Origin: Nitrospirota bacterium
GTDB taxonomy: Bacteria > Nitrospirota > Thermodesulfovibrionia > Thermodesulfovibrionales > UBA6898
NCBI GenBank assembly: GCA_021811105.1
Contig: JAJZPM010000001.1
Location: forward strand, 186,001-250,000
Direction: 5' to 3'
DNA: 64,000 bases
Positions 1 through 64,000 of this stretch are shown here, one piece after another (position 1 is the stretch's first letter; each line of letters opens with the position of its first letter). The position numbers and the translations under genes are program-made. The notes below the pieces were generated by a model. The model was not told the DNA's origin. It worked only from the letters and a program-made list of their open reading frames with translations, and ran no database searches.

Positions 1-209
1 CAGAGAGGGGCGAAAAAAAACTGCATAAGTGCAAATACTCCTGTCAAAACACCAACATGCAGATACGCCTTCTGAATCGATGAGCCGTTGGCCAAGGCAA
101 GACGTTCGATGTCAAAAGCCAGAACCGGCAATGTCAGTCCGTACCCAATCATGACTATGAACAGGCAGAAAAGAAGAAAGCCGGGATGTTTATGCCTGAA
201 AAAGGTCAT
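1..209 (-). CDS. MFS transporter, N-terminal part (runs off the left edge)
   Basis: This is the first 69 codons of a protein read leftwards from an ATG at 207-209; the rest lies outside the window. The visible part has a short basic N-terminus, a first membrane helix at about residues 10-30, a loop with the segment DIERLALANG, and a second helix with GVLTGVFALMQFFFAPL. That pattern is typical of the first two helices of drug-efflux members of the major facilitator superfamily (TetA/Bcr type), which export small molecules using the proton gradient. The substrate cannot be told from this piece. It is the only gene I support on the - strand, so the 140 bases between it and the heme protein form a divergent promoter region. 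Confidence 0.7.
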   Translation of the reverse strand, partial: MTFFRHKHPGFLLFCLFIVMIGYGLTLPVLAFDIERLALANGSSIQKAYLHVGVLTGVFALMQFFFAPL

Positions 210-349
210 ATTCCGGATTCATTTAATACTGCATCGATAATAAACATTGTATCACGAAAAACAGTGATCAAACGTGCAGGAAACTTGCAAAACTGGGGGG
301 ATGTGATAGATTTGGGATATATGCATAAGACCATTATAAAAGTGAAGCG

Positions 350-1108
350 ATGAACGGAGATACAAGAAGTTTCCTGAGTCTGGCAAGTCTGCCGCTTCCG
401 GTAAAAGCGCTTTTTTCAGCCTACCTTTTGACAATCGGTATCGGCTACCTAATCGCCGTCCTGTACCTCTTTCTCATCGATGTGGAGCCGCACCGGGAAA
501 TGGGCATGAGTGTTTTGCAGGGGACTATCCACAAATATTATGGCAGGCGCAGGGATACGCGTCTTGAAGGCATGGTGAGAGGGAGTATGGGGACATACCT
601 GACCCCTGCTGAAAAAGAACAGATATTCGCATGGGTTGAAAGCGGCGCTACCGCCGAAGATTTCCCCAAGGTGAAGCCTGTCTTCGACAGGGATTGCATA
701 AAATGCCATAGCCCGACTTCGGGATTAAATCTTATTCCCCTTACAAAATTCGAAGAGGTGAAAAGGGTGACTCGGAAAGACCTCGGAGAATCCGTTAAAA
801 CTCTGGCCCGCGTTTCTCATGTCCACCTTTTCGGGATCAGCTTGATCTTTTTAACTACGGGACTGATCTTTGTTTTGAGCAGCCTGCGCGGGCTTTTGAA
901 ATCCATTGTTGTCGTCATACCTTTTGCGGCGATACTGATGGACATCGGGTCGTGGTGGATTACAAAAATTAAACCGGTTTATGCCTACACTGTCATTATC
1001 GGCGGCGCACTCATGGGATTGTCGCTTGCGGTGCAGATATTTTTTTCGCTTTACGACATGTGGCTGAAAAAGCGGGCGCTTGCGGGTCTAAAAGGAAATG
1101 ATACGTGA
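350..1108 (+). CDS. Membrane protein with a single c-type heme motif
   Basis: The protein has 252 residues. One membrane helix lies at about 20-43, a periplasmic or loop domain follows, and three more helices sit at about 157-176, 181-201 and 210-232. Residues 116-120 read CIKCH, the covalent heme c attachment motif, inside FDRDCIKCHSPTSG. This suggests a membrane-bound monoheme cytochrome, or a sensor or redox protein with one heme on the outer face. I do not recognise a named family. It is followed with a GTGA overlap by the small holin-like membrane protein and then by the UbiB-like kinase, so the three probably form one operon. The heme call rests on one motif, so the redox role is an inference. 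Confidence 0.6.
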   Translation: MNGDTRSFLSLASLPLPVKALFSAYLLTIGIGYLIAVLYLFLIDVEPHREMGMSVLQGTIHKYYGRRRDTRLEGMVRGSMGTYLTPAEKEQIFAWVESGATAEDFPKVKPVFDRDCIKCHSPTSGLNLIPLTKFEEVKRVTRKDLGESVKTLARVSHVHLFGISLIFLTTGLIFVLSSLRGLLKSIVVVIPFAAILMDIGSWWITKIKPVYAYTVIIGGALMGLSLAVQIFFSLYDMWLKKRALAGLKGNDT

Positions 1109-1365
1109 CGATGAAAATTAAACCTTTTGCGCTTGGTTTGAGCCTCGGCGCCGTATGGGGAGGCGCCCTGTTTATAACAACATGGTTGTCCTATTTCACC
1201 GGATACGGGAAGCTGTTTTTAAATACTCTGGCAGTTTCCATATTTCCAGGGTATTCTATTTCGCCATTGGGAAGTCTCCTCGGGTTATTTTACGGGTTTC
1301 TTGATCTTTTCATTATGGGCATGCTGGCGGCATGGCTTTATAACGGGATTGCCGGTAACAAATAG
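1105..1365 (+). CDS. Small holin-like membrane protein
   Basis: The protein has 86 residues from a GTG start that overlaps the stop codon of the preceding gene (GTGA), which suggests translational coupling; an internal ATG at 1111 is the alternative. Two long hydrophobic segments (about residues 10-32 and 50-80) carry the pattern FTGYG, then FPGYSISPLGSLLG, then a C-terminal AWLYNGI. This matches the small family that databases usually label bacteriophage holin family protein, found in many non-phage chromosomal settings. No lysis genes are nearby, so the phage name should not be taken as function. Its real role is unknown. Confidence 0.6.
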   Translation: MTMKIKPFALGLSLGAVWGGALFITTWLSYFTGYGKLFLNTLAVSIFPGYSISPLGSLLGLFYGFLDLFIMGMLAAWLYNGIAGNK

Positions 1366-1367
1366 AT

Positions 1368-3050
1368 ATGTTCTTTAATGTAAAGAGGCAGACACACCAT
1401 GGAAAGCGGTATCGGGAGATAGCCGGAGCCCTGAGCCGCCACGGCCTCGGCTGGCTTGCGCTGGAGCTTAATTTCGGCATGTTCATCCCATTTCACTGGG
1501 GTTTGCTGGGCCATCCGAAAAGAAAAAAACCCTATACACAGGCCGAGCATATTCGAATGGCCCTTGAGGATATGGGAACAACTTTTATAAAGATGGGCCA
1601 GATTCTGAGCACCCGCCCCGACCTCATGCCCCCGGATTATATAGAACAATTCAGCAAACTCCAGGACAGCGTGCCGCCTTTTCCATACGATCAGGCGGCC
1701 GAGGTCATAGGGCGGGAGTTTGGCGCGCCCCCTGAAGAGATATTCAAGTCGTTCTCCCGAGAGCCGCTCGCCTCGGCGTCGATAGGGCAGGTGCATGCGG
1801 CAGTCCTGCGCGATGATACCCCTGTTGTCGTGAAGGTCCAAAGGCCCGGCGTAGAGGAACTCGTGGAAGAGGACCTCGATATAATTTCCCATGCAGCGCG
1901 CTACGCCGCACTACGTTCGGAATTTGGTTCCCGCTATGACATTGAGGGCTGGGTAGACGAATTTGCATTCACTCTCAGGAGCGAGCTGGATTATACCCGC
2001 GAGGGCAGGAACGCCGAGCGTATCCGCGGCAACTTCGCGGATGACAAAAGAATTTACGTCCCCCGCATTTATTGGGAACTTACCTCAAAGCGTGTGCTTA
2101 CAATGGAAAAGGTCTCAGGGATAAAGATCACCGACTTCGAATCCATCGATAAAGCCGGATATAATCGACGCCGCATTGCCGAAAACGCTGCGCACGTTGC
2201 CCTGACCATGACGTATGACCACGGTTTCTTCCATGCCGACCCGCATCCCGGCAACTTTTTCGTGCTGCCGCATGAGGTAATCGGCCTTATTGATTATGGC
2301 ATGGTCGGCAGGCTGGATGACGCCCTGAGGCAAGCAATATTACGTCTCTTTCTGGCCTTGACCCATCAGGACGCGAACCGGCTGGCGGAGGAATTCATGG
2401 CGCTGGGTTTCGCCCGCGGACCTCTAAGGAGACATTCCCTGAAGCGGGACCTCGACCATTTCATCCAGCAGTTCTATGACAAGCCCCTGAAGGATGTTGT
2501 TTCATCGAAGGGTTATAACGAATTATTCGCCATTGCATATCGTCATCGGCTGCAGCTGCCGAGCGACCTGATTATGTTGTTCAAGGTCATTGCAATGAGC
2601 GAAGGTCTGGGCGCTCAGCTCGATCCGGAATTCCGACTTTTAGAATTCGCCGGACCATATTTCGAGCGCTTCTGGTTAAAGGGCCATTCCCTCGGTGCGC
2701 AAACAAAAAGGATAGTGGAGGGAACACGGGAATTAACGGCCCTCGGGCTTGATCTTCCAGCATATGTCCGGCGCATGATGGGGCGGATAGAGCGGGGCGA
2801 GATGACGTCTGTTACTCGTCTGGAAGGATGGGAAGAGACACTAAGGGAAGTGAGACGGGCGACAAACAGGATTTCTGCGAGCATCCTGACGGCGTCACTT
2901 GTAATAGGGCTCGGACTGCTCATGCTGATCTACCACCCGCCGGGCTGGAAGGAATACGGCGGCTGGATCTTCGGTTTATTGTTCGTTCTGGTCTGCCTCT
3001 TCGGTCTGGGTCTGCTGTGGAGAATCCGGAGGCCGGGAAGAAAAGAATGA
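1368..3050 (+). CDS. ABC1/UbiB-family atypical kinase (AarF-like)
   Basis: The protein has 560 residues, the usual length for this family. The family marker KxGQ is at residues 75-78 (FIKMGQILSTRPDLMP). It is followed by the Ala-rich nucleotide loop (ASASIGQVH), the VVVKVQRPG lysine strand, the HADPHPGNF catalytic segment and LIDYGMVG, which corresponds to the DFG region. Two C-terminal membrane helices lie at about 505-555. UbiB/COQ8 proteins are membrane-associated ATPases or kinases that support assembly of quinone biosynthesis or other lipid-linked complexes. No ubi or men genes are beside it, so a quinone role here is only assumed. It starts two bases after the holin-like gene. Confidence 0.9.
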   Translation: MFFNVKRQTHHGKRYREIAGALSRHGLGWLALELNFGMFIPFHWGLLGHPKRKKPYTQAEHIRMALEDMGTTFIKMGQILSTRPDLMPPDYIEQFSKLQDSVPPFPYDQAAEVIGREFGAPPEEIFKSFSREPLASASIGQVHAAVLRDDTPVVVKVQRPGVEELVEEDLDIISHAARYAALRSEFGSRYDIEGWVDEFAFTLRSELDYTREGRNAERIRGNFADDKRIYVPRIYWELTSKRVLTMEKVSGIKITDFESIDKAGYNRRRIAENAAHVALTMTYDHGFFHADPHPGNFFVLPHEVIGLIDYGMVGRLDDALRQAILRLFLALTHQDANRLAEEFMALGFARGPLRRHSLKRDLDHFIQQFYDKPLKDVVSSKGYNELFAIAYRHRLQLPSDLIMLFKVIAMSEGLGAQLDPEFRLLEFAGPYFERFWLKGHSLGAQTKRIVEGTRELTALGLDLPAYVRRMMGRIERGEMTSVTRLEGWEETLREVRRATNRISASILTASLVIGLGLLMLIYHPPGWKEYGGWIFGLLFVLVCLFGLGLLWRIRRPGRKE

Positions 3051-3692
3051 GAAATGCAATTAACGTCATAGGTGCAGGACCAGCGGGTTTGACGGCCGCC
3101 ATCGTGCTTCGCAAAGGTGGGCTACCAGTCAAAGTTTATGAAATGGCCCCGGATGTGGGCCACCGGCTGAACGGTGTTTTCAGGGAATCGAAAACTGGAG
3201 TTCGGAGAAGGACATAACGGAACCGCTGAGAGGGCTTGGGATTGAGATCAATTTTATTTGCGCACCCTACTTTGGAGGGATCATATACGATCCTGATGGA
3301 AAAGCGGTTACCGTTGTGTCCGAGCGACCGTTTTTCTACCTCGTCAAGAGGGGCGGAATGGAGGGAACTCTCGACAGAGGACTGAAGGAGCAAGCACTTT
3401 CTTCTGGAGTTGAAATTCTTTTTAATCGTCGTGTTGAGACCTTTGAAGGACCCGCCATTGTCGGGACGGGTCCGAAGGGGGCCGATGCCGTTGCGATAGG
3501 CATTACCTTTCAAACAGGGATGAAAGACCAGGCGACTGCAGTGCTCGACGACCGTATCGCGCCCAAAGGGTATGCCTATCTTCTTGTCCACCAGGGGGAA
3601 GGGACGATGGTTACAGTGCTTTATCAAGAGTACCGGAAAGAGAAGGAATATTTCGAGCGGATGATGAAGTTTTTCAAAGAGCATGTCGCCAT
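3047..3692 (+). pseudogene. FAD-dependent oxidoreductase, frameshifted and truncated
   Basis: The reading frame opens with ATG overlapping the stop of the UbiB-like gene and gives a clear dinucleotide-binding start (VIGAGPAGLTAAIVL). After about 45 codons the frame closes, but it continues one frame over from about 3181 as FQGIENWSSEKD and runs on to about 3692. Restoring one T in the TTTT run near 3176-3180 makes one continuous frame. The C-terminal third that this family of flavoproteins (geranylgeranyl-reductase-like) should have is missing. Its place is taken by the tail of an unrelated regulator. The gene is therefore disrupted twice, once by a possible homopolymer indel and once by a real junction. 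Confidence 0.7.
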
Positions 3693-3764
3693 GGAAACAA
3701 GAAGAAGGCCGCGATGCTTCTCGGGCTGGATTCCACTACGCTGTGGAGGAAATTGAAGAAATAG
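3693..3764 (+). pseudogene. C-terminal Fis-type helix-turn-helix remnant of a sigma-54 or response regulator
   Basis: Read in the frame starting at 3693, the sequence gives GNKKKAAMLLGLDSTTLW and then RKLKK followed by a stop at 3762-3764. This is the usual last helix-turn-helix of NtrC-type activators. Nothing else of the regulator is present: the oxidoreductase fragment runs straight into it. Just downstream, 3779-3793 is a perfect palindromic repeat (ATTGCATTTTGCAAT). This looks like a deletion or recombination junction that joined two formerly separate genes. Confidence 0.65.
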
Positions 3765-3922
3765 TGCCCCAAGCGGCGGATTGCATTTTGCAATCATGTG
3801 CATACTCATTGTTCTTCAGTAGGTTAGCGTCTCCCTCGGCAAATTTCTTCCAAAAAACATTCGGTCCAGATCCTGAAAAAGTCGTTGGTTTCGGTGTATT
3901 AGAAATATATTCTGCGCGTAAT

Positions 3923-3954
3923 CCGGAGGCGCAGCTCCCCGGAGTCGCCTCCGG
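3923..3954. repeat. GC-rich inverted repeat
   Basis: CCGGAGGCG at 3923-3931 pairs perfectly with CGCCTCCGG at 3946-3954 around a 14-base loop. There is no T-run after it, so it is not a typical terminator. It lies in the 258-base stretch between the Fis-tail remnant and the OsmC pseudogene, where I see no other feature except the ribosome binding site GAGGAGG in front of 4023. Confidence 0.5.
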
Positions 3955-4022
3955 GAAACGATAGGCAGGCAATTTGCAAGGTCTTCATACATAAACAATC
4001 ACAACATAGAGGAGGTAGCGGT

Positions 4023-4560
4023 ATGGAGGTATTGACAGTAGTAAACGGACTCGATACGGAGAAATTGATGAAAGTGGTAGAGACCGTCAAGCAGAATTGG
4101 GAGACGGGAAGGACGGTATGGAAGGCATCTACCACCTGGAAAGGGGGATTCAAGGTCGAGACGTGTTCCCGGGAATTTACCCTTACAGCTGACGAGCCCG
4201 AAATGCTCTGCGGAACGAATTCCGCGGCCAATCCCGTTGAAATGGTCCTCCAGGCGTATGGCGCCTGTCTCAGCATGGTTACGCAATGAACGCTGCAGTG
4301 AGGGGAATCAAGCTCGATGATATCAAGATCGATCTGGAAGGGGAGATAGACCTGCCGGGGTTCCTCGATCTCGAACCACCGGAAAGACTGCATATGGACA
4401 AGCTCCCGGCTTCAAGACGATCACGGCGAAGGTGAAGATCAAGGCTGATGTCGATGAGAAGGCGCTTCAGGATCTCCATAAACATGTAGTGGGCACCTCG
4501 CCAGTTGGGCTGACCCTCTCAAGGCCGGTGAAGGTCGAGGCCGACCTGGAGGTCTGGTAA
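4023..4560 (+). pseudogene. OsmC family protein, split by two frameshifts
   Basis: Three reading frames laid end to end give one OsmC-like protein. The first (4023 to about 4276) ends with AANPVEMVLQAYGACLSM. The second (from about 4277) gives GYAMNAAVRGIKLDDIKIDL, and the third (from about 4408) gives GFKTITAKVKIKADVDEK and ends at 4558-4560. Each break is repaired by restoring one base in a short homopolymer (the GG after ATG near 4277, the CCC near 4405). OsmC proteins are thiol-dependent peroxidases or redox proteins with one reactive Cys on each half; one lies in the GACLS segment. A ribosome site GAGGAGG precedes the ATG. It is either a recent pseudogene or an intact gene with sequencing errors. 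Confidence 0.75.
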
Positions 4561-4980
4561 ATGCGGGCGACATTGAGCGCGTCGGAAGAGGCCCATCCCA
4601 ACGCCGAAGGGACGAGGGAGCTCTTTATTGTCGTATGCGCATCGGGCTTCGAAAACAGTGCGAGGGCCCGTTCCGCCCTTATGTTTGCTGCCCTCGCCGC
4701 CACGGGCGGGTATAAGACGGTCCTCTACTGTATCCAGAATGCGGTAGATATTATGGTCCGGGGCTCTCTGGAAAAGAACGAAAGACCCCAGCCCGGCGTA
4801 CCCTCCCTTGCGCAGAGACTGAATGAGGCACTTGACGCGGGGGTGGAGATCCACTGCTGCACGCAGTCGATGGCAAACAAGCATTTGTCCGAAACCGATC
4901 TGATCGACGGTGCACGGGCGGCGGGCGCCATGAGCCTCATTGTATTGGCCGCGGAGGCAAAGGGCACAATCAGTTTTTGA
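4561..4980 (+). CDS. DsrE family protein
   Basis: The protein has 139 residues and starts directly after the OsmC stop codon. It has the DsrE/DsrF-like fold pattern: a first strand (LFIVVCASGFENSARA), a helix, the segment TVLYCIQNAVDIMV, and near the C-terminus GVEIHCCTQSMANKHLSETD. Proteins of this group are small sulfur-relay or peroxiredoxin-like proteins. The Cys pair at about residues 100-101 may be the active thiol site. It probably worked with the OsmC protein in front of it in thiol or sulfane-sulfur handling, an inference from the linkage. A strong hairpin follows the gene. Confidence 0.8.
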   Translation: MRATLSASEEAHPNAEGTRELFIVVCASGFENSARARSALMFAALAATGGYKTVLYCIQNAVDIMVRGSLEKNERPQPGVPSLAQRLNEALDAGVEIHCCTQSMANKHLSETDLIDGARAAGAMSLIVLAAEAKGTISF

Positions 4981-4996
4981 GTTGTCTCTTTGTAAT

Positions 4997-5035
4997 CCGG
5001 GCTGCCCCGTGAAGGGCCGCCCGGCCTCCAATTTT
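4997..5035 (+). terminator. Probable intrinsic terminator after the DsrE gene
   Basis: CCGGGCTGCCC (4997-5007) pairs with GGGCCGCCCGG (5014-5024) with one mismatch. A short T-run follows at 5032-5035. It lies 17 bases after the DsrE stop codon. Confidence 0.55.
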
Positions 5036-5064
5036 CCCTTTCCCCGAGCAAGACGGTTTCCGCC

Positions 5065-5093
5065 TTCGGATCGGCAACTTTTTGTGCTATATT
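5065..5093 (+). promoter_or_regulatory. Possible extended -10 promoter
   Basis: TGCTATATT at 5085-5093 fits an extended -10 element (TGn plus TATATT). A poor -35 (TTCGGA) lies at 5065-5070. It would give a leader of about 90 bases before the Cys-rich micro-ORF and the adenosyltransferase gene. I found no conserved cobalamin-riboswitch box in the leader. Confidence 0.3.
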
Positions 5094-5190
5094 GTAAAAA
5101 AGAACATAACAAAGAGGCGCGACTGCAATAATTTTACTCAATTCGCTCAGTAGTTGTTGAAATAATGACAGGCGGAAAAGAGAAGGGGAT

Positions 5191-5253
5191 ATGAAGATTA
5201 CGAAGCTTGCCAAGAAGAAGGCAGTAACGTGCAAGTGTCACAGCTCCTGTTAA
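5191..5253 (+). CDS. 20-residue Cys-rich micro-ORF
   Basis: An ATG at 5191, with AGAGAAGGGG just upstream as a good ribosome site, opens a 20-codon frame. It has a basic N-terminal half (KLAKKK) and ends CKCHSSC before TAA. I do not recognise it. Three cysteines and a histidine in the last seven residues, after a Lys-rich leader-like part, resemble either a small metal-binding peptide or a modified-peptide precursor. No maturation enzyme is next to it: the only radical SAM gene in the window is the sulfatase maturase 30 kb away. The frame could also be chance. It sits 25 bases before the cobalamin adenosyltransferase gene. Confidence 0.35.
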   Translation: MKITKLAKKKAVTCKCHSSC

Positions 5254-5278
5254 ACTTCGGTCAGGCATAGGAGCCTCG

Positions 5279-5986
5279 ATGGGAATCAGCACGAAAAAAG
5301 GGGACGACGGATATACCGGCACCCTTGGCGGCGAAAGGGTGCCCAAATATCACATTGTTACGGAAGCGGTAGGGAATGTCGACGAGGCTAACTCGCTCTT
5401 GGGGCTGGCAAGGGCGTCTTCGAAGGAAAAGAGGACCAAGCGCATCCTCTTGCAGGTCCAGAAGCATCTCTTTATCATCGGAGCGGAGTTGTCGACTGCC
5501 GGCGGCCACGGGAAAACGCTCAGGAAAGAGATCTCTCCGGCGGAGGTGGTCTGGCTGGAGAAGCTTATCGACGACATGGAAGAGGCTCTGGCGCTTCCTC
5601 CCGGTTTCGTGGCTTTCGGCGGTGAAGAATGTTCTGCCAAGCTGGATGTTGCGCGGACGGCGGTCAGGAAAGCGGAGCGAACAGCCGTAAAGATGAGCGG
5701 CGAAAAGCTGATCGAGCGTCCATTTGTCTTGAAATATCTGAACAGGCTTTCTGATCTGCTGTTCGTGCTGGCTTGCTATGAAGAAAAGAGTTCGGAAGAC
5801 CGGCGCAGAATCGGACATGCCCTGCTTCGTTTGAGATTTTCCGACCCCGCAATGCGTAGGTTTGCAATATTCGCGATCGCCGTCATCTTTATTCTTGTCG
5901 TAGTCATTATTCTTGTCCTGATGTTTCACAGGCCGGTATCGGACACCATGAAGCATATGCAAGAGATGGGGGTCATGTTGAGATGA
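5279..5986 (+). CDS. Cob(I)alamin adenosyltransferase (PduO type) with a C-terminal membrane tail
   Basis: The protein has 235 residues, against about 180-190 for a normal PduO/MMAB enzyme, which transfers adenosine from ATP to cob(I)alamin. The N-terminal ATP site reads STKKGDDGYTGTLGGERVPK, then GNVDEANSLLGLA, and later DVARTAVRKAERT and LKYLNRLSDLLFVLA. From about residue 185 the family match stops and a new part begins: RFSDPAMRR followed by one strongly hydrophobic helix (about 196-216) and a short tail with HMQEMGVMLR. So the enzyme seems anchored to the membrane, or an old junction has fused it to the front of a membrane-protein gene. The next gene, an efflux membrane-fusion protein, starts 33 bases later. 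Confidence 0.8.
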   Translation: MGISTKKGDDGYTGTLGGERVPKYHIVTEAVGNVDEANSLLGLARASSKEKRTKRILLQVQKHLFIIGAELSTAGGHGKTLRKEISPAEVVWLEKLIDDMEEALALPPGFVAFGGEECSAKLDVARTAVRKAERTAVKMSGEKLIERPFVLKYLNRLSDLLFVLACYEEKSSEDRRRIGHALLRLRFSDPAMRRFAIFAIAVIFILVVVIILVLMFHRPVSDTMKHMQEMGVMLR

Positions 5987-6019
5987 GGTTGTGCGCGTGT
6001 AAACGACGGGAGACCTGAA

Positions 6020-7183
6020 ATGAGCCACCGGTGGTATTTCGTTATTGCAGCAGCAACCGCCACAGTAATTCTCGCTCTTCTCGCTGTTTATCTTCTAAAA
6101 GGTGAAACGCCTGAGGGTGTGCTGGAAGGCAGCGGACAAGTAAGAGGAACTGAAGTTACCGTCGCTTTCAAGCTGGCCGGAAAAGTCGAGAAATTATTGA
6201 TACAAGAAGGCCAGGCTGTCAGCAAAGGTGATCTTATTGCGACGATTTCCTCCAAAGAGATTGAAGCGAGGGTTGAACAGGCCACTGCCGAAGCGGAGGC
6301 CGCACGAAGCCGATTGAAAGAGATCCAGGCGACGATTGCCGAAACTGATACATCCCTGGGACTGGCGGAAGTGAGTATTAAGCTTGCGAAAGAGGACTCT
6401 TTTCACAGGATCCACCAGGCAAGAGCGGCCTTTGAGAGATCTGAGGCCGAGGTTCGCGATGCACAGTCGCTTCTGGAACAGGCGAAAAACGATTATGAAA
6501 GATACCGTCAGCTGATGGTCAAGGATCTGATATCGAAGCAGCAGTTCGAAGAGTCCGAAACCCGCTTTAAGGGCGCTCGGGCAAGTCTCGATGCGGCTAA
6601 GAAGGCACGGGAAGAAGCAAGGGCAGCCATGGAAAGAGCCGAGGCGCTATCTCTTGAAGTCAGTGTAAAAGAAAAGGAGTACGACAAGCTGCGCGATGAA
6701 AGACGGAGACGATTGGCGGTTTACGATTCGATGAAGAACCAGCTCGATGCCGCTGTTGCGGGCGTGAAAGAGATGCAGGCGATTTTGAGGGACACCTCTA
6801 TTTATGCGTCGGTCGACGGGACGGTGATAAACAAGCTTGTGGAAAAAGGCGAGTTAGTTGCGCAGGGTACGCCCCTTGCCACCCTGGTCGACCTGTCAGA
6901 CATCTACGCGAGAGTATACATTCCGGAGAAAGAGATCGGCAAGGTACGGCTTGGGAACCCTGCGAGGATTTATTCCGATGCCTTTCCTGGGAGGCCCTTC
7001 GGGGCAACTGTCATAGAGATCTCCCAGAAGGCAGAGTTCACTCCGAAAGAGGTCCACATGAAGGAAGAGAGAACAAAGCTCGTTTTCGGCGTCAAGGTGA
7101 AGATCGATGATCCGAAAGGATACCTGAAGCTGGGCATGCCCGTGGACGTAAAAATAAAGTGGAAGGGCGATGTCCCCTGGTAG
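6020..7183 (+). CDS. HlyD-family membrane fusion protein of an ABC efflux system
   Basis: The protein has 387 residues. An N-terminal membrane anchor lies at about 5-26. The first half of a lipoyl-like domain (GKVEKLLIQEGQAVSKGD) is at about 54-71, a long alpha-helical hairpin rich in Glu, Ala and Arg runs over about 80-255, and the second lipoyl half (GTVINKLVEKGELVAQGTP) follows. This is the periplasmic adaptor that links an inner-membrane pump to an outer-membrane channel. Its stop overlaps the start of the ABC ATPase gene by 14 bases, so it is the first gene of a tight four-gene operon similar to yhiI-rbbA-yhhJ or ybhGFSR. No TolC gene is present in the window. Confidence 0.9.
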   Translation: MSHRWYFVIAAATATVILALLAVYLLKGETPEGVLEGSGQVRGTEVTVAFKLAGKVEKLLIQEGQAVSKGDLIATISSKEIEARVEQATAEAEAARSRLKEIQATIAETDTSLGLAEVSIKLAKEDSFHRIHQARAAFERSEAEVRDAQSLLEQAKNDYERYRQLMVKDLISKQQFEESETRFKGARASLDAAKKAREEARAAMERAEALSLEVSVKEKEYDKLRDERRRRLAVYDSMKNQLDAAVAGVKEMQAILRDTSIYASVDGTVINKLVEKGELVAQGTPLATLVDLSDIYARVYIPEKEIGKVRLGNPARIYSDAFPGRPFGATVIEISQKAEFTPKEVHMKEERTKLVFGVKVKIDDPKGYLKLGMPVDVKIKWKGDVPW

Positions 7184-8675
7184 TGCAGTTATAGAGGTAG
7201 AGGGCCTTGTCCGGAAGTTCGGGAAAGTCGGGGCATTGCAGGGCATAGATCTCACTATAAACAAAGGCGAACTCTTCGGCGTGGTCGGGCCGGACGGCGC
7301 CGGGAAGACAACGCTTTTACAGTCCGTCTGCGCGATCCTCGACCCGACCGAGGGGTCGATCACCGTGGGGGGAGCGGACACAGTCAGGGATGCTGCAGCG
7401 ATTACGTCGCGTATCGGCTATATGTCCCAGGCTTACTCCCTGTATGAAGACCTTACAGTGGAGGAGAACCTGGAGTTCTTCGCCAGGATAAGAAATGTGC
7501 CGGACGTTGCGTTTCGCGAACGAAGGGCGCGTCTCCTGGAATTCTCCGGTCTGTCTCCATTCCTGAAGAGAAGGACGAAGAGCCTCTCCGGAGGCATGCA
7601 GAAGAAGCTGGCACTGTGCTGCAACCTCGTTCATGAGCCTGGACTTCTCGTCCTTGATGAGCCGACGCTGGGCGTTGATCCACTCTCGCGTCGTCACCTG
7701 TGGGACATCATCCTCGACTATCACGCAAGGGGAAAGACAATCGTAGTCGCCACGTCCTATATGGATGAGGCAATGGGGTGTCAGAGGGTCGCTTTTCTGC
7801 TTGAGGGAAAGGTCCTGACTTGCGGCAGACCCTCTGACATGGGAGGAAGTCTCGATGACGTCTTTTTCTCTCATATCAAGAAATCGGCAGTGAGTGCAGA
7901 AATGCCGTTTGAGAAACGCATGGAAAGGGACGTCCTTGTGGAAGTCGAGGGACTGGTTAAGAAGTTCGGCGACTTCACCGCCGTGGACGGTATCAGCTTC
8001 AGCGTGAGAAGAGGGGAGATATTCGGGTTTCTGGGTCCCAACGGTTCAGGAAAAACGACGACGATCCGCATCCTCTGCGGAATCCTCCCGCCGACCGGCG
8101 GAACGGTGAGTGTCGCAGGCGCGAACATGGCCGTTCGGCCGGAGGATGCACGTGGCAGGATCGGCTACATGTCTCAGCTTTTTTCCCTCTACCTCGACCT
8201 GACCGTGGAGGAGAACATCGACTTTTTTGGAGGGGTTTATGAAACCGGTCGGGACACGCTTGCGAAACGGAAGCGATGGGTAACTGGGATGGCTGGTCTC
8301 AGCGGACAGGAAAGGACACTGACCCGCGACCTTTCGGGGGCGCTCCGGCAGCGGCTTGCACTGGGCTGCGCCCTCCTGCATCATCCCGACGTGGTTTTTC
8401 TGGACGAACCCACCTCTGGAGTCGATCCCGTCTCCCGGAAGTCCTTCTGGGATATGATACGGGCTGTGGCGGACGCTGGCATGACGGTGTTTGTTACGAC
8501 GCACTATCTTGGCGAAGCGGAGAATTGCAACAGGGTCGCCCTCCTCCATCGGGGGAGGCTTCTGGCCGCAGATGCGCCGGAGGCGCTCAAGGCCCTGCAC
8601 GGCGCGGAGACCATGGAAGACCTCTTCATCAAACTGATAGGGCAGGCTGATGAGGACGATCAGAGAACTCGTTAA
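7170..8675 (+). CDS. ABC transporter ATPase with two nucleotide-binding domains
   Basis: The 501-residue protein carries two ABC domains in a row. The first has Walker A GPDGAGKTT (40-48), the signature LSGGMQKKLAL (about 139-149) and LLVLDEPTLGVDP. The second has GPNGSGKTT (about 288-296), a weaker signature LSGALRQRLAL and VVFLDEPTSGVDP. It energises the two ABC-2 permeases that follow. The start ATG lies inside the end of the HlyD gene and the stop lies beyond the start of the permease, so all are translationally coupled. The LSGAL change in the second signature might make that site less active, as in asymmetric ABC pumps; this is an inference. Confidence 0.92.
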   Translation: MSPGSAVIEVEGLVRKFGKVGALQGIDLTINKGELFGVVGPDGAGKTTLLQSVCAILDPTEGSITVGGADTVRDAAAITSRIGYMSQAYSLYEDLTVEENLEFFARIRNVPDVAFRERRARLLEFSGLSPFLKRRTKSLSGGMQKKLALCCNLVHEPGLLVLDEPTLGVDPLSRRHLWDIILDYHARGKTIVVATSYMDEAMGCQRVAFLLEGKVLTCGRPSDMGGSLDDVFFSHIKKSAVSAEMPFEKRMERDVLVEVEGLVKKFGDFTAVDGISFSVRRGEIFGFLGPNGSGKTTTIRILCGILPPTGGTVSVAGANMAVRPEDARGRIGYMSQLFSLYLDLTVEENIDFFGGVYETGRDTLAKRKRWVTGMAGLSGQERTLTRDLSGALRQRLALGCALLHHPDVVFLDEPTSGVDPVSRKSFWDMIRAVADAGMTVFVTTHYLGEAENCNRVALLHRGRLLAADAPEALKALHGAETMEDLFIKLIGQADEDDQRTR

Positions 8676-9774
8676 GAAGGAATCGAGAGAGATCCTCCGT
8701 GACCCGATCACGCTTGGGACGGCCATTTTTCTGCCTCTTGTGATGCTCTTCATATTCGGCTACGCCATATCACTAGACGTGACAGACATCTCCATGGCAG
8801 TGTACGACCAGGACAGAAGCCAGGAGAGTGATAGGTTCCTGGAGTCATTCACGAGCAGCGGATACTTCCTGCGGGAATACGACCTTGATTCCTTTGTGGA
8901 AGTGGACCAAGTCCTCGACCGCGGCAAGGCGTCCATCGTGGTGGTAATCCCGCCGGAGTTTTCGAGAGATATCCAGTTTGGTAGAACGGCACAGGTGCAG
9001 ATGCTCCTGGACGGCACTTTTTCGGCCACCGCGCTTATCGTCTCGAATTATGCCGAAGCGGTAGTCGGCCGGTATTCCACCGAACTGGGCCGGACTGCGC
9101 TCGCGAGCAGGGGGATCGCCGCGCCGGGGCCAATACGAATCCTTCCCCGGGTCTGGTATAACCCTTCCATGAAGAGCGTTAACTACATCGTCCCGGGGTT
9201 GTTCGCCGTCCTCCTGATGGCGTTCCCACCCATGCTCACGGCATTGGCCATTGTTCGTGAAAAGGAGCGGGGCACCATCCAGCAGATCTTCGTTTCCCCT
9301 ATTCGTCCCTTCACCTTTATTCTTGGAAAGGTGCTACCCTACGCCGCCATAGCCTTTGGAGAAATGCTATTGATCCTCCTCACCGGAACCCTGTGGTTTC
9401 ACGTACCCTTTAAGGGGAGTGCCATTCTCCTGATAAACATGTCACTGATCTACGTGTTCTGCACCGTGAGCATCGGCGTCTTCGTCTCCACTATCACTAA
9501 GACTCAACTTGCAGCTATGCTCCTTTCCCTGATCGTTACGCTAATGCCGTCATTTCTTTTTTCTGGCTTTCTCTTCCCTATCTCCACCATGCCCTATGTG
9601 CTCCAGCTCTATACCTACGTCTTCCCGGCGCGGTACTTCAACGACATCAGCAGGGACCTGTTCCTCAAGGGGGTCGGAATTGAATATATCCGGCTGAACA
9701 TGGCCTTCCTGATCCTCTATACCGCTGCACTCCTTGTGATAGCTAGCCTCCGCTTCAAGAAGAAGGTGGCATGA
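8650..9774 (+). CDS. ABC-2 type transporter permease 1
   Basis: The protein has 374 residues. A first membrane helix at about 20-42 is followed by a periplasmic domain of about 130 residues (it starts AVYDQDRSQESDRF), then five helices between about 180 and 370. The conserved EKERGTIQQIFVSPIRPF loop of ABC-2 permeases precedes helix three. This architecture belongs to the YhhJ/YbhS/YbhR permeases that export drugs or lipids together with a HlyD protein. The start overlaps the ATPase gene by 26 bases and the end overlaps the next permease by four. Confidence 0.9.
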   Translation: MRTIRELVKKESREILRDPITLGTAIFLPLVMLFIFGYAISLDVTDISMAVYDQDRSQESDRFLESFTSSGYFLREYDLDSFVEVDQVLDRGKASIVVVIPPEFSRDIQFGRTAQVQMLLDGTFSATALIVSNYAEAVVGRYSTELGRTALASRGIAAPGPIRILPRVWYNPSMKSVNYIVPGLFAVLLMAFPPMLTALAIVREKERGTIQQIFVSPIRPFTFILGKVLPYAAIAFGEMLLILLTGTLWFHVPFKGSAILLINMSLIYVFCTVSIGVFVSTITKTQLAAMLLSLIVTLMPSFLFSGFLFPISTMPYVLQLYTYVFPARYFNDISRDLFLKGVGIEYIRLNMAFLILYTAALLVIASLRFKKKVA

Positions 9775-10892
9775 TGCAGAGAGTGGCGGCGGCTATAAAA
9801 AAGGAGTTTCTCCAGTTCTCGAGGGACCGGATGCTCATTGTCCTTATCCTCTGGACCTATACGATTGAGGTTGTGCTCTGCGCATACGCCCTGACCTTTG
9901 ACGTGAAAAATCTCCACCTCGCAGTGTACGACCAGGACAAAAGCCAGCTGAGCAGAAAACTGATCGAGTTGTTCACGGCAAGCGATTATTTTGGCCACGC
10001 CTCTTTTGTGTCTGCACCCGGGGAGATAGACGGGCTCCTGGATTCCGGCAAGGCCGACATGGGGATGATCATTCCCCCCGATTTTTCAGACCTGATCGGC
10101 AAGGGGAGAGAAACGAGCGTCCAGATTATCCTGGGAGGCACGAACTCCAATACGGCGAATGTCGCCAGGGGATATGCCGTCACAATACTGAACGGATTTT
10201 CCCGCGAGGCTCTCAAGGAGTACCTGGAGAAACGAGGCCGTCTCATAGATCTTCCTGGCGTAGAGCCACAGACAAGGATTTGGTATAACCCGTCGCTGGA
10301 ATTCCGCTATTTCATGGTGATATCCATGATCGTCGTGGCAGGTCTCCTTGTAGGCATCGTCCATGCGGCCGCCTCCATGGTGCGGGAAAAGGAGACCGGG
10401 ACGATGGAGCAGCTCATCATCACCCCGCTCCGGAAACACGAGATCATCCTTGCTAAGATCGTTCCAACCTTTGTCATTGGCATGGCCTCGCTCTTTCCGA
10501 GCCTCCTAATCGCCCTTTGGTTCAGGCTGCCGATGAAAGGCAGCATCCCGCTTTTCTTCCTCGCATCGGCAGTGTCACTATTCACGAGCATGGGCATCGG
10601 GGTATTCATCTCAACCCTGTCGCGCAACCTGCAACAGGCCCTCCTGCTGTCGTTCTTCTTTATTTTTCCAGTTATGTTCCTCTCCGGCACGCTCGTGCCT
10701 ATAGAAAGCATGCCGCTTGCCATGCAGTATCTATCGTACTTAAGTCCCATACGCTACTACATGGAGATATCTCTCGGGATATTCTTGAAGGGAACCGGTT
10801 TAGGCATTCTTTGGCCCCAATTTCTTGCTATGTCCCTCTTCGGACTGGTGATATTCCCCCTGAGCCTTCTGCGACTGAGAAAGCGCATGTAA
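9771..10892 (+). CDS. ABC-2 type transporter permease 2
   Basis: The protein has 373 residues and the same layout as the permease before it: one helix, a periplasmic domain that starts AVYDQDKSQLSRKL, then the EKETGTMEQLIITPLRKHE loop and five helices. The two are paralogues and should form the heterodimeric pore of the efflux system. The start ATGATG overlaps the end of the first permease (an in-frame ATG three bases later is possible). After the stop comes a 218-base stretch that holds a fragment of another methyltransferase gene. Confidence 0.9.
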   Translation: MMQRVAAAIKKEFLQFSRDRMLIVLILWTYTIEVVLCAYALTFDVKNLHLAVYDQDKSQLSRKLIELFTASDYFGHASFVSAPGEIDGLLDSGKADMGMIIPPDFSDLIGKGRETSVQIILGGTNSNTANVARGYAVTILNGFSREALKEYLEKRGRLIDLPGVEPQTRIWYNPSLEFRYFMVISMIVVAGLLVGIVHAAASMVREKETGTMEQLIITPLRKHEIILAKIVPTFVIGMASLFPSLLIALWFRLPMKGSIPLFFLASAVSLFTSMGIGVFISTLSRNLQQALLLSFFFIFPVMFLSGTLVPIESMPLAMQYLSYLSPIRYYMEISLGIFLKGTGLGILWPQFLAMSLFGLVIFPLSLLRLRKRM

Positions 10893-10995
10893 GAAGATTT
10901 TTTCCGCAGGGCAGCAAAACAATAAGGATCATAAGCCACGCCTTCCGAGGAGGGTGATCTGCCGGACGTTTCGATGCTTGGTCCTGCATGTTGTC

Positions 10996-11118
10996 TGCTT
11001 GTCAAAGAGGGAAGAACGTGAGATGATTGAATCATTCGGGGATGAATATAAGAGGCATAAGGAGAAAACGCCAATGTTAATACCGAAAGTTGAAAGAAAA
11101 AGGGAGAAAAATGCCTGA
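10996..11118 (+). pseudogene. C-terminal fragment of an isoprenylcysteine-methyltransferase-like gene
   Basis: In the frame starting at 10996 the sequence reads LSKREEREMIESFGDEYKR, then KTPMLIPK, and stops at 11116-11118. It closely matches the C-terminus of the intact gene at 15851-16489 (LSKREEREMIELFGDEYRR, KTPMFIPK), also at the DNA level. Upstream of about 10996 the similarity is degraded (10947-10995) and then lost. The fragment overlaps the first eight bases of the next gene, whose ATG is at 11111. It is either the stump of a second copy of the copper-module methyltransferase or the trace of a deletion. Confidence 0.75.
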
Positions 11119-11479
11119 GGATTTTTATCCGGAATTCCGAAGGCTGAGCCCGAAGGTAACCGGAGGGCTTGTAAGAATGCGAGAGGAAGCATTCAAAGAT
11201 GCCGCTGTGCCGGCCAAATACAAGATACTGGCGGCACTGGTTGTAGTTGTGGTGACCAAATGCGAGCCCTGCATCAGGGCTTATACGAAAATGGCGTATC
11301 AATCGGGGGTTACTCTTGCCGAGCTTTTGGATTTTCTTAATGTGGCAATAACTGAGGGCGGGTGTCCCGGAGAACAGTGGGCGCTGAAGGCGTATCAGGT
11401 TTACAAAGAGTTGCAACAGGGGAAACAAATCGAGGGAGATGTCTGCTGCAAACGTGAAGACATGGAAGACGTGAAATGA
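11111..11479 (+). CDS. Carboxymuconolactone decarboxylase (AhpD-like) family protein
   Basis: The protein has 122 residues, starting at the ATG after AGGGAGAAAA; an in-frame TTG at 11090 is less likely. It has the AhpD-like redox motif CEPC at residues 51-54 in VVVTKCEPCIRAYTK, followed by the helix GVTLAELLDFLNVAI. In true AhpD a histidine lies three residues after the second Cys; here that place is filled by another residue (RAY), so peroxidase-coupled activity may differ. A second Cys pair is near the end (DVCCKRED). Such proteins act as small cytoplasmic disulfide reductases or decarboxylases, and the substrate is unknown. Confidence 0.8.
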   Translation: MPEDFYPEFRRLSPKVTGGLVRMREEAFKDAAVPAKYKILAALVVVVVTKCEPCIRAYTKMAYQSGVTLAELLDFLNVAITEGGCPGEQWALKAYQVYKELQQGKQIEGDVCCKREDMEDVK

Positions 11480-11506
11480 GAAGAAACCCGGTTTGAGGAG
11501 AATATC

Positions 11507-12598
11507 ATGAAGTGGTCATGGAAAATAGGGAAGATCGCGGGGATAGGCGTTTATATGCACGCGACCTTTCTCATACTTATCGGATGGGTGGTGTTGAGTC
11601 ATTGGACGGCAGGACATACCCTGGGATATGCCATGGTGGGAGTGGCGTTCATTTTAGCCTTGTTTGCATGCGTAGTCCTTCATGAGCTGGGGCATGCGCT
11701 CACGGCAAGGAGATATGGTATTGAGACTCAGGACATCATCCTTCTGCCCATCGGCGGCATGGCAAGACTGGAACGGATGCCCGAAGATCCAAGGCAGGAA
11801 CTTCGGGTCGCGCTGGCCGGTCCTGCCGTAAGCATGGTTATCGCTGCCGCATTATTTGTATGGATTCGCATCACGGAGAGCTGGGAACCGTTGAACACGT
11901 TGAGCGTAGCCGGCGGCCCGTTTATGCAACGTCTTATGGTGGTCAATATAGTCCTTGCGATATTCAATGTCCTCCCGGCATTCCCGATGGATGGTGGCCG
12001 CGTTCTGCGTTCATTTTTGGCGTTAAGAATGGACTATGCCAGGGCCACACGTTTGGCCGCAACAATGGGGCAGGGGATGGCGTTCGTTTTTGGGTTTATA
12101 GGCTTCTTTACAAATCCGTTCCTGCTCTTCATAGCTTTTTTTGTTTGGATAGGAGCGGTGCAGGAGGCAGGAATGGTGGAGACTAGGTCAGCCGTGGGTG
12201 GAATACCGGTCAGCAAAGCGATGATCACAGAGTTTCATAGCCTTTCACCAAATGACCCGCTGTCCAGAGCAATTGAATTTATCCTTAGAGGTACCCAGCA
12301 GGACTTCCCCGTAGCTGAAAATGAGCGGATGGTTGGAGTATTGACAAAAAACAATCTTCTCGTTGCACTGGCGAAAGGGGGACAGGGTCTTTCCGTAGGC
12401 GAGGTGATGAGCCATGATTTCCAGATCGTCGAAGCCTCCGAGATGTTGGAGCGAGTATTGGCGAAGCTTCAGGCCTCTGAGGGTCGTATCCTGCTCGTAT
12501 TGCAAGAAGGAAGTTTGGTCGGGCTCATAACGATGGACAATGTTGGCGAGTTCATTGCCATACAGAGCGCATTAGGCAAAGCAAAGGGAGGTAAGTGA
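11507..12598 (+). CDS. Site-2 protease family (M50B) metalloprotease with a CBS-domain pair
   Basis: The protein has 363 residues. The zinc motif HELGH is at 59-63 in a membrane helix, and the third ligand region NVLPAFPMDGGR is at about 154-165 (Asp162). About six membrane helices occupy residues 15-215. Two CBS-like units follow at about 225-355 (GVLTKNNLLVALAKGG and VGLITMDNVGEF). This is the SpoIVFB/Rv2869-like class that cuts transmembrane substrates such as anti-sigma factors. The CBS pair probably binds an adenine nucleotide and sets activity to energy state. The membrane substrate is not visible nearby. A ribosome site (GGAGAAT) precedes the ATG. Confidence 0.92.
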   Translation: MKWSWKIGKIAGIGVYMHATFLILIGWVVLSHWTAGHTLGYAMVGVAFILALFACVVLHELGHALTARRYGIETQDIILLPIGGMARLERMPEDPRQELRVALAGPAVSMVIAAALFVWIRITESWEPLNTLSVAGGPFMQRLMVVNIVLAIFNVLPAFPMDGGRVLRSFLALRMDYARATRLAATMGQGMAFVFGFIGFFTNPFLLFIAFFVWIGAVQEAGMVETRSAVGGIPVSKAMITEFHSLSPNDPLSRAIEFILRGTQQDFPVAENERMVGVLTKNNLLVALAKGGQGLSVGEVMSHDFQIVEASEMLERVLAKLQASEGRILLVLQEGSLVGLITMDNVGEFIAIQSALGKAKGGK

Positions 12599-12682
12599 GT
12601 TCTTTAAGGGTTGGCGTTTTGAAATGAAAAAAATATTGTTTACAGCATCGGGGAGAAGGGTATCAGTCGGGCCGACCAAAAT

Positions 12683-13804
12683 ATGAGAACAGACAAATCC
12701 AAACAAATTGTTCAGAATATTCTGACTCCCGCAGGCATTACCATCAACGGAAGTCAACCTTGGGACATTCGGGTCAAGAACGAGAACTTCTATCAGCGTG
12801 TTCTGCATGACGGGAGTTTAGGGCTCGGCGAATCTTATATGTACGGATGGTGGGAATGTGAGAAGCTCGATGAATTCTTCGGCAGAATTATTCCGTCCCG
12901 GCCTGAAGATAAGATCAAAAGGAAGTGGAGATTGCTTTTTCATCTTTTCAGCTCGGCGATTATTAACCGGAGCAGCAGATCAAGGGCATTTGAGATCGGG
13001 GAAAGGCACTATGACATAGGAAACGATCTTTTTAAGTATATGCTTGACAGGAGAATGGTTTATAGCTGCGCGTATTGGAAGGATGCTGATAATCTCGACG
13101 ATGCCCAGGAGGCAAAACTGGACCTTATCTGCAGAAAATTAGCACTGCATCCGGGAGACAGAATACTGGATATCGGCTGCGGCTGGGGCAGTTTTGCAAA
13201 ATACGCGGCGGGAAAATATGGGGTTGAAGTTGTGGGCATTACTGTTTCTAAAGAACAAATGGAATTAGGAAAGGAAATGTGCAAGGGCTTTCCTGTCGAA
13301 ATAAGGATGCAGGATTACAGGGATCTCAGCGGAGTGTTCGATCATATTGTCTCCGTCGGCATGTTCGAGCATGTCGGATTCAAGAATTACGAGATGTTTA
13401 TGAAAACCACTCGTCGCTGCCTCAAGGAGGGGGGACTGTTCCTGTTGCACACCATAGGAAACCGACATACTATGGGTTCTAATGATCCTTGGTTTGAGAA
13501 ATATATCTTTCCCAACTCTATCATACCGTCGATGAAACAGATCAGCGCTTCGGTTGAGGAATTATTCGTTGCAGAGGATTGGCATAATTTCGGAGCTGAC
13601 TATGATAGGACCTTGATTGCCTGGTTCAGGAATTTTGACGCAAGCTGGCATAAACTGAAAGAAAAGAATGATGAAAGATTTTACCGAATGTGGAAATACT
13701 ATCTGCTGAGTTGCGCAGGCATATTCCGGTCTCGACGCCTGCAGGTGTGGCAGATCGTTTTCTCCAAAAATGGGGTCCCTGGTGGATACTGCTCAGTTCG
13801 CTGA
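12683..13804 (+). CDS. cfa: Cyclopropane-fatty-acyl-phospholipid synthase
   Basis: The 373-residue protein is typical of Cfa. An N-terminal domain begins AGITINGSQPWDIRV. Then come GERHYDIGNDLFKYMLD, MVYSCAYWKDA, the SAM-binding ILDIGCGWGSF, and VSVGMFEHVGFKNY with the active-site Glu-His. The family's closing GGY is seen at the very end (GVPGGYCSVR). The enzyme methylenates double bonds of membrane lipids with S-adenosylmethionine, usually in stress or stationary phase. It stands alone here, 84 bases after the site-2 protease gene. Confidence 0.95.
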   Translation: MRTDKSKQIVQNILTPAGITINGSQPWDIRVKNENFYQRVLHDGSLGLGESYMYGWWECEKLDEFFGRIIPSRPEDKIKRKWRLLFHLFSSAIINRSSRSRAFEIGERHYDIGNDLFKYMLDRRMVYSCAYWKDADNLDDAQEAKLDLICRKLALHPGDRILDIGCGWGSFAKYAAGKYGVEVVGITVSKEQMELGKEMCKGFPVEIRMQDYRDLSGVFDHIVSVGMFEHVGFKNYEMFMKTTRRCLKEGGLFLLHTIGNRHTMGSNDPWFEKYIFPNSIIPSMKQISASVEELFVAEDWHNFGADYDRTLIAWFRNFDASWHKLKEKNDERFYRMWKYYLLSCAGIFRSRRLQVWQIVFSKNGVPGGYCSVR

Positions 13805-13897
13805 TCCTCTTCCGCTGCATGATCGGAATGTTGATAAACAGCGGCCAATGATTAATAACCACCCGGTTTTCCTCATTCTGATTTTCATCTATCGCGT

Positions 13898-13925
13898 TTG
13901 CAAAAAAGAAAAAAGGTGATATGAT
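13898..13925 (+). promoter_or_regulatory. Predicted sigma-70 type promoter before the copper-module genes
   Basis: TTGCAA (13898-13903) and TATGAT (13920-13925) are 16 bases apart, and a TG dinucleotide one base before the -10 makes it an extended -10 element. Transcription would start near 13932, leaving about 78 bases of leader before the gene at 14010. It lies in the 205-base gap after cfa, in which I see nothing else. Confidence 0.45.
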
Positions 13926-14009
13926 GCTAAAAAGTGTATTTATACAAATAATTATGGGTGGGGAATTATTAATAGCCCGTTGTGGGCATATCAAACAAGG
14001 AGGTGCAGG

Positions 14010-14399
14010 ATGAAAAAGGTAGTCGTATTTGTTGCAGTGGTATTTCTAATGACAGGCATTGTCTATGCCAAAGAGTTCGAGGTGATGCAGAAGGCCGGCA
14101 ACTATTATGTTGAATTCAAAATAGATAATCTCCGCGTGGGCGCCAATAACGTTGCCATAGAAATTAAAGACAAATCCGGCAAGTATGTGTCCGATGCTAA
14201 AGTTGCCGTAACGTACAAAATGCCTGAGGGAATCGATCTGCCCCCAATGCATTTTAAGGCGGATATGAAACTTGAAGGCAATGAATACAAGGGAGTTATA
14301 AAGATCCCTATGGCGGGGGATTGGGAGACCGAGGTGGATATCACACGAGCCGGCAAAACTGAAGGTATCACGTTTTATTTGCATACTTTCGGACAATAA
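14010..14399 (+). CDS. Secreted FixH/YtkA-like domain protein
   Basis: The protein has 129 residues from an ATG preceded by AAGGAGG. A signal peptide covers about 1-20, with a cut after YA. The mature part is a single immunoglobulin-like domain with GNYYVEFKIDN, GANNVAIEIKDKSGKYV and the closing GDWETEVDITRAGK, the pattern of YtkA-like/FixH domains. The segment LPPMHFKADMK carries Met and His residues of the kind that could bind copper. It opens a series of copper-handling genes, so a periplasmic metallochaperone role is likely but inferred. Confidence 0.75.
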   Translation: MKKVVVFVAVVFLMTGIVYAKEFEVMQKAGNYYVEFKIDNLRVGANNVAIEIKDKSGKYVSDAKVAVTYKMPEGIDLPPMHFKADMKLEGNEYKGVIKIPMAGDWETEVDITRAGKTEGITFYLHTFGQ

Positions 14400-14472
14400 A
14401 GGGAGGAGAGCGAAGACATGTTTTGTGATTGAGGTTGATTCATTCTTAGACAGTCTTTAGAAATAGGCGCAA

Positions 14473-15336
14473 ATGGCGGTTTTGAAAAAAAACAAAAATA
14501 GAATTATAGACCCTGTCTGTGGGATGACAATTAGCAGGAAAGACTCTGCGATCAGATCTTCGTATCTTGGGATGGACTATTATTTCTGCTCGGAGCGGTG
14601 TAAGTCGATTTTTGAGGAGGATGCTGATGCTGTTTTTGCGATGAAAGCGGCGAGGGAAGAAGTTTCAGAGGAGGAGAGAACGGAGTCTCTCGATCAAATG
14701 GCGGATGAATTGGCGCATGAGATCAGAAATCCCCTGACATCCATCGGAGGCTTTGCGCGAAGAGTTCATGGAGTGCTTCCGGAAAATGATCCTGGCAGGA
14801 AATACCTGGAGATCGTCATCGAGAATGTGGCTCGACTTGAGAATATGATAACAAAGCTCGTGGAGCTGAAGACACTGGGGGCTTTCCATGCGGAACCGTC
14901 CGATTTCAACCGGATCATTACCGAAACGGTTGATTCTTTTGGGAAGGAATTTGCGGAGAAGGGAGTAAACGTAGAGCTCGATCTGACTGACAGTCCTCTC
15001 ATTCCCCTGGACACGGACAAGATCAAGGCGGCCTTTGCCGCTCTTATCAAGAATGCGGTCGAGGCCATGGAGAAACCGTTCAAGCTCCTGAAGATAGCCA
15101 CGAGCATAAGGGATGAATATATCGAGGCCGAAGTGTCCGATACAGGGAAGGGCATTCCCAAGGACCGCATAAAATACATATTCGATCCCTTTTTTACATC
15201 CAAGATGTATGGGCCGGGACTTGGGCTGAAATTCACACAGAGGGTAATCCAGCTCCACAGAGGAACTATTTCGGTGAAGAGCGAGCCGGGGAAAGGTGCT
15301 GTCTTTGCCGTCAGATTGCCATTGAAGGGTCTTTGA
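14473..15336 (+). CDS. Soluble YHS-domain sensor histidine kinase
   Basis: The protein has 287 residues and no membrane helix. A YHS domain comes first (IIDPVCGM with Cys16, then MDYYFCSERC with Cys39 and Cys43). The kinase follows: phospho-acceptor His82 in AHEIRNPLTSIGGFARR, then the ATP-binding domain with IKNAVEAME (N box), SDTGKGIPKDR (G1) and GPGLGLKFTQ (G2). YHS domains are small metal-binding modules, commonly found in front of copper ATPases, as in the ATPase at 19854 of this window. I infer a cytoplasmic metal sensor kinase. No response regulator is adjacent, so its partner must be elsewhere. The spacing to the next gene is 40 bases. Confidence 0.85.
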   Translation: MAVLKKNKNRIIDPVCGMTISRKDSAIRSSYLGMDYYFCSERCKSIFEEDADAVFAMKAAREEVSEEERTESLDQMADELAHEIRNPLTSIGGFARRVHGVLPENDPGRKYLEIVIENVARLENMITKLVELKTLGAFHAEPSDFNRIITETVDSFGKEFAEKGVNVELDLTDSPLIPLDTDKIKAAFAALIKNAVEAMEKPFKLLKIATSIRDEYIEAEVSDTGKGIPKDRIKYIFDPFFTSKMYGPGLGLKFTQRVIQLHRGTISVKSEPGKGAVFAVRLPLKGL

Positions 15337-15376
15337 ACTCTTACGATTGTCGTTATTTCAGTTAGGGGGTGTGGCT

Positions 15377-15580
15377 ATGGAATGGATTAGGGAAAATTGG
15401 TTTTTTCTCCTTTTTTTCATTTTTTTTATTGCGATGCATCTTTTCGGCCACGGCATGCACGGAGGCCATGGTAGGCATGGAGGCCACGGCGGGCACGGCG
15501 GAGGAAGTGGAGAGCATGAGGGACACGGTAAGGGACCGGGAGAGAAAGAGGAAAAGAAAGGAGGCGGGGGATGCTGCTGA
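15377..15580 (+). CDS. Small His-rich membrane protein (DUF2933-like)
   Basis: The protein has 67 residues from the ATG after TTAGGGGGTG. One hydrophobic helix (about 8-22) is followed by a Gly/His-rich tail with repeated GGHG units. There are nine histidines in all, then a charged segment and a terminal CC. This fits the small DUF2933-type proteins found in heavy-metal resistance clusters. It probably holds copper or another soft metal at the membrane surface. It overlaps the next gene by ten bases. Confidence 0.65.
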   Translation: MEWIRENWFFLLFFIFFIAMHLFGHGMHGGHGRHGGHGGHGGGSGEHEGHGKGPGEKEEKKGGGGCC

Positions 15581-15849
15581 AAATAAAGGTTGTCAGCTGG
15601 TCTTTAGGAATATTCTTTGCGGTTTCATTTATTCTCTGTGTCCTCTACGGACTGGTCGTGCCCCCGAGGCTTCACGGCATGTCGGCATTTCTTGAGGCGG
15701 TGCTGCCTGCCTTCAAGTGGCTTACCTTCGGCGGCTTTGTTCTCGGCCTCGTTGAGAGTTTTCTCTACGGGGTATATGTAGGAATAGTTTTCGTGCCTAT
15801 ATACAATTTCATTAGCAAGAAGTGGGGTACGCAGGTGGAGGACGACTGA
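15571..15849 (+). CDS. Small membrane protein (DUF5676-like)
   Basis: The protein has 92 residues and two or three membrane helices. Conserved-looking segments are ILCVLYGLVVPPRLHGM, FLEAVLPAFKWLTFGGFVLG and the closing FVPIYNFISKKWG. The layout matches the DUF5676 family of metal-cluster membrane proteins; the family name is from memory of the pattern. The function is unknown. It is translationally coupled to the His-rich protein before it, and the methyltransferase gene starts one base after its stop. Confidence 0.6.
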   Translation: MLLKIKVVSWSLGIFFAVSFILCVLYGLVVPPRLHGMSAFLEAVLPAFKWLTFGGFVLGLVESFLYGVYVGIVFVPIYNFISKKWGTQVEDD

Positions 15850-15850
15850 A

Positions 15851-16489
15851 ATGCATGGAGAGGACATACCATATGCTTATGGCTTTTGGAGCCTCGTCGT
15901 GGTCAACGTTGTTCTTTTCGGGTTCTTTATTCTCAGTTTCCTGACGCCGGTGAAGAAGAGGGAGTGGCGTTCCATGGGGGTTACCCTAGCCTTCTTCGTA
16001 GCCCTTTTCACGGAGATGTACGGGTTCCCGCTGACGATTTATATCCTTACCGGCATTCTCGGCAGTAAATACCCAGTCCTGAACCCCTTTTCCCACGCAA
16101 GCGGTCATCTCTGGCTCGTATGGTTCGGCGGAGGGCCGGCGATGATGACACTGATCCACCTTATCAGCAACGGCCTGGCCATCGCCGGATTTGCAATCAT
16201 GTGGAAGGGTTGGAAGCTAATTCACGGCTCAAAGGGCGGTTTGGTGACAGAAGGCCTGTACGTCTATGTCCGTCATCCACAGTACTCCGGGCTATTCCTC
16301 GTCATGATAGGGATGCTGATCCAGTGGCCGACGATCATTACGGCCTTGATGTTCCCGGTGCTTGTTTATGTCTATTACCGCTTGTCGAAGAGGGAAGAGC
16401 GTGAGATGATTGAATTATTCGGGGATGAATACAGGAGATATGTCGAAAAGACCCCGATGTTCATACCGAAACTGGGAGGCCGAGGCTAA
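15851..16489 (+). CDS. Isoprenylcysteine carboxyl methyltransferase (ICMT) family membrane protein
   Basis: The protein has 212 residues. About five membrane helices precede the ICMT/PEMT C-terminal core: GLYVYVRHPQYSGLFLVMIG, then YYRLSKREEREMIELFGDEY and TPMFIPKL. The RHP and EER..F motifs form the S-adenosylmethionine pocket in this superfamily. Such bacterial proteins methylate small membrane-borne substrates, and the substrate is not known. It sits in the metal cluster between DUF5676-like and heavy-metal-domain genes and overlaps the latter by one base. A fragment of a second copy lies at 10996-11118. Confidence 0.85.
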   Translation: MHGEDIPYAYGFWSLVVVNVVLFGFFILSFLTPVKKREWRSMGVTLAFFVALFTEMYGFPLTIYILTGILGSKYPVLNPFSHASGHLWLVWFGGGPAMMTLIHLISNGLAIAGFAIMWKGWKLIHGSKGGLVTEGLYVYVRHPQYSGLFLVMIGMLIQWPTIITALMFPVLVYVYYRLSKREEREMIELFGDEYRRYVEKTPMFIPKLGGRG

Positions 16490-16704
16490 TGGAGAAACTT
16501 TCCTTTAATGTTGAAAAACATTTCTGCGAGGAATGCTCTCTGGCTTTAAGAAGGTTTATCGGAAACATGGAAGGCGTCGAATCCATAGATGTTGAAGAAG
16601 GGAAGATCGCCGTTGTTTTCGACGGGGCCAAAATAACCGAAGAAAAGCTTGAAAGGCTTACAAAAGACAGCATAGAGAAGCTTGGTTACAAACTGGAAGA
16701 ATAG
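16489..16704 (+). CDS. Heavy-metal-associated (HMA) domain protein, CopZ-like
   Basis: The protein has 71 residues, the length of a single HMA domain. The metal motif CEEC is at Cys13-Cys16 (HFCEECSLALRRFIG), followed by the usual second strand GVESIDVEEGKIAVVF and the closing SIEKLGYKLEE. It differs from the classical GMxCxxC form by having HFCEEC. It is probably a cytoplasmic Cu(I) carrier that delivers metal to the ATPase at 19854. Its ATG overlaps the stop of the methyltransferase gene. Confidence 0.85.
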   Translation: MEKLSFNVEKHFCEECSLALRRFIGNMEGVESIDVEEGKIAVVFDGAKITEEKLERLTKDSIEKLGYKLEE

Positions 16705-16717
16705 AAAGGAGGAACAC

Positions 16718-17464
16718 ATGAAGAGGTTAATTATCGTTTCCGCGATTTTGTTTGTCACGGCAGGCGCGGCATATGCAGAGACTGGCATGATGAGCGGCGG
16801 AATGATGGGCGGGCAAAAAGGCGGAAAAGAACAGCAGGGAATGATGATGCAGGAAGGCATGATGAAGGACATGATGCCCATGATGCAGATGTGCATGCCG
16901 ATGATGAAGCAAATGATGGGACAAGGCATGATGATGCAGGATATGATGCATATGATGAAGGACATGATGAAGATGCAGAAAAAAATGATGATGGGCATGA
17001 GCCGGAGCGAAAAGAAAGAAATGACGATGGAGATGGGCAAGATGATGGAACAGATGGACAGCATGATGTCCGATATGCGCGGGATGACGATGCAGGGCAT
17101 GATGGGCGGCGCATCTTCAACCGCGACCCCTTCAAAGGAAGGGCAAAAGGGCAACACAGCCGGCAAAACTCGGGAAGCGGCTGAGGCGGGTGTTACTGTC
17201 AAGGTCACGCTCGAAGATCGAAATGAGATTCTTAAGTTCAAGGTCGCCCTTGATACGCATACCGCTGAGCTCGATAAATATAAATTTGCCGAGATCGTTG
17301 TATTAAGGGCCGATGGAAAGGAATATAGGGGTAGCGTGAAATCCGAAGAAGGCTCCGGACATCACCGTTCTGCGCTAATTGAATTCGAGAATCCGAAGAC
17401 AAAGGAGGTCTCGGTCGTAGTGAAAGATGTCGCCGGTGTCAAAGAGAGGGCATTTAATTTCTAG
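16718..17464 (+). CDS. Met-rich periplasmic protein, probable Cu(I) binder
   Basis: The protein has 248 residues from the ATG after AAAGGAGG. A signal peptide covers 1-20 (cut after YA). Residues about 21-130 contain about 46 methionines, mostly as MM, MMM and MxxM pairs with a few Cys and His, typical of Cu(I)/Ag(I) sponges. After a linker (about 130-150), a compact C-terminal domain (about 155-248) with VTVKVTLEDRNEILKFKVAL follows, which has no Met cluster and may be beta-rich. The composition and location say periplasmic copper storage or delivery. The C-terminal domain is not one I can name. Confidence 0.75.
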   Translation: MKRLIIVSAILFVTAGAAYAETGMMSGGMMGGQKGGKEQQGMMMQEGMMKDMMPMMQMCMPMMKQMMGQGMMMQDMMHMMKDMMKMQKKMMMGMSRSEKKEMTMEMGKMMEQMDSMMSDMRGMTMQGMMGGASSTATPSKEGQKGNTAGKTREAAEAGVTVKVTLEDRNEILKFKVALDTHTAELDKYKFAEIVVLRADGKEYRGSVKSEEGSGHHRSALIEFENPKTKEVSVVVKDVAGVKERAFNF

Positions 17465-17474
17465 GAGGCGCCAC

Positions 17475-17663
17475 ATGAAACTGCAAAAGGTCAGGGCAAT
17501 TGCAAAGGAAAAGGGTATCAGAGCGGGTAACCTTGAAAAGGGAGACTTGATTCGCGCAAGCCAGAGGCGAGAGGGCAATTTCCAATGCTATGGCTCCGCG
17601 ACTGCGGGAGAGTGCGACCAGGTGAACTGTTTGTGGCGTGAGGATTGTTTGGCGGGACGGTAG
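17475..17663 (+). CDS. Small SAP-domain protein with a four-Cys cluster
   Basis: The protein has 62 residues from an ATG preceded by AGGAGG. The first half is a SAP-like helix-extended-helix (KVRAIAKEKGIRAGNLEKGD, then LIRASQRREGN). The second half has Cys38, Cys47, Cys52 and Cys58 in FQCYGSA, GECDQVNC and REDC. This fixed layout recurs as a conserved small protein in Desulfobacterota and Nitrospirota. SAP domains usually bind nucleic acid, and the cysteines could hold zinc or an iron-sulfur cluster. Function unknown; its placement between copper genes may be a hint. Confidence 0.65.
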   Translation: MKLQKVRAIAKEKGIRAGNLEKGDLIRASQRREGNFQCYGSATAGECDQVNCLWREDCLAGR

Positions 17664-17681
17664 AATAAAGGACGTTTGACG

Positions 17682-18155
17682 ATGAACAGGGCCCGGGGCA
17701 TTGCTGTAATGTTCTTTATCTGCATAATTGCAGCGCCTGTTGCTGCACAGGAAAAGACCGTGGACAATTACGTTGTCAATTTCGGCATTCTCTCCTGGGA
17801 GCAGATCCAGAGGGATGTCCCTGTGAAACCGGCAACCCACACGGAAGAATATCATTATAAGATGGCCAGGGAGACGGCAAAGATGCATGGGGGCGGCAAG
17901 AAAGGGACCTATCACATACTCGTTGTTATTGACGATAAAAATGCGGGCAGGCGGATCGACAATGCCGATGTGAGAGTTACATTTATCGGCAGGTTCGGCC
18001 CTGAAACGATTAAGCTTCAACCCATGACAATGGACGGGTTTGCAGGATTCGGCCAGTTTGTACGGCTCAGAAATGAAGGACCGTATGTATTTAATGTTTT
18101 TTTTAGGTTTTCCGATAAGGAAGCGTTCAGGGAGGTGAGATACGCAGTTCAATGA
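17682..18155 (+). CDS. Secreted protein of unknown function
   Basis: The protein has 157 residues from ATG 17682; a TTG six bases upstream is also in frame. A signal peptide ends near residue 22 (VAAQ). The mature protein has YHYKMARETAKMHGGGKKG with clustered Met and His, then a beta-rich part (YHILVVIDDKNAGRR, VRVTFIGRFG, FVRLRNEGPYVFNVFF). The second half resembles FixH/YtkA-type immunoglobulin folds but the match is loose. Its position in the copper module suggests periplasmic metal binding. I do not recognise the family. Confidence 0.55.
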   Translation: MNRARGIAVMFFICIIAAPVAAQEKTVDNYVVNFGILSWEQIQRDVPVKPATHTEEYHYKMARETAKMHGGGKKGTYHILVVIDDKNAGRRIDNADVRVTFIGRFGPETIKLQPMTMDGFAGFGQFVRLRNEGPYVFNVFFRFSDKEAFREVRYAVQ

Positions 18156-18168
18156 CGCTTATGAAGTT

Positions 18169-18765
18169 ATGAGATTAAACCCTGTCGAAAGGCTTATAAC
18201 CAACAACCCTGTCAGGGCGTATATTCAGAGACATATAGAAGGTCCTATGCTGAGGAATATGGGGAGTCAGCCGGAGTATCCGCTTTGTCTTGAGATTGGC
18301 TGCGGCGCGGGCATAGGCGCTCAGGTGATAGCGGAACAGTTTGGCGCACGGAAGGTACTTGCAACAGATATTGACCCTGAGCAGATCGAAAGCGCCAGGG
18401 ACAATCTTATGCCGGAGTTGAGGGACAAAATAGAGTTCAAACTCGATGACGCTATGGCGCTGGATGAGCCTGATGAGAAGTTTGATGCTGTCTTTTCGTT
18501 CGGCGTTCTGCACCATATGGAGGACTGGAGAAAAGCTGTTAAGGAGATAGCGAGGGTACTGAAACATGGAGGTGAATTATTCTTCGAGGAGCCGTTTAGA
18601 CCCTTCCTAAGGAATTTCCTTGTCAGGAGTCTTACCACCCATCCGGAAGGTGGTGAGTTCGATTATGAAGAGTTTAAAACAGCGCTCCTGGAAAATGATA
18701 TTGAAATCTTGAACATGAGACGAATTAGGGATATCGCGATATTTTGTGTGGGGAGGAAAAGATGA
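18169..18765 (+). CDS. Class I SAM-dependent methyltransferase
   Basis: The protein has 198 residues. Motif I is CLEIGCGAGIGAQ, followed by the acidic residue of motif II in VLATDIDPEQIES, FDAVFSFGVLHHM (motif IV) and IARVLKHGGELFFEE. This is the Methyltransferase_11 class of cytoplasmic small-molecule methyltransferases. The substrate cannot be inferred from the sequence. It starts 13 bases after the secreted protein, so it belongs to the same transcription unit. Confidence 0.85.
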   Translation: MRLNPVERLITNNPVRAYIQRHIEGPMLRNMGSQPEYPLCLEIGCGAGIGAQVIAEQFGARKVLATDIDPEQIESARDNLMPELRDKIEFKLDDAMALDEPDEKFDAVFSFGVLHHMEDWRKAVKEIARVLKHGGELFFEEPFRPFLRNFLVRSLTTHPEGGEFDYEEFKTALLENDIEILNMRRIRDIAIFCVGRKR

Positions 18766-18818
18766 AAGTAAGATTGGGTCTGCAGGATGACAATTGAGGA
18801 CGAGGATGCGGTTGCCGC

Positions 18819-19094
18819 ATGCGTATCAGAGCCATTGGGAATGAATGCCGGCGCTACATGGAAAGGGCCTCAGTTTATTCCGCAGGCCAGGAGGCGAATG
18901 TTGACATGAAACCCATGGGGATAATTGGTTCTTTTTTTTCACTTGCCATCGCAATCGCGCTTGCTGTGTTCGGGATGGCCACGCGTTCCTGGATTGCGTT
19001 TTTGTTTTCCGCAGTCTGTCTTCTTGTTGCGGGGTATGTATGGTTTTTACAAAGGGACATTGATAAAAAGCTATCCGGTCGTGGAAAAGACTAG
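18819..19094 (+). CDS. Small two-helix membrane protein of unknown function
   Basis: The reading frame gives 91 residues from ATG 18819. An internal ATG at 18906 gives 62 residues and is a credible alternative, because the part before it is charged and poorly structured. Two membrane helices lie in the second half (GSFFSLAIAIALAVFGMA and AFLFSAVCLLVAGYVWFL), followed by a short basic tail. Nothing identifies a function. The next gene begins three bases after its stop. Confidence 0.45.
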   Translation: MRIRAIGNECRRYMERASVYSAGQEANVDMKPMGIIGSFFSLAIAIALAVFGMATRSWIAFLFSAVCLLVAGYVWFLQRDIDKKLSGRGKD

Positions 19095-19097
19095 CGC

Positions 19098-19820
19098 GTG
19101 AGGGGAAAATTGCCGGAAGCCTATGTTTGGTTTGTATGGTCACTCGGTCTTCTTTTGGTCTGGCTGGCTGTCTTTGCATTCTTCAGCACAGCGCGGGGGC
19201 GGATGCTTCGGGCGAGCCTACTGACCATGTTGTTCGGCCTGTCTGAACCTCTTTTTGTTCCAGAATATTGGAACCCGCCTTCGCTCTTCGACCTAGCTCA
19301 AAAGACCGGCTTCGATATTGAAAGTCTGTTGTTCTGCTTTGCTTTGGGCGGTATCGGCTTGGTTTTGTACGACATCATCTTCCGAGTAGAACACGAAAGA
19401 ATGAACTGGACCGAGCAGCATGACAGACATCACCGCTTCCATTTCTGGACCCTGATATCTCCCTTTATCGTCTTTTCTCTCCTCTATTTCCTAACGGACA
19501 TGAACCCGATATACGATGCGAGTATTTCCATGTTTATTGGTGGACTTGCGGCGCTGTGGTGCCGTCCTGATCTCAAGCGCAAGATCTGGGTCAGCGGGAC
19601 TATCTTCACGCTGTTTTATTTTCTGTACTTCATCCCTTTGGCGTTGTTCATGCCTGGATACGTCGAGCGGGTATGGCGGCTTTCGGCGCTGTCGGGAATC
19701 CTATTGCTGGGTGTGCCCGCCGAAGAACTGCTGTTCGCATTCACCTTCGGCATGCTCTGGTCCAGTTATTATGAGCATCTGGCATGGTACAAGCTAAAGG
19801 TTCAATCAGGCAGAGAATAG
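19098..19820 (+). CDS. Lycopene-cyclase-domain-like integral membrane protein
   Basis: The protein has 240 residues from a GTG start. It has about seven membrane helices and the motif PAEELLFAFTFGMLWSSYYE near the C-terminus, which matches the conserved carboxylate segment of the CrtY/CarR-type lycopene cyclase domain. A second family-like region is FIGGLAALWCRPDLKRK. No carotenoid gene (crtB, crtI) is in the window, so carotenoid cyclisation is not supported by context. Orphan members of this fold are common and uncharacterised. It lies directly before the copper ATPase. Confidence 0.65.
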   Translation: MRGKLPEAYVWFVWSLGLLLVWLAVFAFFSTARGRMLRASLLTMLFGLSEPLFVPEYWNPPSLFDLAQKTGFDIESLLFCFALGGIGLVLYDIIFRVEHERMNWTEQHDRHHRFHFWTLISPFIVFSLLYFLTDMNPIYDASISMFIGGLAALWCRPDLKRKIWVSGTIFTLFYFLYFIPLALFMPGYVERVWRLSALSGILLLGVPAEELLFAFTFGMLWSSYYEHLAWYKLKVQSGRE

Positions 19821-19853
19821 CAAGGTTATAATTGTCATAAAGGAGGTCAGGCG

Positions 19854-22268
19854 ATGAAAGTCAAAGATCCTGTCTGCGGAATGCAGATCGAAGACAAGGA
19901 AGCGGCAGGCACCTCAACCTACAAAGGAGAGACGTACTATTTCTGCTCGACGTCATGCAGAGATAAATTTGTCCGAAATCCTGGAGCTTTTATTGGCAAA
20001 AAACCATTTTCGGGTGGTGAAAAAAGGGCACCAAAAAGTGAAGATATCTATACCTGTCCTATGCATCCTGAGGTCAGGCAGCCCGACCCCGGTTCTTGCC
20101 CGAAATGCGGAATGGCGCTTGAGCCGGTTGCGCCTTCCATAGCGGCAACTAAAACCGAATGGACATGCCCGATGCATCCGGAGATAGTACGAGACGTGCC
20201 GGGCAGTTGTCCAATCTGCGGCATGGCGCTGGAGCCAAAGACGATCACAGCAGAAGATGAGGGAAGCCCTGAACTCATCGACATGACGCGGCGGTTCTGG
20301 GTCAGCACCGTGCTGACGGTCCCCTTGGTAATTATCGCCATGCGCCATTATGTTCCCGGACTTTCATTTATCGACCGCCTGCTCTCTCCTGAGCTTCTGA
20401 AATGGCTGGAAATGATCCTGGGCACACCGGTTGTCTTATGGGGAGCTTGGCCCTTCTTTGTCAGGGGGGTGCAGTCGGTCGTCACCTGGAACCCGAACAT
20501 GTTCACCCTGATCGGGCTTGGCGTCGGCGTCGCCTATCTCTACAGCGTCATCGGCGCCATCTTCCCCTGGCTCTTTCCGGAGTCGTTCCGCGGCAAAAGC
20601 GGGGAAGTAGGCCTTTATTTCGAAGCCGCTGCTGTCATTGTCACCCTCGTTTTGCTCGGCCAAGTGCTCGAACTTCGGGCGCGCACCAAGACGGGCGCTG
20701 CGATAAAAGCCCTGCTCGGCCTCGCCCCGAAGACGGCCCGCATACTGAGGAATGGGAATGAAGAGGATGTTCCCCTTGAGCAGGTCCAGAAAGGTGATCT
20801 TCTCCGCGTGAGACCGGGTGAAAAGATCCCGGTTGACGGTACTGTCACTGAAGGGTTGAGCAGCGTTGATGAATCCATGATCTCTGGTGAGCCGATCCCG
20901 GTGATGAAGCAGTCAGGTGACCGGGTGATCGGCGCTACCATAAACGGAACCGGAACGCTCGTCATGAAGGCGGAGAAGGTCGGTGCCGAAACGCTGCTTG
21001 CCCAGATCGTCCATATGGTTGCCGAAGCACAAAGAAGTCGCGCCCCAATTCAAAAACTTGCAGACATCGTTGCTGGATATTTTGTCCAGATAGTGGTGAG
21101 CATCGCGGTTCTCACCTTCGTGGTCTGGGCGTGGATTGGACCTGAGCCGCGCATGGCTTACGCCCTTGTCAATGCGGTTGCGGTGCTTATCATCGCCTGC
21201 CCCTGTGCCCTCGGCCTGGCAACGCCGATGTCGATCATGGTTGCGATGGGCAAGGGAGCAACAGGCGGAGTGCTTTTTAAAAACGCAGAGGCTATCGAGG
21301 TGATGAAGACAGTTGATACCCTTGTTACAGATAAAACCGGCACGCTTACCGAGGGGAAACCGAAGCTGGTAAGCGTGGTGCCCACCGAAGGTTTCGACGA
21401 GAAGTCGCTCCTCCACCTCGCTGCAAGCATTGAGATGGGGAGCGAGCACCCCTTGGCTGCAGCGATCATTGCCGGTACAAAAATAAAGGATATTTCCCCT
21501 TCAAAGGTTGAGTCCTTTGAGTCGCTTACCGGCCGCGGAGTAACGGGTATGATTGACGGACGGAAGATCGCTCTGGGTAATCGCAAGCTTTTGGAAGAAC
21601 TCGGTATCATACAGGGCGAACTACCTGACAAGGCAGAGTCCATGCGCAAGGAGGGACAAACCGTCATGTTCGTCGCGGTGGATGGCAGGGCTGCGGGGCT
21701 CCTCGGGGTTGCAGACCCGATCAAGTCAACGACAGCAGAGGCTATCGAAAGGCTTCATAGTGAAGGCATCAGGGTCGTTATGTTAACCGGCGACTCCAGA
21801 ACGACTGCTGAAGCTGTTGGGAAAAAACTTGGCATAGATGAAGTGCTGGCCGAGATCCTGCCGGACCAGAAGGCGGCGATGGTCAAACGGCTGCAGGATG
21901 AAGGACGGATCGTGGCGATGGCAGGAGACGGCATTAATGACGCGCCGGCCCTTGCCCAGGCACATGTTGGTGTTGCTATGGGCACCGGGACAGATGTGGC
22001 GATGCAGAGCGCGGGTGTGACACTGGTGAAGGGCGATCTGCGCGGAATCGTACGGGCGAGAAGATTGAGCAGGGCGACGATGCGGAACATCAAGCAGAAC
22101 CTCTTCTTTGCATTTGTCTACAACGCCTTGGGTGTTCCGATAGCAGCCGGAGTGCTTTATCCCTTTGTGGGCATACTCCTCAGCCCAATCTTTGCAGCCG
22201 CAGCGATGAGTTTTAGCTCGGTATCGGTGGTAGGCAATGCCCTCAGACTGAGAAGGGTAAAACTGTGA
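19854..22268 (+). CDS. copA: Copper-translocating P1B-type ATPase with YHS and two metal-binding zinc-ribbon-like domains
   Basis: The protein has 804 residues. A YHS domain comes first (DPVCGM with Cys8; FCSTSC with Cys31 and Cys35). Two heavy-metal-binding units follow ([15 protein letters not shown] and [15 protein letters not shown], about 67-130). Eight membrane helices include the ion-site motif CPC in [12 protein letters not shown] (about residue 447). The phosphorylation loop DKTGTLTEG (Asp about 493), SEHPLAAAI and the hinge GDGINDAPA complete the pump. The CPC motif and SEHP say Cu(I) or Ag(I) export from the cytoplasm. Ribosome site AAAGGAGG precedes the ATG. Together with the HMA carrier, Met-rich and His-rich proteins it makes this a copper-resistance region. 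Confidence 0.93.
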
Positions 22269-22275
22269 GGCAAAG

Positions 22276-23025
22276 ATGACAGACAAGCCTCTGGTATGTA
22301 TGCACTGCGGAGCGAAGATCGAGGGTGCTGCATTCATTGAGAAGGAAGGCGGTCTCTACATCGGGGAAGAGTGTTATTTTCGCGATACCTATCTCGACGG
22401 TATTGTGGACCGCATCGAAGCGAGCTACCTCGCCACGATTGAAGCATTCGTGAACGCTATTGACGCACGCGAGCATGAAACAGGGAACCATTCACTAAGG
22501 GTTTCCAGATTTGCCGTCATCCTCGGCTACCGCTTCGGAATGCGCGGCCGGGACCTGGTAGATTTATACTGCGGGGCCTTACTGCATGATATCGGCAAGA
22601 TCGGCGTCCCTGATGCCGTCTTGCTGAAACAAGGGCCCCTGAGTCCCGAAGAGGGGGAGGTTATGCACAAACACCCGGTGACCGGCTATCGGATCATAGG
22701 GCATATCGGCTATCTGAAGAATGCTGCGGAAATAATCCATGCACATCACGAGCACTTCGACGGCAGCGGTTATCCGCTCGGCCTGCGAGGGGATGACATT
22801 CCTCCGGGGGCGAGGGTCTTTTCGGTAGCCGATGCCCTTGACGCCCTGACTGTGGCGAGGCCCTATCGAAAGGCGCTCCGGTTTGAAGATGCGGTTGCCG
22901 AAATCGAAAAGGAGTCGGGCAGGATCTTTGATCCGGCCGTGGTTAGTGTTCTCAATGCGGCACTTGACGAACTCAGGAGCTTTGTCGGCAAAATCCCATC
23001 ATTTAATCTTCCTTCGGCCCGGTGA
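22276..23025 (+). CDS. HD-GYP domain phosphodiesterase with an N-terminal Cys motif
   Basis: The protein has 249 residues. The N-terminus has CMHC at residues 8-11 and Cys33, a likely small metal-binding element. The HD-GYP core has LLHDIGKIGVPD (His104-Asp105) and HHEHFDGSGYPLGLRGDDIP (about 157-176), then RVFSVADALDALT. These are the metal ligands and the GYP signature of c-di-GMP phosphodiesterases. It starts seven bases after the copper ATPase, so the two are probably co-transcribed. The Cys motif could link c-di-GMP turnover to metal or redox state; that is inference. A GGDEF protein follows 400 bases on. Confidence 0.9.
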   Translation: MTDKPLVCMHCGAKIEGAAFIEKEGGLYIGEECYFRDTYLDGIVDRIEASYLATIEAFVNAIDAREHETGNHSLRVSRFAVILGYRFGMRGRDLVDLYCGALLHDIGKIGVPDAVLLKQGPLSPEEGEVMHKHPVTGYRIIGHIGYLKNAAEIIHAHHEHFDGSGYPLGLRGDDIPPGARVFSVADALDALTVARPYRKALRFEDAVAEIEKESGRIFDPAVVSVLNAALDELRSFVGKIPSFNLPSAR

Positions 23026-23431
23026 TGTGTTGTGGCACTCAGCAAGGCATGGGGAAAAACGTTACGGGATGACGACTTTGACTTCATGGTCACTGGTAAC
23101 CAAAATGTAACCAAAAATATCCTAGAGGGCATAAAATCCGGGAAAATACCATAAAGTTCGGGAGGCATACAACTCCACAATTCGGTCTGTGTCACGCCAC
23201 AATTCGGTCTGCTGAAACATGGGCTGCAAACGAGAGACATTAGAGTGCATCCGCAGACTGGTGGAATCACAAACCTCGGGTGAACGTTTTGCCGCGACCG
23301 TTATCCGCAGAGAGCTTGGCTTGAGGGATACCTGACGGCATGACCTTGATGTTTCAATTCTTATCTCCGACTTTAGCGTAATATGTCTTAAGAGTATCAA
23401 TCTGATGACATAAAAAAGGAGGAGTAGGGCG
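23026..23431. other. 406-base gap between HD-GYP and GGDEF genes with two short open frames
   Basis: No gene can be assigned. Two short frames are open: 23032-23154 from GTG (40 residues, ending VTKNILEGIKSGKIP) and 23219-23335 from ATG (38 residues, with GERFAATVIRRELGLRDT). Neither is recognised, and they may be remnants of a lost gene. A 15-base direct repeat also lies here. A good ribosome site, GGAGGAG, precedes the GGDEF gene at 23432. Confidence 0.4.
23175..23211. repeat. Direct repeat of 15 bases at 22-base spacing
   Basis: CCACAATTCGGTCTG occurs at 23175-23189 and again at 23197-23211, an exact repeat two helical turns apart. There are only two copies, so it is not a CRISPR array. 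It could be a tandem protein-binding site or part of a decayed element. Confidence 0.6.
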
Positions 23432-24856
23432 ATGCTTTCCATTTTTGTCCTCTCCTTTCTTGTCGTAAGCCTCGGCGCCAATACTGTTCTCTTTCTGCTG
23501 TACTATAGAAAGCATCTCCAGAATACAAAACTGAAGAAGATCTATAACGACCTTAATGCAGAAGACGGCATCGAAAAGATGCTCAAGACCATTGGCGAGG
23601 AACTCGCCGGTTTCGGCTTGAAACTTAAAGGGACTTTTGTCAAAAACAGGAAAACCATGTCGCTGGAGGACGACAATCACGCGATCCCCGTTTTGAAACA
23701 TAGCGCCCTGGTACGGTCCTTTCTTACGATGGAGCCTGCGCCCAACGACGAACTCGGGGACAACGAGGCAGACAATTTCATCAAGGAAAAATACGGGAAA
23801 AAACTGTCCTTCCTGCCGATCAATATGAAGTGGGAAGGGCCCTGCTGGCAAATAAACGATTGCAACGACGCCGGCTGCAGTTGCTATCACAAGCAGGAAC
23901 ATAAATGCTGGGTAAAAAGCGATAAGAGATACAGGGGAGATGACCTCAAGACATATAAAGAAAAGACGGCCCGGTGCATGAACTGCCGTTCCTTCCTCCC
24001 TGTAGGGGTCTATGCCGTCTCCGGAAGGGGTGTATCCAAGGCTCATAGATACATAAGCGGCGACTTATCCGGAATAGTCAGAAACGCCGTCATGTATGAG
24101 AGAGCGCAGTACTCAGCGACCCGGGACCAGCTGACCGGCCTTTTTAACCGGCGAACCCTGTTCAAGCGGGCCTACGAGCTCATGAAACTCTCGGATCGCT
24201 ACAAGCACCCGTTTAGCCTCTGCATGCTCGACATCGATCATTTTAAGAGATTTAATGACGACTTCGGTCACGAAATAGGCGATTATGTGCTCAAAACCCT
24301 TTCAAAATTCGTGTCCACCCTTATAAGAAAAACGGATGTCCTGGCAAGGTACGGAGGAGAAGAATTTACCATCCTTTTGCCTGAAACAAAGAAGGAAGAA
24401 GCGTTTACCGTTCTCGATAAGATCAGGCAGAAGGTCGACAAAGAAATTTTCGAGTATAAGAAGGTTAAACACCACATCCAGATAAGCATGGGTATGGCGG
24501 AGCTCCATCAGGATGAGGCCCAGACGCTAAGCGATTTTTTCAAAAAGGCTGATGCCGCTCTCTATCAGTCAAAGCAGAGAGGCAGAAACATGGTTACTGC
24601 CTATGCGGATGACTTTCCTTCAGCCCCGAAAAAAGATGGTAAGAAAGGAAAGAATGTCGATAATCAGGAGCCCATCGGGAAGAAAAAGGCATCAACAAAT
24701 CGTACGTCCTCGATAAAGAGGAGGGTCCTCTCCAAGGAAACCGGCAGTGGTTCCTCTCGGGAATTGTCTGACATTCTCAGTGGGAAAATCATAAGACCGT
24801 CGAGAAATGAGCTCAAAGAGCAGTCTGATCCGGAGGAAACCGTCGAGATTGGATGA
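23432..24856 (+). CDS. Membrane-anchored diguanylate cyclase (GGDEF) with a two-CW Cys-rich module
   Basis: The protein has 474 residues. A membrane helix covers about 2-25. A Cys-rich module at about 147-195 has CWQINDCNDAGCSCY, HKCWVKS and ARCMNCRSF, the pattern of the two-CW domain, which looks able to hold a metal or cluster. The GGDEF domain begins at RDQLTGLFNRR (about 230) and has the active site YGGEEF with the substrate segment LDIDHFKRFNDDFGH. It should make c-di-GMP. The last 90 residues are low-complexity and basic (KKDGKKGKNVDN). The opposing HD-GYP enzyme just upstream also has a Cys motif, so the two may form a redox- or metal-responsive c-di-GMP switch (inference). Confidence 0.88.
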   Translation: MLSIFVLSFLVVSLGANTVLFLLYYRKHLQNTKLKKIYNDLNAEDGIEKMLKTIGEELAGFGLKLKGTFVKNRKTMSLEDDNHAIPVLKHSALVRSFLTMEPAPNDELGDNEADNFIKEKYGKKLSFLPINMKWEGPCWQINDCNDAGCSCYHKQEHKCWVKSDKRYRGDDLKTYKEKTARCMNCRSFLPVGVYAVSGRGVSKAHRYISGDLSGIVRNAVMYERAQYSATRDQLTGLFNRRTLFKRAYELMKLSDRYKHPFSLCMLDIDHFKRFNDDFGHEIGDYVLKTLSKFVSTLIRKTDVLARYGGEEFTILLPETKKEEAFTVLDKIRQKVDKEIFEYKKVKHHIQISMGMAELHQDEAQTLSDFFKKADAALYQSKQRGRNMVTAYADDFPSAPKKDGKKGKNVDNQEPIGKKKASTNRTSSIKRRVLSKETGSGSSRELSDILSGKIIRPSRNELKEQSDPEETVEIG

Positions 24857-25140
24857 GTGAAGAGATGGCAATATGGGAGAACCGGGCAGGGGTACTGGAC
24901 AAAATGCGGCTGTTTGTTCCAGAATTATTCGACTAATTCATGACGGGACTGCATGGCGCGAGTTTGTCGAAGTCAGGGGCTGACTCCGGTGATAAAGATC
25001 GGAATGGATCGAGATATGAGAACGGATAGCCGGGCATTTTTCATGTCGCAACTTTGTCGCAAAAATTATGAAAAATAGTGCAAATTACGGCAAATTATGG
25101 GAAGATAAACCTAATAAAATCAAATAGTTAGACTATTCAG

Positions 25141-25191
25141 GTTCGCTTGGGGTGCGAGTGGTCGCCTGTTCAAATCAGGTCGCCCCGACCA
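25141..25191 (+). tRNA. 3' half of tRNA-Pro(GGG), partial
   Basis: The 51 bases fold as the end of a tRNA. The anticodon arm has stem TTCGC/GCGAG and loop TTGGGGT, which places GGG at positions 34-36. A variable region follows, then the T arm (GCCTG, TTCAAAT, CAGGT), the 3' acceptor strand CGCCCCG, discriminator A and encoded CCA. The acceptor 5' strand and D arm are missing, and the sequence to the left does not supply them, so it cannot make a tRNA. This is the classic footprint left at the end of an integrative element that uses a tRNA 3' end as its attachment site. Confidence 0.85.
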
Positions 25192-25196
25192 TGTAA

Positions 25197-25242
25197 CCCT
25201 CTGAATCTAAGAACAAAAAAGAGATTCAGAGGGTTTTCTTTT
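25197..25242 (+). terminator. Intrinsic terminator after the half tRNA
   Basis: CCCTCTGAATCT (25197-25208) pairs perfectly with AGATTCAGAGGG (25222-25233), followed by TTTTCTTTT. It stands directly behind the CCA end, where a tRNA terminator belongs, so it was probably carried along with the tRNA end. Confidence 0.85.
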
Positions 25243-25417
25243 GCCTTGGGAAAATAAGCGATGTCGCGACACATATCAAAAAACCTTTTTTTGCGTTTGA
25301 GAATCTTCGGTAAAAAATCCCAGAAATACGTGCACTTTTTTTTCGGACGGAGATCATCTGCAACAATAAGATATTCGCATAAGAAGCGAGTGGGCAGCCC
25401 GTTCAGTTCTTTCTTTA

Positions 25418-25636
25418 TTGACAAGGGCAGCCGGCATGCCACCAAGCATGAAGGCGCCACCAATGGACCTGATCAAAGCCCATCGCCTGAAAGCAGCCGA
25501 CTCTGTCTATCTTGCAACGGCCGTGAGCATTCAGCGACATGTTAAGGAATGCCCGCTTCTTATCAGCAGCGGCCAGGAACTCTTGGCTGCGGAAAGTAAA
25601 GATGGATTGCTAGTCAGCGATCCTGAAGTCAAGTAA
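25418..25636 (+). pseudogene. C-terminal remnant of a PIN-domain toxin
   Basis: An open frame of about 72 codons ends at 25636. Its last 55 residues (IKAHRLKAADSVYLATAVSI, then LLISSGQELLAAESKDGLLV and DPEVK) match the C-terminal half of PIN-domain VapC-like nucleases. These end with a conserved acidic AADSVYLATA helix and an ISSG..LL..A strand. The N-terminal half with the first catalytic Asp is missing, and no antitoxin is in front. A TTGACA-like box precedes it in a setting that resembles the front of the intact toxin-antitoxin pair behind the right repeat. Confidence 0.6.
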
Positions 25637-25649
25637 GGCCGGACCGAAA

Positions 25650-25886
25650 GTAGCATATCTTGTCGCACTTTTGACGACGGTGCCAGTTTTCGCTGCATCT
25701 TCAACAGCTATATATTTTGAAATTATTCCTCAAAACCCAATACCCGCTGACGATATAAAAATCACGACTTATTTTCCAGAAGGGCCTTATGTCAATACTC
25801 ACTCGCACTCTGTCGTAAGTAATCAGATAGTGTACGTGAAAATGTCGAGACTTTTTTACGACATATGTCGATTCTATAGCGCTTGA
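25650..25886 (+). pseudogene. Remnant of a secreted-protein gene without a start codon
   Basis: A frame without a start codon reads KVAYLVALLTTVPVFAASS, which looks like a signal peptide. Continuing after ST it gives AIYFEIIPQNPIPADDIKI, then TTYFPEGPYVNTHSH, and the family pattern is lost after about 25840. It seems to be the first third of a secreted protein, cut on both sides. I cannot name the protein. It lies between the PIN remnant and the sigma-54 activator. Confidence 0.3.
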
Positions 25887-25954
25887 TTTTGTCGTAGCTT
25901 TGGGGTTTGAAGCGCAGCGCAGTATATAGACTTTTCACGAACTTATCACAGAGA

Positions 25955-26005
25955 TGAAATCGTAACAATAACTACGTTATAATTCTGACAGGCAATAAAT
26001 GTCAG
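25955..26005 (+). promoter_or_regulatory. Possible promoter and inverted repeat before the sigma-54 activator
   Basis: TATAAT at 25978-25983 is a perfect -10 box; the -35 near 25955-25960 (TGAAAT) is weak. Directly after it, CTGACA (25985-25990) and TGTCAG (26000-26005) form an inverted repeat in the leader, which might be an operator. The ATG of the activator is at 26027. Confidence 0.35.
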
Positions 26006-26026
26006 GAGAGGGGACTGAGGCAAAGT

Positions 26027-28198
26027 ATGAAAAAGGGTTATCTGTCAGATCAGGGAATGTGTGATCCTGAAGAACGTCTGAGGTTTGAGGAGCTGATCTC
26101 TGATCTTTCTTCTCATTTTATGAAACTGGACCGCACTGAGGTCGGTCCTGAGATCGAGAAGGCCCTGCAGAAGATACTTGAGTTTTTCGATGTTGACCGC
26201 TGCGCTCTCTTCAAGGTCTCCCAGATAAAAAAGGTGGTTGAGATCCTTTATCTGGTCGACAGGCCGGAGCAGATGCCGGTGCCGCCTGATATGGATGCTG
26301 TCAGGCTTTTCCCCTGGTGCTACGATGAGTTGGTGCTGAAAGGCAACGTCCTTCCGATCAAGGTCGTAGAGGTGCTGCCTGAGGAGGCAAACGTTGATAA
26401 GGCCAGTTTTGAGTCCCTGGGCATCAGGTCTATACTGCTGCTCCCTCTTCAGGTGGTGGGAGTTGTCCATTACATTATTTCTATCGCTTCTTCCATGGGC
26501 AGAAATAAATGGCAGGAGGAATGCATTCCCCGGCTCCGCCTCTTGGGCGAGGTATTTGTAGGAGCGCTTGAAAGGAATAAAAACAGTCTGGAGCTGGAGG
26601 AAAGATTTCGTTTTGAGACCCTCATCTCTGGCATTTCAGCGCGGTTGATCAAAGTGCCCCACAACAAGGTGGATCAGGAGATTGAGCGCGCGCTGCAGAA
26701 GATGCTCGAATTTTTTCAGGTTGACCGCTGCGGCCTGCTTCAGACATGGGGTGACAGGAAGACATGGATGGTTGCTTTTGCCGCCTATGCTGAGGGTGTT
26801 CCAAGGGCCCCTGAAAAGACCGAACTTCCTATGAGTCTGTTCCCGTGGGTCACCAGACGCCTTGTGGAAAGACAGGAAGTCAATCAGCTTAATACAGTTG
26901 ATGAGCTGCCTGCTGAGGCAGACATTGACAAGCAGACATACCGTGAATGGGGCATCAGGTCAACCCTGGACATCCCTATTCTGATGGGCGGACATACTGA
27001 TTACGTTCTTGCCATCAATGCCATGTTGCATGAATGCGCATGGCCGGAAGATTATATCCCGCGGCTCAGGCTTTTGGGAGAGGCATTTGTAAATGCCCTT
27101 GAACGCGGGCGAGTTGAAGAAGAAATGAATAAGGCCCGATCAGAGATCGAAGAGCTGAATGAGAGGCTCAAGGTCGAAAACGTATATCTCAGAAAAGAGG
27201 CCTCCAAACAGGAGGTCTTCAATAAAATCATCGAACAGAGTGATGCGATCAGGTATGTCAAATATCGGGTGCAGCAGGTCGCTCCCACTAATGCCACGGC
27301 CTTGATCTTCGGTGAGACCGGCACAGGCAAGGGGCTATTTGCTCATCTGATCCATGAGCTGAGCGGAAGAAAGGACAAACCTTTTGTTACTGTCGGTTGT
27401 GCAGCTCTTCCCGCAAACCTGATCGAGAGCGAACTCTTCGGAAGGGAGAAGGGCGCCTTTACCGGCGCGCAGGAGCGGCAGATCGGCCGGTTTGAGTTTG
27501 CTGACGGCGGCACGCTTTTTCTTGACGAGATAGGAGAGTTGCCGCTGGAACTCCAGGTAAAGTTGCTGCGTGTGATCGAAGACGGAGAATTTGAACGTCT
27601 TGGCAGTTCCCAGACCAGAAAAGTGGATGTGCGGCTTATTGCAGCAACAAACAGAAATCTGGAGGAAGAGATAAGACAGGGAAGGTTCAGGCAGGACCTT
27701 TTTTTCCGTTTGAGCGTATTCCCCCTCACTATCCCTCCGCTCAGACAGCGCAGGGATGACATTCCTTTTCTTGTAAAGCAGTATCTGGAGGAGTTTGGCA
27801 GGAGACATGGAAAGCAGAATCTCGCAATTTCAGAAGATGCCATGAAAAGGCTGCAGGAATATTCCTGGCCAGGAAATGTGAGGGAATTGCTGAATGTTCT
27901 TGAACGCGCTGTCATCATCAGCCGGGGTCCGATGGTGCAGATAGATCCTTTGCTGCAGGCAGATCCTGACAGCAAATTGCACGCCGGCCGTTCAGAGGAG
28001 AGGCCAGCGGTGAAGACAGAGAAAACACCCGCAGCCACGGAGCTTGCCGGTGTGGAACGGGAGCATATTCTGATAATGCTTAAAGCCTCGGGATGGAAGG
28101 TGGAGGGCGCAAATGGGGCTGCTGCAAAGCTCGGCATGAACCCGAGCACCCTGAGGGCGAGGATAAGAAAACTCGGAATAAAACGGCCAGGGGCGTAG
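26027..28198 (+). CDS. Sigma-54-dependent transcriptional activator with tandem GAF domains
   Basis: The protein has 723 residues. Two related GAF-type domains come first (about 15-185 and 195-365); they share the pattern EIEKALQKILEFFDVDRCAL / EIERALQKMLEFFQVDRCGL. A coiled linker (about 365-405) leads to the AAA+ domain with Walker A GETGTGKG, the sigma-54 contact loop GAFTGA, GGTLFLDEIGELPLE (Walker B) and the arginine region FRQDLFFRL. The C-terminus is a Fis-type helix-turn-helix (GAAAKLGMNPSTLRARIRKL). This is the FhlA-like layout, in which the GAF domains bind a small effector. A sigma-54 promoter and an inverted repeat lie just downstream, so it most likely controls the operon that follows. 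Confidence 0.93.
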   Translation: MKKGYLSDQGMCDPEERLRFEELISDLSSHFMKLDRTEVGPEIEKALQKILEFFDVDRCALFKVSQIKKVVEILYLVDRPEQMPVPPDMDAVRLFPWCYDELVLKGNVLPIKVVEVLPEEANVDKASFESLGIRSILLLPLQVVGVVHYIISIASSMGRNKWQEECIPRLRLLGEVFVGALERNKNSLELEERFRFETLISGISARLIKVPHNKVDQEIERALQKMLEFFQVDRCGLLQTWGDRKTWMVAFAAYAEGVPRAPEKTELPMSLFPWVTRRLVERQEVNQLNTVDELPAEADIDKQTYREWGIRSTLDIPILMGGHTDYVLAINAMLHECAWPEDYIPRLRLLGEAFVNALERGRVEEEMNKARSEIEELNERLKVENVYLRKEASKQEVFNKIIEQSDAIRYVKYRVQQVAPTNATALIFGETGTGKGLFAHLIHELSGRKDKPFVTVGCAALPANLIESELFGREKGAFTGAQERQIGRFEFADGGTLFLDEIGELPLELQVKLLRVIEDGEFERLGSSQTRKVDVRLIAATNRNLEEEIRQGRFRQDLFFRLSVFPLTIPPLRQRRDDIPFLVKQYLEEFGRRHGKQNLAISEDAMKRLQEYSWPGNVRELLNVLERAVIISRGPMVQIDPLLQADPDSKLHAGRSEERPAVKTEKTPAATELAGVEREHILIMLKASGWKVEGANGAAAKLGMNPSTLRARIRKLGIKRPGA

Positions 28199-28219
28199 TG
28201 TAAAAGAACAAATGCTTGC

Positions 28220-28235
28220 CCGCCATATGTGGCGG
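28220..28235. promoter_or_regulatory. Inverted repeat, candidate enhancer (UAS) for the sigma-54 activator
   Basis: CCGCCA and TGGCGG form a perfect inverted repeat around TATG. It lies 21 bases after the activator gene and about 120 bases before the -24 box, the usual distance of an NtrC-type upstream activating sequence. No T-run follows, so a terminator is less likely. Confidence 0.45.
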
Positions 28236-28354
28236 TAGCCGTCATATTTAGCTGTTTATTACATACCTGCTGTTTTGGTCTGTAAGTTTCAATCTTAGAA
28301 TAATCTTTTAAATTCAATCAGATCTACTCCCATTTCCCTGATATTCATATAGCA

Positions 28355-28368
28355 GGCACTGCTCTTGC
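28355..28368 (+). promoter_or_regulatory. Sigma-54 (-24/-12) promoter
   Basis: GGCACTGCTCTTGC has the invariant GG and GC dinucleotides at exactly the required spacing within the consensus GGCACnnnnnTTGC. Transcription would begin near 28380, about 44 bases before the ATG at 28424. It is the only good match I noticed in the island's intergenic spaces. Confidence 0.7.
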
Positions 28369-28423
28369 TTTGCTTGCTTTTATATCTGACTGATCGCAAT
28401 CTTATCTTCATCATGAGGTAAAC

Positions 28424-28738
28424 ATGGTCACTATTATTGTTATTGTCAGAGTCATCCCAGAAAAGCGCGAGGAGTTTCTGCAGACGGCTAGGACTCTAAA
28501 GCAGGATATGCTGAAGGTAGAGGGTGTAAAGAGAATAATCCTCTATCAGGACATGGAAGACCGTGAAAGGTTTCTCCTGATCGTGGAGTGGACCACACCT
28601 GAGGGTATGGATAAATATCTGCATTCAGAGAACTTCAGGGTGCTCATAGGAGCGTTAAGGGTCTTGGCGGCAAAGTCGGAAGTGACCTTCAGTCTCTTGC
28701 CTGACGATGGCGAAAAGATCGCGGAGATTGCGATATAA
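28424..28738 (+). CDS. Antibiotic biosynthesis monooxygenase (ABM) family, quinol-monooxygenase-like
   Basis: The protein has 104 residues, one ABM domain. It opens with IIVIVRVIPEKREEFLQTAR, continues with GVKRIILYQDMEDRERFLLIVEWTT, and has the typical YLHSENFRVLIGAL helix. Such small ferredoxin-fold proteins oxidise quinols or polyketides without a cofactor, or only bind such compounds. It is the first gene behind the sigma-54 promoter. This suggests that the inducer, or the compound made free by the sulfatases, is aromatic; that link is inference. Confidence 0.8.
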   Translation: MVTIIVIVRVIPEKREEFLQTARTLKQDMLKVEGVKRIILYQDMEDRERFLLIVEWTTPEGMDKYLHSENFRVLIGALRVLAAKSEVTFSLLPDDGEKIAEIAI

Positions 28739-28803
28739 AGCTCGGGAAAAATAAGTGGAGGATAACTATGAAAAAGACTATCAAACAAAACAGAGGAGGA
28801 TTC

Positions 28804-29220
28804 ATGAAAAGATTTGCGGTAGCATTGACAGTTTGCTGTATGGTCGGGCTTTTATCCGGAGCAGCGTTTGCAGCGGAAAAGGGCATTGTAGAGACAGTTG
28901 CCGAGGGCTGCAAGAAAGAGATTGATACATATTGTAAAGACGTAAAGCCGGGCGAGGGCCGAGTCCTTGCCTGTCTATATGCCAGACAAGACAAACTCTC
29001 AGGCAGATGCGAATATGCGCTCTATGATGCGGCCTCACAGCTTGAGAGGGTGATCACGGCTATAACCTATCTGGCGAATGAATGTCGGGACGACCTCAAG
29101 ACATACTGCTCTGCTGTCAAGCCTGGAGAAGGCAGACTGCTTGACTGCATTGACAGGAACAAGGCAAAGGTCACCAAAAGGTGCAATCAGGCGATCAAGG
29201 ATGTCGGACTGAATAAATAG
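28804..29220 (+). CDS. Secreted protein with two GLG1-type Cys-rich repeats
   Basis: The protein has 138 residues from ATG 28804, preceded by GAGGAGGA. An in-frame ATG at 28768 also has a ribosome site and would add 12 residues. The signal peptide ends at AFA. The mature part has two copies of a Cys motif: GCKKEIDTYCKDVKPGEGRV with ACL, and ECRDDLKTYCSAVKPGEGRL with DCI. This is the Cys_rich_FGFR (GLG1) repeat, seen in small secreted bacterial proteins of unknown role. The cysteines probably form disulfides in the periplasm. Confidence 0.8.
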   Translation: MKRFAVALTVCCMVGLLSGAAFAAEKGIVETVAEGCKKEIDTYCKDVKPGEGRVLACLYARQDKLSGRCEYALYDAASQLERVITAITYLANECRDDLKTYCSAVKPGEGRLLDCIDRNKAKVTKRCNQAIKDVGLNK

Positions 29221-29234
29221 GGGAATATGGAATT

Positions 29235-30056
29235 ATGAATAAAGTAAATCTTGTATCAATAGTTGTTATGGTGCTGTTGTGTATGGCTGCTCCCTTATGG
29301 GCAGAGGAAGGGGGCGACGGTGAAAAAGACAAGACTTACGAGCTGCAGAAGAAGCTGGAAAATCCTGTGGCCAACATGATCTCTGTGCCCTTCCAGAACA
29401 ACTGGGATTTCGGCATCGGCCCGGCCAACGCCATGCGTTACACGCTTAATGTCCAGCCTGTGATCCCCTTTGAGTTGAGCAAGGACTGGAACCTGATCAC
29501 GCGCACCATCGTGCCCTACATCTACGCTGAATCGCCTGTGGAGGGCGGTGACGACAAGTCAGGCCTGGGCGACATTACGCAGAGTTTTCTGTTATCGCCT
29601 GTCAAACCGGTCAACGGCTGGATTCTGGCTTTCGGTCCTATTCTGCGGTATCCCACGGCCACGGACGATGCGCTGGGCGGCGAGAAGTGGGGTGCAGGGC
29701 CGCAGGTGTTGGCGCTCCAGCAGAACGCAGGATGGACCTACGGCGCGCTGGTCTATCACCTCTGGTCGTTTGCAGGTAGCGACAGCCGAAGCGATTTGAA
29801 TCAGACTTGGCTCCAACTGTTCCTCTCCCGCGCGTTCAAGAAGACGCATACGACCGTAGGAGTAAGCAGTGAGTCTTCCTATGACTGGGAAGCCCATGAA
29901 TGGACCGTGCCGATCAGCGTAAAGGTCGGTCAGTTGATCAGAATCGGGAAGCAACCGGTCAAGTTGGGCCTCTCCGCGATCTATTACGCTGTGCGGCCTG
30001 ACAACGGACCGGACTGTGGCATACGGTTTGAGGTCACATTACCGTTTCCAAAATAG
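29235..30056 (+). CDS. Outer-membrane beta-barrel protein of the phenol-degradation (MetA) type
   Basis: The protein has 273 residues with a signal peptide ending near WAEE. The rest alternates hydrophobic and polar residues as in a beta-barrel, with NVQPVIPFELSKDWNLITR, then GLGDITQSFLLSPVKP, and a C-terminal strand EVTLPFPK. It resembles the family named MetA-pathway of phenol degradation/transporter, thought to be small outer-membrane channels for hydrophobic or aromatic compounds. It starts 14 bases after the Cys-repeat gene and 29 bases before the first sulfatase. Confidence 0.7.
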   Translation: MNKVNLVSIVVMVLLCMAAPLWAEEGGDGEKDKTYELQKKLENPVANMISVPFQNNWDFGIGPANAMRYTLNVQPVIPFELSKDWNLITRTIVPYIYAESPVEGGDDKSGLGDITQSFLLSPVKPVNGWILAFGPILRYPTATDDALGGEKWGAGPQVLALQQNAGWTYGALVYHLWSFAGSDSRSDLNQTWLQLFLSRAFKKTHTTVGVSSESSYDWEAHEWTVPISVKVGQLIRIGKQPVKLGLSAIYYAVRPDNGPDCGIRFEVTLPFPK

Positions 30057-30085
30057 ACCGGATGGAAAAGCAAAGGAGGAAAATT

Positions 30086-32413
30086 ATGAAAGATAAGAAG
30101 TTAAGACAGTTGATGGCATGCACCTCTGCAGGCGCTTTGCTCATGAGTGGCCTGGGCGCAGTGTGCCCGTCAGAAACAGGAGCGCAGGAAGTCCTGCCCC
30201 GACCAGAACAACCCTTCAAGGGAAAGATTGACCGCTTCTACAAGGACTCCACGCCGGACTGGTCGCCGGCCGCACCGGTGCTGCCGCCCGCGAACGCCCC
30301 CAATATTGTCGTCATCGTCCTGGACGACATCGGCTTCGGCCAGTTGGGCAGCTACGGCGGTTCGATCCAGACGCCAAACATGGATAGGCTGGCCGCAGAT
30401 GGGCTGCGTTACAACAGCTTTCACACCGCGGCGCTGTCCTCGCCCTCCCGGGCAGCCCTGCTCACCGGGCGCAACCATCACTCGGTGGCCATGAGTACGA
30501 TCTCCGAAGTCGGCACCGGCTTCCCGTCGAGCTACGGCGCCATCCCTAAGAGTTCCGCCACCGTGGCCGAGGTGCTGAAGCAGAATGGTTACAACACCTT
30601 TGCCCTGGGCAAGTGGCATCTGGCGCCTTACTGGTCCTACACGGCAGCCGGACCGTTCGACCGCTGGCCGCTGGGCATGGGTTTCGAACGCTACTACGGT
30701 TTTCTCAGCGGCGAAACCGACCAGTGGGCACCAGGCCTTTGGTATGACAATCACCGCATCCCGACGCCGACCCGGCCCGGCTATCATCTGAGCGAAGACC
30801 TCGTGGACAAGTCCATCGAGTTCATCCACGACCAACAGCAGGCCAACACCGGACGACCGTTCTTCCTTTACCTCGCCTTCGGCGCCGCGCACGCGCCGTT
30901 GCACGCGCCGAAAGCATATATCGAGAAATACAAGGGCAAGTTCGACCAGGGCTGGGACCGGGAGCGCGAGCTCGTCCTCGAACGGCAGAAGAAGCTGGGC
31001 ATTGTCCCGGCCAACACCGTGCTGCCCGAGCGCAACCCGGGCGTCAAGCCGTGGGCCGAGTTGTCCGTTGATGAGAAGAGGCTCTTCGCACGCCTGCAGG
31101 AGACCTACGCCGGCTTTGTCGACCACGCCGACGCCCAAATCGGCAGGCTGCTGACTACACTGAGCGATATGAAGCTAATGGACAACACGCTCATCGTCGT
31201 CGTCTCCGACAACGGGGCCAGCCAGGAGAGCGGGCCGAACGGCGTGACCAACACCGACCGCTACCGCAACTACCTGCCCATGTCGGTGGCGGAGATGCTG
31301 AAGGAGTACGACGACATCGGGGGGCGGAAGACTGATCCGGGTTACCCGATCGGCTGGTCCATGGCCGGCAATACTCCATTCAAGCGCTGGAAGCAGGACG
31401 TACATCGCGGCGGCACAGCCGACCCCTTCATCGTCCATTGGCCGAAGGGCATCCAGGACAAGGGCGCCATCCGCACACAGTTCCACCACTTGACCGACAT
31501 CGTTCCGACGCTGCTGGAGGTGACGGGCATCCCCATGCCGTCGTCGGTCAACGGTGTCGCCCAGAAACCGCTGGAAGGCGTGAGCATGGCCTACACCTTT
31601 GCCAACGCCAAGGCGCCCACCCGCAAGACCGCGCAATACTTCGAGATGTTCGGCAGCCGAGCCATATGGAGCCAGGGCTGGATGGCTACGGTCTGGCACA
31701 AGAAGGGCGACGACATCGACCGCGACCAGTGGGAGCTGTACAATCTTGATGAGGACTTTTCGCAGAGCAACAACCTGGCTGCCAAACACCCGGACAAGCT
31801 GAGAGAAATGCAGGATCTCTGGTGGACCGAGGCCGGCAAATTCGGTGTGCTGCCTATAGACGACCGCCGTTACGAACGTCTCGCTGACACCACGCGTCCG
31901 AAGGCGTCGTTGCCGAAGGAGAGCTACACGTTTTATCCCGGCACCTCACCCATCCCTGTGGTTGCGGCGCCGCGCGTGCTGAATGTCTCGCACCGCATTA
32001 CCGCCGAAGTCGAAATCCCGGCAAAAGGGGCTGAGGGTATACTGCTCTGTCTCGGCACGGAGTTCGGCGGCTGGAGCCTCTTCGTGAAGGACGGGAAGCT
32101 CGTGTACGCCCACAACTACCTCAAGATACAGGAGTTCAAGATCAAGTCCACGACCGATGTGCCGAAGGGCAAGGCGACCCTGGCCTACGAGTTCACAAAG
32201 ACCGGTGAGAACGTGGGCACGGGCCGTCTCTTCATCAACGGCAAGCTGGCGGGCGAGCTGGCGGGCATCAAGACGGCGGCCAACGATTACGCCGCGGCGG
32301 CCGAGGGATTGCAGGTGGGCCGCGGTTGGGCCACGCCGGTCAGCCACGACTATGAGGGTTCGTTCCAGTTCACCGGCAAGCTGGAATCGGTGACCATCAC
32401 AATTTTGAAATGA
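30086..32413 (+). CDS. Periplasmic arylsulfatase, Ser-type (first of two)
   Basis: The protein has 775 residues from ATG 30086, which follows AAAGGAGG; an ATG eight codons upstream is also in frame. A signal peptide covers about 1-33. Metal ligands Asp80-Asp81 sit in VIVLDDIGFGQLGSYGG. The sulfatase signature is SSPSRAALLTGR, so the residue to become formylglycine is Ser118. Further conserved parts are LGKWHL and VVVSDNGASQE. The size and C-terminal domain match the long arylsulfatases such as mycobacterial AtsA/AtsD. It hydrolyses sulfate esters, probably on aromatic or lipid substrates. Ser-type enzymes need a radical SAM maturase, present at 35760. GC content is higher than in flanking genes. 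Confidence 0.92.
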   Translation: MKDKKLRQLMACTSAGALLMSGLGAVCPSETGAQEVLPRPEQPFKGKIDRFYKDSTPDWSPAAPVLPPANAPNIVVIVLDDIGFGQLGSYGGSIQTPNMDRLAADGLRYNSFHTAALSSPSRAALLTGRNHHSVAMSTISEVGTGFPSSYGAIPKSSATVAEVLKQNGYNTFALGKWHLAPYWSYTAAGPFDRWPLGMGFERYYGFLSGETDQWAPGLWYDNHRIPTPTRPGYHLSEDLVDKSIEFIHDQQQANTGRPFFLYLAFGAAHAPLHAPKAYIEKYKGKFDQGWDRERELVLERQKKLGIVPANTVLPERNPGVKPWAELSVDEKRLFARLQETYAGFVDHADAQIGRLLTTLSDMKLMDNTLIVVVSDNGASQESGPNGVTNTDRYRNYLPMSVAEMLKEYDDIGGRKTDPGYPIGWSMAGNTPFKRWKQDVHRGGTADPFIVHWPKGIQDKGAIRTQFHHLTDIVPTLLEVTGIPMPSSVNGVAQKPLEGVSMAYTFANAKAPTRKTAQYFEMFGSRAIWSQGWMATVWHKKGDDIDRDQWELYNLDEDFSQSNNLAAKHPDKLREMQDLWWTEAGKFGVLPIDDRRYERLADTTRPKASLPKESYTFYPGTSPIPVVAAPRVLNVSHRITAEVEIPAKGAEGILLCLGTEFGGWSLFVKDGKLVYAHNYLKIQEFKIKSTTDVPKGKATLAYEFTKTGENVGTGRLFINGKLAGELAGIKTAANDYAAAAEGLQVGRGWATPVSHDYEGSFQFTGKLESVTITILK

Positions 32414-32476
32414 TCCGAATAGATCGGGCAGATATATGGTAACTGAGAGCAAAACACAAATCACGGAGGAAGAGTT

Positions 32477-34861
32477 ATGAAAGAGAAGAAATTGCTGCAA
32501 CTTACAGCATGCGCATCTGCAGGTGCTATGCTCATGAGCGGTATTGGCGCAGCAACGGCCAATGCCCAGGAGGTCTTGCCGTTCCCCCCTAAGGCATCGG
32601 GCAGTATTGCAGGACGCACGATGCAGGAATCAGTGTACAGTCCTGCTCCGGCGGTGAACCGGTTGCCAAAGGACGCGCCTAATATCATCATTGTTTTGAT
32701 TGACGATGTCGGCCCAGGTCTGCCGAGCACATACGGCGGCGAGGTCAACACACCGACTCTCAGCAAGATCGCAGGGCAAGGCATCTCCTATAACCGGTTT
32801 CATACCACAGCCATGAGCTCGCCCACGCGCGCGTCGCTTCTGACCGGACGGAACCACCACCGCGTCAGCGCCGGCCAGATCGCAGAGTTTGCGAACGACT
32901 GGGACGGCTATTCAGGCATTCAGCCAAAGAGCAGCGCGATGATCCCTGAAGTCTTGAAGGCTTACGGCTACCACACGGGCGCCTGGGGCAAGTGGCACAA
33001 TACTCCTGCTGAGCAGACCACGGCTGCCGGCCCCTTTGATTACTGGCCGACTGGCTACGGCTTCGAGTATTTCTACGGCTTCCTTGCAGGCGAGGCTTCG
33101 CAGTACGAGCCGCATCTGGTGCGGAATACCACCATAGTCCCTCCACCAAAGACTCCGGAACAGGGCTACCACCTGTCGGAGGACCTGGCCGATGACGCCA
33201 TCGGTTGGCTGCGTCAGCACAAGGCATTCACCCCCGACAAGCCGTTTTTTATGTACTGGGCCAGCGGCGCGGTCCATGGACCGCATCATGTCGCGAAAGA
33301 ATGGGCAGACAAGTATAAAGGCAAGTTTGACGATGGCTGGGACAAGTACCGCGAACGTGTGTACAAGCGCGCAAAAGAGATGGGATGGATTCCCCAAAAC
33401 GCGCAGCTCACCCCTCGTCCTGCGACACTGGCCTCCTGGGACAGCATACCCGAGGACGAGAAGCCCTTCCAGCGCCGCCTGATGGAGGTGGCTGCCGGCT
33501 TTACGGAACACGTGGACGTGCAGGTCGGCCGGATCGTTGATGAGGTCGAGAAGCTCGGATACGGAGACAACACTTTGATTTTCTATATCTGGGGTGATAA
33601 TGGCTCCTCGGCGGAAGGCCAGAATGGAACCATCAGCGAACTGCTGGCGCAGAACGGTATCCCCTCGACCACGAAACAGCACATCGCTACATTGAATTCA
33701 CTGGGTGGTCTCGAGGTACTCGGCTCCCCCAAGACTGACAATATGTACCACGCGGGCTGGGCCTGGGCCGGCAGCACTCCATACCAGGCGACCAAACTGA
33801 TTGCCTCGCACTTCGGCGGCACGCGCAATCCAATGGCCGTTTCGTGGCCCAAAAAGATCAAGGCAGACAAGACGCCGCGTGCCCAGTTCACCCACGTAAA
33901 CGATGTAGTCCCGACCATTTATGATATCGTCGGCATCACCCCTCCCAGCGTGGTGAACGGCATTCCGCAAGACCACTTCGACGGCACCAGCTTTGCCTAC
34001 TCCTTTGCTGATGCCAAGGCCAAGGGCCGCAAGCTTACCCAGTATTTCGAGATCATGGGGAGCCGCGGTATCTATCATGACGGCTGGATGGCCTCTGCTT
34101 TCGGCCCCCGCATTCCGTGGGTCCCCGGTCTGCCGCCCGGCATCCGTGAATGGACGCCTGATAAGGACAAATGGGAACTGTACAACATAGAGGAAGACTG
34201 GTCGCAGGCCAACGACCTTGCCGGCAAGCACCCCGAGAAACTGGCGCAGATGAAGGAGCTCTTCGCGATGCAGATCGCTGAGAACAAGGGGCTCCCGGTC
34301 GGCGGCGGCCTATGGGTCCCGATCTTCCATCCCGAGATGCGCATAAGCACTCCCTACAAGGAGTGGAACTTTGTGGGCAACATCACGCGCATGCCCGAGT
34401 TCACGGCGCCGGCCCTCGGCAACAGACCGAATGTTGTCACCATCTATGCCGAAATACCGGACAAAGCCAACGGGGTGCTCTATGCCCTGGGCGGGTTTTC
34501 GGCAGGACTCACCACCTACGTAAAGGACAGCGCCCTCTGTTACGAGTACAACCTCTTCGAGATCATGCGCACCAGTATCTGCTCAAAGGAAGATCTCCCC
34601 AGGGGCAAGGTGAAAATAGAAGTTGATACGACCTATGTCGAGCCCAAACCCGCGGGCCCGCTCAAGGTCGTATTGAAGGTCAACGGCAAGGAAGCAGCCT
34701 CAGGTGTGGTGCCGGTCTCAGCGCCGCTCCTGTTCACGGCCAATGAGTGCCTCGACATCGGAAGCGACCTCGGTTCTCCGGTCTCGCCGGACTATTACGA
34801 CAAGGCGCCGTTTAAGTTCAACGGCACGATCGAAAAGGTGAATGTGAAATATACGAAGTAA
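32477..34861 (+). CDS. Periplasmic arylsulfatase, Ser-type (second of two)
   Basis: The protein has 794 residues and is a paralogue of the preceding one. Its signal peptide (LTACASAGAMLMSGIGA) is nearly the same as that of the first, showing an old duplication with later divergence. Metal ligands Asp76-Asp77 lie in IIVLIDDVGPGLPSTYGG. The signature is SSPTRASLLTGR with Ser114 as the residue to be converted. Later conserved segments are WGKWHNTP and YIWGDNGSSAEGQ. The C-terminal 150 residues form a beta-rich domain. The two enzymes differ mainly in substrate-facing loops, so they may handle different sulfate esters. A ribosome site GGAGG precedes the ATG. Confidence 0.92.
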   Translation: MKEKKLLQLTACASAGAMLMSGIGAATANAQEVLPFPPKASGSIAGRTMQESVYSPAPAVNRLPKDAPNIIIVLIDDVGPGLPSTYGGEVNTPTLSKIAGQGISYNRFHTTAMSSPTRASLLTGRNHHRVSAGQIAEFANDWDGYSGIQPKSSAMIPEVLKAYGYHTGAWGKWHNTPAEQTTAAGPFDYWPTGYGFEYFYGFLAGEASQYEPHLVRNTTIVPPPKTPEQGYHLSEDLADDAIGWLRQHKAFTPDKPFFMYWASGAVHGPHHVAKEWADKYKGKFDDGWDKYRERVYKRAKEMGWIPQNAQLTPRPATLASWDSIPEDEKPFQRRLMEVAAGFTEHVDVQVGRIVDEVEKLGYGDNTLIFYIWGDNGSSAEGQNGTISELLAQNGIPSTTKQHIATLNSLGGLEVLGSPKTDNMYHAGWAWAGSTPYQATKLIASHFGGTRNPMAVSWPKKIKADKTPRAQFTHVNDVVPTIYDIVGITPPSVVNGIPQDHFDGTSFAYSFADAKAKGRKLTQYFEIMGSRGIYHDGWMASAFGPRIPWVPGLPPGIREWTPDKDKWELYNIEEDWSQANDLAGKHPEKLAQMKELFAMQIAENKGLPVGGGLWVPIFHPEMRISTPYKEWNFVGNITRMPEFTAPALGNRPNVVTIYAEIPDKANGVLYALGGFSAGLTTYVKDSALCYEYNLFEIMRTSICSKEDLPRGKVKIEVDTTYVEPKPAGPLKVVLKVNGKEAASGVVPVSAPLLFTANECLDIGSDLGSPVSPDYYDKAPFKFNGTIEKVNVKYTK

Positions 34862-34933
34862 ATGACATGCGAGAGGGAGGCAAGGGCTCTTTGCTTTTGC
34901 CTCCTTAAGCAAGAGAAGAGGAGAGAACACGCA

Positions 34934-35299
34934 ATGAGTGCTGAAATTGTAAATGTCGCGAACGGTATCATCACCTTGAAGATTTCGGGAAAGCTGTCTC
35001 AACCCGATTTGGCTGCCGTCCAAGGCAGCGTGGCGAAGATTTTCCGCCAACAGGGAAAGATGCGTATTCTTGTCCTCGCCGAGGATTTCCAAGGTTGGGA
35101 GAAGGAAGGTGACTGGGGAGACCTGTCGTCGATGCTGGAGAACGACCAGTTTATGGAAAGGATGGCCATTGTCGGGGAGAAGAGGTGGAAGGAGTTGGGG
35201 CTGGTCTTTGCTGTTAAGGGCTTCCGTGATTGCCTTGTCGAATACTTTCAGCCGGAGGAAATCGTCAGAGCCTGGGCATGGTTGGCAGAAGATAGATGA
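34934..35299 (+). CDS. SpoIIAA/STAS-like protein
   Basis: The protein has 121 residues from ATG 34934 after GAGGAGAG. It has the SpoIIAA-like pattern seen in stand-alone bacterial STAS-like proteins: GIITLKISGKLSQPDLAAVQ, GKMRILVLAEDFQGWEKE, then a helix (ERMAIVGEKRWKELG) and a final FQPEEIVRAWAWL. These cytoplasmic proteins bind hydrophobic small molecules or act in stress switches, and the role is poorly known. Its end overlaps the next gene by four bases (ATGA). Confidence 0.75.
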   Translation: MSAEIVNVANGIITLKISGKLSQPDLAAVQGSVAKIFRQQGKMRILVLAEDFQGWEKEGDWGDLSSMLENDQFMERMAIVGEKRWKELGLVFAVKGFRDCLVEYFQPEEIVRAWAWLAEDR

Positions 35300-35763
35300 A
35301 ATTGACAGAGGGGATATCCTTGGCTACTTACCAATTCTCTAACGGAAGAAGGCTGATTTTAATGGTCATGCTGCTGACCCCTTTGGTTGGGGGTATGGCA
35401 ACTCTCACCCGGCCGACGGCTGCAGCTGCCGATCTGCCGCAAACGATTCGAAAAACTGATGAACAACGACTGCATGGGCGATGGGTCAGACCTGATGGAG
35501 GATATGTCCTCGAACTAAAAGAGATTAGGAAGGATGGTAGCCTGAAGGCGGCTTACTTTAATCCGCAGCAGATAAACGTTTCCCGTGCCGAACTCCATCG
35601 CAAGGAAGGCAATATCACACTATTTATTGAACTGCGCGATGTCAATTATCCCGGTTCGAACTATAACCTTCGGTATAACCCTAAGACAGATCGGCTGACA
35701 GGGACCTATTTCCAGGCGGTGGCGAAGGAAACCTATGATATTGAGTTTGTGCGGATGAAATGA
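35296..35763 (+). CDS. Secreted protein of unknown function in the sulfatase operon
   Basis: The protein has 155 residues. A long N-terminal part ends in a signal-like helix (about 19-45). The mature domain of about 105 residues begins with LHGRWVRPDGGYVLEL and goes on with GSLKAAYFNPQQINVSRAEL, FIELRDVNYPGSNYNLRY and TGTYFQAVAKETYDIEF. This looks like one small lipocalin-like beta-barrel. I have no family name. It is coupled by overlaps to the STAS-like gene before it and to the sulfatase maturase after it, which argues for a part in sulfatase work. Confidence 0.65.
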   Translation: MKLTEGISLATYQFSNGRRLILMVMLLTPLVGGMATLTRPTAAAADLPQTIRKTDEQRLHGRWVRPDGGYVLELKEIRKDGSLKAAYFNPQQINVSRAELHRKEGNITLFIELRDVNYPGSNYNLRYNPKTDRLTGTYFQAVAKETYDIEFVRMK

Positions 35764-37064
35764 GATTGCATGCAATGAATAACGAACAAGTGAAAGTGAA
35801 TGAGAGTGTCGGCAAAGCAGGTTTGGGTATCCACGTGGTGGCCAAGCCTGTAGGCCCGGTCTGCAACCTAAACTGTGAGTACTGCTTTTATCTGGAGAAG
35901 CATGTGTTGTTCAGCGAACGCGAACAATTCAGGATGAGCGATCAAGTTCTCTCCGCCTTCATTAGTAACTACATTGGCTCTCAACCCACGCCTGAGGTCG
36001 CGTTTGTCTGGCAGGGCGGGGAACCGACACTTTTAGGGATAGATTTTTTCAAGAGGGTCATAGAACTGCAGAGGCAGTTTTCTGGAGTAAAAATTATCAA
36101 TAACTCGTTACAGACGAACGGAACGCTGCTCAATGGCGAATGGTGCAGATTCCTGAAACAACACAATTTCATGGTGGGAATCAGCCTTGACGGACCGAAA
36201 GATATCCACGACCGCTATCGCCGCAACCGTAAAGGCAAAGGGACATATGATCAGGTGATGCGGGGTCTGAGGCTTCTGCAGAAATATAAAGTGGATTATA
36301 ACGTACTGGCCTGTGTTGCCCAAGAGACGGCAAAGCAACCGCTTGACGTATATCGTTTTCTGAGAGATGAGGGCGTCGAATTCATACAGTTTTCGCCGGT
36401 TGTCGAGCGAATGCCCGATGCCGGCAGCTCGCAGCACGGACTGCGCCTCGCCGGTCCAGCAGCACTGGACAAGCAGGAGCGACAGACGGAGGTTACTCCG
36501 TGGACTGTGGTCCCGGAAGAATACGGAGACTTCCTTATAGCCATTTACGAAGAGTGGGTCCGTCATGATGTGGGCAAGGTCTTTGTGATGAACTTCGAGT
36601 GGGCGCTCAATGCCTGGATCGGCAACCCTTCGCCGGTCTGTATCCATGCAGAGCAATGCGGCAGATCGGTCGTGCTTGAGCATAACGGCGATGTCTATGC
36701 CTGTGATCACTGCGTCTATCCTGAATACCGGCTTGGCAATATTGTCAATGATTCGCTGTCGCAGATGATTGAGCGGTTGTGCAAAACCGGGTTCGGTGTG
36801 ACAAAAGAAACTGCCCTGCCGCGCTGGTGCAGAGAATGCCAGGTCCTGGCGGCCTGCCGTGGAGGCTGCCCCAAACATCGCTTTGTACAGACCTATTATA
36901 ACGAACCAGGGCTTCATTATCTCTGTCCGGGGTATAAGAAGTTTTTTCTTTATATTCGCAAGTACCTGAGAGCGATGACGCAATTGCTTGAAAACGGGCT
37001 TCCCGCATCATACGTGATGGATGTGATAAAGGGGCCGTTGGTGGTGAAGCTTGATGAAAAATGA
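35760..37064 (+). CDS. Anaerobic sulfatase-maturating enzyme (radical SAM)
   Basis: The protein has 434 residues. The radical SAM cluster motif CNLNCEYC gives Cys35, Cys39 and Cys42. Then come FVWQGGEPTLLG (SAM contact), SLQTNGTLL and VGISLDGPKDIHDRYR. A SPASM-type C-terminus holds the Cys for two extra clusters: CIHAEQCGRS, VYACDHCVYPEYRLGN, RWCRECQVLAACRGGCPKH. This is the anSME family, which oxidises the active-site Ser or Cys of sulfatases to formylglycine without oxygen. Both sulfatases here are Ser-type, which fits exactly. The ATG overlaps the stop of the secreted-protein gene; an in-frame ATG at 35775 is possible. Confidence 0.95.
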   Translation: MRLHAMNNEQVKVNESVGKAGLGIHVVAKPVGPVCNLNCEYCFYLEKHVLFSEREQFRMSDQVLSAFISNYIGSQPTPEVAFVWQGGEPTLLGIDFFKRVIELQRQFSGVKIINNSLQTNGTLLNGEWCRFLKQHNFMVGISLDGPKDIHDRYRRNRKGKGTYDQVMRGLRLLQKYKVDYNVLACVAQETAKQPLDVYRFLRDEGVEFIQFSPVVERMPDAGSSQHGLRLAGPAALDKQERQTEVTPWTVVPEEYGDFLIAIYEEWVRHDVGKVFVMNFEWALNAWIGNPSPVCIHAEQCGRSVVLEHNGDVYACDHCVYPEYRLGNIVNDSLSQMIERLCKTGFGVTKETALPRWCRECQVLAACRGGCPKHRFVQTYYNEPGLHYLCPGYKKFFLYIRKYLRAMTQLLENGLPASYVMDVIKGPLVVKLDEK

Positions 37065-37139
37065 TATCCGGGATGGTAATAGCAAACAGTCTGTGGCTTG
37101 ACAGGAAAATAAAGTAGACTTGGGAGAGGAGGAAGTGAA

Positions 37140-38435
37140 ATGAAACGAACAATATTAGCAGCAGTAATTATGGTTGCCATGGGACTGTTTTCTGGCATGC
37201 AGGCATCGGCTGAGGAGGCAGTGGAGACGTACTCTGGTGATTTCTTGATGCGCTCCACACTGATGGGTGACTGGGGCGGAACGCGCAATGACCTTGCGAA
37301 AAAAGGCGTAACTTTTGATATGAGCCTCACACAGGCCGGAATGAGCGTTATCAGCGGCGGGAAAAATATTGGATGGGAGTACGCCGGACGCGGCAACCTT
37401 ACGCTCAACATCGACACCCATAAGATGGGATTGTGGCCCGGCGGGTTCTTCACAGTCGAGGTGGAGGGCAATTATAACAAATCCATCAACCTGGATGCCG
37501 GCGCACTTATGCCGGTAAACACGAACCAGCTGTTTCCGACGCCGGGCAGTCGAGGGTTAAATATACCTGCGGTGACGTTTATGCAGTTCTTTTCCGAATA
37601 CGCTGGGATAGTGATCGGGAAACTTGACACCACCTCAGGTGATGCCAACGAGTTTGCCCATGGCAAGGGCGACACGCAGTTTATGAATCTGGCATTCAAC
37701 TTCAATCCTGCAACTCTCCTGACAGTGCCGAACTCGACTCTGGGCGCCGGGGTGATGATCCTGCCGACCAAAGACCCTAAGGCTGCGGTCATATCCCTTA
37801 GCGTTATCGACTCGAACGGTAAGGCAAACAGGAGCGGCTTTGACACTGCATTCGAGGGCAATAATACCTATGCCATAGAGGGCAGGGTGAGGACAAACTT
37901 CTTCGGGATGACCGGGCACCAGCTATTGGGTGTGGCTTATTCGACCAAGGAATTCAGCTCCCTTGATCAGAGCTTGCGCTTCATCATCGAAACACGCGCC
38001 ATCGCAAAAGAGGACGGGTCATGGGCCTTTTTCTACAACTTCGACCAGTATCTCTACGAGCCTAAGAAAGGTCAGGGCATCGGCATCTTCGGACGGTTCG
38101 GGATTTCAGACGGCAATCCAAACCCCGTTTATCACTTTTACAGCATCGGACTCGGCTGCAAGGGAGTAATTCCAGGCCGGCCTTTGGACAGCTTCGGAGT
38201 GGGTTATTACTACATGGATATCAGTCAACCTAAGTTTTCCGGTCTGTTTTCGACCAGTGAGTTGCTGAGGGATGAGCAGGGGGGCGAGGCCTACTACAAT
38301 TTCGCCATAACACCGTGGATGAAGCTGACGCCTGACATACAGTTCATCAGACCCGCACAAAAACAGGTCATAGCCAGCGGAAAAGACGTAGATGCGGCTA
38401 CAATCATGGGCCTCAGACTCCAGATGATCTTTTAG
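37140..38435 (+). CDS. OprB-family carbohydrate-selective porin
   Basis: The protein has 431 residues with a signal peptide ending at ASA. It has the OprB features: LMGDWGGTRNDLAKKGVTFD at the start of the barrel, then SEYAGIVIGKLDT and GIGIFGRFGISDGNPNPVYHF. It ends with a terminal strand finishing in Phe (GLRLQMIF). OprB proteins are outer-membrane channels for sugars and related small molecules. In this operon it may take up the sulfated substrate or its desulfated product. A ribosome site GAGAGGAGG lies before the ATG. Confidence 0.88.
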   Translation: MKRTILAAVIMVAMGLFSGMQASAEEAVETYSGDFLMRSTLMGDWGGTRNDLAKKGVTFDMSLTQAGMSVISGGKNIGWEYAGRGNLTLNIDTHKMGLWPGGFFTVEVEGNYNKSINLDAGALMPVNTNQLFPTPGSRGLNIPAVTFMQFFSEYAGIVIGKLDTTSGDANEFAHGKGDTQFMNLAFNFNPATLLTVPNSTLGAGVMILPTKDPKAAVISLSVIDSNGKANRSGFDTAFEGNNTYAIEGRVRTNFFGMTGHQLLGVAYSTKEFSSLDQSLRFIIETRAIAKEDGSWAFFYNFDQYLYEPKKGQGIGIFGRFGISDGNPNPVYHFYSIGLGCKGVIPGRPLDSFGVGYYYMDISQPKFSGLFSTSELLRDEQGGEAYYNFAITPWMKLTPDIQFIRPAQKQVIASGKDVDAATIMGLRLQMIF

Positions 38436-38595
38436 GGGCAAAATGAAAAAAAGAAGCGCTGGAAGCACATCGAAAATAATCCAGCACAGCCGCTGGGAAG
38501 GGATAGAGGAAGTGAGGGGCGATATGGATTTGTTAAGAGACTATTCATATCACAAGGAATCAAAATGCGAAAACAAATGGAAGGAGATGAAAATT

Positions 38596-39840
38596 ATGAA
38601 GAAACTTAGTGGTGTAATCATGGCGGCTCTGATGGTGGCAGTACTGGCGCTGCCGGCTCTGTCGCAGGAAGTGCAGAAGCCTCCTATCATGCTCAAAGCC
38701 TCCGAAGTTCTGCCGCAGAATCTCTCGGCTGGGCCGAATTACAAGGTCGCTGAGGCGGTCGTGAATGATGGGTTGGTCAACACCTACCAGCTTGAAACAA
38801 AGTACGGGCCCCTTACAGTTGAAAGCACCGGTCTTTTGCTGATTCGTATCAACGAACTGAGGGCCATAGACAGGATGGAGCAGCTTAAAGGAAGCGATGT
38901 CTACAAGGACGCCTTAATAAAATCCGCGGTAGCGCCACTGAAGACTGTTGAAGGGCTTGTCACAGCCCCTGTTGAAACGACCTCTGCTGTGGTGAGCGGC
39001 ATCGGCCGCTGGTTTGGTGATGTGGGCCGTTCGATCACAAGCGATGATCCGCACCAGGCGGGTGTGCTTAAGACTGCAACCGGCTATGCATCGGCAAAAC
39101 GCGCGTTCGCATATGAGTTAGGGGTCGACCCTTATTCGAGCTATCAGCCCCTGCAGAAGGCGCTGGATGAGGTTGCACAAACAGCAGGTCTTGGCGGTCT
39201 TACCGTAAAGGTGGCCTTTGCAGCGATTCCTGGCGGCGTAGGCACTGTGATTTCCACGTCAGGGACAGCAGAAGGAATGAGAAGCCTGGTGCGCGACAAG
39301 TCGCCCGCAGAGCTGGAGAAGATCAATGCAGAGAAGCTGAAGGAGATGGGAATTCCGGAAGCTCTGGCAAAGGTATTCCTGAAGAACCCTAATTACGATC
39401 CGCAGGAAAAGACCGCGCTCGTCGGAGAGCTGGCAACCATGTCCAAAGTGAAGGACCGCGCAGCATTCATCACCGCGGCCTCTCTTGCCAATCAGGAGAC
39501 GGTGGCCATCTTCATGCGGCTGCGCGCTCAGTTGATGGCCCTCTATAGCTCTAACAAAGGGTCTGTCGAACGTTTTGTCGAAGCCGATGGAGCCCCTCTC
39601 CTATTCACAAGTCAGGGGACTGTTGTGGGGATCTTTCCTTTTGACTATGTTGCATGGACACCTCTCATTGACATGAAGGAAATGGCAGTCTCAGAGGCCA
39701 TTAAGAAAATGCCAGGCGTAAAGGGAAAAGAGCTCTGGATTGGCGGCACGATTGATCCTAAGGCACGCAAGGCCCTTGAGGCTAGGGGATGGGCTGTAGT
39801 GGAGAAGCTTGAAGAGAATCTTCTCAGGAGAAGCCTCTAA
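38596..39840 (+). CDS. Periplasmic protein of unknown function
   Basis: The protein has 414 residues from ATG 38596, preceded by AAGGAG; an upstream in-frame ATG at 38443 would add 51 unlikely residues. A signal peptide ends at LSQ. Recognisable parts are LPQNLSAGPNYKVAEAVVND, YGPLTVESTGLLLIRINELR, a Val/Ala-rich hydrophobic stretch (about 110-140), and a C-terminal domain with VVGIFPFDYVAWT. I do not recognise a family. It has no Cys motifs or repeats. Its place between the OprB porin and DUF3300 points to the envelope. The 160-base gap before it has no feature other than the ribosome site. Confidence 0.6.
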   Translation: MKKLSGVIMAALMVAVLALPALSQEVQKPPIMLKASEVLPQNLSAGPNYKVAEAVVNDGLVNTYQLETKYGPLTVESTGLLLIRINELRAIDRMEQLKGSDVYKDALIKSAVAPLKTVEGLVTAPVETTSAVVSGIGRWFGDVGRSITSDDPHQAGVLKTATGYASAKRAFAYELGVDPYSSYQPLQKALDEVAQTAGLGGLTVKVAFAAIPGGVGTVISTSGTAEGMRSLVRDKSPAELEKINAEKLKEMGIPEALAKVFLKNPNYDPQEKTALVGELATMSKVKDRAAFITAASLANQETVAIFMRLRAQLMALYSSNKGSVERFVEADGAPLLFTSQGTVVGIFPFDYVAWTPLIDMKEMAVSEAIKKMPGVKGKELWIGGTIDPKARKALEARGWAVVEKLEENLLRRSL

Positions 39841-39949
39841 CCGAGAAATCCTTTTTCCGTTCCTGATCTGTTGTTATGTTATAAATGCGGGAGAATAAGG
39901 GATGGACAAATAGAGATAGAGAAACTTTTTGGAACTAGGAGGAAGCGAC

Positions 39950-41113
39950 ATGAAACTGAAACAGAAGTTCGTTTTCTTTATGATTTGGGCGTTGGTCCTG
40001 CTCACAGCAGTGCCGCCGGGGATTCTTGCTCAAGAGCCGGGAGGGAAACCCACTTTCAAGCAGGAGGAGCTTGACCAGATGCTGGCGCCCATTGCGCTTT
40101 ACCCTGACTCCCTGCTTACCCAGATACTGATGGCTTCCACATATCCGCTTGAGGTTGTGCAGGCTGACCGATGGGCAAAGCAGAACAAGAATATGAAGGG
40201 TGACGCATTGGCAAAAGCCCTTGAAGCTCAGCCCTGGGACCCGAGCGTCAAGTCCCTTGTGAACTTTCCGCAGGTGTTGCAGATGATGAGCGAGAAGCTC
40301 GATGTGACGCAGAAATTGGGAGATGCCTTTCTTGCCCAGCAAAAAGATGTTATGGCCACTGTCCAGAAGCTTCGGGCAAAGGCACAGGCCTCGGGTAACC
40401 TGAAAACAACCAAAGAGCAGGTCGTCAAGGTCGAAAAAGAGATCATCATTATCGAGTCTGCCAGTCCTCAAGTTATCTATGTGCCGACGTATAATCCGAC
40501 TGTAGTCTATGGAGTGTGGGCGTATCCTGCATATCCGCCCTATCCCTATTATCCTCCAGGATATGTGCCAGGAGCGGCTGCATTTTCGTTTGTAGCGGGG
40601 GTTGCTGTCGGCGCAGCATGGGGTTATGCGTGGGGTCATGCCAATTGGCATGGGGGCGACATCGACATCGACATCAACCGGAATGTCAATATCAACCGCA
40701 ACATCGACCGCAGTAAGTACACGGCTCAATATAAGGGAAAAGGTCAGGGCCAGTGGCAGCACAATGCAGAACACCGGAAGGGCGTATCGTACCGCGACCA
40801 GGGAACTGCACAGAAATACAACCGGGGGACCGGGGGCGAAGCTGCGAAGTCCCGTGAGGCATACCGGGGTCGTGCGGAGCAAGGAAGACAGGAAGCGGGC
40901 CGGGGCGGTGCTGAGCAGATGACCGGGCGAAAGGACTCCGGCAGTCGCGGCGGCGCTTTTGAAGGTGTAGACCGGGGAAGTTCAGCCAAAGCCTCCAGCA
41001 GCCGGGGACAAGCGAGCCGTGAAAGCATGTCCGCGTCCAAGGGAAGTCGTAGCTCGGGTAGAGGGGGCTTCAGCGGCGGTGGGGGAGCACGTGGCGATAG
41101 AGGCCGCAGGTAG
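39950..41113 (+). CDS. DUF3300 domain protein
   Basis: The protein has 387 residues from ATG 39950, after AGGAGG. A signal peptide ends at LAQ. The DUF3300 core is clear: ELDQMLAPIALYPDSLLTQI, TYPLEVVQADRW, WDPSVKSLVNFPQVLQMM, then VIYVPTYNPTVVYG and a Tyr/Pro-rich stretch. The C-terminal 130 residues are low-complexity (Arg, Gly, Ser), likely disordered and basic. Function is unknown. DUF3300 genes often stand beside DUF2950 genes, as here, suggesting one envelope process. Confidence 0.9.
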   Translation: MKLKQKFVFFMIWALVLLTAVPPGILAQEPGGKPTFKQEELDQMLAPIALYPDSLLTQILMASTYPLEVVQADRWAKQNKNMKGDALAKALEAQPWDPSVKSLVNFPQVLQMMSEKLDVTQKLGDAFLAQQKDVMATVQKLRAKAQASGNLKTTKEQVVKVEKEIIIIESASPQVIYVPTYNPTVVYGVWAYPAYPPYPYYPPGYVPGAAAFSFVAGVAVGAAWGYAWGHANWHGGDIDIDINRNVNINRNIDRSKYTAQYKGKGQGQWQHNAEHRKGVSYRDQGTAQKYNRGTGGEAAKSREAYRGRAEQGRQEAGRGGAEQMTGRKDSGSRGGAFEGVDRGSSAKASSSRGQASRESMSASKGSRSSGRGGFSGGGGARGDRGRR

Positions 41114-41160
41114 CGGGGACGTCATCGGGTGTCATTAATTATTTTAAGGAGGAAGAAACA

Positions 41161-42117
41161 ATGGTTCTAAAGATAAAGAATAGAGATAAATCGATCTGGT
41201 TTCTGTTCCAGATCGCAGTCCTGACCGCGATCGCATTGAGCGTTGCGTTTGCTGACGTATCCTTTGCAGCGATGAAACAAAAAACATTCTCTTCTACCGA
41301 TGAGGCGGTGAAAGCTGCCGTGACGGCTGCGAAAAACAATGATGATAAAGAGCTTATTGCCATCTTTGGTCCATCGGCAAAGGATCTCATCTCTTCGGGA
41401 GACGCCGTTGCTGACAGACAAAGGCGTGAGCGGTTTCTGAAAGCCTACGATGAAAAGCACAGTCTTGTTTCCGAAAAAGGTGGCATGGTCATGGTGATCG
41501 GAAAGAACGACTGGCCTTTCCCGATACCGCTCGTAAAAAAAGGTGAGCAGTGGTATTTCGATACGAAAGCAGGGAAGGATGAAATATTGAACCGGCGTAT
41601 CGGAGAAAACGAGCTGAACACTATACAGGTCATGCTTGCCATCGTAGATGCCCAGCGTGAATATGCGATGGAAGACCGCAACAAATCCGGAGTCCTGGAG
41701 TACGCAGGGAAATTCATGAGTGATCCCGGGAAGAAGAACGGTCTCTACTGGGAGACGAAGGAAGGGGAGCCACCGAGCCCTCTCGGCCAACTTGTTGCGG
41801 ATGCGAGGGCAGAGGGATATACCAAGGCAGGGACAAATAAGAAACCCATGCCTTTTCACGGCTATTATTTCAGGATGCTTAAGAAGCAGGGGAAACATGC
41901 CCCCGAAGGGGCCTTCGATTACATAGTGAGGGGTAAGCAGATCGGCGGGTTCGCTGCCGTTGCGTATCCGGCAAAATACGGAAATTCCGGGGTGATGACC
42001 TTTATTGTGAATCATGACGGGGTGGTATATCAGAAAGACCTCGGAAAGAACACCGCTAATACCGCAAAGGCGATGAAGTCGTTCGATCCCGATAAGACAT
42101 GGAAGAAGGTGGAGTAG
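41161..42117 (+). CDS. DUF2950 family secreted protein
   Basis: The protein has 318 residues with a signal peptide of about 37. Family segments are FSSTDEAVKAAVTAAKNNDD, RRERFLKAYDEKHSL, IPLVKKGEQWYFDTKAGKDE, RRIGENELNTIQVMLAIVDA and the C-terminal GVMTFIVNHDGVVYQKDLG. It pairs with the DUF3300 gene 48 bases upstream. The function is not known; conservation of the pair in Gram-negative bacteria points to the periplasm or outer membrane. A ribosome site (AAGGAGG) precedes the ATG. Confidence 0.9.
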   Translation: MVLKIKNRDKSIWFLFQIAVLTAIALSVAFADVSFAAMKQKTFSSTDEAVKAAVTAAKNNDDKELIAIFGPSAKDLISSGDAVADRQRRERFLKAYDEKHSLVSEKGGMVMVIGKNDWPFPIPLVKKGEQWYFDTKAGKDEILNRRIGENELNTIQVMLAIVDAQREYAMEDRNKSGVLEYAGKFMSDPGKKNGLYWETKEGEPPSPLGQLVADARAEGYTKAGTNKKPMPFHGYYFRMLKKQGKHAPEGAFDYIVRGKQIGGFAAVAYPAKYGNSGVMTFIVNHDGVVYQKDLGKNTANTAKAMKSFDPDKTWKKVE

Positions 42118-42133
42118 AGAGGAAAAAATCATC

Positions 42134-42802
42134 ATGATCAGAAAACTTGCAATAATTGCAGTTGCAGCAGTGCTGCTTGCAGCGATGTCAGTGGGAGCGA
42201 TGGCGGCAGAAAAAAAATTCTCGGGGTTTCTCCAGAATTACAAGGGATTGAAGGAAGGTCCGAAAGACGGAGCACAATTGATTTACCGGAAGGCGGGAAC
42301 AGACTTTGCCAAATACGGGAAGATCATGCTCGACAGCGTTGTCTTTTTTCTGGCGGATGATGCAGAGTACAGAGGGATCAGCGCTGAAGATATGAAAGAA
42401 CTCTCGGATACCTTTAATAAAGCGGCAGTGGACGCCCTTGGCAAGGACTATCCGCTCGTCGGCGAGGCCGGCCCCGATGTTATGAGAGTACGGGTAGCGA
42501 TTACGCATCTTAAGCCGAGCAAGCCTGCCCGGACCGCTTCCTCGACGGTGATGCCTATGGGTCTGGCATTAAGTTTTGTGAAGAAGGGAGTTACCGGAGA
42601 GTATACAGGTGTGGGCAGCACCGGCATCGAGGTAGAATTTCTTGATTCACTCGCCAATGAAAGGATCGGCGCTGCGGTTGATTATAAGCCTGGAGGCAAA
42701 CTGTCGGGATTTGCGAAGTGGAGCGCCTCCAAAGAGGCATTTGAGTTTTGGGCGGGAAGATTGAAAACTTTTCTTGATGGCGTTCATGGCAAGAAACAGT
42801 GA
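42134..42802 (+). CDS. DUF3313 family protein
   Basis: The protein has 222 residues with a signal peptide ending at AMA. The DUF3313 pattern is FSGFLQNYKGLKEGP, YRKAGTDFAKYGKIMLDSV, ADDAEYRGISAEDMKELSD, then GPDVMRVRVAITHLKPSKPA and FEFWAGRLKTFLDGVHGKK at the end. Most relatives are lipoproteins; this one has no lipobox Cys, so it is probably soluble in the periplasm. A fragment matching its last 23 residues occurs at 46702-46770. It lies 52 bases before the Mla transport genes. Confidence 0.85.
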   Translation: MIRKLAIIAVAAVLLAAMSVGAMAAEKKFSGFLQNYKGLKEGPKDGAQLIYRKAGTDFAKYGKIMLDSVVFFLADDAEYRGISAEDMKELSDTFNKAAVDALGKDYPLVGEAGPDVMRVRVAITHLKPSKPARTASSTVMPMGLALSFVKKGVTGEYTGVGSTGIEVEFLDSLANERIGAAVDYKPGGKLSGFAKWSASKEAFEFWAGRLKTFLDGVHGKKQ

Positions 42803-42853
42803 AGATATGCGGCAATGTAACGAGGATGGGGCTGAGGCGAGGGGGGAACTATT

Positions 42854-43978
42854 TTGAGTGAATTGGGCTTTGACCGTCCTGACAATTATACGTTCATCGT
42901 CCATCTTGCGGGTGATTGGAAACTGAGCGGTAAACTCCCCGAAGCAGGTGAGGTGCAAAAACAGCTTGAATCGGGAACCAAAGCAGCAAAAATGGCCTTT
43001 GATGCGCAGGGTCTCACGGGTTGGGACAGCGGTCTTCTGACCTTCCTCCTCAAGGTTATTGAATATTGCGATGCAAACAATATCCACATCGACAAAGAAG
43101 GACTGCCCCAGGGAGTTCAGCGGCTGCTCGACCTTGCGACGGCAGTTCCGGAGAGGAAAGGCGCCCGCAGAGAAGCAAAGCGCGTTCCCTTTTTTGCAGG
43201 GGTGGGAGAGTCTGCCATTGCGTTCTGGCAGTCGGCAAAGGAGATGATCGCCTTCATCGGCGAGGCAACCATCGCCTTCGTCATGATGCTGACCGGAAGG
43301 GCGAGGTTTCGTTCTCATGATCTGTTCCTCACGATGCAGGAAAGCGGGGCGCAGGCCCTGCCCATTGTTTCACTCATCACGTTGCTTGTAGGCCTCATAT
43401 TGGCCTTTGTAGGGGCTATTCAGTTGAAGATGTTCGGAGCGCAGATATACGTTGCGGACATTGTCGGCATCGCGATGGTGCGCGTCATGGGCGCGATTAT
43501 GACAGGCATCATCATGGCGGGCCGGACAGGCGCTTCCTTTGCTGCACAGCTCGGCACCATGCAGACCAACGAGGAAATCGATGCACTCCAGACGCTCGGA
43601 ATCTCTCCGATGGAATTCCTCGTGCTGCCCCGGATGCTCGCCCTCATGCTCATGATGCCGCTGCTCTGTGTGTATGCCGATTTGATGGGAATTTTAGGAG
43701 GCTTCATTGTGGGTGTCGGCATGCTCGATATCACGCCCATGCAGTACTATCATCAGACAAAGGCTGCGGTCAATCTCACCAACGTCGGGATTGGACTCTT
43801 CCACAGCGCCGTTTTTGGGGTCCTCGTGGCCCTCTCAGGGTGCCTTAGGGGAATGCAGTGCGGAAGGAGCGCTTCCGCTGTAGGAGAGGCGGCCACATCG
43901 GCTGTAGTGACGGCCATTGTGAGCATCATCAGCGCGACGGCCATTATAACCTTTTCGTGCGAGGTACTCGGAATTTGA
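42854..43978 (+). CDS. MlaE-family ABC transporter permease with N-terminal STAS domain
   Basis: The protein has 374 residues from a TTG start preceded by AGGGGGG. Residues about 1-105 form a STAS-like domain (WKLSGKLPEAGEVQKQL; MAFDAQGLTGWDSGLLTFLL). The rest is the MlaE permease (about 120-374), with FIGEATIAFVMMLTGRARFR, then GIIMAGRTGASFAAQLGTM and EEIDALQTLGISPMEFLVLP. In E. coli the STAS part (MlaB) is a separate protein; the fused form is common in other phyla. The complex moves phospholipids between the inner and outer membrane. The ATPase, MCE and PqiC-like genes follow in order. Confidence 0.93.
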   Translation: MSELGFDRPDNYTFIVHLAGDWKLSGKLPEAGEVQKQLESGTKAAKMAFDAQGLTGWDSGLLTFLLKVIEYCDANNIHIDKEGLPQGVQRLLDLATAVPERKGARREAKRVPFFAGVGESAIAFWQSAKEMIAFIGEATIAFVMMLTGRARFRSHDLFLTMQESGAQALPIVSLITLLVGLILAFVGAIQLKMFGAQIYVADIVGIAMVRVMGAIMTGIIMAGRTGASFAAQLGTMQTNEEIDALQTLGISPMEFLVLPRMLALMLMMPLLCVYADLMGILGGFIVGVGMLDITPMQYYHQTKAAVNLTNVGIGLFHSAVFGVLVALSGCLRGMQCGRSASAVGEAATSAVVTAIVSIISATAIITFSCEVLGI

Positions 43979-43982
43979 GAAT

Positions 43983-44771
43983 ATGGTGAACGGTCGGGAA
44001 AAATCTCCGCAACCAGTTATCAAAGTGAGTGATCTGGACATGGCTTACGGGAGCTTTGTCCTGATGCGCGACCTGAATTTCACGGTGAACAGGGGCGACA
44101 TCTTTATCATCATGGGCGGAAGCGGCTGCGGCAAGAGCACGCTGATGAAAATCCTGATAGGGCTGAAGGAACCCGCCCGGGGACAGGTCCTGTATGGAGA
44201 TGTAAGCCTGTGGGAAACCGATCCGGGAGAACGGGAAAAGATCATAAGAAGGCTCGGCGTCCTGTACCAAAGCGGGGCTCTCTGGAGCTCGCTGACTCTT
44301 GCGGAAAATGTGGCCCTTCCGCTCGAACAGTATAAGGATTTGAATGCCGGACAGATCAGGGAGATCGTTTCTTTGAAACTTTCCCTTGTGGGGCTTGGAG
44401 GGTTTGACGATTATTATCCATCCGAGATCAGCGGCGGCATGAGAAAAAGGGCGGGTCTCGCCAGGGCAATGGCGCTTGATCCCGATATATTGTTTTTCGA
44501 TGAGCCCTCCGCCGGTCTTGACCCTGTGAGTGCCCGACTGCTTGATGACCTTATTATCCAACTCAGGGACTCTCTTGGTACTACAGTAGTAGTGGTGACC
44601 CATGAACTGGCGAGCATTTTTGCGATCGGGAACAACTCGGTTTATCTTGACGTGGAAACAAGGACAATGATCGCCGCCGGCGACCCCAAAAGACTGCTCG
44701 CCGAATCAAAGGACATGAAGGTGCTCAATTTCCTGACACGAGGCGAAGCAGTCGCAAGGAATACCCTATGA
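43983..44771 (+). CDS. MlaF-like ABC transporter ATP-binding protein
   Basis: The protein has 262 residues. Walker A is GGSGCGKST at about 45-53. The Q-loop is LGVLYQSGALWSSLT, the signature ISGGMRKRAGLARAMA, Walker B ILFFDEPSAGLDP, and the switch VVVVTHELASI. The YQSGALWSSLT stretch is typical of MlaF. It supplies ATP to the MlaE permease four bases upstream. There are no unusual residues. Confidence 0.94.
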   Translation: MVNGREKSPQPVIKVSDLDMAYGSFVLMRDLNFTVNRGDIFIIMGGSGCGKSTLMKILIGLKEPARGQVLYGDVSLWETDPGEREKIIRRLGVLYQSGALWSSLTLAENVALPLEQYKDLNAGQIREIVSLKLSLVGLGGFDDYYPSEISGGMRKRAGLARAMALDPDILFFDEPSAGLDPVSARLLDDLIIQLRDSLGTTVVVVTHELASIFAIGNNSVYLDVETRTMIAAGDPKRLLAESKDMKVLNFLTRGEAVARNTL

Positions 44772-44814
44772 AATATACGCACCCGGCTGCAAATGAAGGA
44801 GAAGACGGAGGTCA

Positions 44815-45831
44815 ATGATGAGTAAACCCGTGAACAAGACGCTCATAGGAGTTTTTGTCCTGGGCGCTGCGACCCTGATCGTTATCGCTGTGCTTATTTT
44901 CGGCTCAGGGAAATTTTTTTCTCCAGTTAAGAAATTCGTGATGGTCTTTGAAGGCTCTGTGAAAGGGCTTAATGTGGGTGCGCCGGTCATTTTCCGAGGG
45001 GTTAAAATAGGAGAGGTGACTGATATCAAGCTGCGCGTCAACCCAAAGGACTTGACCGTCGTCATTCCAGTATATGTCGAAATCAATCCAAGACTATATG
45101 ATGTATCTGAAGAACATAAACCATTGATGAAAGAAACGGAAAAGAAATATGTGTATATCAAACCTCTCATTGAAAAGGGTCTCAAGGCACAACTCCAAAT
45201 GCAAAGCTTCGTCACAGGACAGTTGATGATTAATCTGGACTTCTATCCCGACAAACCTATCAAATTGGCGGGACTCGACAAGAAGTATCCCGAGATCCCG
45301 ACGACGCCGACCAGCATGCAGGAGCTCACGAAAACGCTTCAGGAGTTGAAGCTCGACGATCTCTTCAAAAAGATCACAAGCGCTGTAGACGGGATTGAAG
45401 AAATAGTCAACTCCCCCGAAATGAAGGGAAGCCTGGTTTCATTGAACCATACTCTGAAGGATGCCGACAAGCTTATCGTTAGTCTTGACGGGCGGATCGG
45501 CCCTCTCGTTGCCGACATGCGCAATACATTGGAAGCCACCCGCGGGACACTTGCGAACATTGAGAAATCTTTTTCTATGGAAGAAGGGGTCCCTGCGCAG
45601 CTTGGAGAAACAATGAAGAAGGCCGACAAGACATTGGAACAGGCGGAGAAGACACTTGCAACAATCCAGATTACCGCTAAGGACGCGGGTAATGTCGGTT
45701 ACGAACTCAACAGGACACTGAGAGAGCTTTCAGAAGCTGCGCGCTCCATTCGGTTCCTGGCCGATTATGTCGAGAGACATCCGGAAGCCTTGCTCAAAGG
45801 CAAGCCGGCTTCGGAAGGAGGAATGAAATGA
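44815..45831 (+). CDS. MlaD-like MCE-domain protein
   Basis: The protein has 338 residues with a double ATG start. One N-terminal membrane helix is at about 8-30. The MCE domain follows (about 38-150): FVMVFEGSVKGLNVGAPVIF, GVKIGEVTDIKLRV, then GLKAQLQMQSFVTGQLMINL. After that a long helical tail (about 160-320) has Leu/Thr heptads such as LSEAARSIRFLADYVERHPE. MCE proteins form hexameric rings or tubes that carry lipids across the periplasm. The length and tail are more like PqiB/LetB-type single-MCE proteins than E. coli MlaD (183 residues). Confidence 0.92.
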   Translation: MMSKPVNKTLIGVFVLGAATLIVIAVLIFGSGKFFSPVKKFVMVFEGSVKGLNVGAPVIFRGVKIGEVTDIKLRVNPKDLTVVIPVYVEINPRLYDVSEEHKPLMKETEKKYVYIKPLIEKGLKAQLQMQSFVTGQLMINLDFYPDKPIKLAGLDKKYPEIPTTPTSMQELTKTLQELKLDDLFKKITSAVDGIEEIVNSPEMKGSLVSLNHTLKDADKLIVSLDGRIGPLVADMRNTLEATRGTLANIEKSFSMEEGVPAQLGETMKKADKTLEQAEKTLATIQITAKDAGNVGYELNRTLRELSEAARSIRFLADYVERHPEALLKGKPASEGGMK

Positions 45832-46445
45832 AAAAGATTTCTTACTATTGGGTTTTTTCATTTTTGCTCGGGGGGCTGCTGTTTCTATTATCAGGGTGTG
45901 CGAGCAGCAAACCGTCGAAATTTTATGCTCTTAACACTATGAAGATCTCACAGGACGTCCGGAGGACGGCTTTTTCTGATAAACACATCTCAATCGGCCT
46001 GGGTCCCGTCGAAATACCTGATTATCTCGACCGGCCCCAGATAGTGACCAGAACAGGGCAGAATGAACTCCTCATCGCTGAGTTCGAAAGGTGGACAGGC
46101 TCTCTGAGGGAAGATATTGAACGCGTTCTTCTTGAAAACCTGTCCATTCTCGTTTCTCAGGAAACTATTTCCGTGGTAAGTACAAAAGGGGGAATGCCGT
46201 TTCATTACAGGTTAGCCGTTAATGTGATTCGCTTTGATGTGATGCCGGAAGGAGATGTTGAACTAAAAGCCCAGTGGGTTGTGGCGGGTAAGGAGATGCA
46301 GCAAATTCTGATGCGTGAATCAGACATACGTGAGCAAATCAAGGGGAAAGATTATAGCGAAAGAGTTTCGGCTATGAGCCGAGCTCTTGAGAAACTCAGT
46401 CGGGATATTGGTGAAGGAATAAAGTCTGTCTCAGTAAGTAGATGA
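45828..46445 (+). CDS. PqiC-like ABC transport auxiliary lipoprotein
   Basis: The protein has 205 residues. A lipoprotein signal ends in LSGC (lipid Cys at about 24), followed by ASSKPSKFYALNTM. It then has the PqiC/DUF330 pattern: IGLGPVEIPDYLDRPQIVTR, LLIAEFERWTGSLREDIERV, LLENLSILVSQ. It is the outer-membrane anchored partner of MCE lipid transporters. The ATG overlaps the end of the MCE gene (ATGA). It closes the four-gene lipid-transfer set. Confidence 0.9.
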   Translation: MKKISYYWVFSFLLGGLLFLLSGCASSKPSKFYALNTMKISQDVRRTAFSDKHISIGLGPVEIPDYLDRPQIVTRTGQNELLIAEFERWTGSLREDIERVLLENLSILVSQETISVVSTKGGMPFHYRLAVNVIRFDVMPEGDVELKAQWVVAGKEMQQILMRESDIREQIKGKDYSERVSAMSRALEKLSRDIGEGIKSVSVSR

Positions 46446-46490
46446 TTATCCAGGCAGATACCGAACGTAATGTTCATCGGAGGAGACACT

Positions 46491-46770
46491 ATGAAAATCA
46501 GGAATTTGTTAGGGGGGGTAATGGTCCTCAGCCTCATCCTTCTTATGGCGATGCCGTCAGCCGTCTTTACTCATGATGCCCGGAGGGGGAGGATTCGAAG
46601 GCGGAGGTTGCAGCAGCGCAGGAGGTCTCCCATGGCAAAAGACAGTCAACCATACGGCACCACATGATGGGGAAAGGAATGATGCATACCGAGTGGGGTA
46701 TGTGAAGGAGGCCTTAGACTTCTGGGCAAAGAAGTTCCGTGCCTGTCTGGATGAAGTCCACGGGAAGAAG
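46491..46770 (+). pseudogene. Signal-peptide remnant followed by the tail of a DUF3313 paralogue
   Basis: From ATG 46491 (after GGAGGA) a typical signal peptide is read (MKIRNLLGGVMVLSLILLMA). The frame then turns into an Arg-rich run, while one frame over it reads PGGGGFEGGGCSSAGG. At 46702-46770 another piece reads VKEALDFWAKKFRACLDEVH and GKK, very close to the end of the DUF3313 protein at 42134 (KEAFEFWAGRLKTFLDGVHGKK). So the 362 bases between the PqiC-like and peptidase genes hold two stumps of secreted-protein genes joined by deletion. Confidence 0.6.
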
Positions 46771-46807
46771 AGAAATAATTACCGTATTGTGGAAAGGCAT
46801 TTTAGAT

Positions 46808-48289
46808 ATGAAGCAAGTAATAACTCTACGATTTGCTGCAATGATTGGTGCGGCGCTTGCTGCAGCCTATCTGCTCCTGTTAATCCCTGAGTGCTCAGGC
46901 CGTCAGGCAGTAATGCAGTCCTCATCTGCAGCGAAGCAGGCCTTTGCCTGGAACCAGGATGCTTATTGGAAGACACTTGAGGGAAAATATGCAAAGCTGC
47001 GACAGACCGGCTGCAGGGGAGCAGAAGCTGATGTCAAACAAAGGCTTGATGGGCTGAAAAAACTTCTGACTACCATTGATTCCAGAATGTTTGGACCCGA
47101 GGCCAGTGAGTTCGATGAACTGGAACGGCAGATGTTCGAGGCGGCCCCGCTGGTTAGCGCCTGTAACGCGGTCATTGCGGAATACCTTGACGTTGCAGCG
47201 GACATGAGGACTGTGATCAAACGGCAGTCAGAACACTGGAATATAAAAAGCGACGCTGCACGGATTACGCTTTACCGGCTGCTTTACGGGTCACGGGGGG
47301 CTATAGAGGAGATCATGACGCAGGTCACAGCCGGGTCGGTTCCTGCACTTCTGAAAGGCACAGATGAGCCGTCTGCAACGCCCTCTGCAGTGGTGCGCAA
47401 TGCCAGGCTGCACAGCGGAGACATCCTGGTGTCACGCGGAGGAGCACCGACATCGGCCTTAATCGCACGCGGCAATGACTATCCGGGAAATTTTTCTCAT
47501 ATTGCCTTTGTGTACGTTGATCCTGAGACAAAGGAGGCGAAGATTGTCGAATCGCATATCGAAGTGGGTGTTGTCGTTTCCACTGTCGAACAGTACCTCT
47601 CAGACAAAAAGATGAGGGTGATGCTCCTGAGGCCGAGGGCCGACCTGCCTCAAATAAGGAAGGATCCGATAATTCCGCACAAGGCAGCGAAATATGCATA
47701 TGACAGGGCAAAGAGCACACATGTGCCTTATGACTTTACCATGGACTATAAGGACCATTCAAAACTCTTCTGTTCCGAGGTGGCTTCAGAGCCGTATGAG
47801 CGCTTCGGTATTAATCTCTGGGCAGGCGTCTCACATATATCTTCTCCCGGGCTGAGGAGATGGCTTGCTGCCTTTGGCGTGAAGCATTTCGAGACGCAGG
47901 AACCCTCTGATCTCGAATACGACCCGCAGTTGCGTGTTGTAGCAGAGTGGCGTGACCCGCAGACGCTTAAGAAAGACCGTATCGACAATGCCGTCACCGA
48001 GGTGATGGTTGAGGGGGCTGAAAAGGGCGATGAGATCGGTTATGCATGGTATCTGCTTCCCTTTGCCCGCCTTGTGAAGGCTTACAGCATGCTGCTGAAC
48101 CAGTTCGGCAAAGCCGGACCCATACCAGAGGGCATGTCTGCGACCACTGCACTTCGCACAAAGGAGTACATGGCCAAACATGAAGGCCTTGGGAAACGTC
48201 TGACTCCAAAGATCGAAGAATATAAAAAGAAATACGGCTATGTGCCGCCTTACTGGGAACTGGTAAGGCTTGCACGGGAGGTGAAGTGA
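46808..48289 (+). CDS. YiiX/YebB-like permuted NlpC/P60 cysteine peptidase family protein
   Basis: The protein has 493 residues from ATG 46808. An N-terminal hydrophobic helix (about 8-26) serves as signal or anchor. A helical region runs over about 40-190. The permuted papain-like domain follows (about 200-370), with LHSGDILVSRGGAPTSALI, the His in NFSHIAFVYVD, and the Cys in KLFCSEVASEPYERFGINL. Such enzymes act on peptidoglycan, lipids or lipid-linked amides in the envelope. The C-terminal 120 residues are not a recognised domain. The weak ribosome site and the fragments upstream suggest its own 5' end may have been rearranged. Confidence 0.8.
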   Translation: MKQVITLRFAAMIGAALAAAYLLLLIPECSGRQAVMQSSSAAKQAFAWNQDAYWKTLEGKYAKLRQTGCRGAEADVKQRLDGLKKLLTTIDSRMFGPEASEFDELERQMFEAAPLVSACNAVIAEYLDVAADMRTVIKRQSEHWNIKSDAARITLYRLLYGSRGAIEEIMTQVTAGSVPALLKGTDEPSATPSAVVRNARLHSGDILVSRGGAPTSALIARGNDYPGNFSHIAFVYVDPETKEAKIVESHIEVGVVVSTVEQYLSDKKMRVMLLRPRADLPQIRKDPIIPHKAAKYAYDRAKSTHVPYDFTMDYKDHSKLFCSEVASEPYERFGINLWAGVSHISSPGLRRWLAAFGVKHFETQEPSDLEYDPQLRVVAEWRDPQTLKKDRIDNAVTEVMVEGAEKGDEIGYAWYLLPFARLVKAYSMLLNQFGKAGPIPEGMSATTALRTKEYMAKHEGLGKRLTPKIEEYKKKYGYVPPYWELVRLAREVK

Positions 48290-48340
48290 AGAACCCTGTG
48301 GCAGAGACTGCAGTGCGTCCATTATTTGAGCGTTTTTTGT

Positions 48341-48412
48341 GTCACTCCCGCAAGCAAAGCACGTCGGGAATCCTTCCGGAAAGATTCGGGGCAGGCCGGA
48401 ATGACAGCAATT
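48341..48412. repeat. Dispersed palindromic repeat (REP-like)
   Basis: GTCACTCCCG..CGGGAATCC..GCAGGCCGGAATGACAGCAA follows the form of the common intergenic repeat that also occurs at 62259-62372 (GTCATTCCCGCG..CGGGAATCC..GGGGAATGACGGCAAT). It lies in the 207-base gap after the peptidase gene. Confidence 0.55.
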
Positions 48413-48496
48413 TGGAACTGTGACAGAGACCACAGGGTGTAATAATTATGTAGAGAGTTAAAGTCAAAAATAGCGAGATAGAAAAGGAGGATTGAA

Positions 48497-49009
48497 ATGA
48501 AAGTGACAAAGCAGGATATACGCTCTATTCTCACTGCAGCAGTTTTTGTATCAATTGTTTTGCATGGCTTCGGTTCTGGGGCCCAGGGGGCCTCTCTATC
48601 AGGCTCATTGGGAGTCGTCATCTATCCGTCTAAGGGCCAGTCTCCTGCCAAACAAAACAAGGACGAGGGCAAGTGCTATGCATGGGCAAAGGAGCAGACA
48701 GGCATTGATCCCGTGGCGGTAGCAGTCGCACCCACTCAGGAGCCTGGTCCTGCAGTTGGTGGCGGTGAGCGGGTACGCGGCGCTGCCCGGGGCGCGCTTG
48801 GCGGTGCAGCGATCGGCGCTATCGCAGGAGATGTCGGAAAGGGCGCTGGAATCGGTGCAGTTGCAGGCACAATGGCCGGCGGTCGCCAGGCCAGAAAGAA
48901 CAAGGCTGCCAAACAGCAGCAGGCTGAACAGGCCAAGGGAGCAACAATTCAGCATTTCAACAAGGCCTTCGGCGCATGTATGGAAGCCCGCGGCTATCTC
49001 GTAAAATAA
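48497..49009 (+). CDS. Secreted glycine-zipper (YMGG-like) protein
   Basis: The protein has 170 residues with a signal peptide ending near AQGA. A Cys (KCYAWAKEQTGIDP) comes before the glycine zipper (about 98-132) with GAARGALGGAAIGAIAGDVG and GAGIGAVAGTMAGG. The C-terminus has FNKAFGACMEARGYLVK. The zipper inserts into or associates with membranes. CYxWA..QTG and ACMEARGY are typical of a family of small outer-membrane or periplasmic proteins. Ribosome site AAAGGAGG precedes the ATG. The biological role is unknown. Confidence 0.8.
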   Translation: MKVTKQDIRSILTAAVFVSIVLHGFGSGAQGASLSGSLGVVIYPSKGQSPAKQNKDEGKCYAWAKEQTGIDPVAVAVAPTQEPGPAVGGGERVRGAARGALGGAAIGAIAGDVGKGAGIGAVAGTMAGGRQARKNKAAKQQQAEQAKGATIQHFNKAFGACMEARGYLVK

Positions 49010-49023
49010 GGGGGGAATAAACC

Positions 49024-49422
49024 ATGAAGAGCTATTTATTTTTGGCCGTTGGAATTTTGCTGATATTTGCCGCTTCAGCGCAGGCAGGTGAAGTCCTTGA
49101 TACGACAAAACCGCTTCTCTGCGCGAACATCGAGGCCCTTGACTGCAATCCCGGAGAGCCGTGCGAAAGAGGCATCCCGGAGATCATGGGAGCTCCTAAA
49201 TTCCTGCGCATCGATTTTGCCAAAAAAGAGATTATCGGTCCATTGACGACATCGCAGATCCGGTCAATGGAAAAGAATGAGGACCAGATTGTGCTTCAGG
49301 GGTATGAGCTAGATATGGGGTGGACGCTTGCTGTTGACCGTCATACAGGGAATGTGAGGATCACCTTTGCCGGATGGGATGCGACCTTTATTATCTTCGG
49401 CGCCTGCACAACCATTCCATGA
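49024..49422 (+). CDS. Secreted protein of unknown function
   Basis: The protein has 132 residues with a signal peptide ending at AQA. The mature part has Cys in LLCANIEALDCNPGEPCERG, then FLRIDFAKKEIIGPL, GYELDMGWTLAVDRHTGNVR and FGACTTIP at the end. Four cysteines could make two disulfides. I do not recognise a named family. It starts 14 bases after the glycine-zipper gene, so the two are co-expressed in the envelope. Confidence 0.7.
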   Translation: MKSYLFLAVGILLIFAASAQAGEVLDTTKPLLCANIEALDCNPGEPCERGIPEIMGAPKFLRIDFAKKEIIGPLTTSQIRSMEKNEDQIVLQGYELDMGWTLAVDRHTGNVRITFAGWDATFIIFGACTTIP

Positions 49423-49471
49423 GATTCTTATAAATTGTATAGCAATATGGAATTACCAAAATAGGTGAGAT

Positions 49472-50569
49472 ATGATAAGAGAAGTGGGGAATATAACGTT
49501 CCGTGCAGGTGTGGTTGCAATGCTTGCGTGCTTATTGCCGTTTGCTGCAGGATGCGTGGGTGTCGGCGCTTCGACGATCAACCGCGACCGATTTGACTAC
49601 ACGACAGCGCTCTCCGACTCTTGGAAGAGCCAGATGCTCGTTAATATCGTGAAAGTGCGGTATGGTGATGCTCCTGTCTTCCTTGATGTCGCCTCTGTGA
49701 TCAATTCATATGAGCTCTCCGGCAAGGGAACCGCAGGGGCATCCTGGAAATTCAGTCCAGCGCATGAATCCGGCGTCAATGTCGGCGGAGAGATATTTAC
49801 TGCCAACCGCCCGACGATTACCTATAGTCCGTTGACAGGAGAAAAGTTTGCCCGCAGCCTGATGGCCCCCGTGCCCCCTTCAGCCATCCTGAGCCTCGTC
49901 CAGTCTGGGTATCCGGTTGACATCGTATTCAGGGCACTGGTCCAGTCCGTCAACGGCATCAAGAACAGTCATGGCGGAGGAAGTGCAACGAGGAGGCCAG
50001 CTGATCCCGAGTTTTATCCACTTCTGGAAAAGCTGCGGCGGATCCAGCAATCCGGGGCAATAGGGATCAGGATCCAGAGGGTCAAAGAGGGTGCGGCCGT
50101 CGTGCTCGTCTTTGGCGGCAAGGCCGGAGAAGAGATCGAGGCCGATGCAGAGGTGAGAAAGATACTCGGTCTCGACCCCGGAGCACGGGAGCTCAAAGTT
50201 GTGTACGGTCTGCTTCCGTCAGACAACAAGGAGATAGCGATCCTGAGCCGGTCGATGCTTCAGGTTCTTGTGGATATTGCCTCGCGCATTGAGGTCCCCG
50301 AGACCGACATAATGCAAAAGCGTGTGGCACCCACAGTCAAAGAGGAGAATAGCAGCGGTTTACCAGTCGCGCCCCTTATCAGGATTCACAGTTCTCCGCA
50401 AAGGCCTGAGGATGCGCTTGTCTCGATCCCCTATGGAAATCACTGGTTCTGGATCGATAACAGGGACCTTCACTCCAAGCAGATATTTTCCTTTTTGATG
50501 TTCATCTTTACGCTGGTTGAGACGGGCGAGAAGGAAGGCGCCCCGATCATTACCATACCTGTGCGATGA
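49472..50569 (+). CDS. Probable lipoprotein of unknown function
   Basis: The protein has 365 residues. The N-terminus ends in a lipobox-like segment (PFAAGC, Cys at about 28). Then come DRFDYTTALSDSWKSQMLVN, IVKVRYGDAPVFLDV and TYSPLTGEKFARSLM. The C-terminal half contains a mixed domain (REVKEGAA-type strands; EIEADAEVRKILGLDPGARE) and closes with HWFWIDNRDLHSKQIFSFLM. The family is widespread but unnamed as far as I can tell. It sits before the glycosidase gene with 31 bases between. Confidence 0.65.
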   Translation: MIREVGNITFRAGVVAMLACLLPFAAGCVGVGASTINRDRFDYTTALSDSWKSQMLVNIVKVRYGDAPVFLDVASVINSYELSGKGTAGASWKFSPAHESGVNVGGEIFTANRPTITYSPLTGEKFARSLMAPVPPSAILSLVQSGYPVDIVFRALVQSVNGIKNSHGGGSATRRPADPEFYPLLEKLRRIQQSGAIGIRIQRVKEGAAVVLVFGGKAGEEIEADAEVRKILGLDPGARELKVVYGLLPSDNKEIAILSRSMLQVLVDIASRIEVPETDIMQKRVAPTVKEENSSGLPVAPLIRIHSSPQRPEDALVSIPYGNHWFWIDNRDLHSKQIFSFLMFIFTLVETGEKEGAPIITIPVR

Positions 50570-50600
50570 GGCAAAGAAAGAGTCCAAAAGGAGAAAGAGA

Positions 50601-53354
<2,754 letters not shown>

Positions 53355-53439
53355 AGTGACGAAATGAGACAATTGCCAAGATATCCGGTTATTTATAAAA
53401 TCAGCAAAGAAGAATAGACACTTTTTATGCGAGAGGAAG

Positions 53440-55683
53440 ATGCCATTACGGAGTGAAACAGGGAAGGCACTGTCATTTACTTGCTGCTGTTGCATGGCGT
53501 TTATCATTTACTCCGGTCTGTTGTCTGCCGGCGCATCTGCGCAAGAAAAGGTATCATTGCAGCGTCCGAAGATAGGCCTCGTGCTCGGAGGCGGGGGAGC
53601 AAAAGGGGTGGCACATATCGGGGTGCTGAAGGTTCTGGAGGAGCAGAAGATCCCGATCGATTACATAGCCGGCACCAGCATGGGCGCTATCGTCGGTGCA
53701 CTGTATGCGTCGGGTCTTTCCGCCGAAGAACTTGAGAAGGTGCTCACTACGATCGACTGGAATGATGTTTTTTCCGGTGATCCGGACCGCCGTGACATCG
53801 ACTACCGCAGGAAGCGCGAAGACTACGAGATTCTCAGCCGTCTGTCGGTGGGCTTCAAGGACGGCAAGATAGCTATGCCCAAGGGGCTTATCAAGGACCA
53901 GAAGGTGAATGTTCTCTTTGAGACGCTGATGCTTCACACGTCGGACATCGAGGATTTCGACAAACTGCCGATCCCCTATCGGGCCGTTGCCGCAGACCTA
54001 GAGACCGGTGAGATGGTTGTGATCAAAGGGGGGCAGCTTGCCGATGCCGCACGGGCAAGTATGTCAGTGCCCGGCGCATTCCCCCCTATGGAACTGAACG
54101 GCAGGCTTCTGATCGACGGAGGCATTGTAAGGAATTTGCCCGTAGACATCGTAAGGGAAATGGGGGCCGATATCATCATCTGCATAGATGTCGACAAGCC
54201 CCTGCCCGAGAGGAAGGACCTCAGCGGAAGCCTGTCGATCCTTAACCAGATGATCGACATCATGATGAAGAAGAACGTCAGAGAGCAAGTCAAAACCCTC
54301 GGCCCGCAGGATGTCTATATCAATCCCGATCTCGGAGTTTTCGGCTCAGTTGATTTTGGCAAGGCTAAAGAGATCTCCGGTCTTGGAGAAAAGGCCGCCC
54401 GGGAAAAGATCGACAGTCTGAAGAGATATTCCGTTTCAGACAGCGAGTATGCCGCCTTTACTGCGCATCATCACCGCGAGCAGGTGAAAGAGGTGAAGAT
54501 CGCCTCCGTGAAGATCGAGGTGGAGGGAGAGACAAAAATACCGCCGGAGGTCGTGGCGAGCAGGCTTTCGGTCAAGCCGGGCGACACGGTCGATGTCAAT
54601 AAACTGAAGGAAGAGGCCGGCATCGTTTACGGCACAGGAGATTTTGAGCGCGTGGACCTGTACGTGAAGGAGCAAGGCGGCTACGAACTCGTCGTGAAGG
54701 CGAAGGAAAAATCCTGGGGTCCGAATTACCTCCGTTTTGGTATGGCCCTCGAAAGCGACTTCGAAGGAGGCACCAGCTACAACATTCTCCTGGATTACAC
54801 GCGGCGGTGGATGAACGGCCTGGGCGCTGAATGGAAGACACAGTTCAATTTGGGCAATCCGACCGGCATCTACTCTGAATTCTACCAGCCGCTTAGCGTT
54901 AAGCGACTATTATTTATATCGCCGCATGTTGAATGGAAGCAGCAACCCTATGATGTTTTTGACGGCAAGAAGAGGGTCGCCTCGTATCTCGTCAAGAGCT
55001 ACGAAGGCGGGATCGATCTTGGCATCCAGCCCTGGATGTATGGCGAGGCGAGGGTCGGCCTCCGCTACGGAAGCTTCAGGGCGAGCCCGAGGACAGGTGA
55101 GGTAGACCTGCCGGAAGACAATGCAACACGTGGTGCTGTTGTCGCCGCAGGAAGGCTTGATCAGTTGGACAACGTGAATTTCCCAAATAAGGGTTATCTT
55201 GCTCAGGTCGGGGTACTTTCATCTCTGAAGTCCCTTGGCTCGGATGACGAATACTACAAGGTTCAGGGAAGCGTCATTGGAGCATATACTTTCAGGAAGC
55301 AGACGATCCTTGTATCTTTGGCAGCCGGATCACGCATAGGCAACAAAGAGCTGCCTTTCTATGATCAGCTCGAGCTTGGCGGGTTATTCAAGCTTTCGGG
55401 TCTCCGCTCCCGCCAGATCCATGGTCAGAGTATGGCTCTCGGAAGGCTGATCACCTACCATAAGGTCGGCACATCGTTCATCGGCGACCTTTACCTCGGG
55501 GGATCACTCGAAAGCGGAAACGTCTGGGGAGAAAATGAAAAGCAGTTTGATTTGGGTAACCTTCGTCTGGCGGGAAGTCTCTTCGTCGGCTACGATACTA
55601 TTATCGGTCCTCTGTACCTTGCCTTCGGGCACGCTGACGGAGGGTTTAATGCCGGGTACTTTTACCTTGGCAGGGCGTTCTGA
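53440..55683 (+). CDS. Patatin-like phospholipase with POTRA and outer-membrane barrel (type Vd autotransporter-like)
   Basis: The protein has 747 residues. A signal peptide ends near ASA. The patatin domain (about 43-310) has the oxyanion loop LGGGGAKGVAHIGVL, the nucleophile GTSMG (Ser80) and the partner Asp in LLIDGGIVRNLPVDI. A POTRA-like unit follows (about 350-420), then a BamA-type beta-barrel (about 430-747) ending in a Phe strand. This is the PlpD layout: a lipase passes through or sits on its own barrel. It should hydrolyse phospholipids at the surface or in the periplasm. The catalytic residues are all present. Confidence 0.92.
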   Translation: MPLRSETGKALSFTCCCCMAFIIYSGLLSAGASAQEKVSLQRPKIGLVLGGGGAKGVAHIGVLKVLEEQKIPIDYIAGTSMGAIVGALYASGLSAEELEKVLTTIDWNDVFSGDPDRRDIDYRRKREDYEILSRLSVGFKDGKIAMPKGLIKDQKVNVLFETLMLHTSDIEDFDKLPIPYRAVAADLETGEMVVIKGGQLADAARASMSVPGAFPPMELNGRLLIDGGIVRNLPVDIVREMGADIIICIDVDKPLPERKDLSGSLSILNQMIDIMMKKNVREQVKTLGPQDVYINPDLGVFGSVDFGKAKEISGLGEKAAREKIDSLKRYSVSDSEYAAFTAHHHREQVKEVKIASVKIEVEGETKIPPEVVASRLSVKPGDTVDVNKLKEEAGIVYGTGDFERVDLYVKEQGGYELVVKAKEKSWGPNYLRFGMALESDFEGGTSYNILLDYTRRWMNGLGAEWKTQFNLGNPTGIYSEFYQPLSVKRLLFISPHVEWKQQPYDVFDGKKRVASYLVKSYEGGIDLGIQPWMYGEARVGLRYGSFRASPRTGEVDLPEDNATRGAVVAAGRLDQLDNVNFPNKGYLAQVGVLSSLKSLGSDDEYYKVQGSVIGAYTFRKQTILVSLAAGSRIGNKELPFYDQLELGGLFKLSGLRSRQIHGQSMALGRLITYHKVGTSFIGDLYLGGSLESGNVWGENEKQFDLGNLRLAGSLFVGYDTIIGPLYLAFGHADGGFNAGYFYLGRAF

Positions 55684-55684
55684 T

Positions 55685-56758
55685 ATGCATTGCGTGATGA
55701 AGGAACTGTTTTCATTGAAGATCCAGACAGTATCGATTCTCATATTACTGCTTCAAATCGTTCTGCTGACCCTGGTACTGCAGTATTCTTCTGCTTTCGC
55801 CGGAGATACGCTCAATGAAGTTCGCTCACGTAAGACCGTCCGCTGCGGCATCAGTGAAGGGCCGGACGGATTTTCTATGAAGGACAGGGCCGGTCACTGG
55901 CAGGGTGCCGGCCCTGATTTCTGCAGGGCCGTGGCAGCTGCCGCATTGGGTGACGCCAATAAGGTTGAGTTTATATCGCTGAGCGCAGCAGGCCGTTTTC
56001 CTGTGCTCCTTTCCGGCAAGATCGACCTGCTGGCCCATACAGCTACCATGACCTTCGGCCGTGAGGCAGGCATTGGTGTGCGGTTCCCCGGCGTATACTT
56101 TTTTGACGGACAGGGGTTCATGGTTCAACGTTCCTCCAAAATTAGGACGATCAGGGACCTTAACGGCTTGACAGTCTGCGTGGTAAAGGGTACGACACAT
56201 CAGATAAATCTGGCAAACACTTTTCAAAAATATAATATGAAGTACACCCCTCTTGTTGTAGGCTCAATATCCGAGGCTATTGATACATTAATTAAGGGTA
56301 AATGCCAGACCGTTACCGCTGATCGGTCCCAACTGGCGGCTGTTCAGGCAACGACTTCAGCCGGCCCTTCGAGGTTTGAGATCATTCCCGGTGCCTTTTC
56401 TTTGGAGCCCATAGGGCCGGTGGTTCGCCGCGGAGACGAGGAATGGTTCACTCTTGTGAGGTGGGTGCTTTTTGCGTTGATCGAGGCAGAAGAACTCGGC
56501 CTTACGCGCGATAATGTGCGTACGTTGCTGAAAGATCCGGGATCTTCTACGTTGCGCGATTTCCTCATCTCAAGCGGGCAGTCAGGCAAATCCCTTGGAC
56601 TCAGGCCTGACTGGGTCGCCTCGGTCATCGGCTCCGTCGGCAATTACGGTGAGATCTACGAACGTCATTTTGGCGCAAAGAGCGATCTGAAGATCGAACG
56701 GGGCCATAATAAACTCTGGACTCAGGGAGGATTGATGTATGCGCCGCAATTCCAGTAA
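55685..56758 (+). CDS. Amino-acid-type periplasmic solute-binding protein
   Basis: The protein has 357 residues from ATG 55685; an ATG four codons later is also possible. A signal-anchor helix (about 15-38) is followed by a type II binding fold: VRCGISEGPDGFSMKD, GPDFCRAVAAAALGD, LLSGKIDLLAHTATMTFGRE, FDGQGFMVQRSSKIRTIRDL, then LIKGKCQTVTADRSQL. It resembles the AapJ/BztA class of general amino-acid receptors. No permease or ATPase of that system is close, so it may act with a distant transporter or as a sensor. It begins one base after the patatin stop. Confidence 0.82.
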   Translation: MHCVMKELFSLKIQTVSILILLLQIVLLTLVLQYSSAFAGDTLNEVRSRKTVRCGISEGPDGFSMKDRAGHWQGAGPDFCRAVAAAALGDANKVEFISLSAAGRFPVLLSGKIDLLAHTATMTFGREAGIGVRFPGVYFFDGQGFMVQRSSKIRTIRDLNGLTVCVVKGTTHQINLANTFQKYNMKYTPLVVGSISEAIDTLIKGKCQTVTADRSQLAAVQATTSAGPSRFEIIPGAFSLEPIGPVVRRGDEEWFTLVRWVLFALIEAEELGLTRDNVRTLLKDPGSSTLRDFLISSGQSGKSLGLRPDWVASVIGSVGNYGEIYERHFGAKSDLKIERGHNKLWTQGGLMYAPQFQ

Positions 56759-56788
56759 AAGCCATACCATGATGGGACAGGTCCTGTT

Positions 56789-58132
56789 ATGACAAAACTC
56801 CAGATGATTATCACCTTTGTTGTCTTTGGCGGCGTTATCCTGGTGATTGCCTTTGATCTCATGGACATGCTGCTCGCAGCGCTTCTCGGTGTGAGCGTAC
56901 TCACCCTGTTCGGGATCTTTTCGACGCAGGACATGCTTGATGTCACGCGTACGGCGAGCGGACCGATCGCGCTGCTGTTCGGCGGAATGGTAGTGGCATT
57001 GACGCTTGCGCCGACAGGGATATTCGATCATATTGGCACCCGGTATCTGATAGCGACGCGGGGTAGCGGAAAACGGTTCCTTCTGGGCCTTGTGCTGCTG
57101 GTTGCCCCACTCTGCGCTGTACTGCCGAATGCAACGACCGTGATACTGCTCGCTCCCATCATCATCCGTGTTGCTGATGCCCTGGAGGTTGATTATGTCG
57201 GACCCATGGTGCTCACCGCCGTCATCAGTAACTCGGCGGGCCTTCTCACGTTGGTGGGTGATCCGGCGACGTTTCTCGTGGGCAGTGAAATAGGGATCTC
57301 CTTTATGCAGTATCTAGGGAAGGTCAGTCCCGGCGGCCTGCTCGCTGTCATCGTGATCCTTCCTCTCATCCCGTGGCTGCTGAGGAACATCTGGCAGGTG
57401 CAGCGGATACTCCCCGAAGGCCTCAAGCCTGCTCCGATTAAAGATCCGGTCTTTGCGGCTCTGTCGATCTCTGTACTTGCTGTTATGATCCTGCTGTTTC
57501 TGTTCGGCGAAATGATGCCGATTCACTTGGTGCCTCCAGCGGTCTCTATTATCGGCGCATCTTTAGCTCTGCTCGTTTTCCACGGCCTCAAACACGAAAC
57601 AACGGAAAACATTCTCAGGGGCATAGACTGGCGAACGCTTATATTCCTGATCTGCATGTTCTGTATGGTGGAGGCCTTCCAGAAGACGGGTCTGCTGGGC
57701 AGTCTTTCCCTGAATCTGCATCTATGGTTCGGAACAAATCTTCTGATCATTGCGATGATCATGCTTGCAGGAACAGGCATTCTGTCGAGCGTGCTCGCCA
57801 ATATTCCCATTGTTGCGGCGGTAACGCTTATTGCCAAGGGATATTTTGTGACGGCAGAGATGGTGCCTGATATTGCGCTGGCCCAGAACTTTGCGGGCTG
57901 GCCTGAGCAGACTTTGCCGGTATTTGTCGCCCTCATGTTCGCAGGCACGCTTGGCGGCAACGCCACCCTTATCGGCGCGTCTGCCAATATCGTGAGCGCC
58001 GGCATCTGCGCATCTCATGGCAAGCCTGTCTCTTTTGCACGGTTCATGCGCTACGGCCTGCCGGTCATGCTCTGCCAGATGGTTGTGGCAGCGTTGTATG
58101 TTCTCTTTCTTTACAGTTTCTATGGGAGATAA
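56789..58132 (+). CDS. ArsB/NhaD-type ion transporter (SLC13-like permease)
   Basis: The protein has 447 residues and about 11-12 membrane helices. Typical parts of the ion-transporter superfamily are the first half AVLPNATTVILLAPIIIRVA (with the NATT hairpin) and NSAGLLTLVGDPATFLVGSE, and the second half SVLANIPIVAAVTLI and TLGGNATLIGASANIVSAG. The substrate could be an anion such as sulfate, arsenite or citrate, or Na+/H+. Placed in an operon with sulfatases, sulfate or an organic sulfate is an attractive guess, but the sequence does not decide it. It starts 30 bases after the binding-protein gene. Confidence 0.87.
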   Translation: MTKLQMIITFVVFGGVILVIAFDLMDMLLAALLGVSVLTLFGIFSTQDMLDVTRTASGPIALLFGGMVVALTLAPTGIFDHIGTRYLIATRGSGKRFLLGLVLLVAPLCAVLPNATTVILLAPIIIRVADALEVDYVGPMVLTAVISNSAGLLTLVGDPATFLVGSEIGISFMQYLGKVSPGGLLAVIVILPLIPWLLRNIWQVQRILPEGLKPAPIKDPVFAALSISVLAVMILLFLFGEMMPIHLVPPAVSIIGASLALLVFHGLKHETTENILRGIDWRTLIFLICMFCMVEAFQKTGLLGSLSLNLHLWFGTNLLIIAMIMLAGTGILSSVLANIPIVAAVTLIAKGYFVTAEMVPDIALAQNFAGWPEQTLPVFVALMFAGTLGGNATLIGASANIVSAGICASHGKPVSFARFMRYGLPVMLCQMVVAALYVLFLYSFYGR

Positions 58133-58139
58133 TGCTATC

Positions 58140-60524
58140 ATGACGAGATTGAAAGTTCAGGGTATTCTGCTTTTATTTTTTCTTGCCGTCCTGATGGTCC
58201 AACCTTCGGTTGTGTGGTCTCAGCGGCTTCCACAGTCAATTGCGAAGAAAGACAATAGAGCGGTATCACAGGGCAAGGTCATGCTCCCTGCAACGGATGA
58301 GGAGATTGACAAGGCCCTAACCCAGCTTAAAGCCAGACTTGAATATTTTCGCCGACTGTCAAGCGAAACGGCTGAAACAGAGGCAGGGCCTCATATGGCA
58401 GCGCCGGAGGAATCGGAGAAACGACAGAGACTTATCACCGGGCTGCTACTCACGGTGGATAAACATATGGAGATTCTCAGGGCGTTGAAAGTCATCCGCA
58501 AGGCTGATGGCGACCGCGCTGTTGAAGTGAAAGCCTGGCAGGGCTTCAAAGAGAAACCTCCCTTCCCTATTGCTTTTCTCGACAGCCTGCGTGATTCCGT
58601 CCTCTCCCAAAGACTCGATATGCAGACACTTGAATTGAGGCTTACTGTTGCAACGGGAGAGCTGCAGAGGTTTACCCAAGATTTGAGGGACAGCCAGAAG
58701 GAAGTACGCCTCGCGAAAGAGAGAGTTGATAAAAGCCAGGGCACTTCCACAGAAGCCCGGCAGCGCTGGCTTCTTGATCTGGCGCGCCTTCAGAACGATC
58801 TGAACGAGGCCGGAGCCACATCTTCCGAAACCCAGCGACTTGTTCTGGACCAGGCGCTGGCAAACAGGAAGGAGTATATCCGGTTTCTCGAACAGAAGCT
58901 TGTGGCTGCTGAAAAAGTTTCGCCGCTTTCGAAGACCGATCTTGGAGAGAAACTGCAAGAGCTTGATTTACAGAGGAAAGCACTTAACCTTGAACTTGAG
59001 AAGGCTTTCAAGAAGAGCGAAGACGCTGCCAGGGAGAGCGAGAAGGTCCGTGAGGCCCTCAACAAGACGCAGGTTGAAATCAATACCGGATTGAAGCCGA
59101 CGCAGAAACAACGTGACCGGCTTAGTCGCTACGAGTTGTCTCTCAAGGCCCGGCAGGTACTGCTTGGCGTCATTGAAGACGAGATTAGTATTGTCAAGAC
59201 AATGCTGCTCATTGTTGATTCGGCGCAAAAAATGTGGGAAGACCGCTACTGGCTGACCCAGAAGAGGGACCTGTCAGAGATCAGACAAAAAATCGAAGAT
59301 ACGCGAATGAATTCGGCACAATTGCAACTCCTTAAACAATTCGTTGAGAGCAGACTATCGAGCTGGGCAGCGCTTGTCCGAAGCCAGGAAACCAGGGTTG
59401 AAAAAGGAGAGGGGACAGAGGAGGTGCGGCAGGCTGATCGTCTCCTGCTGAAGGCCTACGAGGAGCGTCAGGCATTACTGGGCAGGATGGCCGACAGCAG
59501 CGGACGCATTGAACGACTTGCAACCCTTCTGCACGATGAGCTTGTGGAGCGCGTAGAGACTGCCTCGACTGAAAGCCGTCTGAAGGAAGCTTTTTCGAAG
59601 GCCTTGTCGTTTATCAGCAAGCTCTGGAATGCTGAACTCTATGTTGCGGAGGAGTCGGTTATAGCCGAGGGAAGCAAGATCGTGAAGCCGGTTGGTGTGA
59701 CTGTAGGGAAGGTGATCCAGGCCCTTGTGATTCTGATATTAGGGACATTGATTGCGCGGTGGTTGATCAGGCCGGTACGTTGGCTGATAACGAAGAAAGT
59801 CAAGAAACCTGAAAGCACAGCCGAACAGGTGGGCAAGGTAGCATTTTTCATTATGTTTCTCGGTATTCTTGTCTTTGCGCTAGTATCAGTGAACATCCCG
59901 CTTGCTGTTTTCACTTTCCTCGGCGGGGCACTGGCTATCGGCGTGGGTTTCGGAGCGCAAAATATAATCAACAACTTCATGAGCGGCTTGATCCTGCTTT
60001 TTGACCGTTCTATCACAGTGGATGATATTGTCGAAGTTGACGGTCAAGGCGGCCGCGTTGTTTCGATAGGAATGAGGAGTTCTCATATCGTAGGCTTTGA
60101 CGGAGTGGAATTGCTTGTGCCCAACAGCCAGTTCCTGCAGCAAAAGGTCACGAACTGGACGTTGTCTGTGAAGCGCAGACGTTACACAATCTCTCTCGAC
60201 GTTGCATATGGGTCTCCAACGCGGGAGGTTACGGATTTGATGCTCAAGGCCGTGCAAGATCACGGGCTCGTACTGCAGGACCCCGAACCTGTTGTGCTTT
60301 TCGAATCGTTCGCTGAAAGTGGGCTTACATTCTCTGTCTGCTTCTGGCTCAACCTGGTTTCCACTGTGGAGAACCGTATTGTGTTGAGCGACATACGTCA
60401 TACAATCACTGAACTCTTCGACAAGGCAGGCATCGTCTTTGCCTTCCCGCAGAGGGATGTACATCTTGATGCGTCCCGCCCGATCGAAGTAAAATTGGTT
60501 CCTCCCGGACAGAGTTCTGATTGA
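58140..60524 (+). CDS. Large mechanosensitive channel (MscS family) with periplasmic coiled coil
   Basis: The protein has 794 residues from ATG 58140. A signal peptide (about 1-28) and a long charged helical region (about 55-510), rich in Glu, Arg and Gln with heptads, form a periplasmic part. Two or more helices follow at about 530-600, then the MscS pore helix and beta domain: GALAIGVGFGAQNIINNFMS, GLILLFDRSITVDDIVEVDG, VELLVPNSQFLQQKVTNWTL. This is the MscK/MscM-like architecture. It opens on membrane tension to release ions and solutes. It starts seven bases after the permease gene. Confidence 0.92.
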   Translation: MTRLKVQGILLLFFLAVLMVQPSVVWSQRLPQSIAKKDNRAVSQGKVMLPATDEEIDKALTQLKARLEYFRRLSSETAETEAGPHMAAPEESEKRQRLITGLLLTVDKHMEILRALKVIRKADGDRAVEVKAWQGFKEKPPFPIAFLDSLRDSVLSQRLDMQTLELRLTVATGELQRFTQDLRDSQKEVRLAKERVDKSQGTSTEARQRWLLDLARLQNDLNEAGATSSETQRLVLDQALANRKEYIRFLEQKLVAAEKVSPLSKTDLGEKLQELDLQRKALNLELEKAFKKSEDAARESEKVREALNKTQVEINTGLKPTQKQRDRLSRYELSLKARQVLLGVIEDEISIVKTMLLIVDSAQKMWEDRYWLTQKRDLSEIRQKIEDTRMNSAQLQLLKQFVESRLSSWAALVRSQETRVEKGEGTEEVRQADRLLLKAYEERQALLGRMADSSGRIERLATLLHDELVERVETASTESRLKEAFSKALSFISKLWNAELYVAEESVIAEGSKIVKPVGVTVGKVIQALVILILGTLIARWLIRPVRWLITKKVKKPESTAEQVGKVAFFIMFLGILVFALVSVNIPLAVFTFLGGALAIGVGFGAQNIINNFMSGLILLFDRSITVDDIVEVDGQGGRVVSIGMRSSHIVGFDGVELLVPNSQFLQQKVTNWTLSVKRRRYTISLDVAYGSPTREVTDLMLKAVQDHGLVLQDPEPVVLFESFAESGLTFSVCFWLNLVSTVENRIVLSDIRHTITELFDKAGIVFAFPQRDVHLDASRPIEVKLVPPGQSSD

Positions 60525-60624
60525 TAAGCACACGGGTGTGTTCCTTTGGAGGTAAACAAATATTTAGAGCGATTCAAATAAACTTTGTCGGAAGAAAACG
60601 ACGGAAGATGGAGATGGACGAATA

Positions 60625-61716
60625 ATGAATAATAAGAAGTTTCATACCCCTGACGTTACTGGTATAACGCTGGCAGTAATATTCATCGGCATGCTTATCA
60701 CCGCTAGCTTTTGGATACTCTCCCCATTTCTCGTCGCGATTATCTGGGCGATCATGATTGTTGTGGCCACGTGGCCGATGCTGTTGGGCATGCAGGCGCG
60801 GCTGCGGGACAAGCGCGGACTTGCCGTTGCAGCTATGACGGTAGTGCTTTTGCTGATTATAGTTGTTCCCTTTTCGCTTGTCGTTGTTACCATTGTCGAC
60901 AGGGCAGACAAGATCGCCGAACTGGCAAAGTCGCTGGCCACACTTACTCTGCCACCGCCGCCGGAGTGGCTTGGAGGAATTCCGGTGGTCGGTCTGAAGC
61001 TTGCCGATCGCTGGCAGCAGTTTGCAGCCCTTGGACCTGAGGAACTTTCCGCTCGTCTGGCCCCTTATGCACGGCAGGCTGTAGGCTGGTTTATTGCCCA
61101 GGCCGGCAGTTTAGGGATGATGATTGTTCAGTTTCTGCTGACCGTGATTATTGCAGCGATTCTCTACGCCAACGGCGAGACAGCATCCGCAGGAATCCGC
61201 AGTTTTGCCCGCCGTCTGGCAGGACAGCGGGGGGAGGACGTTGTGCTCCTCGCGGGAAGAGCGATCCGTGGGGTAGCGCTGGGTGTTGTTGTTACGGCAA
61301 TTATGCAGGCAACCCTCGGCGGCATTGGTCTTGCCGTCACTGGTGTGCCAGCGGCGGCGCTGCTGACAGGGGTGATGTTCATGCTTTGCCTGGCGCAGAT
61401 AGGTCCGATCCTGGTGTTAATCCCTGCAGTGATTTGGCTATTCTGGAAAGATGGGGCGCTATGGGGAAGCGTTCTGCTTGTCTTTTCGGTCTTGGCTGTC
61501 ACCCTTGATAATTTTGTCCGCCCTGTTCTCATCAGGAAGAGTGCTGATTTGCCTTTGATTATGATCTTTGCCGGTGTGGTCGGTGGCCTCATTGCCTTTG
61601 GTGTCATCGGCCTTTTCGTTGGGCCGGTAGTGCTGGCGGTTGCGTTCACTCTTTTGGAGGCATGGATTTCGAATGACGAGCGACAGGAGGAAGTCGCCTC
61701 TACTGACGGGGAGTGA
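60625..61716 (+). CDS. AI-2E family transporter (YdiK/PerM-like)
   Basis: The protein has 363 residues with about eight membrane helices. It begins with helices LAVIFIGMLITASFWILSPF and LVAIIWAIMIVVATWPML. A periplasmic helical part follows (about 85-150, with PPPPEWLGGIPVVGLKLADR). The C-terminal half has LPLIMIFAGVVGGLIAFGVI and GLFVGPVVLAVAFTLLEAW. Family members move signals or ions; some are Na+/H+ antiporters. The role here is unknown. It is the last gene before the right repeat. The region after its stop holds no terminator that I see. Confidence 0.9.
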   Translation: MNNKKFHTPDVTGITLAVIFIGMLITASFWILSPFLVAIIWAIMIVVATWPMLLGMQARLRDKRGLAVAAMTVVLLLIIVVPFSLVVVTIVDRADKIAELAKSLATLTLPPPPEWLGGIPVVGLKLADRWQQFAALGPEELSARLAPYARQAVGWFIAQAGSLGMMIVQFLLTVIIAAILYANGETASAGIRSFARRLAGQRGEDVVLLAGRAIRGVALGVVVTAIMQATLGGIGLAVTGVPAAALLTGVMFMLCLAQIGPILVLIPAVIWLFWKDGALWGSVLLVFSVLAVTLDNFVRPVLIRKSADLPLIMIFAGVVGGLIAFGVIGLFVGPVVLAVAFTLLEAWISNDERQEEVASTDGE

Positions 61717-61944
61717 CTGATATGGAAGGTCGTATGTAAAATATATAAAGAGGAGTCAGTGAAATGAAAGTTTTCTAACGAGGGTCGGATCACGGGAAAA
61801 ATTGCAGAATGAACCGACATGTGAGGACGGATATCCCGGTATTATTGATGTCGCAACTTTGTCGCAAAAATTATGAAAAATAGTGCAAATAACGGCAAAT
61901 CAGAGGAAGATAAACCTAATAAAATCAAATATTGTGATATCGCG

Positions 61945-61995
61945 GTTCGCTTGGGGTGCGAGTGGTCGCCTGTTCAAATCAGGTCGCCCCGACCA
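61945..61995 (+). tRNA. 3' half of tRNA-Pro(GGG), partial, second copy
   Basis: All 51 bases are identical to those at 25141-25191: anticodon arm with GGG, T arm with TTCAAAT, acceptor strand and CCA. The 5' half is also absent here. It marks the right end of the island. Confidence 0.85.
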
Positions 61996-61999
61996 TTAA

Positions 62000-62048
62000 A
62001 ACCCCTTGAATCTAAAAGTAAATAGCAGGTTCAAGGGGTTTTTCTTTT
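62000..62048 (+). terminator. Intrinsic terminator after the second half tRNA
   Basis: AACCCCTTGAATCT (62000-62013) pairs with AGGTTCAAGGGGTT (62027-62040) with one wobble, followed by TTTCTTTT. The stem sequence differs from the left copy but the place and form are the same, so pairing has been kept while bases changed. Confidence 0.85.
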
Positions 62049-62258
62049 GTCTCGAAAAAATGAGCGATGTCGCGACATTGTCGCGACACGGATTAAGAAA
62101 AAAGTTTCTTTGCAACGGAGTCATCAAAAAAATTGTTAATATACGCTTTGTGGGCGTGGGCTACTATGTCATAGCATATTCGCATAAGACGCGAGTGCGC
62201 ACCATTCGACTTTTTTTCTCCCTTGCCATCCCCCAGTTTTGAGCTTGGCAGCCTTCTC

Positions 62259-62372
62259 GTCATTCCCGCGAAGGCGGGAATCCAGGGTTCTTTGAGAATG
62301 GATGCCCGACTAAGAACCTCGGGCATGACGAAAAAGAAGTGGGTTCCTGGTCAAGCCGGGGAATGACGGCAA
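62259..62372. repeat. Dispersed palindromic repeat (REP-like)
   Basis: ATTCCCGC (62262-62269) and GCGGGAAT (62274-62281) form a tight hairpin. GATGCCCGA and TCGGGCAT form a second, and GGGGAATGACGGCAAT ends the unit. A related copy is at 48341-48412. Such units are scattered between genes in many genomes and are probably moved by a REP-associated transposase, which is not seen here. Confidence 0.6.
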
Positions 62373-62402
62373 TCTAGGTGAATGGCAAAACTTTTCTCTT
62401 TA

Positions 62403-62443
62403 TTGACAATTGCGCCGCCTAGCGGTAATACTATAATTATAGT
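62403..62443 (+). promoter_or_regulatory. Promoter and palindromic operator of the toxin-antitoxin pair
   Basis: TATAAT at 62432-62437 is the -10 box, with TTGCGC at 62410-62415 as -35; a perfect TTGACA lies at 62403-62408 but is 23 bases away. The -10 box is inside the perfect 14-base palindrome ACTATAATTATAGT (62430-62443). Binding of the AbrB-type antitoxin there would block the promoter, the usual autoregulation of such pairs. Confidence 0.5.
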
Positions 62444-62490
62444 TAAACTTTTAAAATGAGTTAAACAATATAATCGGTGGAGGTAGTAAT

Positions 62491-62712
62491 ATGCCGATGG
62501 CGAAGGTTCTTGCTAAAGGGCAGATTGTAATACCTAAAGAGATAAGAGAAAAGGCGAATATCCATACCGGTGATAAGGTCGATGTGAAGATGACGCCTAA
62601 AGGCATTGTGGTCGTACCGATCAAGAAAACCTTTACAGATAAGGTCAGAGGGATAGCAAAGGGCAAACTTTCAATGAAGGAATTGGAAGATCTTTATGCT
62701 GAAAAATCTTAG
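62491..62712 (+). CDS. AbrB/MazE-family (VapB-type) antitoxin
   Basis: The protein has 73 residues from an ATG preceded by GGAGGTAG. The swapped-hairpin DNA-binding domain is clear: KVLAKGQIVIPKEIREKANI, GDKVDVKMTPKGIVVVPI. The C-terminal part (about 50-73, KGKLSMKELEDLYAEK) would wrap the toxin. It represses its own promoter at the palindrome upstream and neutralises the PIN nuclease. It overlaps the toxin gene by 17 bases. Confidence 0.9.
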   Translation: MPMAKVLAKGQIVIPKEIREKANIHTGDKVDVKMTPKGIVVVPIKKTFTDKVRGIAKGKLSMKELEDLYAEKS

Positions 62713-63211
62713 AGACTTCGATGGCAACAGTCCTGTTTTCATAGACGCAACGATTTTTCTGCATCATGCTTTTGATATAAATCCCGTATCAGTAGAATTT
62801 CTCAACCGTATAGAGATCTCAAACATCAAGGCATTTACATCAGCCCTTGTGCTGGAAGAAGTTTCATACAAGATTATGATGCAGTCTGCCTCTAATTATC
62901 TTGAAAGGGTGACTGTCCAGCATGTGAAGAAATTGCTCGAAAACCCTAAGAACAGAGGGAAAGTGTTATCTCCCCTCATTGGATACATGGATTACATAGA
63001 TAGGTTGCAGGAAGCGGGCATGAACATTATCGACCTGAAGGGGGCCGACCTGAAGCAAGCGGCTCATCACGCAAAAGAAAGCGGGCTCATAACTGCCGAT
63101 GCCGCACATCTTTCCGTTATGTTCAGGAAATCGATCCGCCATATCGCCACAGAGGACTCTGATTTTGCGGCGGTGCCGAATATTACTGTTTGGTCTCCCT
63201 CTGCGAAATAA
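62696..63211 (+). CDS. PIN-domain ribonuclease toxin (VapC type)
   Basis: The protein has 171 residues. The first acidic residue is in PVFIDATIFLHHAF, the second in TSALVLEEVSYKIM, and the later ones in ITADAAHLSVMFR and IATEDSDFAAV. These are the metal-binding acids of PIN nucleases, which cut tRNA or rRNA. It is somewhat longer than usual VapC proteins (130-140). The C-terminal half has the same layout as the remnant at 25418-25636, though the two are not very close in sequence. The pair sits just outside the right end of the island. Confidence 0.88.
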   Translation: MLKNLRDFDGNSPVFIDATIFLHHAFDINPVSVEFLNRIEISNIKAFTSALVLEEVSYKIMMQSASNYLERVTVQHVKKLLENPKNRGKVLSPLIGYMDYIDRLQEAGMNIIDLKGADLKQAAHHAKESGLITADAAHLSVMFRKSIRHIATEDSDFAAVPNITVWSPSAK

Positions 63212-63591
63212 ATCTATTCAGACTGCATCCCTCAAGCGGGCATCGTTGAGGTACCCTCGATTTACCGCTGAAAACATAGGACACGGGATGGTGGAGGCCG
63301 ACAGGTAAAATTAAATTATGGGAAAAGGGGAAAACAAGAAGTACTCAGATCTTCTTCTCAACCCGGCAGCGCCGCATTTTTTTATGTTTCGTTCATTTAC
63401 CTGTTGGCCCTCTCCGTTAGAAATTTGCATAATAATAGTAAGCTAAGAATATGTTGCAGGCATTTCTTTACGGACGTGTGAGAGCCTCATGGCTAAAAAG
63501 TGTGGTTAATGATTAGCAACGCTATTGTCGTCCAGGCGGTGCGACTTCGGCGGAGTGCCGGCGCCCTGCTTGGCGGCATTGGTGCCGCGCT
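63212..63591. other. 380-base gap before the JetA gene with a change of base composition
   Basis: Bases 63212-63500 are AT-rich; one frame is open (63318-63446, 42 residues) but is not recognised. From about 63505 the sequence turns GC-rich and stays so into the JetA gene, which suggests the edge of a separately acquired block. There is no clear promoter. Confidence 0.45.
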
Positions 63592-63595
63592 ATGA
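63509..63595 (+). CDS. Possible 28-residue leader ORF coupled to the JetA gene
   Basis: ATG 63509 opens 28 codons (ending GALLGGIGAAL) whose TGA overlaps the ATG of the JetA gene (ATGA). The composition is like the GC-rich block that follows. There is no good ribosome site in front, so it may instead be the tail of a lost gene. I do not recognise it. Confidence 0.25.
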   Translation: MISNAIVVQAVRLRRSAGALLGGIGAAL

Positions 63596-64000
63596 GCATG
63601 GACTACTCCACTCTCGACATGTTACGGCAGAGACATCCGGCATGGCGGATGTTGCGCTCTGATCATGCGCCGCTCATCGCGGGTTTCCTGCACCGGGTAT
63701 TTATAACCCCAAATGTGCGGGTCATGGCGGAGGCTGACATGGAAGAGGCGCTGGAGGATGAGTTGTTCGGCCTGCGCGAACAGATGGGGGCGGACGCCTT
63801 TCCCAAGTCCGCGCTCGAATACCTCAATGACTGGGCAGCCAATGAAAAGGGCTGGCTGCGCAAGTTCTATCCCAAGGGCAGTGACGAACCTCATTTCGAC
63901 CTGACTCCGGCCGCGGAGAAGGCTATCTCCTGGATCGGCACGCTCATGGAAAGGGCCTTCGTCGGAACAGAATCTCGGCTTCTGACGCTGTTTACCTTGC
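63592..64000 (+). CDS. jetA: DUF3375 protein, JetA of a Wadjet system (runs off the right edge)
   Basis: The first 136 codons are visible. They read MDYSTLDMLRQRHPAWRMLR, HAPLIAGFLHRVFI, ALEDELFGLREQMGADAFP, then SALEYLNDWAANEKGWLRKF and GTESRLLTLFTL. This is the N-terminus of the DUF3375 family. It is JetA, the kleisin-like (MukF-type) subunit of the Wadjet anti-plasmid system, in which JetABC form a condensin-like complex and JetD cuts the DNA. The rest of jetA and the expected jetB, jetC and jetD lie beyond the window and need to be seen to confirm the system. The start is ATG 63592; ATG 63598 is also possible. Confidence 0.85.
   Translation, partial: MSMDYSTLDMLRQRHPAWRMLRSDHAPLIAGFLHRVFITPNVRVMAEADMEEALEDELFGLREQMGADAFPKSALEYLNDWAANEKGWLRKFYPKGSDEPHFDLTPAAEKAISWIGTLMERAFVGTESRLLTLFTL

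Follow-up and report, generated by a model that had tools for sequence, protein, structure and literature searches.

A soluble histidine kinase carrying a YHS domain in place of a receiver, encoded among copper-export genes of a Nitrospirota bacterium

Introduction

The copper-sensing histidine kinases CusS and CopS read the periplasm. The window analyzed here, that is, the whole stretch of 64,000 nucleotides from a Nitrospirota bacterium (assembly GCA_021811105.1, contig JAJZPM010000001.1, positions 186,001 to 250,000), encodes among copper-export genes a kinase without a membrane segment, in which a YHS domain stands in front of the catalytic core.

Results

Architecture of the kinase

The open reading frame at 14473-15336 encodes a protein of 287 residues with a YHS domain ahead of HisKA and HATPase_c domains. 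A preliminary description, made from the sequence alone, had given these coordinates and this domain order and was right on both, as all three domains score above their Pfam cut-offs (YHS, PF04945, E 5.1e-13, 49.2 bits against a cut-off of 30.3; HisKA, E 1.5e-10; HATPase_c, E 4.2e-21). By Pfam, the protein has no Response_reg (receiver) domain. The same description called the kinase soluble, in agreement with a highest 19-residue Kyte-Doolittle mean of 0.81, which indicates no membrane segment. The features of the kinase are:

14473..15336, + strand: soluble YHS-HisKA-HATPase_c histidine kinase, 287 aa (Pfam; orthologs aligned)
14503..14622, + strand: YHS domain, residues 11-50, with putative metal ligands D13, C16, C39 and C43
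14626..14715, + strand: signalling helix, residues 52-81, common to REC-kinases (similarity profile, receiver end, model)
14689..14877, + strand: HisKA domain, residues 73-135 (Pfam)
14716..14718, + strand: codon of the predicted phospho-histidine H82 (invariant in 10/10 orthologs)
15010..15327, + strand: HATPase_c domain, residues 180-285, with N194, DTGKGI and GPGLGL (Pfam, ortholog alignment)

The only cysteines of the protein are C16, C39 and C43, which bears out the earlier reading of the YHS domain as Cys, then Cys-x3-Cys. The putative ligands D13, C16, C39 and C43, along with H82, N194 (N box), DTGKGI (G1) and GPGLGL (G2), are invariant in 10/10 aligned orthologs, which are 44-73% identical to the window kinase; the eleventh ortholog (genome G347) was left out of the alignment because of undetermined bases in its frame. 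Against the PDB, the kinase core is matched best by 9jfj (E 1.4e-29), and 8vc9 is matched over residues 61-284; the VIA-align list covers mainly kinase residues 71-287. Both the best PDB match of the core and the best partial NCBIfam matches are ZraS-like or AtoS-like HisKA kinases, with the window kinase scoring far below the NCBIfam cut-offs of AtoS (177.5 of 646 bits) and ZraS (150.8 of 479 bits).

The YHS domain and its putative ligands

The genome holds five YHS domains, two on copper-type pumps, two on an FAD/NAD oxidoreductase and one on the kinase. Across 20 aligned YHS domains (10 kinases, 7 pumps and 3 flavoproteins), the positions of D13, C16, C39 and C43 are invariant in 20/20, and they are spaced as are D178, C181, C204 and C208 in an adenylyl cyclase of Mycobacterium phlei. 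That cyclase likewise carries a YHS domain on a signalling enzyme, and its description (PMC4626032) reports that 1-10 uM Cu2+ activates the full-length enzyme, that Cu2+ does not activate the isolated catalytic domain, that EDTA abolishes the copper effect, and that Zn, Fe2+, Fe3+, Cr, Co and Ni elicit no activity with Mg. The two proteins differ in layout and output: in the cyclase the YHS domain is C-terminal and the product is cAMP, whereas in the kinase it is N-terminal, the product would be phospho-histidine, and the response to copper is inferred.

Probable exchange of a receiver for the YHS domain

The closest paralogue of the kinase in its own genome, C36, is 48% identical and is a REC-HisKA-HATPase_c protein without YHS. 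The ten YHS-kinases group as a single clade in a 40-core tree, nested among 26 REC-kinases, with support (87/91) that is not strong; the out-group consists of four further kinases, each likewise with a receiver in front. A larger tree, with 80 rows, unites nine of the ten YHS-kinases (97/99) and leaves the one of G142 unplaced. These trees are most simply explained by a single replacement of REC by YHS, and two separate exchanges are possible.

The position of the joint can be read from two boundaries. The receiver-model match stops 30 residues before the phospho-histidine in 41/42 REC-kinase loci, the exception, L143, being cut by the contig end. When YHS-kinases and REC-kinases are compared with this histidine as anchor, mean BLOSUM62 is above 0 at 27/28 positions from -28 to -1, versus at or below 0 at 23/27 positions from -29 to -55. 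Because the receiver stops at -30 and similarity starts at -28, the joint is placed at the receiver end, near residues 52-54, and the coincidence suggests that YHS probably replaced REC at this joint while the signalling helix was kept. The helix length is fixed on both sides of the exchange: C43 lies 39 residues from H82 in 10/10 YHS-kinases, and in the 27/29 REC-kinase loci that show a KPF motif, this motif lies 42 from the histidine. In the predicted structure a single helix, residues 51-101, runs from the YHS domain into the DHp domain, in a model that is weak over residues 61-90 (block-mean pLDDT 67-72). As judged from these comparisons, the kinase probably descends from a Rec-controlled histidine kinase whose input domain was exchanged. 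Identity leaves the donor of the YHS domain unsettled, with a mean of 46% to pump YHS and 42% to flavoprotein YHS.

A copper-export neighborhood

The genes around the kinase are:

14010..14399, + strand: YtkA-like protein, 73 bp ahead of the kinase gene (PF13115)
15377..15580, + strand: small protein rich in His and Gly, one hydrophobic segment (sequence; a similar gene adjoins the kinase in L072 and L111)
15571..15849, + strand: DUF5676 two-helix membrane protein (Pfam; adjoins the kinase in L072 and L111 too)
15851..16489, + strand: ICMT/PEMT-like membrane methyltransferase (Pfam; near the kinase in L048, L072 and L111 too)
16489..16704, + strand: HMA/CopZ-like protein (just below the Pfam cut-off, 24.1 of 24.8 bits)
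16718..17464, + strand: methionine-rich protein with N-terminal hydrophobic segment (sequence; no Pfam match)
19854..22268, + strand: P1B ATPase of the Cu+ type, carrying YHS at its N-terminus and two HMBD domains (Pfam, TIGR01511, motifs)

All genes from the kinase through 17464 share one strand, and the spaces between them measure 40, -10, 1, -1 and 13 bp; scans for promoters and terminators returned hits no more numerous than in shuffles. The motifs CPC, YNx4P and MxxSS mark Cu+ pumps. The ATPase at 19854-22268 carries CPC, YNALGVP and MSFSS and scores 601.6 bits with TIGR01511 against a cut-off of 397, and its Pfam match agrees with the earlier observation that the same type of YHS domain opens a copper ATPase 4.5 kb downstream of the kinase. 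In all, five P1B ATPases exceed the TIGR01525 cut-off in this genome of 3.94 Mb.

Two further proteins are encoded behind the pump. The first, after a gap of 7 bp, is an HD-GYP protein (22276-23025) whose N-terminal part holds a Cys-x2-Cys...Cys stretch; L109 has a relative of it (58%) between pump and YHS-kinase, and the protein is possibly a further metal-to-signal protein. A GGDEF protein (23432-24856) has a cysteine-rich stretch ahead of its catalytic domain, and a stretch like it ends an 836-aa kinase in L014.

Occurrence and linkage of YHS-kinases

The preliminary description regarded a kinase with YHS in front as unusual, and a survey of such fusions supports this: among the matches listed, one spanning YHS and HisKA occurs in 11/176 genomes of the order (G000, G430, G371, G251, G156, G403, G142, G404, G418, G400 and G347), which fall in four families (f1, f3, f9 and f10). 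The nearest named relative, 74% identical, is the kinase of L048 from a Nitrospirota MAG, which was also the one YHS-kinase found by a contig scan with exact query patterns; its genome appears to be G430, a member of the family to which the window's genome belongs. In a 395-genome sample of the kinase's own phylum, the matches listed include a YHS match in a 266-aa frame of G045. Searches of other phyla, which could miss YHS joined to other kinase families, gave no YHS-HisKA match in 345 genomes of the phylum of L050 at E <= 1e-20 (all 41 rows start at model position 45 or later) or in 396 genomes of the phylum of L064 at E <= 1e-10 (rows YHS-only or kinase-only); 398 genomes of the phylum of L070 gave no match at all at E <= 1e-15, which is weak evidence.

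As far as the contigs reach, a P1B ATPase lies within 8 kb of the kinase in 10/11 YHS-kinase loci. A copper-type ATPase, as judged by motif, lies within this distance in 9/11 YHS-kinase loci versus 0/25 REC-kinase loci (Fisher p = 5.8e-7, a value overstated because the loci are related); the 25 loci were drawn from 38 kinase-only matches listed to E 1.4e-21. The copper-type ATPases have CPC in six loci (the window, L048, L072, L074, L076 and L111, with the TM7/TM8 part cut off in L111) and CPH in three (L073, L108 and L109, the L108 frame ending before TM7/TM8). The 4.9-kb contig of L110 holds no P1B ATPase. The placement of the kinase among copper-export genes suggests that it probably reports copper inside the cell.

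Three multi-TM kinases of one type also lie near copper genes with no nearby receiver (L015 6827-7873, L016 9350-10351 and L048 264-1331), the last directly upstream of the YHS-kinase. A kinase-like protein at C34:180379-181086 (L015 8379-9086) has Asp at the phospho-histidine position (VADRVRNP) and, from this substitution, is probably unable to phosphorylate itself.

Search for a partner regulator

A PF00072 search of the whole genome gave 102 matches at E <= 1e-5, none of them within the window; two share the kinase's contig, at distances of about 56 kb and 149 kb from it. A receiver model found none in 11/11 YHS-kinase loci, as far as the contigs reach, versus receivers in 24/25 REC-kinase loci, with extra ones beside the kinase's own in 21/25. 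This model was trained on REC-kinase and control loci, so Pfam PF00072 serves as the independent check for the window. The earlier statement that the kinase lacks a partner response regulator thus holds for the window and extends to the related loci, none of which offers a local partner candidate.

The paralogue C36 was considered as phosphate acceptor and rejected: among the matches listed, close REC-kinases co-occur with YHS-kinases in only 3/11 genomes (G000, G430 and G142), which makes a general partner role of the C36 type unlikely.

A recurrent type of REC-kinase locus (L014, L112-L115, L126-L142, L144 and L145) consists of a HAMP hybrid kinase, a lone receiver and the REC-kinase. A cytochrome c554-like protein is encoded in L014 and L112-L115, and these recurrent loci form a phosphorelay that possibly senses redox or haem. 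Since a lone receiver and a large hybrid kinase precede many REC-kinases, the YHS-kinase, which lacks both upstream, unlike most REC-kinase loci, seems to have left the relay.

Discussion

Proposed mechanism

The reading to which we assign a probability of about 0.58 is that the protein is an orphan soluble kinase whose receiver was exchanged for YHS, and that it is copper-responsive and acts via a distant regulator. In this mechanism, a cytoplasmic copper ion would bind D13, C16, C39 and C43. Binding would order the YHS part and alter the packing of the two signalling helices of the dimer, as receiver phosphorylation does in LvrB. The altered packing would tip the core toward its kinase or its phosphatase state at H82, and phosphate would pass to a response regulator encoded elsewhere, which would adjust copper export or the copper response.

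LvrB is a Rec-controlled kinase in which receiver phosphorylation causes the signalling helices to pair as a coiled coil and releases the catalytic domains (PMC13269768). The window kinase shares with LvrB and other Rec-controlled kinases a homologous core, as the 8vc9 match over residues 61-284 shows, a continuous signalling helix from the input domain and a fixed helix length, and differs from the LvrB type in having YHS in the receiver's place.

The preliminary description had proposed that the kinase senses the cytoplasmic metal exported by the pump. This proposal has gained support from the shared putative ligands (20/20), the ATPase linkage (9/11 versus 0/25) and the copper-switched YHS cyclase. 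A CsoR search that matched in 6/14 control genomes matched nothing in this genome, which counts in favor of the mechanism; none of the six MerR-family matches in the genome was assigned to copper by eye, and a CueR may be encoded. What we infer is metal binding, copper as the metal, the sign of control, the partner and the target genes.

Alternative readings

One set of neighbors bears on the identity of the signal. YHS is fused to a thioredoxin-reductase-like FAD/NAD protein at C34:183601-184776 (L015 11602-12777), L017 5391-6452, L072, L073, L074, L076 and L110; the copy at C34:183601-184776 lies 2.4 kb before the window and about 16 kb upstream of the kinase. An FAD/NAD oxidoreductase is present in 7/11 YHS-kinase loci (L048, L072, L073, L074, L076, L109 and L110), its YHS domain visible in five of the seven and its N-terminus cut off in L048 and L109. 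At the position where thioredoxin reductases carry CxxC, the copies inspected read GNIQ, and most of their cysteines lie in or just after YHS. The YHS-flavoprotein is possibly a metal reductase.

The presence of this fusion in the clusters makes a redox role possible, and the alternative that survives best, although unlikely, is that the signal read by YHS is thiol redox state or a soft metal other than copper (Zn, Cd, Hg or Ag), the kinase design being the same. The flavoprotein body without CxxC in the stretch inspected would fit this alternative, as would L075, whose sole nearby P1B ATPase has CPC without the copper TM7/TM8 motifs, and the MerR-like regulator beside a MerA-like reductase, assigned by eye, elsewhere in the genome (L166, C85:58261). 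Against a redox or other soft-metal signal stand the copper-type ATPases, by motif, in 9/11 loci, and the response of the tested YHS cyclase to copper but to none of Zn, Fe, Cr, Co and Ni (PMC4626032).

A variant of the copper reading, unlikely as well, concerns the output. Here, copper would directly switch a former relay kinase, its core and helix length unaltered, that feeds the same regulator as the relay of HAMP hybrid kinase, lone receiver and REC-kinase encoded beside a cytochrome c554-like protein. If this were true, the order would hold a matched kinase pair differing only in the input domain.

It is less probable still that the YHS domain leaves the kinase unswitched and is structural or serves docking, for example with a permanent zinc or as a binding site for the chaperone or the pump. 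Foldseek places toluene/o-xylene monooxygenase, phenol hydroxylase and ribosomal chains, which we take to be eL24, at the top for the YHS model, with all E >= 0.4; with no row at E <= 0.001, this ranking agrees with a YHS/TRASH fold and by itself proves nothing. A zinc-finger protein matched by the YHS part in a phmmer search of the PDB (E 0.0026) was spurious, with no passing stretch. Proteins of the types that Foldseek ranks first lend this alternative some weight, since PMC4626032 describes the YHS of toluene-4-hydroxylase as metal-free in the crystal and the TRASH-type L24e, which binds Cd2+, as holding its metal structurally. Opposed to it is the position of the domain: YHS occupies the receiver's place at a fixed spacing to the histidine, and a receiver at that place controls LvrB (PMC13269768).

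That the kinase is a hitch-hiker unrelated to the metal genes, its YHS a relic in a fast-rearranging metal island, would suit the neighbor order, which differs among loci, 10/11 of them on contigs below 22 kb, but is very improbable given putative ligands and catalytic motifs invariant across orthologs as little as 44% identical to the window protein and a copper link that recurs in all four families.

Relation to known systems and significance

The CusRS and CopRS systems include histidine kinases tied to copper homeostasis (PMC7763554). They sense periplasmic copper, are membrane-anchored and have a paired regulator, whereas the kinase described here has no membrane segment and no nearby receiver. 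The YHS copper switch, Rec-controlled kinases and copper kinases are all known already; what appears to be new is YHS in the receiver's place, and the literature searched, which omits most subscription journals, yielded no description of a YHS histidine kinase.

A cytosolic kinase with the YHS domain of copper pumps as its sensor would constitute another route of copper sensing. Trading a receiver for a metal domain at constant helix length is a natural experiment in which unrelated inputs drive one kinase core, and it illustrates how a kinase can become detached from its relay.
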